Source: Actinostola sp. cb2023 (Eukaryota > Cnidaria > Anthozoa > Actiniaria > Actinostolidae). Taken from it: DNA of 64,000 bases. Positions 1 through 64,000 of this stretch are shown piece after piece. The translations under genes and the position numbers were made by a program. Under the pieces are notes generated by a model. The model saw only the letters and a list, made by a program, of their open reading frames with translations. It was not told the DNA's origin and made no database searches. Numbering within the stretch: position 1 is the first letter of the stretch; each line of letters starts with the position of its first letter. Location of the stretch: contig JAUJYZ010000796.1 in assembly GCA_033675265.1 (NCBI GenBank), positions 1 to 64,000 on the forward strand. The letters are read 5' to 3'.

Positions 1-60
1 TCACCTTGATAATGGTGTCATGATGACTCCGAAACGTCGGTCTATATACATTTTGTCATA
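1..60 (+). repeat. Possible Penelope-type terminal motif
   Basis: The window opens with a TGATGA box (about 22-27) closely followed by CCGAAACGTCGG (30-41). From memory, TGATGA...GAAAC is the core layout of the small hammerhead-like motifs near the ends of Penelope-like elements. The first box is not an exact CTGATGA, and the sequence before position 1 is unavailable, so this is only a hint that a retroelement end lies at the window edge. Confidence 0.25.
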
Positions 61-199
61 TGTTTTTGCCTATATTAACGTTTTTCTCTCCACAGAAGTC
101 AAGCATGGGCGAAAGACGTTGGGTCCAGTTTGAATACATCGAGCCAGTGTTCTTTGTAGCTAAATATCATTTAGGAAGCACTTGACATGTCATTCTAAC

Positions 200-593
200 C
201 GAACTTATTTCACGTTTATCGAGTCGGGAATCAAGAAAATATATTTGCATTTTATGGCAACCAATCAAAAAGTTCCATTCCCACGCCGGGAGACAGCATG
301 TGTGGGGATTGTGCAAAATTATTATCTTGTGGAGAACAGTCGTAAATATCTCCAATGCTGATATTTGACAAATACACATTGTGTCCTTTTTACCACTGCA
401 TTTTCCACACAAAGTTTTGCCATACTCTTTATACTATAAAACGAGATCAGAACACATCAGCTAGTGAAACACTTCCATGAAATCAACAGCTTATTGTCTC
501 CCGGCGTTGGAATGGAACTTTTTTGATTGGTTGCCATAAAATGCAAATATATTTTCTTGATTCCCGACTCGATATACACGTGAAATAAGTTCG
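200..593. repeat. Foldback (MITE-like) inverted repeat
   Basis: The sequence from about 200 to 297 returns in reverse complement at about 490-593. The ends read CGAACTTATTTCACG and CGTGAAATAAGTTCG. The shared arms include an ACCAATCAAAAA block and the GGGAGACA block. There is no coding capacity. I could not fix a target duplication. 594-1507 holds nothing I recognise. Confidence 0.7.
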
Positions 594-1507
594 CCGATAC
601 AATATCGGCAAGGGATGTTCGTTTTGCTCCAAGAGCACTTCGCTTTATGAAGAAGCATGGCAGGGGGTTTGGTACTACGTCGTTGACTTTTATACGTGTA
701 ATCTTTAGGCTGTTGGAGAGACCTGTTGATTAAGGATATGTGCTAATATTGATTCCACATCAAACAACGTTGTGCGGCGCACTCTCTTGGATAACCAAGA
801 CATGAAAATTACAAAGAAAAATGCATAAAAAAAGAACGAATCTAAAATGCCACATTGAAGTTAGCAGGAGTGAAGCGCAATACTCCAGTTTCGAGTTGTT
901 TTAGACACCATTGTACTCCTTTGTACTCACAAATACCAACGAGAATGGGAACAAAAATATTGACATTGGACAATAGAAACTTTTGTTAATTCCACGGGTT
1001 ACAGTAAAACCCCGCATATAAGAATCTGGTTTTTAAGAACCTGTTAAGCTAAGATTGCCCATTTCGACCCCCTTTACATAAGAACCTGATTTAGCCTAAA
1101 ATTTGGAAGGTTTTATTTTATAATTTACTCCTTAGGAATTAAAATCTGATGAAATAAAAAAAGTTCTACCAGGCAATGAAAATGAGTCAGATCCCTTGCA
1201 ATGTTATTTCACATGTATAGATAGATAGATATATAAACAGTAAAAAAAAATTAACCTTCAACTTCACCAGCCCAGATGACACATAGAATGCCGTGTTTAC
1301 ACTTGAGTGCTTTACAAGGGTACAAATCACAAAACTGTTGTTTTTTACATCTATACAATCTACCTTTATTAAGTTGGTCAAATCGTTAGATGTCACACCA
1401 GCGGTTAACCTTAGTTTTTCTGACTAGTATCTTGGAAAAGCGCTCAAGTGTAAACACGGCACAAAGCTACATACATACATTGCTGAGCAAATGCGTCTTT
1501 TGCCAAG

Positions 1508-1803
1508 AGTAATAATAATAATAATAATTTATTCACTTATATTGCGCAAATATAAATCCTAAAATTTTCAGATGCGCATTACAATAACTGAAATGATATA
1601 AATATTAGAACATAAACTGTTTTAAGAAAACCCAACTGGCGAGGAGGCGAACCAGTTGGCTATTTACAAGCATGGTCGAGAAACTGAATTTAAACTAGGG
1701 ATTGCCCAGAACAAATACAGTCTCAGCTAGTGGACAGAGCGGGACTCGAACTCGGGGTCACCGGATTCTGAGACCGGCACTCTGACCACTCGACCATGCT
1801 GGC
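1508..1803 (-). repeat. tRNA-derived SINE
   Basis: Read on the minus strand from 1803, the head is tRNA-like. It has an A-box-like GGTCGAGTGGTC, a 7-nt anticodon loop with CAG (leucine-type) closed by a CCGG stem, and a B box GTTCGAGTCCC. After about 200 bp of body it ends near 1555-1510 with a GCGC..ATATAA motif and an (ATT)n tail. A tRNA head plus simple-repeat tail is the standard SINE structure. Transcription would be by RNA polymerase III from the internal A and B boxes. Confidence 0.75.
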
Positions 1804-1879
1804 TCCTACACAGCGGTTGCCTAGACAACTCGAAAGTGGGATATTGGTCAAGCTTATTCAAACGAGAGGAGAAGATACC

Positions 1880-2147
1880 GTAAGCAGTAGTACTAGGTAC
1901 CGTAGCAGTAGTACTAGGTACCGTAGCAGTAGTACTAGGTACCGTAGCAGTAGTACTAGGTACCGTAGCAGTAGTACTAGGTACCGTAGCAGTAGTACTA
2001 GTTACCGTAGCAGTAGTACTAGGTACCGTAGCAGTAGTACTAGGTACCGTAGCATGCAGTAGTACTAGGTACCATAGCAGTAGTACTAGGTACCGTAGCA
2101 GTAGTACTAGGTACCGTAGCAGTAGTACTAGGGTACCGTAAGCAGTA
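1880..2147. repeat. 21-bp minisatellite
   Basis: About twelve tandem copies of the unit AGCAGTAGTACTAGGTACCGT lie directly beside the SINE head. The copies are nearly identical apart from a short expansion near 2053 and a few substitutions. Each unit contains overlapping palindromes (AGTACT, GGTACC). Long open frames exist on both strands only because 21 is a multiple of three. They are not genes. Confidence 0.9.
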
Positions 2148-2616
2148 GTTTTCTTTGCCTTCAATGGCTAGCATAATTATCTTCTAACTTCTCGCATTTT
2201 GCTTTGATCCCCATTATTTCATCGTTTAACTCAACATGTGAAGTCATTTGAGCGATATTTGAGTTGTTTTGAGCAATATTTGCTTGTGAAGAATGGCTCG
2301 TGTTGATCAGAGCCTTCTGTAATTATCTGAGCGGCCGACACAAGGCGCATGCGCTGTAGAACCCAGTTTGCGATCTCAAGCCTAAGACGACGAAACAAAT
2401 CCCATTTTTAGAGTCGGGGCTTCCACAGGAAGCCCGACTAATAAATAGAAAAACAAATGAACTGAACATTTTGTAACAGCTGAAGGGAACTTAAAAACTC
2501 AGTGATATATTAACTGAATACTCTGTAACTTAATTCATAATACTCTCAGGTTGAAAAACTATTTACAGGTTTAACACAACTACCTGTGTTCATGTAGGCC
2601 TAAGCTATGTCACTAC
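2148..2616. other. Gene-free spacer
   Basis: No gene seen. The only structure is a short hairpin, GGGCTTCC-ACA-GGAAGCCC, near 2414-2432. A similar GGGCTTCC/GGAAGGCCC hairpin occurs near 27530. Confidence 0.5.
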
Positions 2617-2620
2617 TTAA

Positions 2621-5600
2621 AGGGGCACTGTCACGACGCGCGCATGCGTCAATTTTAATGATATTCAGAGATTTTTAATGATATGCAGAGGTCAACGAAC
2701 TCGTCTGTGTTTACGAAGAGAATCGCGCTAGTAAATTTCAATGTGTTTTGAAAGTGTTTTACGATCAAGTTTTCGCAGAGTGCTTCCAAGTTATTCAGAA
2801 TATACAACCTTTACAGCGTGTGACCTAAATATTTCATGAAATAAGTACTTATTATAGCGACTTCTGGTGAAGGAACGGCATTAAATAGCAGACAATCCGA
2901 GGTGACAACTCAGGTCTCAGATGAAGTTATTCACATTTCACATCGCTAAAAACCAAGTCCATATTACTTCTTTGCTTCAAAAAAGACTAACGAAGATGTA
3001 CATGTCACTACTGTATAAGGTACTCGTGTTTTCTTAAATTGTCATGACGAACTTTATAGTGCTTTGAATCGCACAGCATGAGCACAGCATGAAAGGTGTC
3101 CGTATGTCAGCAGGATATATATTATACAGATAGTATTACAAGGATGTACTATTTATTTTTAGCTGTTCAGGGAATAAAATTAATCTGATGTTTTCAAGCG
3201 GCAACACTATACTGAAATATTTTTAACTTACGAGTATACTGTGTACGTACGGGTAACTGAATATGTAAAAATATTTACAACTTGATCTCACTATAATTGT
3301 GATTTTGTAAACTCGATCGTAATATACCGGCGAACCATAGCAGTAATATTTACAACTTGGTCTAACTTGTTACTGTTAATTGCCGCCCAATGAAACACCA
3401 GGAGAAATCTCTCACAGAGTTACAACCTTTCAGCCAAGCAACTCTGCTGTTTCAAGGCAGTCAATGTTGTTTATTCGAGTATCGAGAATATTGTTAATTG
3501 CCGCCCAATGAAACACCAGGAGAAATCTCTCACAGAGTCACAACCTTTCAGCCAAGCAACTCTGCTGTTTCAAGGCAGTCAATTTTGTTAAATGTTAGTG
3601 GACCGGCTAGTTACTCGGGCCCAGGCCGCAGGCCGCCCGAGTTAGAAAATGCGGATTTCGGTAGTAGTAGTAGTAGTAGTAGTAGTTTTGTTCGGCTCCA
3701 AAATGACGAGTATGCGACGTATTTAATCGTATCCGGAGTTTCAAGATTACTCAGCAGATTTGAAAAGATAAACGAGAAACAGGACTCAAGTAGATTTTGA
3801 ATCTTAGTTTTGAAAGCAGCTGTAGATCTTCAAGCTATTAAAAGGTCAGGATTCTAGTTCATCGTTCAATGACTAGAAGTGGTAAAAGGACTAGAAGCTC
3901 GCTTAAAAAATATATTTTTTTTAAACAAACGCGAGGCCGTTATCGGAACCATCTGACCTATGCAACCTCAAGACGTATCATGTTCGTACTCACCGGACTA
4001 ATAGTCTCCCTCGTCACTCAACTGTCACTGATTGTCATGACGTCAGAGAAATTATATTGTATTGAAGAAGATGTCCTTGTTTTATTCGACGTTCGAACCG
4101 TAACTCGAACCCGAACTCGATTCCAAACTCGACGTTTCGGGATCTGAAGCTAGAGAGGGGGCCTTTACACAAACTCATCAAAATCAAATCAATTGAACTC
4201 AAAGTCAAAAGGTATAAATCAAATGAACTCAAAGGCAAATCAAATGAACTCGACACATACATGTATATACATAGTCTCCCTCGTCACGCAACTGTCAGTC
4301 ATTGTCAGGTCTCTCCTCGCGCAGCTGACATTGTCCTTGTTCTTCAACCAACTGGCATTCATTTTCAAGTACTTCCTCGAACAACTGACATTTTCCTTTT
4401 CACAATGCCCGAGTGAACGCTCATTGAGCGTCTTGTTTTATTTAAAGCTGGTATTCGAGTATCCGGATAATATTGTTAATTGCCGCCCAATGAAACACCA
4501 GGAGAAATCTCTCACAGAGTTACAACCTTTCAGCCAAGCAACTCTGCTGTTTCAAGGCAGTCAATGTTGTTAAATGTTATAGGATTGAAATTGAAAATGT
4601 AGCCTCTCACAGGATTACAGCAAATATCACTGAATTTGCGTTACATGTACACGTCTTTAAGAAGAAGGCCAACTGAATTAAATGGCTTTGACTTAACGGG
4701 GTTCTACATATATCCCTGGAAGCGAAAGCAACGCGAACTAATCTATTCTGAGCCTATTTCATTATGAGATATTCCGCGAATGATACCGCTATATGCTAAA
4801 ACTACTAAACTGATACATGTTGTGGTCACGCCATTCAGTCGTATATAAATATTACGCGGGAACATATAGAATCATGACTCGAATCAAGCTCATCATGTGT
4901 GCTCAGGAGCGGCACAAATATGAGAGATAAGTTTTAGATCCTAGTTTTATGTATTATTACACGGTACACACATGTTTTTCTGAAATATGCATGATGAAAC
5001 TGTGAAAATATTTTGAATTTTGGCGCCACTTTGTAGCGTGGTCAAAACATTGTAATGTTTTAGCTCTTTGACGACCAGAAGCTACAGTGAAAGATGTATT
5101 ATCGATCTATAATTACACTACTTTGATAAAATCGATCAGAATGGCAGTAAAAGCACATCTTAATCTTAAAGCAATACTTATCTGGTAACGTTTGCTCAAT
5201 TGCATCCTAGTTTGTATCGGCATTAGGTCGCGAAACGCTCGTGTATAACACTGCAGAGGCATCTGCCGAAACATCTCGAACAGCCGTCGATGGTTTTCTG
5301 TATAACTATGTCGCTTATACCCCGTCTCAGTCTTTTGTTATTCGGTGATATCATTCATGACGATCGACTGGTAACTCGGAGCTGCTGCAGAATATCTAAT
5401 ACACAGCCTACTAATCCTACTGATATTACTTTGTTGGTATCTGTAGTTTGACGTCGTTTGACATGGTTCACACTAGCTTAGCAAGACCACATGCTGATGT
5501 TGGTCGGTTCAACCGACGAACATCGGCAGGGTGCCACAAATTCAGAGCACTACAAAGTTCGTCATGGAGTATAAAAGAGAATTGCACAAAATAATTCCCG

Positions 5601-6268
5601 TGTGAAAAGTATAATCACTGAGTTCTCTTTGCCGTCACGGTTGTGTCACTACTTCCAAACCTCGCAGAAATAAAAACTCATACAATGTGACAGTTGTTTG
5701 CAATAGCTTCAGTACATGCATATGAACTCGAAGGAATACATTGATATGTTGTATGCAACTGAGTTCTTTTTGAGAACATAATAATTCGAGTGAATAAGTC
5801 AATGAACGCGTTGTCAAACATTGTTGTTGTCGTTCGGAATACTTTCCTACCTCCTTTGGTACTCCAGAGCTGTTAAAGAGAAGTATAGCGAACTCAGAAT
5901 ATGTAGTATAACCGTATTCTATCTTCCCAGTAAACCAAAACTTATAAACCCGTCGCCTGAATACATTCGTTGTCAACCACTACATCCCGGCGGCCGCCAT
6001 GAGAAGCCATCGCCATCGCTCTCGCCGATTAAATAAAAAGCGTATAAAATTGGACTTCAAACCAAAAATAACTACCTACAAATACGAAACAACAATCAAT
6101 CTAAGTACTGAATAAGTATCATCTTCTAGAGTGCAAGGATTACAATGATATAACTCGATATATTAACACACTGAATTTGAATTTTCCTCGGGTCTCTTGA
6201 AAGCGTTGGTTAACGATTTCAAGATTGAAGCCAAGATTCACGCATGCGCGTGTCGTGACAGTGCCCCT
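2621..6268. mobile_element. TTAA-flanked non-autonomous DNA transposon (copy A)
   Basis: The element starts AGGGGCACTGTCACGAC and ends with the reverse complement GTCGTGACAGTGCCCCT. TTAA stands immediately outside both ends (2617-2620 and 6269-6272). Terminal repeats plus TTAA targets are the signature of piggyBac- or Kolobok-type mobilisation. No transposase is present; the small ORFs are unsupported. The outer parts (about 2621-3010 and 5560-6268) match copy B at 8230-9330 in inverted orientation. The middle 2.5 kb is specific to copy A. Confidence 0.85.
3366..4575. repeat. Three dispersed copies of a ~105-bp repeat
   Basis: Within copy A, a block beginning TTGTTAATTGCCGCCCAATG and running through GTTTCAAGGCAGTCAAT occurs at about 3372-3470, 3490-3590 and 4472-4570, all on the same strand. 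Between copies lie an (AGT)n run at 3661-3685 and GAACTC-rich short repeats near 4185-4255. The block does not look coding. Confidence 0.8.
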
Positions 6269-6539
6269 TTAATGTAAATAAAAAACAACAAAACGTTTAG
6301 TTTTTCTAGACTTCAATGCTATCTCTGTTGAAACAGTAGAAGTCTGCATCATCTTTCAAAATAACTTTCTTAGTCAAAATAAGTTATTTTGCTGCTAACA
6401 TCATCAAAAGGTTCTTAATGTCAAACACTTTGCAGAGAGAAAGAAGGTTATCTCTTAACTTGTTTGGTATAGCCCTTCTAAAAAAATTGAGGATGATAGT
6501 TTCTGCTGTAGATTGGGGAACATTTTCTGCAAACATTGT

Positions 6540-6790
6540 TAGGAGCAAGGATGGCTTAGTTGGTTAGTGCGTGGCCTTCTAAGCGAGAGGTGCCCGGTTC
6601 GCTTCTTCATGACCTCACATACTTGTTTCGACTTCCCTCTAATCCGTGTAGCTGAATGCAGCTTTAAATTCCAGCAAACGGGAGCACTGATGGAGGGAGG
6701 GGGGTAAACGGCACACCTTCGAGCGCTTTATACATAAGACCCTTCAACCACTTTTGAAGTAAAACACTGGCTTTACCTTTGTTTTACCTT
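6540..6790 (+). repeat. tRNA-derived SINE, second family
   Basis: The head shows an A-box-like TGGCTTAGTTGGTTAGTG and, 30 bp on, a B-box-like GGTTCGCTTC. A roughly 170-bp unrelated body follows, ending in a TTTACCTTTGTTTTACC tail. The spacing of the two boxes fits a tRNA-derived RNA polymerase III promoter. It does not share its body with the element at 1508-1803. Confidence 0.55.
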
Positions 6791-8225
6791 TACAATATTT
6801 TTCATTATTAAAGAAAGGTACAATGAAATAGTAAAGTTTAGAAATGCGAAACTAAGCTGTTTCAAATTAAGCCTTGAGATGTTCTACAACCTGGTATTTT
6901 GAATTTGTTGTCTGGATCACCTAAACATTTGCAGACACTGGATAATTTGGTAGTATTGACTACTATTACATGGAACTACCTGAAAAATATGAAAAAAGGG
7001 GGCAACTTCAAAATCAAGAAAGTGTACAAAATAGAGGACTTCTTGTGAGATGGCACACGCTTCTTGGTTCTTCAATAAAGACAATGTGTGGTTACTTCCT
7101 TACTGTCTGGCCACATTGAAATGAAAACTGAACAAGAACAGTTATTCCACCTTCATATGTTGCTTCTTGTAATGTTCTAGATGATGGTACTGTAAATATT
7201 GTTTTTGTGTCTACTGTCTCTATGGAGACGATGGATTATTTGTCTGGTTGTCGACATTTTATCGATTCGGAAACGTTGAAAATATGTTGTGTTGCATGTG
7301 CTTTTTGCTTCACGCTTTGATTAGAAGGGTAAGTTTACACACTCTAATATACTATTATTCTTTGCACCAGAAACAAGAAACATCTCTCGTACAAAGTGTC
7401 AAGTGTTTTGTTCATAAAGATGTTTTCAAGTTTTTCAGTGACGGTTTGTTGATATTATGTTCCAGTCGAATATTAATTGTGTTTGTTCGCCCTAGCTCCA
7501 TCAGTCCATGACAATCGACTAGTCTGTGTAGTCTAGCACCTCCAATGGCTCCATGTGAAAAACTGATGCTAAGGGCTCAAGTAATTATCTTCGAGGAACA
7601 AATACTAATGTCTTTATACGAGACACAAAAACAAACACGGCTCTCGTTACTCTTTGTCCTAAAACTCACTAAAAGCTGTTCTAACTCAAGTAGCTATTCA
7701 TCTTTAATTTGAAAGCAGTTTTAGAAATTCAAGATATCAAAAGAACATGATTTTAGAAGTGAATTTACGGCCATATGCTTATCGATCAAATAAGATACAG
7801 GAAGCCTAATACACAACAAGAGGGTGGTGAGCCTGACAGCCTGTGAAACCTGAAAAAATCTTTACACACGAGAGATGTGTCTGGTTTCTGGTGCAAAAAT
7901 TTGTGCTAATTTTCGCACCTAAAACGAATGCTTGGATCACTCTCAGCTTTAGTTGAACCCCAAACTACCGTAAATAGTACCTCCACTGAACTTGAGTTTT
8001 CGAGAAAGCAGTAGCTTGTCTGGGCCTCCCAATCATCACTTCTGATAAAGAAGACCCATTTTCAAAAATTGCAACACATGGGAGGCCAGGGTAAGAGCTT
8101 TATTATCAAGGAGGGGATACATAATTCATTGTATGTATTCCAACACTACAAGCGCCATCACGTGATGATGCAATGTGATTGGGAGCAGTTTGTTCGCAAC
8201 CGACCATCGTGTTTAAGAATTACTC
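6791..8225. other. Gene-free spacer
   Basis: No coding region, RNA gene or structured repeat recognised. The small ORFs lack any recognisable domain or splice context. Confidence 0.4.
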
Positions 8226-8229
8226 TTAA

Positions 8230-9330
8230 AGGGGCACTGTCACGACACACGCATGCGCGAATCTTGGCTTCAATCTTGAAATCGTTGACCAACGCTTTCA
8301 AGAGACCCGAGGAAAATTCAAATTCAGTGTGTTAATATATCGAATTATATCATTGTAATCCTTGCACTCTAGAAGATGATACTTATTCAGTACTTAGATT
8401 GATTGTTGTTTCGTATTTGTAGGTAGTTATTTTTGGCTTGAAGTCCAATTTTATACGCTTTTTTATTTAATCGGCGAGAGCGATGGCGATGGCTTCTCAT
8501 GGCGGCCGCCGGGATGTAGTGGTTGACAACGAATGTATTCAGGCGACAGGTTTATAAGTTTTGGTTTACTGGGAAGATAGAATACGGTTATACTACAGAT
8601 TCTGAGTTCGCTATACTTCTCTTTAACAGCTCTGGAGTACCAAAGGAGGTAGGAAAGTATTCCGAACGACAACAACAATGTTTGACAACGCGTTCATTGA
8701 CTTTTATATATTCACTCGAATTATTATGTTCTCAAAAAGAACTCAGTTGTATACATGATATCAATGTATTCCTTCGAGTTCATATGAACTGAAGCTATTG
8801 CAAACAACTGTCACATTGTATGAGTTTTTTATTTCTGCGAGGTTTGGAAGTAGTGACACAACGGCAAAGAGAAATCAGTGATTTATACTTTTCACACGGG
8901 AATTATATTGTGCAGTTATTTTTGCACTCTCCCTTATACAGTAGTGACATGTACATCTTCGTTAGTCTTTTTTGAAGCAAAGAAGTAATACGGACTTGGT
9001 TTTTAGCGATGTGAAATGTGAATAACTTTATCTGAGACCTGAGTTGTCACCTCGGATTGTCTGCTATTTATCGCCGTTCCTTCACCAGAAGTCGCTATAA
9101 TAAGTACTTATTTCATGAAATATTTAGGTCACACGCTGTAAAGGTTGTATATTCTGAATAACTTGGAAGCACTCTGCGAAAGCTTTTGAAACACTTTCAA
9201 AACACAACATTGAAATTTACTAGCGCATTTCTCTTCTTAAACAAACGAGTTCGTTGACCTCTGCATATCATTAAAAAATCTCAGCATATCATTTAAAATT
9301 GACGCATGCGCGCGTCGTGACAGTGCCCCT
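8230..9330. mobile_element. TTAA-flanked MITE (copy B)
   Basis: The same terminal sequence as copy A (AGGGGCACTGTCACGAC and its reverse complement) with TTAA on both sides (8226-8229 and 9331-9334). Its left two thirds match the right end of copy A and its right third matches the left end, so it is an inverted, internally deleted relative (1,101 bp against 3,648 bp). There are no genes. Confidence 0.88.
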
Positions 9331-10009
9331 TTAATGATTGAGAACTAAGTAGATGTGAATGTTTTTTTATAATTTTGGAAATATCTGGAAGCCTCGGATT
9401 GAAATCGACAACAAATGGGAAAAATATCATAATTTACGTTCAATATGGAATATCATCCGCCATTTTGCCGTTTTACCGTCGCTCAATTCTTTTTGTTTGT
9501 GACGTCGTTTATGGGGAATATTAAAATCCGTTCACAACATTCTCTCGGCTACAAGAAAATACAATGTACTTATAATTACTCTACATTGTGAATGCACTTT
9601 CCCTTGGGATAGGTGACGTCAGACATGGGGAATAATTACTGAAGTGAGCCGCGCTCAATTCAGCGGTAATCCATGTCTTTTTACAATTCAAACTCAATTT
9701 TCTTCTCCATAAAAATAAAAACAATTGGAAATTCATTTAGAATATGTTTGTACACAACATTCTCTTTGTTTTTAATTAAATATACATTTAGGCTTCAGTT
9801 CTCCTTTAAGTGATTTCTTACAATGGTAGGGATCCTAGCTCGTGAAAGGCAAATAAAGATGGCTATCTGTAGGTTTGGCATAGACATCTGTATGTATAAA
9901 GGTATTTTTAAAACACTTCACTTCATTAGGGAAGGAAAGACCCAAGGGCCTAGCTTATCTTATATTCAATTTTTTTATATATATACACTCGATTGCAGAA
10001 AAGTTGTGG

Positions 10010-10390
10010 TACACATACATCTGTTTTCAAAAACGTTGTCCATTTACAAAATACAAAATAGTAAATAGTAAAAAAGAATTAATTAGAGAAACAATGAGCC
10101 ACAGTTCTGCATGATTGAATTTCATTTGTTTCTCTAATTAATTCCTTTTTACTATTTACTCTTTTGTATTTTGTAAATGTATTTTGTATTTTTGAAAACA
10201 GGTGTATAAATAACCAATAGTTTGTCGTGGTATCTCCTCTGATAATCCAGTAATAATAATCCTCTAATAAATGCGTCATCGAGTTGTCAAAATTGCTGTG
10301 GAATCTTCTAACACTGAACAATTTTGACGACGAGATGGCGCAAACTGTGGTCTATCAGAGGACATACCACAACAAACTATTCGGTTATTT
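10010..10390. repeat. Two adjacent foldback repeats
   Basis: Arms at about 10020-10096 and 10122-10205 are near-perfect reverse complements (shared block GAATTAATTAGAGAAAC). Immediately after, CCAATAGTTTGTCGTGGTAT (about 10215) pairs with ATACCACAACAAACTATTCGG (about 10362-10382). Further imperfect inverted repeats run to about 11100, including AACAATATTTTGC-type blocks also seen near 24750-24870. The region looks like MITE remnants and has no genes. Confidence 0.6.
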
Positions 10391-11108
10391 GTTTTTTTAC
10401 CACAAAAACAAAATAAATCCCGCAAGTTAACAACGAAAAGCTTTTGCTTCATTTTGCTCAAAAACATTGCAGATCGCGCAATCATGGTCTAGAATGTTCT
10501 TGCTTTTTCATTGGTTGATGGAATTTTTGTAAACAAGCAACTTGCCGTTTTCATTGGTTAGATTTTGACAAGCAACCATTTTAATGCTACTTGCATTCAA
10601 ATTTGCTACTTTGAATGCCAGCTCGGTATGTACTCTTAGTCACTGTCAAAAAATGTAGCTGAAAACAAGATAAACAAAATTTTTTTTTTTGCATCATACG
10701 ATTGATTGATGACGTCCTACCGTGGTATGTGCTCTGATAGACCACGGTTGATCCAATGAGAGAGCAAATGTAATGGCGAATAGAGAAATAGTCAATAAAT
10801 ATTGTTATCAGAATACCAAAATATTCTGATTATGTTTGCAATTGATTGTTATTGAATATTATCACTCACATTATTTTCTACATGATTTTCATTGGTCGAG
10901 AGACGACTACGTCACTGCAGATAACTTCCTACGAATAAGTGTTTTCGTTCTCCTTGACAATGGCAGCTCGATTTTTCCAGAGTTATTGCTTTAGGTGAGA
11001 GAAAATAATGTGAATGATAAAACAATTATTGAACTTGGTTTTTGTCAATAGCTCGCAGATAATAGCTCAGATAATTCTGCCTGCCACCGACAAATCACAA
11101 TATTTTGC

Positions 11109-11528
11109 TCAACCTTGCCCAATAATTGCTAATTGTTTGCAATATTGAATCGCAAAATGCCAATATTTTATTACCTGAGCCAAGTGTCCTTCAGATGCTT
11201 TTGCAGTGCCCTTCCACAACTCCTCATCGCAAACATTGTCTGCACCTCTCATAGACAGATGGCCATAGTATATTAGACCACCTGTGAGATAGTTTTTTAT
11301 GATAAATATGCAATTTTGACTGAAATATTCCCTTATCTGCCAGCAACCATCACATGTGGTTACGGCACGAGACCAACTCCCAATAACAACCGGTGAGATA
11401 TCCTTCATTTGATTTTTTACATCATCACACATCTCATCTAAGATCTCTTTGATGGAAGGGAATGCAACATGTATAACATCTAAGTACGGCTTATCAGACA
11501 CAACAGACAGTCCCAAACCCTTACCCAA
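11109..11528 (-). pseudogene. Transposase-like protein fragment (Mutator-like?)
   Basis: An open frame of 139 codons contains VTTCDGCWQIR, FIIKNYLTGGLIYYGHLSMRG and ELWKGTAKASEGHLAQ. From memory this resembles the CDGCW...KNYxTGxLxYYGHxxMRG...GTxKxAEG segment of Mutator-like transposase-domain proteins that are abundant in cnidarian genomes. Only about a third of such a protein is here, with no start context and no downstream part, so I read it as a relic or isolated exon. The family call is from recall only. Confidence 0.4.
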
Positions 11529-11945
11529 CGTTTTTTACGATAACCACTAACAAAAAACGCTAAGGAAAGGGCTAACGACACCAACTGTCTCCTAGAATGC
11601 AAGGCTAACTGGCTGCTCTTATAGGCGACTTCCTCCAACCAACATCCTGAACACTTGAATGTTAAGCACAGACCTCCGCCTAGACTTTCTAAAAGTCCTT
11701 TTCAATTTTTCGGTTCCCCGTTGAAAAGGACTTTTCTCACCCGCATCCCGCCAAAATTACTGGTGGATTTTTCGACCGGTGACGTAAAAGCGATTTAGCC
11801 AATAGAAAGCAAGGATCATGAGGAAATACGTCACGAGCTTGCATATCAATGAGTTCTCAATGACCTGACGGCGGCCATCTTGTAAAACTGCTGTAGCGTG
11901 TCTGTAGCGTTGGCGTCAGTGTTGTTGTTCGGCTTTGTTTTCTAT

Positions 11946-12117
11946 ATGAATATCCAAGAAACGTTAGATTTTGGTTTGGGGAATCTATCAGAGCGGGACA
12001 GCAGCAAGTAATTGAAGCCCATCTAAGCGGGAAGGATGTGTTCTTCTGTTCGCCGACGGGGTCTGGAAAAAGTTTATGTTTTGAGATAGCCCCTTTCGTC
12101 TACGACTATGTAAATCT
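11946..12117 (+). pseudogene. RecQ-like DNA helicase N-terminal fragment
   Basis: After ATG 11946 and an apparent 1-nt frameshift near 11980, the frame reads RAGQQQVIEAHLSGKDVFF and then the Walker A motif SPTGSGKS at about 12057, followed by a hydrophobic stretch. This is the opening of a RecQ/DEAD-type helicase (Q-motif-like RxGQ plus motif I). The frame stops after VYDYVNL, where a GTAAAT could be a splice donor. I see no later helicase motifs. It is likely a broken copy of a repeated RecQ-like gene or a lone first exon. Confidence 0.55.
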
Positions 12118-24955: not shown

Positions 24956-25033
24956 ATAATAAAGATTCGTTTCTTCTACGTAAAGGATTTAATATATTAA
25001 ATCCTTTACGTAGAAGAAACGAATCTTTATTAT
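24956..25033. repeat. Perfect 78-bp palindrome without spacer
   Basis: Centred between 24994 and 24995 (TTAATATATTAA). Thirty-nine bases on each side pair without a mismatch or loop, including the arm CGTTTCTTCTACGTAAAGGA. It lies in the spacer between the convergent integrase and HECT-type genes. The neighbouring 24728-24900 holds a looser inverted repeat (AATATCGTGATTTGTCAGTG against CACTGACAAAATCACAATATT). Confidence 0.9.
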
Positions 25034-27317
25034 TATTATAATTATTATCATCATCATCATTCTGTTGAGAATGTTGATGAAAAGATGTTGTTCAGTTGAG
25101 CAGCACAGGGAGAATTGAACATGCTAAAGTTGCTCATTAAATCAACTTACTGTTAAAGCAGATGTGTTACCAATTTCAGACAGGGTATTGATGAAACCAT
25201 TATCACTGTTGAGTGCTCTTGCATCATCGTCAGTCTTAACTTCCATGATCTTGATGAATGAAATGCAAAAGTGAAATAGTAATAAAATAATGTTAATTTC
25301 TATTCAGTTTTTTAGGTTTCTCACACATGATTTTTTTTTTTTTTTTTTTTTTTTGTCAACACCACAGCTGCACATAATGTGCTAATGTTATTATTTAAAA
25401 CTTTACAGCACTGAAGAACAATTAGACTTTGTCGATCGATGTAAAGTACATGTGTACAGCATCATTAATTATTCTCCCATTATTTTACCTGTCTAACACA
25501 TCCTGCCAGATCAGCGTCATAGATATCTGAGATTTCAGCATAAGATATTGCTTTGTCAACATCTTCATGCACTAGATACCAATAGCAGACTGGGGACAGC
25601 CTTGATATCCCAACGGCACATTGTGCAATGGAGTGTGCTATCATCTTCCCAATGCATCTCATAACTCCAGAAAAAAACTATTCTTGAGCTATAAGTGGGA
25701 ATGAGCCTTGTTGGTGGCCCCTCAAATAATTGCAATGACCCTTCAGCCAGTTTTGTGTATATGATAGAATAGAATTCCCTGCGTGGCCCTCCTGTGTCTA
25801 CTGCAGGTTGTTTGGAAAAGGTCACTCTGATTGGCCTGGAAGCATCGAATTTAGGATCTTTATAAATCGCGATAGCATCTTCCAGGATATCTTCCTCATC
25901 AGTATGCACTCTCTTGCACTGACCAGTTAATTGTGCCTCAAATCCGCTCAGCAGTGACGTGATATCTGAAACAAAACAAAAAAGTTGATAAGCAGGTAAA
26001 AGTGCACTTTTTAAAAAGTACACCCATTTTTGGTAGAGGCGTCTCTCTGTTTCGAAAACACAATATTAAAAACAAATATGTACCTCTTTCATCGTCTGAT
26101 GTACTGGTATTTGTGTCAAATACACTTCGGAGCAAGTCATCATCATCATCATCATCGTCAAAAAAAAACAGTGTTAACGTTACCACCTGTTGACCTGGAA
26201 TTGAAAAATGAATGGCATGAATGTTTTTGTCAGACTACAGTACATGACGACATATATAATTAGAAATGTTGAAGTCGTTTTCAGACATAATGGTATTCTG
26301 GATTGGAAACAGTGAGAGATTTGATATTGAGCGTTGAAAATGTTGTGACCCTCCTCTAGCGATGGGATTGGAATTTCCTTACCCTCCCCGTGGGCTTGGC
26401 CTAAAATACCATGACCCCCCCTCAGCACAGAAAAGGGACCTGTCATTATTTATCGCCTGGTTTTCGGACTGAGGTTTTGGAAATAACCTAATTAATAGCA
26501 TTTGATCTCCCCCTGAAACTCTGCCGTGTAAACTGAAGTACAATTATTGAATCATTACTAACCTACTACCCCTAAAATTACATTTGCTGCTTTGTTAATA
26601 TCTCCAGACGAACGTAAAAGAGCATTCTCCATTTCATGTTCGCTGGCATCTGGGAAAAGATGCCTCAACTCTTGCAGCTTTTCTGAAACATGAAGTATAT
26701 TAAAACAAGAATGAAATATTAAACTAACAATAATAATAACTAGTCATAGTTGACTATGTAAAACTGACTGGGAACTATAAATTAATCTGAAAAGTTAATA
26801 TGTGTTTATAAATACGTGTTTTATATACATTTCTGTTCATCATTGAAGGCGCAGGTTTCATCAATATTCTAATTCAATCTCTTATATGAAAATCATTGAT
26901 TGATTACAAACGAGTACAACTAATTAAACCTTATAATTTAGCTAAAGAATTTCATCAGGGAACTATTTCAGAAAATAGTGCAAAACCTTTGGCATCGCAG
27001 CGTGACTAAAACATTGTTTGCATGGTCATTCGTTGCATGACTCGGCAAATTGGCATGCATGCGTAATTAGATTAACTTCGATATTCATGTGAAGTAGATT
27101 TTCTCTTCTATATTTACGATACTCGCGTATGCAAGTGTACATATAGCCAAAAACTAAAGTACAATTGTTGATAAACATCTGCGATGCATTTAATTTTCAC
27201 TACAAAATTCGTGTATTCTTGGGCTTTTTGAAAAACATACGGAGAACACGTGACGACATTTAAATGTAAGACATTAGTCCTTTAAATTAGGTTTTCGTAG
27301 TTTTTCCAGGTCAAATC

Positions 27318-27469
27318 ACAGGCAACCCAAGCTCGATACGTTTGTAAGGGAATGTACGGGGATTTACAATATGCCGTATTCCATTTATTAAAGATTTCCA
27401 AATAAAATACGGCATATTGTAAATCCCCATACATTCCCTTACAAACGTATCGAGCTTGGGTTGCCTGTG
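27318..27469. repeat. Hairpin MITE
   Basis: Arms of about 62 bp (CACAGGCAACCCAAGCTCGA...) are separated by a spacer of roughly 30 bp, with only one or two mismatches. CAAAT stands near both outer borders (27312 and 27472), a possible target duplication. It sits in an intron of the HECT-type gene. Confidence 0.8.
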
Positions 27470-27621
27470 GCCAAATCTTGCCAAATGGTTACTAGCTTGC
27501 ACCCTGGGCATCCCATAATTACTTGGGCTTCCTGTGGAAGGCCCAAGTCTAAGATTACAGACGGTTTTTCCTCGTCATGTTTCTACGCCAAATCTGCAAG
27601 TGGTCACCATAGCGCATGCGC

Positions 27622-27652
<31 letters not shown>

Positions 27653-27895
27653 TGAGTATACAGAAGTTGTGGTCAGCAGCTTATCAACGAAATTCAAGAT
27701 GGCAGACGTACGTAACGATAAATCAAATCACCAGCAGCATTCAAAAAGGATTTTGCCGTGCTCCCTTGCTCGAGCCAGTCGAGTCGTTCATTAATACTGC
27801 TTAGTAAATATGCAAATATCCTATAGAATACTTTTTGGCCTTGCAATTCTGTCTGAAAGTGTATTTCTAACAGATGTCTGTGGCTTAGTAAGAAC

Positions 27896-28617
27896 CATGC
27901 TCGAGGATCCAGCGGTTTTTTGTCCGCGCTCCGAAGTCACCGGCCGAAGCAACCCGCTGGATAAATTACCTACTAGTACGAGTTCTAGGGCGTGATACGC
28001 TCTCAAACGGATTTAGTATAGCTCGCATTTCAGACCCTAAAGAAATGTCAAAAATGAAGTGACAACTGAAGTCCAGATTGTTCATAATGATATATACGCT
28101 GAAAACTCCGTATTCCGTACTCGTGGTGCGTATTCTTTCAGTTGGCGGTACTTATAGCTTCCAATCGTTTCTGGCCTCCCAATTCAAACAACACATTTAC
28201 CAGCGCTAAGGATCGGATATCACAAGCAAAAATATCAAGCTTTTGCCATATCCTGTCGGTAGCTGTGCAAAATATCATTCCCCCTTTTTTTTAAACGATA
28301 ATTAAACGCTTCGAGAACCATGAAGGTCCAAGAACTGTTCTGGCTTTAGGAAATTGATCCCGGGGAAAAACTAGAGTACGTGATCGATCGCATCACGCAA
28401 ATCCATTTCTTTAAAACATCCGTCAACATGGACGCTATCTTTGAAAATTATGGTCGAGTTTTGATTGGCCCCTCTTTTTTACCCTCAAAAAGAGGGCCAA
28501 TCAAAATCAAGATTCGTATCACGCCACAGAACTCGTACTAGCAGGTAATTTATCCAGCGGGTTGTTTCGGCCGGTGACTTCGGAGCGCAGACAAAAACCG
28601 CTGGATCCTCGAGCATG
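27896..28617. mobile_element. Mutator-type MITE with 9-bp target duplication
   Basis: Terminal inverted repeats of about 105 bp begin CATGCTCGAGGATCCAGCGG. AGTAAGAAC is duplicated exactly at 27887-27895 and 28618-28626. Long TIRs with an 8-10 bp duplication are the hallmark of Mutator-like (MULE) mobilisation. There is no coding sequence. A smaller internal hairpin, TTGGCCCTCTTTTT-type, lies near 28455-28505. Confidence 0.88.
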
Positions 28618-28626
28618 AGTAAGAAC

Positions 28627-29317
28627 TCGATCGTAATTTTATTGAGTTTGTGAAATCGTTTCTTGCAAGGTAATCGAAATGTGTTACGCCATGCAGCTGT
28701 CAGCTAGGAGTGTGAGCGTTGAAGCTAATTACGTATGTATGCTCTACTGAGTCACGCAATGAGTGACTTAAATTCTGCAAGTAATTCATGTATAGGCTGC
28801 GACGTGTTTGATGTACTTGATGACGTCCCACCCTCACAACTTGTTTGATGCTGTCGCATCGCCCATTTCTATGGGCATGTTGCAATTCACGCAGTTGACT
28901 TAGGTGATGCCGATGGGTGGTCCTAAGGAGAAACACGTCAGGTGCAATACAGTATAGGAAGTATATAATCATATAAGGACCTTGTGGGGATTTTGTTCTC
29001 TCGGCGGTCCATCCTATTTTTAAAAGGCTAAAAGGACCTGACTTCACATAAGTGATACCGAATCACGGATTTATTGACTAGTATAAGGTACATATTTTAT
29101 TTTCATTGTTTTGTACACGACCCCACAAGCTTTTCAGCTTTAATATTGTATTGTATTGTACGACGAGTACTAGTACCCCTGTACTTTTTACATGGGAGTG
29201 AATTTTTTATTTGTCCAGTTGTATTTTTACAGGCAATAAAACAAAATACATAAGCTTAAAGGGACAACAATAATATGGATGAAGCAATCGTATAAACTAA
29301 CACTAACAGTGTATAAC
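28627..29317. other. Intron spacer of the HECT-type gene
   Basis: No supported gene. A 115-codon minus-strand frame (28700-29047) has no recognisable domain, and I do not count it. Confidence 0.4.
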
Positions 29318-30214
29318 TTAACCTTTTACATGTAAGCTTAATAACTTAAGTAAAATTACCTTCTTCGCATTATTCTGCTGGACACCAAGAGGAATATCCT
29401 TTTGAAGGGGCCGAAGATAGGCCTTCGCTTGTCCTAAAGTGCTCTTCAGGAACTCCACAGAGTTGCCTCTGGATGAACACTGCGGAACCTCAATCAGTGA
29501 CTTACTATTTCCTCCACCATCTGATCTCAAAATTTCATAGCCACCGGCGTCTATGATGGCGGGAAAAGCTTCACAAATTTTCTCATGCACGTGGTGTGCA
29601 GAGCCGTCTTTGTTAAATACTAATTTTTTTTCGCCAAGGCCGGCCAAACTTAGAGAAATCCTCTCGGTGGCAGGAGGCGGGTTGACCTGGTTCGTCCTGG
29701 ACAGGCAAACGAACGCCTTGGTGAAGGTAGTTTGGACGTAGTACGGCGCTTGTCCTCGTCGACCACGAGAAGCCCTCGAAGTGAGTGCACCACATCTTGA
29801 ATTTGAAGCTACGGCCGGACGAAAGCCACCGAACCGAACAAACGCCTGTGTTTGGTGATGGCAGTTAGGCTACGCCCGGATGGTGTGATTGCCGAGTTCG
29901 ATGGTACGGCAGACGATGAACCTAGTGGCACTGTAGAACTAGAACTAGAACTCACTGAAGCATTCAAACTCGAAGCTGATCCTGAGCCGGCTGAGGCTGA
30001 ACGGGCTGCTGAACCATGCGGCTGTGCAGGCGTCTGAGCGGGGAGGGGCTGAGATTGTAAAGGCACAGTGTTGGCGGGTGAAATGGTGAGCCTCTCTGCT
30101 GCAGATAAGAGCCTTTCTGCACATTCACGTAAAATATTCTCCACGCTAGAAATTTTTCAATTTCGCAATGGCAGATGCTACAGAAATGGAATAATTATGA
30201 TCTGCATCAGGATT

Positions 30215-30562
30215 GTGCAAGGTATTGTGGGATTGGAGATCGGACGAGAGGGCCTAGGGAATAGACAAGGAACTCCTGTACGATAATTCGAAAAATTTGA
30301 AAGTTGAAGAATTTGAAAGTCGAAGATTTTGAAATTCGAAGAATTTGAAATTCGAAGAATTTGAAAGTCGAAGAATTTGAAAGTCAAAGAATTTGAAATT
30401 CGAAGAATTTGAAAGTCAAAGAATTTGAAATTCGAAGAATTTGCGGTTTGCAGCAAACGTCAATTGGCGAATTGAGGTGATTGTCAAATACAGACATTGT
30501 GAAAAATACAACAATTTATTGAATTTAACACTTTCGAATTTTGACCCATATCACGCGCCATA
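30215..30562 (-). repeat. Right terminal inverted repeat with expanded minisatellite
   Basis: Mirror of 16037-16305. At about 30287-30442 the GAATTTGAAATTCGAA-type units (15-16 bp, alternating with GAATTTGAAAGTCGAA) are several times more numerous than in the left repeat. The two ends have diverged in copy number, not in the outermost bases. Confidence 0.85.
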
Positions 30563-31632
30563 GGTATTGGCATTAGCATCCACTTTTCAGATCAACATGC
30601 CAACTACTATACTGCGTGGCAATATGTGACCAAAGAGGACGAGAATGCGCTTCATAGCCCTGACCATCCAGATCTGTCGTCAGCATTACCACAAACCAAT
30701 GTTGCTTCTACAGCAACCCATACACGGCGACGCAGAGCAACATCCATGCGTGCGGCCTCAACTCAACAAGAAAGAGTTCAAAAATCACGGCGGTGAACAA
30801 GAATGACGTCCTTTGAGATTTCCCAACTGACAATAAAGAAAGGAATAAAGACCAAGTTGGAGCTATTTGCCTTAGCGCAAGAGCAAAAGGAAGCAGGGAA
30901 AACCGATGTTGCAGAGTTCATAATAAACAGGGGGCCCAAAGTAATTGCAGAAGTTTTATATACAGCATGGGAGATCGAGAAAGCACAAGAAACATTGCAA
31001 CGAAGTAAAAAAACATGAATTGAGATTCTTCAGGAGTTCAAACAGTGCCCTTGTGTTGATGGTTGCCATAGGCAATGGCTAGTAAACGCAAAGCAATTAC
31101 TGCTAAATAATGGGGTGGCAGTTAATGTATTCCAGAAATCCGTCCTTTAGCTGCTGACAAAAGGAAGGGGGAAATATCGTAATATTCTTATCGTGGGACC
31201 AGCTGACTGTGGCAAAACCTTCCTCTTAAATCCACTAACGAGAATTTACGAGACATTTTGCAATCTGCTACCACAAGTTTCGCATGGGTTGGAGCCGAGA
31301 AGGCGGAATGTGTATTTCTTAATGACTTCCGTTGGAACTCCACGTTAATCCAGTGGCATGACATGTTGTTAATGCTAGAAGGAGAGCCAGTTCATCTGCC
31401 AGCGCCAAAGTCGCACTATTGTAAGGATCTTGTTTTTGACAATGATACCCCCATTTTTGCAACTGGGAAGCATCCCTTAATTTATATAAAGAATGATGTT
31501 GTTGATGAGAGAGAAACAGAGATGATGTCTGTACGATGGGTTATTTATAACTTCAATAAGCAAATCCCACGTAACTCACAAATCCAGTTGCAACCATGTG
31601 GATCTTGCTTTGCAAGTCTAATTTTGGACTGA
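30563..31632 (+). pseudogene. Rep-like HUH/SF3 helicase, C-terminal part
   Basis: Resumes after the transposon with ISIHFSDQ and the tyrosine motif III region, YYTAWQYVTKED. A linker with an RRRR cluster follows. An in-frame TGA near 30794 leads to a predicted helical segment (30803-31018), another TGA near 31016, and a TAG near 31149. The SF3 helicase then begins: Walker A GPADCGKTFLLNPL at about 31198, a frameshift near 31260, Walker B CVFLNDFRW at about 31309, and motif C PIFATGKHPL at about 31450. It ends at TGA 31632. Domain order and motifs match CRESS-DNA virus Rep proteins: nicking and joining of the origin plus 3'-5' unwinding. At least three stops and several frameshifts make it a fossil. 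Confidence 0.78.
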
Positions 31633-31713
31633 GTTTATATTAGATTACAGTTGTTGTTGTTGCGGTGTATCCTTTGAAATGAGTGACATGCTGACGGTTT
31701 ACGCTGTACAATT

Positions 31714-31739
31714 GTGTACATTATAATATTACTGTACAC
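31714..31739 (+). promoter_or_regulatory. Candidate rolling-circle origin hairpin
   Basis: GTGTACA (31714-31720) and TGTACAC (31733-31739) form a perfect 7-bp stem around a 12-nt loop. The loop's last nine bases are TAATATTAC (31724-31732). That nonanucleotide in the loop of a hairpin is the nicking site of geminivirus/circovirus-type replicons. It lies 82 bp after the stop of the Rep relic. Chance occurrence of the nonamer is possible in AT-rich DNA. Its placement in a perfect stem beside Rep makes chance less likely. Confidence 0.6.
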
Positions 31740-32057
31740 TTATATGTTACTAAAGTTATGTTAGTGTAAATCTATGTTACACATAATGAACCCATAACAT
31801 TATGAAATACCTCATTGGTATCGTAATAAGCTTCTATACTTTCTAGACTCTATATATGCCGTTAAATCGTAAAGGCTTAGGGGAATTTTATTAAACTATC
31901 TATGTTTATCGTTAACGGTTTACGGAAGTCGCGTAGTATATCATGTCGTCATAACCGGAAACCGATTTGTTTAAAGCCATTATAAGACATATTAGACATG
32001 TATGATCATTTAATGAAGAGAACAATAAATTCTTTACACTTTCACATTGTCACTGCA
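31740..32057. other. Spacer between Rep relic and Tc1 relic
   Basis: No gene recognised. AT-rich, with repeated TATGTTAC/GTTACACATAA motifs just after the hairpin. Confidence 0.4.
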
Positions 32058-33162
32058 TTAGTATTTGAGACGCCGTCCCTTGTTCCGTATTACTTCATCG
32101 ATTCTCTTGTTCATACTTAAAATGATTCGGTCAATAACTTCACGATCAGTACTTAGAAAAATTATTTTGACTCGCTGTGCAAATTCTGACTTTGTTTCAT
32201 ACGTTATGTCTTTCTCTATAGCATTGAGCCTCAAATCTTCCTTTACTATATGAAACATATTTTTTATGGGGTTCAAATCTGGACTACGAGGGGGAATATC
32301 AAATTTAACGGCTTTAACAGTAGATAAGGCTGCCTTAGCTTTAACGCTATTTTGAGAAGGATGCCCGTCCTGAAGAAACCGTCTTTCTCTCCCTTTTCTT
32401 GATTTCCTAAAAGCTTTAGGAAAATGTTCTAGTACAAAGTCCTTGAAGAATTCGCCGTTTAAATCCTCTTATTCTTCACACATGACCACTCCCTCTTCAT
32501 ATGATATGGCCACCATAAACTTCACTACTCGCCCTCCAGATCCCACGTGTGCTCCCTTCGCAGTACAGTACTGTGATAACCCTTCACTCGGCTTTCGCCA
32601 TATTCTAGCTCTAGGAGCTCTGGCTTGACCAAGCGGATTAAATTTATGATAAAAGCTGACTCCGTCTAGATAAAAACTGATCCCACGAGTCCATAGATCA
32701 CGAGTATGGTTCCTTTTCACATGTCTTGCAAATACCAACCTTCTCTTGATATCTTTAGTGGTTAAAATTCCCTGTTTTCGGGCTTGTAGAAAGCCATATC
32801 CCATTCGTTTGAGATGTTTCTGTACAGTTCTCACATGAATATATTTTTGATGTAGTCCCAGTTCGGTCATTACCCTCTTTGCACTGAAATTGCCACCTTC
32901 TGTATGTCGTAATGTTTCAATTACTCTTTTGATTCTTCTTTCGTGGCGCACGCATAATTTTCTTGGTCTACCTTTTGAAGTTCCTTTTTTCTTTACTATT
33001 TTCTGGCTTAACACTTCTAAAAACTGTTGCCCGTGGTACTTTACAATTTTTGACAATCTCCTGAACAGTTAGTTTACCTTCCTCTTTCATTAACTGCATG
33101 TTTTTCCACGCCATTTTCACCATTTTCGAACGTCTCGCGCACTTTAAAACACATATTGCCAT
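32058..33162 (-). pseudogene. Tc1/mariner-type transposase
   Basis: An N-terminal helix-turn-helix (KLTVQEIVKNCKVPRATVF) is in one frame. A frameshift near 33040 leads to a second HTH (FSAKRVMTELGLHQKYI). The catalytic block follows: FYLDGVSF (first Asp), an in-frame TAA at about 32470, FLQDGHPSQNS (second Asp) and PPRSPDLNPIKNMF, where the family norm NPIE has Lys in place of the catalytic acid. It ends at 32058. I could not find terminal repeats. The stop, the frameshift and the altered third residue all indicate an inactive copy. Confidence 0.85.
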
Positions 33163-33287
33163 TGTGACATCAAATTATGCCTTTGTTTGAAAACGTTAAC
33201 TGAACATAAGAAAACAATGTCTTTCCAGCATATATTATAAGTAAATCGGCCTTCATTTTTCGCATTTTGATGACCACGTCTATTCAG

Positions 33288-33597
33288 ACAATTAGCGAAA
33301 AATTTCCTTGATTCCCTCTCAACACAGGAAGCCCAAATGCATATGATGCAGAAATGAACTTTCAACCCCCCTCCCTCCCCATGGCAATGTTGAATGTACG
33401 AATGCCCGTGTTTCACCAATTAGTAGGGGCAACAACATTGTTTTAGGGGAAGGGGGTTTCTTATATCTAAGAATAATATTATTGTAAAAAAATTTCAAAT
33501 AAATAATTCAGTGTGGATACAAAGTAAGCATTAGGGTATCATTCTTTTATTCGCCGATTGTCTGAAAGGTGAAATACGTATTTCGCGCACTTACATA
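33288..33597. repeat. Direct repeat R, right copy
   Basis: Same orientation and sequence as 15159-15460 apart from scattered substitutions and a longer C-rich stretch near 33368. Its right edge abuts the upstream half of the split reverse transcriptase. Confidence 0.85.
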
Positions 33598-33990
33598 CCA
33601 TTACAAATCACTTTCGCACACGCACCAACATACAACACTCTCATCCACTTTCGAAAACCCTCCACAAAACCCAACTTACCCAACACTATCCAAAAAACCC
33701 CGGTCTACTCTATCGAACGCTTTTTCCTGGTCCAATGACACCACCACCCCACCCTCCCCAGTTTGATCAATATGTTCCAGTACATCTCTCATCAAATTTA
33801 AATTCTCGCTAATTGCCCTATCAAAACCTTGATATAATTACCCTTCCCATGACACTTATTCATATTAAAAAAGAAACGAGTTGGTTTCTCTCCCTCCTCA
33901 ATCCATTTCACTCTACTCCTCACTTTCACTCCCTCACATCCACGCTCAACCAACCCTTTTAAGCATACCATGCACGATTTGGGATGAATG
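33598..33990 (-). pseudogene. Non-LTR retrotransposon reverse transcriptase, N-terminal part
   Basis: The minus strand reads RVKWIEEGEKPTRFFFNMNK near 33900, then DQEKAFDRVD (RT domain 3, catalytic Asp) near 33730 and KVICNG near 33600. These precede the RQGCPLSP and YADDT motifs found at 14690-15158. Several frameshifts are present. The break between the halves lies a few residues before RQGCPLSP. Confidence 0.75.
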
Positions 33991-34133
33991 TATCACCCGA
34001 ATGAAATTGTTACGCGTCACACGACGTAACAAGTAACATGTGAATTAGAAGTGTGAAAACATGTACTGGGATTCCTGTGGTAGTTAGTTCTTTATTCTTT
34101 CAAATATTATTGTGTAACTCAGGGTTCTGCATG

Positions 34134-34535
34134 CGGTAACACAGCGTAACAACCAGTAACAAGGAGTAACAAGCGGTAACAACGGGTAACAAGCAGTAAC
34201 AACCAGTAACAACAGGTAACAACCAGTAACAACGGGTAACAACCAGTAACAACGGGTAACAACCAGTAACAAGCAGTAACAATGGGTAACAACCAGTAAC
34301 AAGCAGTAACAACGGGTAACAAACAGTAAAAAGCAGTAACAACCAGTAACAAACAGTAACAAGCAGTAACAAGCAGTAACAACGGGTAACAACCAGTAAC
34401 AAGCAGTAACAACGGGTAACAAGCAGTAACAACCAGTAACAACCAGTAACAACCAGTAACAACCAGTAACAACCAGTAACAACCAGTAACAACCAGTAAC
34501 AACCAGTAACAACCAGTAACAACCAGTAACAACTA
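34134..34535. repeat. 10-bp minisatellite
   Basis: About forty tandem copies of a 10-bp unit, AACAACCAGT (variants AACAAGCAGT and AACAACGGGT). The right half (34430-34530) is homogeneous CCAGT; the left half mixes three variants. The 10-bp period opens all three minus-strand frames into repetitive Leu/Val/Tyr/Cys ORFs, which are artefacts. Confidence 0.95.
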
Positions 34536-34929
34536 GTCCAGTCATTTTACGAAAAAAAGTAGGTCAACCTGCCACTAATTGCAACAGAAGATTTTCTGCA
34601 TTATATAGTCCGGAATACCGTCTAGAATAACATACTAAAAGTTTCCCAAAATCTACGCACGGGAACATCCTCAAAATCGACTTTATTTGAGGTCCAGTAT
34701 TTCATTGACATGAAAACGAGGCTCTGAACCGGAAGTTGTTTTATTATGCCTTTGAATGGTTTGTATTTGCCTGAAAGCACCTGTAATTGTGATTGAGGTA
34801 GTGTCTAAGTAAGCTGACAGGGAAACATGCAGGAGGGGGTGCTGACAATAAAAGGGGGGGGGGGGGGGAGGGGGGATGGTAGTGACAAGGTGCGGCACGT
34901 GTATAAGCCTACTTATATAAAATGTGTTA

Positions 34930-35218
34930 CAGTCATTTGCAAAAATTCTGGCCGGCACGATATATCAATATATCAATATATCGGGTGCATTATGGGTAAT
35001 TAAATAATACTATTTTGAGTTTCCTAACTTATTAAATGAAGCAAAACTTACAAACAACAAACCTAAGACTAAAATAAACATCATACTAAATATTTCTACC
35101 AACTTTGCTGGCGTTAGCCCGCTTTAAGGGGAATTTTCGATTATATAATTAGCCATAATGCACCCGATATATTGATATATTGATATTTCGTAGCGGCCAG
35201 AATTTTTGCAAATGACTG
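34930..35218. mobile_element. TA-flanked MITE (Tc1/mariner type)
   Basis: The ends CAGTCATTTGCAAAAATTCT and its complement are flanked by TA at 34928-34929 and 35219-35220. The arms extend about 65 bp through ATATATCAATATATCGGGTGC and CATTATGG. The centre (about 150 bp) is unique and non-coding. TA duplication and CAGT termini fit Tc1/mariner. Confidence 0.88.
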
Positions 35219-35839
35219 TATCTATGTTTTCTGATTTTAATTGCATCGTTTTAAAATCAAACAAAGTAAATATAAAATAGCTGATTGATATATTCACGGG
35301 GCTTTGAGTTGAATATTTAGTATATAATAAACATTGTTGCTAAAGTTATCTTACGGGAGTGGTCTCTAATTGATTGGAGGCCTTGTTTCTCAACTGAGTC
35401 TGAAATAACGTAGGATTTTTATGCTTTGGATTTTAAAATTATTCATGTCAGTCGATCAATTGCAACTAGGTGGAATAATGTTTGCTTTTTATTAATGGAA
35501 AGTTCCGAAAGTAGCGAGGGCCGTTACTTTCGGGATTAGCAGCCTTCGGGGGTTGTTACTTTTGGGGCAGTTGCTACTTTTGGGGGCCGGGGTCGTTACT
35601 TTCTTTCGGGTAGGAAAAACCATTAACCAATACTGGTATACCATGCTTTATCTCCCAAGTAAACTGCATGCGAAATAAGTCAACAATTGTTGTTAAACGG
35701 GATATTTTTGCATGCAATCTAATCTCCTAATGCGCCAAAATCAGTATACAGTCAGCTCAGTAAAGCGCAGACCAGTGTCATTTTGCATTAATAAACGTAT
35801 ATTTTTGTAAACGCTTTACATGTAAGGTCGCTATACACG

Positions 35840-36210
35840 AGGGGACATGTCAGTGGGAGGGACATACAGTCACGTTCTGTAATGCACACGGGAGGACGTG
35901 TAGCGGGAATATGAAGCAGGGACAAAATTACAACATACACACACTCAGGAAAATGTAGCAGGAACGTGTCGCAGGAACTATTTTGTTCAAAGCTGTGAAG
36001 CACGAGTTTTGCAGATATTTCATCCCCGCAACATTTTCCATGACATTTTCCATCCCTGCGACACGTCCCTGCTACATTTTCCTGAGTGTGTGCATGTTGT
36101 AATTTTGTCGCTGCTACGTGTCCCTGCTACATGATCCCGCTACACGTCCCCCCGTGTGTGCAGAATGTGATTTTGCTGGTGTTGTATGTCCCTGGGACAT
36201 ATCCCTGCTG
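35840..36210. repeat. Imperfect foldback with internal repeats
   Basis: CACACGGGAGGACGTGTAGC (about 35887) pairs with GCTACACGTCCCCCCGTGTG (about 36140). CACACTCAGGAAAATGTAGC (about 35940) pairs with GCTACATTTTCCTGAGTGTG (about 36071). GTCCCTGCTACAT-type words recur many times. There is no gene: the overlapping ORFs on both strands are mirror images. Confidence 0.75.
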
Positions 36211-37508
36211 CACTGCTCCTCGTTTTTGGCCGGTCCACGCGTATACGGCGATTGCTTACGAATCGTTTTGACCCATCCACACAAAAACGTGCTTTCGAAA
36301 ATATGTATTTATGGTGAGCGTTTATATCGTTTACGCGTTAAAGAAAGGCCTAAACGCATAAAACACATGCGTTTACGTGAATATAAACGTATACGTGTGG
36401 ACTGGGCCTTATATTTGCTCTTGGTAGTACCGCAAACCATAGTTAGTAGAGGGGAATGGTTGGGAAGCCTTTTGTTTATATTCTTTGTTCTAGTCCTAAT
36501 GTCATTATGATGTTGAACGGGTCCTGACCGTGCACAATGTTTCTTCAAATTCATTAGAAAATGGCTAAATGAATGAACCCAAATGTTCTCTATTGGATTA
36601 CTTATTTAAATATTCTAATATATTTCATTTTGAATTGGAATATATCGCACAAGCAGCCAAAAGAAACGTTTGGGTTCAGTTGCTCAACCATAGCAAATTA
36701 AGGCAAAACAATGACAAAACAAAAGATTTGTGCACGGTCACGGTTGAAAAAAACGAACAAAAACATATAACAAAAGGTTTCCCAACCAGTCCCCTCTACT
36801 AACTATGCGCAAACATACACGGCCAGCGTCCCAGCGTATCATAAAGCTGCACTAGCAGATAAGCCGGAATTTATATTAGTAGGAATTAGCGAATTTCTCC
36901 AGCTCCAAGGCAGCACTTGCATTTCTTTTAGGTGGGATGTTGTATCGCAAAATTGAAGGAAGGATGGAGTGGCCTGACAAAATCTTACCAAAGACATCAT
37001 TCTGCACAATGTTAATTAGCATTAGACTTTACATGGTACACTGAAACTGCCCGACAAACATACATATTTATGTTCCGCTGCTTGTTCTTTGCATCATGGC
37101 TTCTTCTTTACTGATTCGAATATATTAACTCATTACGGAGGTGTTTTTTTTTACGTTTTTAATTACACAATAATCATTGGAAGTGTTTATAGGTGCACAC
37201 ATCTGGCTGCAGTGGCAAATAATCACCAATAAATTTACTGGCAAAATCTGAAATCCTATATTGCTGCATTTAACCACATTCAGTTGAAAACAGGGTAGCA
37301 AAGGGGTTACACGTGATGCGTGATTTGGCAAAAATTGGCGCGTGAATCGTGAAATACATTTCATAAACAATAGAAAAAAACCGTGATCCGTGAATTTCCA
37401 AGAAAGACGTGCGTGAAATGGCTTATATGATTCTTTTGAGTCGTGAATTTACGAAAAAATGGCACATGAAGCGTAATCACAAGCCCCTCGCCCCCTAATT
37501 TGGCCCCA
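36211..37508. other. Gene-free spacer
   Basis: No recognised gene. Short inverted words are present (CGTTTATATCGTTTACGCG against CGTGAATATAAACG near 36318 and 36375). CCGTGAATTT-like words recur at 37300-37470. Confidence 0.35.
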
Positions 37509-38277
37509 CTAATGTATGACATATACACTCAACAATACAGCAAATACTACCCAACTGTCTGACCGGCTGAATGCAGAATGATTAATAATGATGCACGCTC
37601 TTGAAGTCACTTCCACCCCTTGTCCAGATTTCCATGATAGTTTTTCCCCATCCGCTTTCTTGTTGAAAAATTGGCGTTTTGAGGTACATTCACCAATGTT
37701 CAGGGATTTCACCTCAGAACGTACACGCTCCTCAGATGGGGTTTCCACTCCACTTCTCTGCATTAGAGCCAAGAGCCATTGCAAGGCAACAGCGACCCCG
37801 TTGTGTCTCTCATTGCTGCCATTCAGTTTGAATGTGATGTAAGGATTGATGCAGGTTAGCATCTATATATGTGAGAAAGGATATATATATATAACTTTTT
37901 TGTGTTAATCCATGGTAATCACTGTGAAAAAACTTACTTGACATCTTGGCAGCTTTAAATCTTGAATGCATCTGAGTATGCAGTCAATAATAAGTGGATC
38001 ACCTGATGTAGGAATGTCGTTGTTGGTCATCCTACATTCTGTCTGGTACGGCTGAATTGCTTTTGGGTACAGTACCTTCTTGAAATACCCCATAGGAACG
38101 TTTGGGGAAAGTTCATCAATATCAGCGCACTCAATAACCTATTAAAATTTAGTAATATCTATAATCTTATTCACTTAGTAAGTTAATTATTATTTCACAA
38201 CAATGTCCTATATTGTAGATAGTTTAGATTAGTGGACAAGTGAAGAGCCACTCTGTGGATATATTGTCCAATAAACC

Positions 38278-38340
<63 letters not shown>

Positions 38341-39992
38341 TTACTCGTAGAACATTGATATCATCATGTTTCTGATGATTACCTTCTCAGCCAAACATAC
38401 AAGTAGCGCATAGTTTTTCCCACATCTGTCATCCATATCAGGAATCATGCTGGAAATTGATTGGACTTTTTCTGATGTTGATACAAATATCTTCAATGGC
38501 CTGAGAAATACTAATCATGAGTCCAACAGCACTAGACGCTTTTCTAAATATTTCTTCTTGGGCTGCTTCTGCTTGTTGCTGCTGGAGTACTCCCTTGGGG
38601 CTCCTTTTTCCCTCTGTAAATGGTATTAGGACAATTCGGCCCAAGACCCTGAAATTTGAAGTTGGCTTCAAATATATCTTGCCTGCAACTCGTGCATTAG
38701 ATTGTTTTATATATATTCATGTGGAATATTATTAATATAAATAGAAATGTTTTAAAAACTATTATTATTATTATTTTTATTATTTTTATTATTTTTATTC
38801 TATTTATGTTATTAATTTTATTATTTTTATTATTATTATTATTATTATAACTTAACAAATGAAATTCAATGAAGAAATTAGATTCATCAATTCTACTAAC
38901 AAGGCATTGATTTCCATCAAAAACCCTGTTTATGAGCCCATCAATTTGCCTTGCATACACAAAGTATTTTCATAGGCTACAAATATCAAAATTTTCAAGA
39001 TGTTTCAGATCAGCAGAAAATCTGAATGATTTGTCATCAGTTTGAACCAACCTTGACCAAATAATAATAATGTGTTCAGACTATTAAATGTTATATAGTT
39101 ATAGCAGGTGTATGTAAACATGTTCAAATCAAAACTGATGCAAGGCATCATGGGCTCATAGACACAGGGTCTTTAATATTAGATGTACTGTATGTTTGAC
39201 AGTTTTAAAGATACTGAAACAATGACATCAATTTAAATGCAGAATATTATTTAAATCATACAGAGAGGGGGTGGCTTATTTAAAAATTAAGAGTGTTAAA
39301 GGGGGGGGGGGGGGGGCATATTAGAGAGGGGGCTTAATAGAGAGAGGGGGCTTAATAGAGCTTTTACGGTATATGATATGACCAATTTTTTATTTATTTT
39401 TTAAATACCTAGGATCCTTGTTCAAGCCATCCAAAACTTCCCAGTTTACTGTAAGGAGAGGGCAAGTGCGTGGTGTACACTCCAGCATACATGTGCCATC
39501 CTTCCCTTTGTTGTAGTATGCCAGGGCTATATCTTCTATAACCCTGGACTTTTTGATGTCATCTATTACGGGGGGGGGGGGGGGGGGGAGGTTGATCGGC
39601 TACACAAGTGTGGTATGAAGCGTTCTTTTACAGAACTAAAAAATCCATTATTGTTTCCAACTAGGCTTAGTGCACCTTTGGCCGATCTTGTTTTTCCAAG
39701 TCTATTTACCCCACACACAACTGGAACTGGGCAAAACCCAAGGTTTTCTGTGTTGTCTTCATAGTGAAGTCCCAAAAGCATACCAGCTAGAAAGGAGAAA
39801 TAACAAAGGTTAATCTCTTGTGACAGAAGGAAACTTCATTCATTTGTTCCTAATCATCATCATCATCATAATTATTAATTATCATTATTATTATTTTACT
39901 GTGAAATTTAGTGATAAAAGGTAATATAAAAACTAAAAGACATTCTTAAAAGTAGGTCATTACAAATGTCATCATTATTAGTATTATTATTA

Positions 39993-40041
<49 letters not shown>

Positions 40042-40596
40042 TGTTGGTATGCATGACTTTGTATTTTTAATTTTCTTCCTTATAATAATAATTAAATAAT
40101 AATTATATAGTTTTCAACTTTTGCATTTGCTTCAGTCTAGGGAAATAGATAATATTATAGAGGGATTATGAACTGCATTCTCTTTTGCAAATAAACACTT
40201 GTTAAAATTGACCATCAATCACATAATTACATAACATACCAATTGTGAAAATGCCAGCCGGTAAATTGTGGTGCAGTGTGTCCATCAAGGACATGGCCAT
40301 GTCTTTCAAAGAACTGTTTCGAATAGGCCGTTGAACTTGTGGCGTGTTTAGGCAGATACTAGACTTAGTATCTTCCAATTTGAACACCTCTTCTACCCAT
40401 ATAATTTGTTGGTCATTTTCATTGACAATTTGCCCATCACTGAGCATTTGGAGATCTGGGACCAGAATCCACACTTTGCTGTTAGGCTGTTTGCCGATAC
40501 AAGTCGCTGCTTGATAGGTTGCCCTATTTCCAGCAAGATGATATTTTCTGTCGATTAAAGAATATTTCCAGCTCTTCAATAATCTATATACCCAAA
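37509..40596 (-). pseudogene. Multi-exon P-loop protein gene, decayed
   Basis: The minus-strand exons I can support are about 40596-40240 (TYQAATCIGKQPN, VEEVFKLEDTKSS), 39786-39419, 38690-38385, about 38141-37936 (YFKKVLYPKAIQPYQTECR) and about 37862-37509. The first junction (CACAATTG|GT to CTAG|CTGGTATG) joins in frame. Exon two holds a Walker-A-like VCGVNRLGKTRSAKGAL, then GFFSSVKERF. There a 19-G run at 39570-39588 breaks the frame before VIDDIKKSRVIEDIALAYYN. Exon three (LGRIVLIPFTEGKRSP) has a frameshift near 38460. The last exon reads NGVAVALQWLLALMQRSGVE. The 5' end is missing: the Maverick-like element begins at about 40600. Family unknown; nucleotide binding is inferred from the P-loop only. 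Confidence 0.5.
38281..38341. repeat. (TTA)n microsatellite
   Basis: About twenty uninterrupted TTA units. Similar runs lie at 38758-38850 and 39958-40038, all in introns of the P-loop gene. Poly-G runs occur at 34853-34868 and 39301-39317. Confidence 0.95.
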
Positions 40597-40599
40597 ACA

Positions 40600-41345
40600 T
40601 TAACGTATAGAAACATTCTCATAACAGAAACCTTTCCCTACCTGATATGCCGATCTAGCTTCACTAGCCAAATAATCACTTGAAATAATTGCGTATTCTA
40701 ACTCTAGATTGGTAAGACTGTATGAATATGGTTTTGTAGTATCAGATGTTACCACAATATCGGAACTTGGTGGTAGTGTAATCTCAAATGTTAGTGCGTG
40801 TGAAAGTGCTCTTGGATAGAAAACACCATGATTGTCAAGAATAGGGTGGTTGATTGGGATTCTATATCTTGTTCCATATATTGCAGCAAGTGCTATTTCT
40901 TTAGCATCTGTGGTGGGTTTGTCTCCTGCTGCTGTTCTTAGTTTTCTTATATTTGTGGTTGAAATTCCTTCTCTTAATCTATTTTTACGTTCTTCTTTTA
41001 ACATATATAGATCATGATATGTTTGGTGTAGATCATATCTATGGGTATCCTGTAACGTCTCCCCGCCAAATACAACCCTAACATGTGAAATCAAATTTCG
41101 ACCTATATTATTAACAAGTGTATTATTTGCTTGTTCTGTTGAAGGTAGATTAAGATTGAATAGTATCCCAATACTATCGGGAATAATAACAACATTATCT
41201 GCCAACTTTGGAATGTTAACGTATAATGTTTCTCCAGGGTTTGCTGAAGATGGGTTCATTGTTATTCTGTTTAAACAAGATTCGGCTTTCAAACCAAATG
41301 GTTGTTTATACTGTCGATTTACATCTAACTTTTCTGAAATAGCTC
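40600..41345 (-). pseudogene. Major-capsid-like protein of the Maverick-like element, partial
   Basis: The minus-strand frame opens just after a stop near 41352 and runs about 245 codons to 40600. It contains MNPSSANPGETLYVNIPKL, then VRVVFGGETLQDTHRYDLHQ, YHDLYMLKEERKN and HALTFEITLPPSSD. It is beta-strand-rich with no signal or membrane segment. Position beside integrase and polymerase, and remembered similarity to N-terminal jelly-roll segments of Maverick-type capsid proteins, suggest the role. It stops at about half the usual length, so the second jelly roll is missing. It lies head-to-head with the integrase fragment, with no spacer. Confidence 0.5.
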
Positions 41346-41912
41346 AATCTGGTGGTGGTTGATGTAGCTTCTAGATATATAGATGCTGAACCCTTGACGT
41401 CTAAATACTCAACAGATGTTTCTATAGCTTTTAATAAAATATATTCTCGACGGTTGAGTTGGCCAAAAACAATGATGGTAGATCCGAGCACTGAATTTAT
41501 GGGGGAATTAACAAAGATATTGAATAAAAAAGATATTAAAATACAAAGAAGTGAAGCTGGAAATCATAAAGCACAATCTATAGTTGAGAGAGCAAACAGA
41601 ACCATATCTGAAAGGCTATTCACCCATCAATATGCTCAAGAAATGCTATTAGAAGATAAAAGATCAAAATAATGGGTGCAGAGGTTGCCTGCTGTTCTAA
41701 TAGCTATTAATAGTGGAGTAAAGCGAATTACCAGAACCACGCCTAGTAAATCAATAAACTCCAAAAAAGTTAACATTGAAGAAGTGGTATATAAACGTCC
41801 TGTTGGATTAAATGAAATAGTATTACCACCGCTTGTACAAGTAAGGTATCTATTTGCTCCAGGAGAGGATGAAGGTGGCGAAAAACGTCGTGCTACTTCC
41901 TATATGTTTTAA
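41340..41912 (+). pseudogene. Retroviral-type integrase, truncated
   Basis: The frame enters abruptly with VVVDVASRYIDAEPLTSKYS (first catalytic Asp), continues with MMVDPSTEFMGEL (second Asp) and AGNHKAQSIVERANRTISER (catalytic Glu), and meets an in-frame TAA at 41670. The same frame continues with a C-terminal tail ending ATSYMF at 41912. The zinc-binding N-terminal domain is absent, as if deleted at the junction with the capsid-like ORF. Role in an intact element: strand transfer of element ends. Confidence 0.78.
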
Positions 41913-42099
41913 CACATATAACATTTCGCGTTGTGTTTTATCATCAGGACAACCCGTATTGTATTTTCTAACAAAAGGAGCTCCTAAACGGTAGTTTTGT
42001 TAGAGAAGAATTACAGGTTGTATCTCATGATACGGAATTACCGCCTGATGATGTTTTAAAATCTAGATAATCATGGAATGGCCGCCTCCAATTACTTTT

Positions 42100-42560
42100 G
42101 CTGCTATCTTTCGGTTTTATCTTTTGTTATCATCTTTCGGTTTTATCTTTTGTTATTATCTTTCGGTTTTATCTGTTGTTGTTATCTTTCGGTTTTTTCT
42201 TTTGTTTTTATCTTTCGGTTTTATCTTTTGTTCTTATCTTTCGGTTTTATCTTTTGTTCTTATCTTTCGGTTTTATCTTTTATTATTATCTTTCGGTTTT
42301 ATCTTTTATAATTACCTTTCGGTTTTATTTTTTTATTTTATCTTTTATTATCATCTTTCGGTGTTATCTATTGTTGTTATTTTATTTTGCTTCGTAGGGT
42401 CTCTGCTGATGCAATTTATTGCTCTGTAGAACCTCTTTTGAAGCAATATATCGCCTTATTTAGGTTTTATCTTTTTTTCTATCATCTTTCGGTTTTATTT
42501 TTTGTTATTATTTTTCGGTTTTATTTTTTGTTATTATTTTTCGGTTTTATTTCTTAATAT
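42100..42560. repeat. T-rich tandem repeat (TTTTATC...TTTCGG)
   Basis: About fifteen copies of a 19-22 bp unit built on TTATCTTTCGGTTTTATCTT, decaying to TTATTTTTCGG at the right end. All plus-strand frames are open because stops are rare in the unit. The predicted Phe/Leu/Tyr-rich proteins resemble membrane proteins but are artefacts. A related T-rich array (TTTTATCTTTTTTAGG) lies at 48960-49455. Confidence 0.92.
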
Positions 42561-45500
42561 GTATATATTTCGTTTGTGCTTTTATATCCATATGCGTGTA
42601 TGTATTTGATCTGCAGAAATGTTTCTTTTATTGTCTTCTCTGTTTAGTGCTATTTTGTTAACCTCCTGTAAATTTCATGTCTATGGCTTCTAATAACATT
42701 CATCTTTCTCATTTGTGTTTCTCCTTCAAATAAACATATTTTATAATCATTGAATGTAATATCATTTTTAGCAACACTTCTCTTAATTCCCTTACAACGT
42801 TTTTCTTCTTTTTCTTCACACTTGTATGAATAAAGTTTTGCTCTTAGTCCAACAAATTCAGTGATTGTTTTTCCTCCAGCTTCATCCTTAAACATACCGA
42901 TAACGTTTTTGTTAACGCCTATATCTATTTTTGATTTATGATCTTTGGATAGTTACTTGTATCAAACTTTGTTTTAATATCCTCCCGTATGTCATTATAG
43001 AAGTCTTCTGTTTCTATTTCATACATTAGTGAGTCAGTATCTGTAAACAACAGCTTTGCTTTATCGTTGTATTTTTCTTTGATATAATTATAATGAAATT
43101 CATACATTAATGTTTTACTGAGATCTAATATAGACATACCAAGATATATTGGTTTATCAAATTTTAACTTTGTTTTCTTCATATGTATGGCTGTTAAATG
43201 TTCTGAAAATATAGTTCTGTGAAAATAGTTAGGTTTACAAATAAGTTTCTTTCTTGCCCCTCTGAAGTAACAAGCTTAATATCAACCCTATTACGTATAT
43301 TCTCCATAGTTTTCCCAAATACTGAGTTGTTCATTAATTTGAAGAAATCTTTTTCGAAATCATTATTTGCATTTGTACGTAGTTCAGTATTAAGATCTAT
43401 ATATGGTTTTAACCATTCACTTTCACTGAATTTTATACCTGTGAATTTTAGTAATTTTCAACCCTAGACTTTTAAACTGTTTCAAGGTTTGGTGGTGAAT
43501 AATATACTTCTTTTTATCACCAAGATTTGGTAGTAGTTTCTCAACCTTGTTAACTATCATTCTCTCTGGGGCTAGAAGATTGTTATGAAGATTGTGAAGC
43601 TTTTCAGGATACTCTAAATCTACTTCTAATATACATGGATGTTTTCTCCAACGTTTTAATTGTTTTTCATTCATCCATTCAAAACCGTGTGTTGGAAGCT
43701 TTTTACTCATTGCCCACCCACACAAGTTGTTAGCATCTAGGTATTGAATATATGTTGATTTTTTTCTGGGGTTATAGTCCTTCATGTATGTATTATTTGC
43801 TTTCCCATATCGTGTAGACATCATTGATACACCCCCGCGGATGCCTTTTTCTACCATATTAATCATATCAATATCATTTAACAGCTCTAATTCAATTTTA
43901 GTTGTTTTGAGGCACACGCTCCATGCAAGACCTGGGGCTGTATATTACCATGCTGGATCTAATTTATAGTTTTTCATACATACGTTTCTGAAATTCTCAA
44001 ATACGTCTGCTAATAGGATTACATCTGATTTTAGATATAGATTGTGATACTCTTTCATATTCTTTATTTCGAACTTCTTCCAGATATTTTGAGCATGTTT
44101 ATAATCTTCTTCTGATATGTGTGTTTTGTTGAGTTTAGAATAAAACTCTTCTATTGGTGGTAGACTTGTTTCATCTAACTTTGTTATGCTGTTAATATAA
44201 TCGTATGGATATACTCCTTTTCTTAACAGTAGGTCTAACTTTTGTCCTTTATAAAAACTACTCATGTTCGAACAACTCAATTTATCAAGATTTTCAACTA
44301 GAGTTCCAAGACCTGCAGCCATAAATCTTAAACTATCAATAAACCGTATATCTCGTTTGATATTCACCTGTTTTCCATCTTTAGAATAGTTGTCTACTAC
44401 GATTTGTTTTGTGAAAGTAATATATTTCTCTTCATTATTAGGAATACAGCTTATATCACCTTCTGTTACTCCTAGATTTTTTATGAATAAGGGTGCATCA
44501 TAACCAGATAAGTTGTGAAATATTACTGGGTAGAATTTGGGTATCTTATAATTAATATTACAATCGTTGTGTGCAGCACTTCTATACATCCCTGTTATGT
44601 GGCAGTGATCTAATACACGGTCTCCGTTTAATTCTTCTTCACAAATATGACATGTTGTTGAATTCTTATAATTAATCTCATCTTCTTTTGTCATTTTTAC
44701 TTTTTTATACCTTTGAATTTAGAATATATTTCTTTTATTGAGTTTTCTATAGAATCCACAAATATCTGTGAAACGTCTTCATCTTCAGATTTAATTGTAT
44801 ATGTGACTACTTTTGGTTTAAATATTTTATCATCTATACATTTTATCAAATAACAGAATCCTGATGGTGTATGTTTCTGATATTTTTTTGTGTAACTTTG
44901 TCTTTCATCGTAGTTGCCCATTTCGATGTTTTGTGTAAAACACTCAAAATCAGCATAAATTACAAATGGCACTTTCATAGAATGATTAAAGTTCTTGAAT
45001 TTTATCATAGATCCTTTATTAGGTATTTCTATTTTTACAGCGTCGTGGTTTGAGCAGTATTCAATATGTGTATTAAGCGTTGTTTCACTATTAAATGAAC
45101 ACAAACATCTATTGCAGAAGTGTCTTTCATGACCATATTTATTTACTTGTGCTGATAAAAGCCTGCTCATGTTCTTTATCCAACAATAGTGGCTTGTTAC
45201 AGTATTTGATATTAATAATAAGTTTATATTTTGATCTCTATCATAAAACTTGCTGATTCTTATTGGATATACTTCACCATTATCATAACCATATACATTT
45301 ATTGAATATGCTGTATTGTTCTTTTCAAAGCGTATAATTTTATCAGGTTGAACTGGAAATTCAATATTTTTCCAATCAAACTTTTCTGAGTTTTTTATCA
45401 TTTCTTTTGTTATACGCTCGGGGTGCTTATTATTAGGATATATAGTAGCTGTAACTGACCATTTGAAACATTCATTATCCCTAATATTCTTCATATTAAC

Positions 45501-46158
45501 AATAGCTTTCTTAGCTAACAACTTTGTTGGAAGAGGAATATAGGAATTTCCTGATAATGGTAGATATTTATCAATGTGTATATCGAGGTGTGTCACTTCG
45601 CCAAATGTCCACCCAGAGCCTGCGTTTTGAAAATTATCGTTTTTTTCAAGTATTTCTCCAAACGCTATTCTTAGTATCTCTTTTATGTCGGTTGTATCTG
45701 TAATTATTTCAATATTAGAATAAAAGTAAGCGATAGTTAAAACATTGTTATATGTCTGATTTTTCAAACTTGCATGTTAATATTAATTTTGTTTTAATTG
45801 ATTTATTTTGTTTGTTTATTAATTCGGTCACGTTATTTTTAACATCATTAAGAAACACTTTGGGGTCTCTGCTGTTTCGGCCATCAATTCTAAATGTTTT
45901 TCTATAGCCTTTTATATTTATCTGTGTTATTATAGATTTCTCTAATTTTATTTTTCAGCTTTTCAATCTTAGTATTTTTATTTTTTTTTACAGTGCAGAC
46001 ACTCCAACCGTGAACACCTAACATATTTTTATTCATTTTTTCACGATTATCCAATCAGCGCTCTTCGTAGAAACAAAAGGATCAGCATCTTTTAGGCGCC
46101 ATCCAATTAGCTAATGGCGGGCAATCTGTAGGTTTACGTTTGTTTTTAAAAGTTTCCG

Positions 46159-47277
46159 AAATGGCTTTCGCTCCTGCGAATTATGCTGGTAAATTCATGA
46201 TATTTTTTCAGCATGATATAATACTGTTTTATTTAGAGTGTATTCTTTATTTTTCTTGACCGAAGGTAAATGTAGACTCAGTCTCAATCAGCAGCAAGGA
46301 ATTTACGACAATGGCAAAGTTCTGCCACAAATGTATCGAGAAAGAGTCCTTGATCTACACCACCAAGGGCTTTCGCAAAGACATATTTCTCAGAATATGC
46401 GAGTTAGCGTTGGCTATGTAAGCAAAGTTGTTCAATGTTACGAAGACGACAACACATCTCTACCCGCTGGGCCGCGAAAAACACCCGTTCGAAATAAAGT
46501 AACTGCAGATGTTGTTGAATACGTGGAGTCCGAAAAATTATGTAAACCTAGTATATATACAACTGAGATTCAACAGCGTTTGTTATTCGATGGAGTTTCG
46601 CCCCCTGGTCATTTACCATCTCAATCGGCAATAAAAAAGTGCATTCGGGAGGACTGCAGAATGACAAAGAAAAAAGTTTCACAAGTACCAACAGAATCAT
46701 TGTCGCAAGCAATTGTAGATTATACTGATTATTTTCTTGATCAAATTCGACAACGTGATTATACCAAACTTCACTTTTTTGACGAGAGCAGTGTTTTCGC
46801 GTATATGGCAATTCCTATATCGGTGAACCTGCCATTGAATTCCAACGCTACGCCTCCAATGCAAATTACACGATCAACTTGCTTCACTCTGTACTGGGAG
46901 TGGATTACTTTGATATTTTGAGAGGCCCTTCTAATGGAATGGAGATGTTGATTTTTTTCAACGAAGCTCTTTCAGTAAATAGGGTAGATGGTTCAACAAT
47001 TCTTGAGAACGGCGATGTAGTTATTATGGATAACTGCGGGTTTTATAGAACCTTTACTGCGAGACATTCTACAAGAACATGGTGTTGACCTCCTTTTCCA
47101 GCCCGCCTACTCGCCTCACCTAAACACTTGTGAGTTATGTTTTCACCAGATAAAATGCTACTTGAAACAAAACACATCCTTGACTGTCAATGAGACTGAA
47201 ATATCGATCAGCGAAGGTATTTCAAAAGTAAGTGCAGCAAATTCGATCGCATACTTCAGGAAATGTGGCTACATTTG
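46159..47277 (+). pseudogene. IS630/Tc1-mariner-type transposase
   Basis: A possible tiny first exon (ATG 46159, donor near 46189) joins an acceptor at 46266 (GACCGAAG). The frame then has a helix-turn-helix (HHQGLSQRHISQNMRVSVGYVSK, starting near 46358) and a linker. KLHFFDESSV (first catalytic Asp) is followed by a frameshift near 46805, then DVVIMDNCGF (second Asp), a second frameshift near 47050, and PAYSPHLNTCELCF (catalytic Glu). The stop is near 47277. The DDE triad is intact in sequence, but two frameshifts disable the gene. The HTH resembles the paired-type domain of related transposases. Confidence 0.78.
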
Positions 47278-47779
47278 ATTGACAATTTGGGTTTTTTAAT
47301 TTATTCCGCTGTTATTTTTAGATTACCCGTGAGAACAAATAAACTACTGAATGAGGAATGATTTTGTGGCGGCCGGGAAAAATGTGGTAGTAATGCAAAA
47401 GGCAACGAGTGTAAATACGAATTACAAATGTAAAATAAAATGGAACTTCATTGACAAAGAAGCTGTTATTCAAAATAATCATTACTTTATTTAGAGCCTT
47501 GAAACAACAACGTAATAAAGAGACACTAATTATAAGGTCAACAATAACAAATACATTTTGAAATTGAACGCGATGAACAACAACAAAAACACTAATATAA
47601 CAAATAGTATCTGCTATGTTTCCATTTGAAAATCACAATTTACCGCAATTATATTGTTTTTGACATGAAATCCGACCAGACTGACGTCTCAGTGAGTTTA
47701 TGTATACCATTATATTCCATGCCTATATTCTTCGATAATGTTGGGAAGTCTCCAGTCGTGAGTCTCCTCTAATGGCACT
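47278..47779. other. Spacer within the IS630-type element
   Basis: AT-rich sequence between the convergent transposase and zinc-knuckle ORF. No further gene. Possible polyadenylation words (AATAAA near 47337, in the GAACAAATAAAC context) follow the transposase. Confidence 0.4.
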
Positions 47780-48577
47780 TTATTTTTCAGCGCTCGCTGG
47801 AGAATCATTAAGTCTATCCAATGCGGAGCGATCGAGGTATTTTGCCGGGTTTTGACTTCTTAAACGAGGACGCATGATCGCAAAGAAACTTGACTTGGCT
47901 CGTTGGCGTGAAGATATAAATACGTCGTGTTCGCTTTTTAATTTTCCATGCTTTTGTTCAAGTTCTTTCAGATCACGCTGTAAGCTTCGAATGTCATTCA
48001 TCAATTCTGGGTGCTTGTCCTTTAGCCTACATAAGTTGACATCGTGGCAAGGGATGTTGTTGCACTTTACTCTGTTATGGCCAGACTTATGACAAAGAGC
48101 ACACACTTTACCGCGTCTGTCGTTAGCAACCGGCAAATCGTCCATGGCTTTTCGCTTCATTTGCAAATGACTTTTGGCACTTTCAACTTGTACTTCTAGT
48201 ACATTAACATTTTCTGAAAGTTCTATAGCTCTTCGGTCCAAAGGGCTTTGAAGGCTTTGGTTTGTAGCAGTCGCTACTCCAAAGTCGAATGATGCCGCCT
48301 GCTGGCCATGCGGCGGCGTTTCATTCACAGGTGATTTCACGACAATGCTCGGACTTGATGTCATATTCAACCTTTTCGGGTCAAGATTACTGGGTTGGCG
48401 AATAGAATCTGTTGTAATGGTATTTAGTTCAGCCTCCAATACGCGTCTTTCTGCCAGTAATAGCTTATCAGGTGATGGGAAGAATGAGTCCAAATCGTCT
48501 GATTTTACGTAAGCCAGTGACCTTCTTGAGCGGAAACCCCTACTTTCGAACTGGGGCGAAAGCCTTTCCAGTTTCAT
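47780..48577 (-). CDS. Zinc-knuckle coiled-coil protein of the IS630-type element
   Basis: An intact 265-codon ORF starting at 48577 with TTTCATACC context on plus. The middle contains a CxxCx(4)HxxxxC-type knuckle, VCALCHKSGHNRVKCNN (about residues 157-173). A charged coiled coil follows (LMNDIRSLQRDLKELEQKHG), then a basic tail (RPRLRSQNPAKYLDR). It is oriented convergently with the transposase and lies between the same terminal repeats. Function is unknown: nucleic-acid binding is suggested by the knuckle, so a partner of the transposase is plausible. It has no stops, unlike the transposase beside it. Confidence 0.6.
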   Translation of the reverse strand: MKLERLSPQFESRGFRSRRSLAYVKSDDLDSFFPSPDKLLLAERRVLEAELNTITTDSIRQPSNLDPKRLNMTSSPSIVVKSPVNETPPHGQQAASFDFGVATATNQSLQSPLDRRAIELSENVNVLEVQVESAKSHLQMKRKAMDDLPVANDRRGKVCALCHKSGHNRVKCNNIPCHDVNLCRLKDKHPELMNDIRSLQRDLKELEQKHGKLKSEHDVFISSRQRAKSSFFAIMRPRLRSQNPAKYLDRSALDRLNDSPASAEK

Positions 48578-48959
48578 ACCTGGAGACAGTGATTTTAGCC
48601 ATAAAAAAACTTATGTTTTATCAGCCATGATGATCAAGGACTCCAACTGGTCATCGATGACACGCTAGCACATGTGCTACTGCACAAATGTACGAGCCTC
48701 GTTGTGAGTCGAGGTTCTGATTGGAGGATTAAAAAAAGCACGAAAAAAGTGTTGGTGTTCACGGTTGGAGTGTCCGCACTGTAATAGGTTTAGGTACTTG
48801 CGATAAGATCCAATCACTAAACTTGTCTATCTGTTTATTAACAGAATTTGCTGCTTTTTTAGATAAACGTTTTAACGATTTTGGGTGTTGTTTAGTTGGT
48901 TTTAATATTTTCACATTAATCTATCCGTTTAAACCCTTTTATATATCCTTATTTTTTTG

Positions 48960-49455
48960 TGTTGTTTAAAATGAATCCAAGTAATAGAAAATGTAAATTA
49001 TCTTTTATTACTTTTTTATAATACTTTATATTTTTATCTTTTTTTTATACTTTAGTTTTTTATGGAGCGCTCCTGTGGTTTTTCATACTTTAGTTCTATC
49101 TTTATTTTCATACTTTAGTTTTATCGGTTTTTCATACTTTATGTTTATCGGTTTTTCATACTTTATCTCTTTTAGGTTTTATCTTTATCTTTTTTAGGTT
49201 TTATCTTTTTTAGTTTTTATCTTTTTAGTTTTTATCTTTTGTGTATCACCCTTTTATAATATAGTAAAACGATATTCCTTTAAGTGTTTTTATGATTATT
49301 TTATCTTTTTTAGGTTTTGTCTTTTTTAGGTTTTATCTTTTTTATTTTTTATCTTTTTTATTTTTTATTTTTTTTATTTTTTTTATTTTTTATTTTTTAT
49401 CTTTATCTTTTTTAGGTTTTATCTTTTTAGGTTTTATCTTTTTAGTTTTTAACTC
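48960..49455. repeat. T-rich tandem array (TTTTATCTTTTTTAGG)
   Basis: Degenerate repeats of TTTTATCTTTTTTAGG, with a unique island at about 49227-49282 (ATCTTTTGTGTATCACCC...). The island is repeated almost exactly at 50556-50611. The array flanks the polymerase on the side opposite 42100-42560. Confidence 0.85.
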
Positions 49456-49460
49456 GTGAA

Positions 49461-49859
49461 TTGCGTAGCATCCACGAGTTATTGGGATGCGATGGGGAAA
49501 AGTTACTATATGCTCCAAATTGTAAACTCGTTCCCAGGGCTCTCTCATTTCATACAAAACGGCGGCCATTCCCATTGTACTTGGCATCGACAGTATTTTA
49601 TCGGACTTTAGGCATTCAACCCTGGAAATACCCTGAGAACCTATTAACTATGTATACTCTAAACAAACCAGTTTGCAAGCGACAAATACTCAGTGCTCTG
49701 ATAGAGTATAAAAAAACTACTATATGCTACAACACATCGAGTGAAGGATTTATACACCGTATAGCCGATTGTGCCGAGTTGGAAGAAAGCCAAGTTCACA
49801 AAGCATTCAGGGAGGATCGAGGATGGAATATTAACCTATGGTCTTCTCAGTGTCACTGA
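49461..49859 (+). CDS. Unrecognised open frame
   Basis: 132 codons. The second half (KPVCKRQILSALIEYKKTTICYNTSSEG...HRIADCAELEESQVHKAF) has protein-like composition and a helical pattern; the first half (SFHTKRRPFPLYLAS) does not. It lies just outside the polymerase-flanking array. No family recognised. It may be chance or a fragment. Confidence 0.25.
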   Translation: MRSIHELLGCDGEKLLYAPNCKLVPRALSFHTKRRPFPLYLASTVFYRTLGIQPWKYPENLLTMYTLNKPVCKRQILSALIEYKKTTICYNTSSEGFIHRIADCAELEESQVHKAFREDRGWNINLWSSQCH

Positions 49860-50096
49860 CTTGAATCACATGGCAGTTTCCTTTGTCGTCTTTGAAGGAG
49901 AATGAGAAGATAAATGTTGGAGTTCAGTTTCATATCATTGTTTCACTCTCTGCATGTACTAAGCTAAATATGTAGTAGTAGTAGTAGTAGTTTATTATGC
50001 GTCATTATACGATTTATTGGTATATTTTCGTTCGTTTGGTATTCCTTTGTAAAAGCTATTACCCGTGTAAACATGGTGAACAACTCGATCGCCTTA

Positions 50097-50309
50097 CAGT
50101 GTGGACACTCGAACCGTGAACACTTCAAGTTTTTTTCGAAGTTTTTTTTCCGAACTTTCTATTGCCTCATAGCCTTTCAAATGGAGCATTGAGTTTAAAT
50201 ACACTTAGTGATCAAAATAAATCATTTTTCTGATCAGTTTGCTCAATGGATAATTTATATATATGTGTTAGAAAAAACCTAAGTGTTCACGGTTCGAGTG
50301 TCCACACTG
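50097..50309. mobile_element. TA-flanked MITE related to the IS630-type element
   Basis: The termini CAGTGTGGACACTCGAACCG and complement are flanked by TA at 50095-50096 and 50310-50311. They differ from the 45991-48781 element at only a few of 28 positions. The 213 bp lack any gene. It was probably mobilised by a transposase of the same family. Confidence 0.9.
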
Positions 50310-50555
50310 TAACACTTTATTTCGAAGTCTAGATGAAAAATAGACACAACACAGATGTTAATCAAGCATTGAACTTTACTTCTTGAATACATTTTACTTA
50401 AGTTCAAATACGTTTTCTCTCTAAGAACGAAATGTAAAACATCACAACTATATATGACATGTGCTGGTTCCATGCTCAAACATGCCCTAACGTATTCTTC
50501 AAGGCGTTCCTCGTCACTCACATACGGGAATCCACGAGTTCACCAAATGGTGCCT

Positions 50556-51069
50556 TTGATTATCTTTTGTATATCACCCTTTTATAATATAGTAAAACGA
50601 TATTCCTTTAAGAGTGGATGTCAGGAAAAATCGAACAAATGGCGGCAAACCTTGAATAATCGAATTAGCTCATACTTTCAAGTTAGATAGGGTAGGGTGT
50701 CATAAGAATCGCTGTGTAGTTGGTTTGACCAAATACCATTTCATTTTGGAGAAAAATGCAAATTTCGAAACTCCACCGAAAATGCCGTTGAAGGCACCGA
50801 AATTTGATCGAAGTTTGGAGGTCTCGTATCACAAAATAAACCATTCAAAACCCCTAAAAATACCCCTATCCTGTTAAGTAACCCCGTATTTACTATTTGC
50901 GTGATTTTTAGATGTATTGTTCTCCTCTTTCTTTAGATAATAATTGTATTCTCTACTACACCCATTTCAAGTTGCTAAAAGTACCTCCTATAGAAATTGG
51001 CTTCCACGATGCGCGTAACCTTTAAATGGATTATGCTTCTGCTGGTCGAATGACGAAATGATATGCTCT
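50556..51069. repeat. Duplicated flank and solo TTAA-type terminus
   Basis: 50556-50611 repeats 49227-49282. In the second copy the shared sequence ends at TTAA (50608-50611) and is followed by GAGTGGATGTCAGGAAAAATC. That resembles the terminus of the 19374-21214 element (GAGTGGATGCCAGTAAGAATC). No matching right end is seen before the next element, so this looks like one end of a TTAA transposon. No gene. Confidence 0.5.
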
Positions 51070-51202
51070 AAGATGCTGTAAAAAATTAACTGGGCAAATA
51101 ATTTTGCGTGACGCTAGAGCTCTTCAAAGTACTTCAAAATTTACCGTCTTTGACCTTCAAAGGTCATCACTCGAGACACGTGTTGCGTTGTTTCTGTGCT
51201 TC
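51070..51202 (-). repeat. Displaced 3' tail of the Penelope-like element
   Basis: On the minus strand the sequence leaving the inverted repeat reads AGAAGCACAGAAACAACGCA and continues open for about 20 codons to a stop. It then shows TGATGACCTTTGAAGGTCAA, a small hairpin with a TGATGA box like those near Penelope-type ends. I read it as the continuation of the element at 57562-59692, cut by the insertion of 51203-57561. The reading depends on the insertion model. Confidence 0.45.
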
Positions 51203-51656
51203 TCAAATCATCTAAAACATCTAAATATCTTTAGAATACACCTTAATGTACCATTCAATAGAATTGCTAACCTTTTTGTCGAAAAGGTTGTATCCAGGAA
51301 ATGTTTTGACCTGTAAATCCTACTCAGCGAGTAGCTGACTTTCGATCAGGCATCAACAATCTGTCAACAATGAAACACTGATCTTTGATTATCCTGTGAG
51401 GACGTACTGGGAAGCTGGGAAACGTGCAAAATGCTTTTTGAAAAGCATAGCTACTTCTTTGAAGCGTTTAAAACTGACAACTCACTGGGACTAAGCCACG
51501 TACGAACTTCCATGATTCGATCAATCGATACCACTGGCTGATTATGCTAATTTATTTGCTAATTGTGTAACCCGAACTAATGAAAGTAAAGAAAAACAAG
51601 CTCTTCAAATTACCAGTAGTTACATCCAGTCGAGTGCGTGTACATGATGTTTTAGT

Positions 51657-54600
51657 ATGGAGGTTTGTTGTACATTGAAATCGATCGTTGGTGGAATTTG
51701 TGGCTTCGACAGTAGAGACCGAAATCGTGATGTAGAAGTTATCCCTGTGCTTTCTTGTACGAAGGACATAAGCCAGCACAAGACGAAATATTCCTTTTCG
51801 GGGCCTGATGATGAGGTGGACCTGATATTAAGTCGTGCAGGAATCTTTGGAAAACCAGAGAACTTGAGCACGATGACTGTGTGCCCCCTCCATCGCTCAA
51901 AACTCGGTCTAGGGTGGTCAAGGGGGCGTAGTACCAGATGTAGAGTACCGCCTGCGCTTTCCAATCATGTACTGAAAAGCAAAGGCAATTGGCCGAAAGG
52001 AGATAGAGGATTAGGAAAGAAAGAGTCGGAGATGCTGCTACACAAGACTGGAATGTTTGTACAAGTTGGCTCAGGTTAGAATGGTTAGAACTAGATATCA
52101 ATCCGATATTTCATATTGCCGTTCTATCGGTAGTGAAGTCTAGACCATGCATATACTGTACTAATTGTTTTTTTTACTTAGATTTTGTACTAGATTGTTG
52201 TCACTATTTCGCAAACTGGAATTTAGAATTACGAGAACGCTTTTCATAACAACACGGTTTAGGCGAACTATACCGACACATCTATTCTATTGTTCCCTTC
52301 CAGGTATATGCAGAACATGTAGATACGCATTAAAGGAATTGACAACTAGTGAAGATGTGGTGGATGATTTAGCTCATCAGTTGGACAAGACAATACTGGT
52401 ATGTATAGCCTGTAGATTGTGTAATACAAACATCTGCGTCATTTAATACATATGTGTCGTCAGTGTTGTGCCAGTTACATCAAATCCTTTGCTCGCATGT
52501 GGTGATTATTGCGCAATATGTTTTTCTTTTGTACAGAAAGAAATACAGTAGAACCAAAGTGCGAAGTAATAATATAAAAATATTTAAAAGAATGAAAAGA
52601 CAAGCGAGCATTCAACCGACCGACCGACCGACCGACTGACCGACAATTTATTTTATTTAGCGCACTCATCAAACTGTATATGGGAAAACATCCATCAATA
52701 ACTAATTAGGTATGCATCATAAACTGATACGCATCATAAAATAAGTTGTTTCAAATTTTCAGGATGATCATGATGATGACAATGATGATGATGAAGTTAC
52801 TTTCAACCCTTGTAAGTCAACTCAAGGCAAAATCATCCCAGCACCAGAAACGCCACAAAGCACAATAACATCGACTATGTACACGCCATCAGGAGTCTCC
52901 CAGGCCTCTGACATGTCAATCCTGACACAACCCGGAGATGAGGGCACAGAAACTGTGAAGGCTTCCCCAAAGGACCAACTCAATTCGTTTTTGGTCTCCA
53001 GAGACATAAGTCCAATCAGAACATCAATGACAACTCCATGGGATACTGCCGCAGAAAGAACGAAGCGACATTATATGCGCAAGGCGAAGCAGGTGGTCTT
53101 TGCCACTTTGGAGGAAATTGCGCCCCAAAATTCAGAGATGCTATTTAGTGCCATACAGTCATCTAGGAAAGAAGAAGGGAACATGGATTCTACATTATTA
53201 GAAGCTTTAGTTGAGTGCTACGAGAATGCAGGTCACTGGAGTACGCGCAGACAGATACTCTCTATCATTGCAGATAAAGTAAGCTTTGCAGTGCTTCAAA
53301 GATGGATCCCTGATATATCCAGGTACAGATACAACATCGCACGACACCATGTGTTACTCCATGGCAGAGGAGCTGTCATTCCGCAAGAAAAGAATACAAG
53401 AATGTATGTATCGCCTCAAAAACTCGACCACTTTTTATCGTTCATAACAAGTGCGAGAGTAATGCAAGATTTGCCATTTGGTGAAAAGACATTGAAGCTA
53501 TCTTCAAAGACTGAAATCAAGATCCCGAATGTCATCAGAAGCTCCATTCCTGAGCAAATTGTAAGGCAGTATCAAAGCTACTGCAGCGAGACCGAGTTTT
53601 CTCCTATGAGCCGCAGCAGTCTTTGCAGAATCCTTAAAGTTTGCTCCGCTTCAGTCCGCAAGTCTCTGCAAGGGCTGGACTATGTTTCATCAGAGGGAGC
53701 GAAAGCCTTCGACGATATTGCTGATGTGATTGATAAGCTTGGAGACAACTACAACAATGGACTGACCTGGTCAAAAGAGTTGGCCCAAAAGCTTAAACTT
53801 GCAAAGCGATATTTGAAGGGTGATTACAAGGTAAGTAAATATGTGTGTTTAACGGGGCTCTCTCATCCACAGTGCTTTGCGCGCCGAATCGCTATTTGAC
53901 ACACACACACACACACACAAATAAATAAATAACTACGCTATCTTACTGGTTTGGACTGTGTTTTCTCCAAAGGAATGTTTCCAGTTCCACAGAGTGTCGG
54001 ATGGCTTAGATAATCAATGGATTAAATAAATATATTGATTCGGCGCGCAACGCACTGTGGATGAGAGGGCCCCATTCATTAATGACTTGATTATGTCATA
54101 TACTTTCAAAAAAAGCATACACCATGACATCAGGTGTTTATGTTTCAGGATGAATAGTTGAGTGACCAAGAAGTAATTTTTGTTTTTACAAAATAGGTAC
54201 ACATATCACCAAGCTCAAGGGTTCCTGATCATTGCAGGACTTATGCTCTAAGTCATGACAGCGATACTGACTATGTCGGTAGTTGTGACCATGTCCATGA
54301 TCGAACATGTGATAGATGTTGCTTGTTTCCTGCTGTTGTTGGTGAAGTAGAATCAACCTTGGAACACCTGGAAATTCCAGATGAAGAAAGAGAAGAAATG
54401 AAATACACAGTTGCCCAGTCTAAGAAAAGCGTTGAAGCGTGGAAGGCACACCTACTCCGCTCAGTGAACCAAGATGAGGCCCGTTTAGACATCCTTGACA
54501 CCTTAGATGTAGGATCAGTGTTGGTAGTGTTGGATTGGGCTATGAAGTTCCTCCCAAGAAAGTACCGTGAAAGCCAAGCCGACTGGTTCGGAAAGAGAGG

Positions 54601-56140
54601 CATTTCTTGGCATGTCAGTGTGGCTATGACTAAGTCGGATAGTCAGATACAAATGCTAACGTTAGTTCATATATTCCAAAGCTGCAATCAAGATAGCCTA
54701 ACTGTGCTTGCAATAATGGACGATGTTCTGAAACAGCTTAAAAGCACCGTGCCTGAGATCAAGTCTATCTGCTTCAGACAAGACAATGCCGGCTGCTATC
54801 ATAGCGCATCTACCTTAGTTGGAGTACAACAACTAGCAGAGAAGCATAAAGTCCAAATAAGAGTGGACTTTTCTGATCCACAAGGTGGAAAGGGGTCATG
54901 CGACCGTAAGTCAGCCACAATAAAGAATCATATGAGAGTATTTCTGAACTCTGGCCACGACATCGAGACTGCAGAACAGATGAAGACCTCTATGGAGTCA
55001 TTTGGTGGTGTGCCTGGTGTCAGGGTAGTGCTCTGTGGTCCCCTTGACAATGTGAAAACAGCTCCTGTAAAGTGGGAAGGCATTAGTCTGGTAAATAATA
55101 TCATATACCTAGAACAAGGAATGAAAGTCTGGAGAGCATATGGAATTGGTCCTGGGAAGTTTGTGCCGTGGACTGCTTTTGACGTATCCAAGAGGCCATC
55201 GGCGTCAAACCTGAAAGTAATCGAAGACGCCACTCACCCCAAAGCGACGTTTTGCCCCATCAAAGCCAGACGACAGAGTAAAGAGCAAAGTGAGACAACA
55301 AGTGAGACAGAATCAGCCAGTGAATCCTCACCTGAAGAGAGTAGTAGTACAGGTGGTGATGATGCGCTTTTCGCTTGCCCTGAGGAAGGATGTATGAAGA
55401 CATATCAAAGATATTTCTCACTTCAGAATCACTTGGACGCTGGCAAGCATAACTACGTCCTTGAAAGAGAAACACTTCTCGACAAAGCAATGATGAGGTA
55501 TGCGTCTAATCTAGAACATGGCGCTTCATCAATCGATAACGTAGTAGAAGATCGATTGCCCTCCGAGTCCTTAAGTGGCGAGCCTACGTTAACAATGGGA
55601 TGGGCATTGAAATCAACGACAACACGAAAACATCGACTAACTGACCATCAAAAAAGACACCTCACTGACGTATTTCTTATTGGGGAACAGACAGGGAGGA
55701 AAGCGGATCCCAGTGAGGTCTCAAGATCAATGAGAAGAGCACGAAACTCAGATGGGAGTTTTCTTTTTCAAACAGCCGACTACCTCACTCCCAAACAGAT
55801 AACAAGCTATTTCTCGCGTCTGTCCGCAAAAAAATCCGTCTCGTCTCCACCTGACATCGACGATGATGCTCAAACACTCCCTGACATTGGAGAAAGGAAT
55901 ATCGAGCAACTACGAGAAGAAGTCATGAGCGAGATAGCCATTCAGCATCCAATTATGTATGATACATATAGCATTTGTGATTTGGTCGCAAACTCAAAGT
56001 TGTCCAAGTTTGCAATACCGATGTTGCACGATATCTGCAGTCATTTTGAACTTGACATTCCTACGGTAAAGTATAAAAGAAAAAAACCATATATAGAACT
56101 TCTAGTAAGCTTGGTTAACTCCTGCACCTGTACAAGTTAG
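51657..56140 (+). CDS. Four-exon transposase-like protein, family unknown
   Basis: The exons 51657-52074, 52304-52398, 52763-53830 and 54197-56140 have GT...AG borders and sum to 3,525 nt, a single open frame of 1,174 codons plus stop. The earlier start is not certain. Seen in order: CRTC in exon 2, an Asp-rich run, a helical region with STRRQILSIIADKVSF, then a Cys/His cluster (CDHVHDRTCDRCC, exon 4). Next come VVLDWAMKFLPRKYRESQAD, FRQDNAGCYHSAST, FSDPQGGKGSCDRKSATIK and a C2H2 finger (CPEEGCMKTYQRYFSLQNHL). The three acidic blocks would suit an RNase H-fold nuclease. From memory similar proteins recur in cnidarian genomes. It lies between inverted repeats, hence a candidate transposase; this is inference. 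Confidence 0.7.
53854..54077. repeat. Foldback in intron 3 of the 51.7-56.1 kb gene
   Basis: CTCTCATCCACAGTGCTTTG (about 53860) pairs with CAACGCACTGTGGATGAGAG (about 54051), and GCGCGCCGAATC with GATTCGGCGCG. A (CA)n run lies at 53900-53919. The foldback begins some 20 bp after the splice donor GTAAGT. Confidence 0.75.
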
Positions 56141-57277
56141 TTTTTATTTTCTGTTGTGACATGCTTTACCTCAATACAAGTCATATCTTGAAAGCGATTT
56201 GCAAACATGTTTAAAAAATCGATAGACAAAATATAATGGTGCATTGTGGGTAATGGCATCATAAAATGGCTGAATTTTGAAAATTTGTTTCCGGATCAGT
56301 GTATTGGCGATATATTTAAGATTATGCAAATTACTATATATCGCTATTTTGGGTTCACATATATATATATTTGCAAGTCGCTGTAGATATAGTGCACTTG
56401 TTTAGTTTCAGTTATTCATGATTATTCCTATCACTGAAATGAGTATATAGTGAGAATGAAACGGAGAAAATCGGTCGACCGCATTTCTATTTGCTAGAAC
56501 AATATCTTAGAATTCGCTTATTTACATGGTTTGGTTAAAAAGAATGACTTGAACTACGGCAACATTTTGTTTTCTTACGTTTGAACGCCAATTTTCGCGT
56601 GTTCAAACTGTATGTAAATTACATACGTGATGTGACGTCAATGAGTTCACACGACAATATGCATGGACGAATTATTCTCAATATCGGACTTGTTTGACGT
56701 GAGTTGCTTTGTATTTTCTAGAGGTACAAACCCCTTGACGTCACAGGTCCATTGTCTAGGATCCCGGTTATGGAACGGAAGAGGGATAATTGTGTACAGT
56801 CCCTTGTCCCACATACATTTGGTTACAAATCGCGAAAGAGAAAATGAACGCGCACTCAAAGTTCTCTCGATTGAATTTTGCAAAAACAAGTGAATGTTTC
56901 ACAGTGTATTGGAGTAAAAACAAAAGTGAACCAATGAAATACAAACTAGCACCACGTAATCAAGCTGATCAGAATGTAAATAGATATGATGATAGATATA
57001 GATAAATTGTCAAATATTTTTTTTGCGTTTTTTCCCACGTATTTTGTTACTTTGTGTATATATGTATAATATTTGATAATAAACATGCATTTAGTAATGG
57101 TCTCTTGGTTTGGGACATTTGGCCGAAGCTCTGAGAAGACAGCAACATTGACAGGTTAAGTAATTAGAATAATAAATAAATTTTAAACTCACGAGTTCAT
57201 TGCCTGTGTACATTGCGCCGCTGACTCCCCCCCCCCCTGCGGTGGAAAGCGGATGTACACAGGCTATAATAATGTGC
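56141..57277. other. 3' region of the 6.36-kb element
   Basis: No second gene. A TGACGTCA palindrome-like word lies near 56634 and a short inverted pair, CCTGTGTACAT and ATGTACACAGG, at about 57204 and 57254. Poly-C at 57227-57236. Confidence 0.4.
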
Positions 57278-57561
57278 CATGGAAGTTCGTACGTGGCTTA
57301 GTCCCAGTGAGTTGTCAGTTTTAAACGCTTCAAAGAAGTAGCTATGCTTTTCAAAAAGCATTTTGCACGTTTCCCAGCTTCCCAGTACGTCCTCACAGGA
57401 TAATCAAAGATCAGTGTTTCATTGTTGACATACTCGCTGAGTAGGATTTACGGGTCAAAACATTTCCTGGATACAACCTTTTCGACAAAAAGGTTAGCAA
57501 TTCTATTGAATGGTACATTAAGGTGTATTCTAAAGATATTTAGATGTTTTAGATGATTTGA

Positions 57562-59692
57562 TCTTTATGTTGTTCCAATCAATGGCATGCCCTGATGTAT
57601 GGGCATGCTCCGCCAAAGCTGACTTCTCTGGGTGGTTAAGCCGCACCGACGCTTGATGTTCTTTTATTCGCGTACCTAATGCTCTCCCCGTCTCGCCGAT
57701 GTAGGATGTGTCGCACTCACCACATGGAATGGTGTAGACCACACCTGTCTGTTTCTCGCTGATGACCGGATCTTTTGGCCTTGAAAGGATTTCACGTAGA
57801 GTCTTGTGTGGTTTGACACATGTTCTTATCTTGTGACGCGATAGAACGCGTGAGATTTTTTCAGTGGTGCCTTTCACGTATGGCAATATTGCAAATCCTT
57901 TAAATTCATCGTCTACCGTGCTTTCTCTATTACGTTTTGGTAAAGTTGAAAACTTCTTGATAAACTGTCGCGGGTATCCGTTTTCAGATAAAGACTTGCA
58001 AATGTGGATGTTTTCTTCATTCTTGATGTTATTATCAGTGAGCAGATTTTCCTTTCTGTAGCTAAGTGTTCGTACCACTGCAGCTTTATGACGAGATGGG
58101 TGGTGGCTGTTGAAATCCAGGTATTTGTCGGTATGAGTTTTCTTACGATAAATTGAGATCTCTATGGTTCCATTCTCAGCTACCTTGTTAAGGGTGTCTA
58201 AGAATGGCAAACCAACATCAGAATATCTCTCCAATGTAAACTTGATGTTAACATCTTGTTTGTTAAGGTGTTCATGGAATGCATTGATGTTGTCTTGCTT
58301 AATGATGCAGATGGTATCGTCCACGTAACGTTTGAAAATTCTAGGAGAGACAAGGAATGTAGAAAGTGCTTTGGATTCTATCTTCTCCATTACTAAATTA
58401 GCCACAACTACAGATATTGGTGAGCCCATAGCAGTGCCATGTATCTGCTGGTAGTACTTGCCCTTGAAACTGAACTCAGTTGAACTCAAGCAAAAGGATA
58501 GTAATGATGTAACGTCAGCTGGTGTTAAACTGGTGCGTTCATGAAGACAGAGGTCTTGTTCTAGTCTTGTCAGGGCAGCTGACACCGCTATGCTGGTTGG
58601 GATGGAGGTAAAAAGAGACACTACGTCAAATGACACAAGTTCTTCGTTAGTATCAAGAGTCAATGTCTGTGCTATGTTTGTCCACTCTTTACTGTTGCGT
58701 AAATGTTGTTCCGTATTACCAACCAATGGAGAGAGAATGGTTACAAGGTGTTTCGAGAGCTGATAAGTAGTTGAACCAATGTAACTGATAATAGGCCTTA
58801 ACGGAGTGTCTACTTTATGGATTTTAGGAACTCCATAAAGTCTTGGTGTTATAGCATCCGTGGTACAGAGTGATCTATAGGTGCTATCTTGGAACTTATC
58901 TTTCATTTTGGAAAGCATAGCTTTCAGCTTTGTTTCGCAAGACTTTGCTGGATCCCTTGGTAGTATCTTATAGGTCTTTGTGTCACTCAGCATATTTTCG
59001 ATCTTATTATCGTACTCTGTGCGATCCATGACTACTGTGGCATTACCCTTATCAGCTTTGAGGATGATAATATCTTTGTCATCACGTAAGGTTCTTATTG
59101 CACTTTTTTCATCTTTTGTTAAGTTATTGGCAGGCAATTTCGCACTTGCAAGGATGTTGGTGACTTTATTTCTTATATCTGATTTAGCTTTAGGACTCAA
59201 ACCAGAAATCGACGACTCAGTTTCAATTACGAATTTTTCCACAGGAATCTTGCGAGGGGCAGGTGCAAAGTTTAGTCCTTTAGATAGAACAGACATTTCA
59301 TTCTTGCTAAGGTTCTTACTAGACATGTTCACTATCCATTTTGGATTAACAGTGCTTTTCCTATTACAGTCAAATTTTCGAAGTTCTTCTAGTTTGCGTG
59401 TATGTTTGAGTTTAGTTTCTTCGAAGATTTGGTTGTAATGACTCTTTGTTTCTCTTGTGATGTATCTCCAAAATCTTTCACTACATTGTGGTTTCAAACA
59501 ATCTGAAATGTCGTCTATGTTGATTTTGTATTTCCTGATGATAGTGTGGTTTTCTTGATTAAACTGATTTTTCTTTATTGAATGATTACAAGTACAAGAG
59601 TAACAGCCAATGCGTGACGTCAGAGTACAGCCAAAAAAATTGTAGGATGATGACATCTGGTCATGGAGAATTGACCAGGGGTCCTCAGCCAA
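57562..59692 (-). pseudogene. Penelope-like retroelement reverse transcriptase/GIY-YIG endonuclease, 3'-truncated by insertion
   Basis: A 710-codon minus-strand frame from ATG 59692. The RT shows LRDDKDIIILKADKGNATV, then RLYGVPKIHKVDTPLRPI, TAMGSPISVVVANLVMEK and the catalytic YVDDT. The C-terminal endonuclease has VVYTIPCGECDTSYIGETGR (the GIY-YIG pair as VYTI and YIG) and an RIKEH basic helix. This RT plus GIY-YIG order defines Penelope-like elements. No internal stop or frameshift is visible up to residue ~710, where the frame runs into the inverted repeat of the 6.36-kb element and ends within it at 57530. Until that insertion the element may have been intact. The protein primes reverse transcription at nicked chromosome ends. 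Confidence 0.92.
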
Positions 59693-59749
59693 TCAGAAAC
59701 GAGTATATATTTTGAGTGAATAATAATATCCATTATTTTTACCTATGAA

Positions 59750-59904
59750 GTCCCTATTCACCTGATATGAACCCAATAGAAGATTCATTTGGAACAGCCA
59801 AATCATGGTTGAGAAGACGCCCAGACATCTGCTTTCAGTATCCAAAACGATGTTTTGAAATTGCTTTAGACAAGGTATCAGTAGACATACATCAAACAAT
59901 TTAA
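59750..59904 (+). pseudogene. Tc1/mariner transposase C-terminal scrap
   Basis: One frame gives SPDMNPIEDSFGTAKSWLRR and then about 30 codons to TAA. SPDxNPIE with its catalytic Glu is the third signature of Tc1/mariner transposases. The upstream portion is missing. The Penelope-like element starts only 60 bp away, so its insertion may have removed the rest. Confidence 0.75.
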
Positions 59905-60248
59905 CATTTATTGTAATTTCCTATGTTGGTCTCCATGATATAGGTATACCGTACGTATATACCTATTGCACTAATATGATATGTACATGTATGTTTTCTA
60001 TATCGTAAATTAACTAATGTGAAACTTTACACTTTATTTTGGGAAAACGAACAGTATGATTACTGATTGTAATCTAAACGTAAACTGTACCCAATAGAAA
60101 TTTTAACATTTCTGTACTCTTCAGATTGACAGCACAAGCTGTATATTTTTTTTGAAGACTGTCATTATACCTGACGTGCATGTAAGTATTCAAACATATA
60201 ACAATAACGCAAATCCTACAGACTGAAATAGCTTATTATAATAAGATA
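59905..60248. other. Spacer 3' of the SAM gene
   Basis: AT-rich, with several TATACGTA/CATGTA words. No gene seen. Confidence 0.4.
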
Positions 60249-62635
60249 TTACAAATGCTTTCTCACTGCATTGATAATTCTCTCTGAATCATCTTTATCA
60301 ATGATTCCCATTTCACTAAGCAAGGTATAACCAAAGTGAGGATGAACAATGCTATTTAACAACAACCCATCCATTTTGCTTTCCCTAAATTTACACACAT
60401 ACTTATCCAGCTTCAGAGAACATAAAAAATCACAGCAATCATTTAAGTTATAATCTTTCAACATTTTAGGCTGATCCTGTGGCTGATCCTGTGGTTGTGG
60501 CTGTGGCTGAGGTTGAGGTTGGAATGCAAATGGCCTTCCCTGTGAAGTAATGGGAAATCATGATTAAAAGATGGAAATTGTTGATATTAACTAAAATATA
60601 CCCAATCAAATTAGTTACCTGTTGCATCATACACATATTGGACATCATAGCCATCATGTTGGTGTTCTGTATAAGTAGATTTCTCATTAAAGCATCATTG
60701 TCAAGCTTCTGATCAGGCTTACTGGTACGTTTTTCATCTAAGGATCTCCTTTTTGGAGGCACTCCAACAACTTCAATATGTTCCTCCCATACTGGCTCTT
60801 CTCCCACTCCTCCATTCTTACCCTCGACTATAAGATCTGTCCACAGTTTCAGATGCTTATGACCATAACGTTGAAGTTTACCAAGCTTCTCTAGTTCTCT
60901 GACCAGATTGCAGTGTACATCATTCCATAGCTCATTCTTGTCAGAAGTAACTTTTTTTGATGACTCAACGTCTAATGTACTTGCAGCCTCAATAAGGTTT
61001 AAATCTCTTATGTCACCACTTTCATCTGGCAATAAACTGCTGGTTTCACTTGAGAACCAAAGTTGCCTTTTCCTCTTCTTACATTTAGTTTGCAGTGAAT
61101 CTTAAAATAATATTGGAATTATTAAATAAAAACAATATCAGACTTCCTGAATAAAGATTGATTATTATTATTAATTATTACACTTATGTTATTGTAAAAT
61201 TCTCGAAATTGTAGTCAGGTTTCATATTAAACTGTTATATATATTTTTGTCTTGGACGTTTTGTTTAATTTTAGCAGTAGTCTTCATCAGTACTGGGTAA
61301 ATGAACAGGGGCCTACATTTGCACAAAACTACACTGACTCAGTATGTTTTGCAAATCTATACATGTTTCATGTCCTACTTCATTACTGATAAAGAAGACT
61401 GTTGGACTAATAGTTGAAATGACTAAAGTTGAACAAAATGTCTGAAACAAAAATATATTTATCAAATAATCTATATCCCTGTATAAAAGCTTTTATGCTA
61501 CAAAAAAATGTATTTCTCCTTTGTTTGGTCAGTATCTTAGTTTGGACATAAATTAGTAAACTAGTATAGGTCCAAGCTACAATGCAAATAAATTTAAAAT
61601 TAAAACTTACCTATTCCAAGTGGGATGCTGGAACAAGCAATTCTAATTGATGATAAATGACCTTTACCATCCTTGTACTCATTTTTGCAAGCATCCAAAT
61701 CCTCCTCACAGTTGAGATTTACACATTGCTTTTTGCCTTTTCGAAGCCAAAAAAGTCCTTTAATTGGTGTGAATATCACACTTTCGTTTTCAACCTCTCG
61801 TAATTTTGCCTTTATTCCCTCTAAAGTGGAAGTTATTTCTACTTTGGAAATAACAGAGGCAGATCCAGCAACCTTCACTTCTGAGTTTTTCTTCTCTGCA
61901 TTAAACAAAAATATGTCGAAGACTTTGTTTTTCACAACTCTTGGAGATCGACGAACTACGGGTGAACCTATAGAATGAAACAAAACAGAAAATAAAGATT
62001 TATTATGTTAGCCAAATGTTCATTTAGGCTCTGACATTTTTTATTACATAGTTAGCATTTATTATTGTTCTTTAAGCTTATATTTTAGCATCTAGATGTA
62101 AGCTTATATAAATATTTTTTTTTCTTTCTCATACTTAGTTTTAGATTTTTTGAATTGTATATAACTTATGTAAAGCGCATTTGGGCATTTCTGGAGAGTG
62201 CGCTATATAAATATAATATTATTATTATTACTATTAAGCTTATTATTAAGAAAATAAACTTGTTTAAATGTAGTCTGCTTATCGAAGCTTATGCCTGAGT
62301 TTTATATACCTTCATATTCGTTTGAATTCACAATATAGTCAACAGCTAGATAGAAAATAGTCTTTCGCCATCCAGTTTTTCTTTTACCATTGGCATATGT
62401 TAAGGGGTATTCTTTTAGAAGTGATGAGATGTCAGCATCAGAATTCAACGCCACAACTGTTCGGGATCTCCCACTTTTTTTATAGTAAATTTGCTTTAGA
62501 TCGACTTCTTCCATAGGTGTATTGATTCGATCACACACATAACATAAGATGCATGAATGAAGTGTCTTGAACGTCCACCGATAAGGTAATTGGAATGGTG
62601 GCATTTCTGGTCCATTTACCTTCCCAGATTTAGTG
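60249..62635 (-). CDS. SAM-domain protein gene, exons 2-5
   Basis: The minus-strand exons 62635-62310, 61967-61611, 61100-60619 and 60539-60249 have AG/GT borders and compatible phases, giving about 485 codons with no break. Exon 2 encodes a compact domain (LPYRWTFKTLHSCILCYVCD ... KRKTGWRKTIFYLAVDYI). Exon 3 has VVRRSPRVVKN and LFWLRKGKKQCVNLNC. Exon 4 has basic KKRKRQ (possible nuclear signal), LWNDVHCNLVRELEKLGK and a Met-rich stretch. Exon 5 starts with a Gln/Pro repeat and ends with a SAM domain (DYNLNDCCDFLCSLKLDKYV ... DDSERIINAVRKHL). SAM domains mediate protein-protein contacts. The full protein is not one I recognise. It is either a host gene or domesticated element cargo. Confidence 0.65.
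62160..62240 (+). repeat. SINE 3' tail
   Basis: AAGCGCATTTGGGC, then GCGCTATATAAATATAA and an (ATT)n run. This matches the tail type of the SINE at 1508-1803. The tRNA-like head is missing. Confidence 0.5.
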
Positions 62636-62670
62636 CTTAAAAATAACACGACATCTCTCTGTTAACAAGT

Positions 62671-63545
62671 ATAATACCATGATCACCTCGGTTTTCATTG
62701 TTCCACGAGGGACATTTAACATCGAACATCCCTCGCGAAAGCTCAGCTAAGTCAAGCATCGCTCATGCATAGTAATGAGGGAAATTTAGACTAAATGTCC
62801 CTCATGAATACAATCATGAGGGAAATTTAGACTAAATGTCCCTCATGATTATATTCATGAGGGACATTTAGACTAAATATCCCTCATTACTATGCATGAG
62901 GATGCAAGTCAGTCCCTCATATACACCAGGTGTACACACAATCATTGGGACCCAAGAGCAAACCGAATAGTACTTTAATAATCGCTCCTCTACTTATGAT
63001 GACTCGAGCATTCAAGACGTGTGGGATGTGTGAAGCTCAAAATACAACATCGTTAACGCATGCGCAATAGAAGGAAATGCACAAAAGTCGAATTCAAGGG
63101 ATATTTTATTAGACCTATTTCTGTTATTTGTTCACACAATGAAATATAATTATATTAGTTGGCACTTTCCTCTTTTTCTGTATGTGCTTTTTAGTGTTTT
63201 GAGGAACCGTATTCTCCCTTACTTGCTCCACTTCGTCATCTCTCATAAAAGTAAACCGACCTTCCACCATTTCTGATCTGTTTACCTTCAGGTACTCCTT
63301 ACTATAACTAATTTATACTCTTTTATTGTGTAAATGAAACTTGAAGGATGTGCAACATGAAGCATTCCCCAGAGTACAGTCTAATCAAGGCTCTTTCACA
63401 AAACACTATAATATATTCTCCTTTGCGCCGGTTAACTCAAGCCTGTATTTTTGTCCATTTCCTCGGTGATCATGGTATTACAAACTAATACCATGGCATC
63501 TTCGGGATATTAGTGATTAAATGTCCCTCACTAATATCCCTCAGT
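62671..63545. repeat. Nested palindromic repeat in intron 1
   Basis: ATACCATGATCACC (62674) pairs with GGTGATCATGGTAT (about 63463), and a further ATACCATGGCA/TGCCATGGTAT pair lies at 63486-63555. Inside, the word ATGAGGGAAATTTAGACTAA and its complement alternate at 62777-62895, forming several overlapping hairpins. No gene. Confidence 0.75.
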
Positions 63546-63631
63546 GCCATGGTATTACTTATAAAAATAACTTTCAGTAAGATGAAGAGAATCCGAAAAT
63601 AACAAAGACTGTAAATGTTATCGTCAAGTAC

Positions 63632-63763
63632 CTGAACTTCGTTGCCGTCCCAGATCTGAGTTTCGTCTATCGGAGGTGGTTCTACGTAAATTATCTCATC
63701 TTTTACCTCGTATTCATCTGGAAATCCCTGGCTTTCTTCTTGATCTTCGGCCATCTCCGCCAT
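63632..63763 (-). CDS. Candidate first exon of the SAM-domain gene
   Basis: ATG at 63763 in GAACATGGCG context begins MAEMAEDQEESQGFPDEYEV. The acidic exon ends at CAG|GTACTT (63632) after 44 codons. Its phase does not fit exon 2 directly: the join would create a stop. Either another exon intervenes (a 72-bp open stretch with EGRFTFMRDDEVEQ near 63300-63230 is a candidate) or the assignment is wrong. Confidence 0.5.
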
Positions 63764-63804
63764 GTTGAACAGATTCAACACGTGCGAACGGCAAACCTAC
63801 ACAG

Positions 63805-63812
63805 TGACGTCA
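63805..63812. promoter_or_regulatory. CRE-like palindrome upstream of the SAM gene
   Basis: A perfect TGACGTCA lies 42 bp upstream of ATG 63763, in a locally GC- and CpG-richer stretch. In animals CREB/ATF proteins bind this site, typically close to transcription starts. It could also serve a plus-strand gene beyond the window. Confidence 0.45.
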
Positions 63813-64000
63813 CTCGGTCATGTAATGCAAAGTGCAAACCACGATCTCAAAGTCTAGGTGGTCGCGCTTCATCGGAATCGGCGGTAAATACAAAGATTGC
63901 TAGTTGTTTGTTTGCATACATGTGTTTTTTTCCCCTGTTGATTTTATATTTATAGCATTGTACCAGATGATTGGCCACGGATGGAAATCTTGGTAAATAA

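What the first reader, a model, noticed from the sequence alone, without database searches (positions are those of the whole stretch)
51203..57561. Candidate undescribed DNA transposon with a 1,174-codon spliced gene
Near-identical inverted repeats of about 300 bp bracket a four-exon gene whose exons sum to an exact open frame, in a window where nearly every other element gene is broken. The protein has two Cys/His clusters, a C2H2 finger and three acidic blocks (LDWAMKF, RQDNAGCYH, SDPQGGKG..CD). These could form an RNase H-like active site, but they fit no transposase family I can name.
Basis: partly seen in the sequence, partly recalled or inferred. Interest (0 to 1): 0.88.

Follow-up and report, generated by a model that had tools for sequence, protein, structure and literature searches.

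The report
TTAA-targeting sea-anemone jumping gene
A real DNA transposon of a sea anemone that inserts at the sequence TTAA and encodes its own integrase-like enzyme; it belongs to a large, poorly labelled family found in several kinds of marine animals and is most likely a new member of a group already described.

Summary
In detail: four exons give one open 1,174-codon frame and the inverted repeats at 51203/57561 are real. They are only the inner part of the termini. Related copies place the left end at 50608, with inverted repeats of about 0.9 kb and a length of about 7.5 kb. The window copy lacks about 0.6 kb at its right end.

So it is a TTAA-specific DDD transposon. Tested features speak against Kolobok and piggyBac. 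The Sola traits found in print (DDD, 4-bp duplication, 2-9 kb, repeats of 11-1,124 bp) fit, so a Sola3-like family is most likely. No Sola reference sequence was at hand, so membership is unproven and a separate superfamily stays open.

The parts
50608..51514 (+). left terminal inverted repeat (907 bp), beginning TTAAGAGTGGATGTCAGG
   Evidence: homology with the C918 and C330 copies starts here; the same stretch, inverted, is the right end of those copies (94.2% over 916 columns in C918)
50608..50611 (.). TTAA target site at the left end
   Evidence: TTAA at both ends in 11 of the 12 insertions read at both ends; single TTAA in empty sites
49232..49284 (+). repeat copy of the left flank with a single TTAA at the insertion point (half empty site)
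   Evidence: 97.9% over 48 bp, then TTAA and other sequence
51657..52074 (+). exon 1, from ATG; Cys/His-rich N-terminal region
   Evidence: aligned with homologues
52304..52398 (+). exon 2
52763..53830 (+). exon 3
   Evidence: conserved in homologues
54197..56140 (+). exon 4 with the catalytic core and C-terminal DNA-binding-like domains
54533..54535 (+). proposed catalytic D1 (LDWAMKF), exon-4 residue 113
   Evidence: 54 of 55; end of strand 107-114 of the model
54782..54784 (+). proposed catalytic D2 (RQDNAGCYH), exon-4 residue 196
   Evidence: 55 of 55 and 24 of 24; end of strand 190-196
54902..54904 (+). proposed catalytic D3 (GGKGxCD), exon-4 residue 236
   Evidence: 55 of 55 and 23 of 24; helix 233-251
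55376..55450 (+). C2H2 zinc finger (exon-4 residues 394-418)
   Evidence: conserved C394, C399, H412, H418; profile hit to solved C2H2 fingers, E 2.1e-06
55994..56119 (+). SAP-like C-terminal domain, bounds approximate
   Evidence: Pfam SAP in 8 of 55 homologues, best E 3.4e-05; 1jjr_A E 0.0039
57278..57561 (-). remaining inner part of the right terminal inverted repeat; the 603 bp that C918 has outside it are missing
   Evidence: the outer part is not found elsewhere in the window

Best explanation
A DNA transposon family of the sea anemone Actinostola. One spliced gene makes a 1,174-aa transposase with a DDD RNase H-like core. The enzyme would bind the long inverted termini (inferred: through its zinc-binding, helical and SAP-like parts), cut at the ends TTAA/GAG...CTC/TTAA and insert into a target TTAA, which is duplicated. 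The window copy keeps an open gene but has lost its outer right end, so it could supply enzyme but is unlikely to move itself as a normal unit. Shown: the ends, the TTAA duplication, empty sites, multi-copy families, the conserved triad, the predicted fold. Inferred: enzymatic activity, cut-and-paste rather than copying, how the ends are bound. Among described superfamilies it fits Sola, and within it probably Sola3, best (that part alone about 0.6).
Against: No activity shown. dS in the dN/dS test is 1.29, near saturation; deeper pairs gave no dS; young pairs range from 0.14 to 1.5. Foldseek's own TM-scores for the integrase matches are low (0.16 by the whole model, 0.34 by the target). The other four copies of the window's family that hold all exons have broken frames when the window's exon bounds are carried over. 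No Sola reference protein was available, and the TTAA preference of Sola3 is recalled, not read. C918 and C330 also show a 3-bp match outside TTAA, C951 lacks intact ends, and at the second C860 copy no end was found where I looked.
Confidence: 0.88

Rival explanations
1. It belongs to a separate, undescribed superfamily of TTAA-specific DDD transposons, related at a distance to the repeated Pfam family DUF7869 rather than to Sola.
For: No coherent Pfam or NCBIfam match for the catalytic core. Profile match of the core to DUF7869 with D2 and D3 in register: E 1.9e-04, score 34.5 (A1 core), against a maximum of 22.9 in 20 column shuffles of that core; E 8.9e-05, score 36.4 (A3 core, no shuffles made).
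Against: Relatives occur in Branchiostoma and Nematostella, genomes that were mined early for transposons (recalled). All Sola traits found in print fit. hhalign probability is 48-60% for the cores and 19-20% for the whole alignments (E 0.0011, 0.0012), and the DUF7869 alignment had five rows, three nearly identical, from 122 matches.
Confidence: 0.25
2. It is a Kolobok transposon.
For: TTAA duplication and purine-purine start (GA), as print gives for Kolobok (PMC9587614).
Against: Third acidic residue is D in 55 of 55, not E; the C/DxxH motif between D2 and D3 is in 0 of 55 and 0 of 24; no THAP domain among the 13 Pfam families matched by the 24 members of A3 at E 0.1.
Confidence: 0.06
3. It is a host gene caught between two inverted repeats.
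For: Long spliced gene, open frame.
Against: Multi-copy with repeat ends and empty sites; homologues patchy across phyla.
Confidence: 0.01
4. It is a piggyBac-type element.
For: TTAA duplication.
Against: Termini GAG..CTC, not CC..GG (piggyBac termini from PMC10045372); no Pfam DDE match for exon 4.
Confidence: 0.01

Closest known systems
Sola superfamily (Sola3 group)
   Same: DDD transposase, 4-bp duplication, most 2-9 kb, inverted repeats of 11-1,124 bp (traits from PMC10741241, passage seen). TTAA as Sola3 target is recalled. Sola-3 is annotated as enriched in parts of the Acropora tenuis genome (PMC12314368, passages seen).
   Different: No sequence comparison could be made; nothing tested differs.
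Kolobok superfamily
   Same: TTAA duplication, 5'-RR termini (PMC9587614).
   Different: DDD instead of DDE, no C/DxxH, no THAP domain found.
Pfam DUF7869 (PF25273), a repeated family in the same genome
   Same: DN after D2 and a P-x-x-x-K..D stretch at D3 in register; 122 matches in this genome.
   Different: Hmmscan scores 11.5-13.2 bits against a cut-off of 26; the D1 region was not aligned; two of the five loci differ around D3; ends of DUF7869 elements not examined.
Retroviral integrase and Mos1 mariner transposase cores
   Same: RNase H fold, three carboxylates; a Lys seven residues after the third, as in integrase (integrase spacing recalled; Lys in 55 of 55).
   Different: 10-17% identity in the rows listed; long N- and C-terminal extensions; DDD rather than the DDE of integrase (recalled).

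Membership tests
Sola superfamily | DDD transposase | tested here: met
   D/D/D in 54/55, 55/55, 55/55 rows of A1; 22/24, 24/24, 23/24 rows of A3; RNase H fold predicted; catalysis itself not tested
Sola superfamily | 4-bp target site duplication | tested here: met
   TTAA at both ends of 11 of 12 insertions and one TTAA in empty sites
Sola superfamily | mostly 2-9 kb long, inverted repeats of 11-1,124 bp | tested here: met
   7,551 and 7,543 bp, other families 7,170 and 6,715 bp; repeats about 0.78-0.9 kb
Sola superfamily, Sola3 group | TTAA as target (recalled as a Sola3 trait) | tested here: inconclusive
   the element uses TTAA, but the trait itself was in no passage read
Sola superfamily | detectable sequence similarity to Sola transposases | not testable with these tools
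   no labelled Sola protein at hand; the founding paper is not held
Kolobok | TTAA duplication and 5'-RR termini | tested here: met
   TTAA|GAG
Kolobok | DDE triad with C/DxxH between second D and E | tested here: not met
   third residue D in 55/55; motif in 0/55 and 0/24
Kolobok | THAP domain (usual in Kolobok per PMC6004289) | tested here: not met
   not among the 13 Pfam families matched by the 24 members of A3 at E 0.1; some members lack the N-terminus, and of the window's protein only exon 4 was scanned
piggyBac | CC..GG termini | tested here: not met
   termini GAG..CTC
DUF7869 | score over Pfam's cut-off of 26 bits | tested here: not met
   13.2, 13.2 and 11.5 bits in three Branchiostoma homologues; only a remote relation is suggested
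host single-copy gene | conserved locus without repeats | tested here: not met

The most novel reading that the evidence does not exclude
A superfamily of TTAA-specific DDD transposons not yet named in Repbase, carried by cnidarians, amphioxus, a crinoid, bivalves and bdelloid rotifers, and forming with the repeated DUF7869 proteins a wider clade of integrase-like enzymes that Pfam does not yet recognise as transposases.
Probability: 0.25. Interest if true: 0.65.

Novelty: new member of a known kind. Interest (0 to 1): 0.42.

Why it matters
The clusters listed alone stand for more than 3,000 member sequences. Where they carry a name it is 'hypothetical', 'uncharacterized', 'C2H2-type domain-containing' or that of a neighbouring gene. 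The evidence here gives them a likely function, a catalytic triad, exact ends and a target site, which would clean up gene annotation in several marine invertebrates. It also makes a test of TTAA-specific transposition possible; a clean TTAA target is what made piggyBac useful (recalled). The weak link to DUF7869 suggests that a second large repeated family is also a transposase.

Tried and rejected
3-bp duplication outside TTAA: C918 (TAC) and C330 (ATA) suggested it, but C842, C1014, C1025 and C1593 do not show it and the empty sites settle on TTAA.

Inverted repeats as part of the neighbouring retroelement: rejected, since copies elsewhere carry the repeats on to a common end further out.

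Relatives in prokaryotes and viruses: one pattern-based scan each with profile A1 gave 16 and 13 pattern matches, none a relative by tblastn. Foldseek against viral structures gave no match at E <= 0.001.

Ends not found: the second copy on C860, the outer end of the C1253 copy on L015. Most of the 40 end matches were not read.

Literature: nine searches showed in their listings no paper on this family. Passages only were seen of PMC5199201, PMC9297572, PMC8634313 and PMC4746887; they did not give the Sola3 target. The Sola founding paper, Yuan and Wessler 2011 and the AcademH paper are not held.

Full report
WHAT THE SEQUENCE SHOWS. The window lies on contig C53 of a 424-Mb assembly held as G000. 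The assembly is very probably Actinostola sp. cb2023: a database protein of that species (P0019) is 100% identical over its match, and the contig length given for another (P0002, 327,778) equals that of G000:C954. The inverted repeats reported at 51203 and 57561 are present at 99-100% identity. The exons 51657-52074, 52304-52398, 52763-53830 and 54197-56140 join to 1,174 codons without a stop. Homologues back this splice form: the protein aligns over residues 1-1172 with Oculina P0082 (46%), 5-1173 with Branchiostoma P0166 (41%) and 5-1173 with P0164 (40%).

REAL BOUNDARIES. Copies on C918 and C330 match the window from 50608 to 57561 at 98.9% and 98.7%. On the right they carry on into an inverted copy of the stretch from 50608, so the terminal repeat is about 0.9 kb, not 0.3 kb. 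Both ends read TTAAGAGTGGATGTCAGG. From TTAA to TTAA these copies measure 7,551 and 7,543 bp. In the window the right terminus stops at 57561. The outer 603 bp that C918 has there (57561 aligns to L011 7595, the end is 8198) are not elsewhere in the window. A reverse-transcriptase frame on the minus strand (57530-59692; RVT_1, E 5.9e-06, 26.6 bits under a cut-off of 29.6) runs into the truncated repeat.

TARGET SITE. I read both termini of twelve insertions: C918, C330, C842, C388, C954, C1014, C1025, C1593, C454, C492, C910 and C951. For C388 and C954, whose ends lie 13-15 kb apart, that the two ends belong together is presumed. Eleven of the twelve have TTAA just outside GAG at both ends; C951 is degenerate. 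Four more copies read at one end (window, C860, C1253, C858) have it there. C918 and C330 show a further 3-bp match that C842, C1014, C1025 and C1593 lack. Empty sites decide it. C1129 holds the C330 flanks joined with a single TTAA. C1593 sits in a tandem array, and the three neighbouring units read have one TTAA at the same point. C910 lies in a short repeat that shows the same pattern by eye. The window's left flank has a second copy at 49232-49284 that continues through TTAA into other sequence. The matching search for C842 did not complete.

COPY NUMBER AND AGE. Exon 4 matched 86 stretches in G000 at 33-100% identity, with 68 of 1,235 first-look candidates scored, so this is a lower bound. 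The outer 153 bp gave 40 matches, with 40 of 79 candidates scored. Paired ends on C454 and C492 are 3.4 and 4.2 kb apart, on contigs without a row, which suggests shortened copies. Of the 30 loci cut out, 24 hold a stop-to-stop frame longer than 620 aa. Copies of the C1014 family are up to 99.96% identical, so movement was probably recent. dN/dS is 0.158 between the window and C842 families, but dS is 1.29 there; young pairs range from 0.14 to 1.5, and three deeper pairs gave no dS. Carrying the window's exon bounds over to four other copies of its own family gave broken frames in four of four. So the window copy has the open frame but a lost end, while C918 and C330 have both ends but, by this simple transfer, broken frames.

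SPREAD. Named homologues come from sea anemones, stony corals and an octocoral, Branchiostoma, Antedon, Mytilus, Saccostrea and the bdelloids Rotaria and Adineta. No prokaryotic or viral relative was found in one pattern-based scan each.

MECHANISM. Shown: mobile units with exact ends, TTAA targets, a 4-bp duplication, a conserved DDD triad in an integrase-like predicted fold. Inferred: the enzyme cuts its ends at TTAA/GAG and joins them to a target TTAA, with the finger, helical and SAP-like parts recognising the ends. Cut-and-paste rather than copying is inferred from the kind of enzyme and termini, not shown.

WHERE IT BELONGS. Print gives Sola as DDD transposase, 4-bp duplication, mostly 2-9 kb, inverted repeats of 11-1,124 bp (PMC10741241, passage). 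Repbase lists Sola1-3 as subgroups (PMC4455052, passages), and Sola-3 is annotated in Acropora (PMC12314368, passages). All traits found are met. That Sola3 uses TTAA is recalled. Kolobok shares TTAA and RR termini (PMC9587614, abstract and sections 3 and 9), but its DDE and C/DxxH (same paper) and THAP domain (PMC6004289, passages) are not met. piggyBac has CC..GG termini (PMC10045372, passages), not met. A remote relation to Pfam DUF7869 is suggested. Three Branchiostoma homologues reach 11.5-13.2 bits under a cut-off of 26. Profile comparison with five of 122 DUF7869 matches of this genome gave E 0.0011 and 0.0012 (probability 19-20%) for the whole alignments A1 and A3, and E 1.9e-04 and 8.9e-05 (48% and 60%) for their cores, with D2 and D3 in register. 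The A1-core score of 34.5 lies above all 20 column shuffles (maximum 22.9) and one reversal (13.4); no shuffles were made for A3. Three of the five rows are nearly identical, so this is a lead.

VERDICT. A genuine TTAA-specific DDD transposon, probably active in the recent past as a family. Most likely a new family in a described superfamily. The chance that it is a superfamily of its own is put at about a quarter.

Noticed in passing
window 57530-59692 (-): 720-aa reverse-transcriptase frame (RVT_1, E 5.9e-06, just under Pfam's cut-off), by eye Penelope-like with a GIY-YIG-like tail, running into the truncated right terminus of the transposon.
   Followed up: partly
window 53851-54076: Inverted repeat with 45-nt arms, 89% complementary, 136 nt apart, at the start of intron 3; looks like a small hairpin-type insertion.
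   Followed up: no
L013, G000:C860:5000-14900: Two copies of the same element lie in opposite orientation and meet at their cut right parts; the left one shares its left flank with the window copy.
   Followed up: partly
G000, 122 stretches: Pfam DUF7869 is a highly repeated family in this genome, with ADN..(G/A)QNKN and GH(T/S)..D stretches in the five loci read; possibly another transposase family.
   Followed up: partly
L057 and L038, G000:C1593: One element sits in a tandem array of about 104-bp units; the units read carry a TTAA at the insertion point.
   Followed up: partly
G000:C454:366309-369687 and C492:79942-84124: Paired termini 3.4 and 4.2 kb apart with TTAA on both sides and no exon-4 row on those contigs: probable shortened copies.
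   Followed up: partly
P0009, P0058 (Paramuricea), P0160, P0161, P0184, P0185: Homologues carry names or Pfam domains of unrelated genes, perhaps gene models that merged the transposon with neighbours.
   Followed up: no
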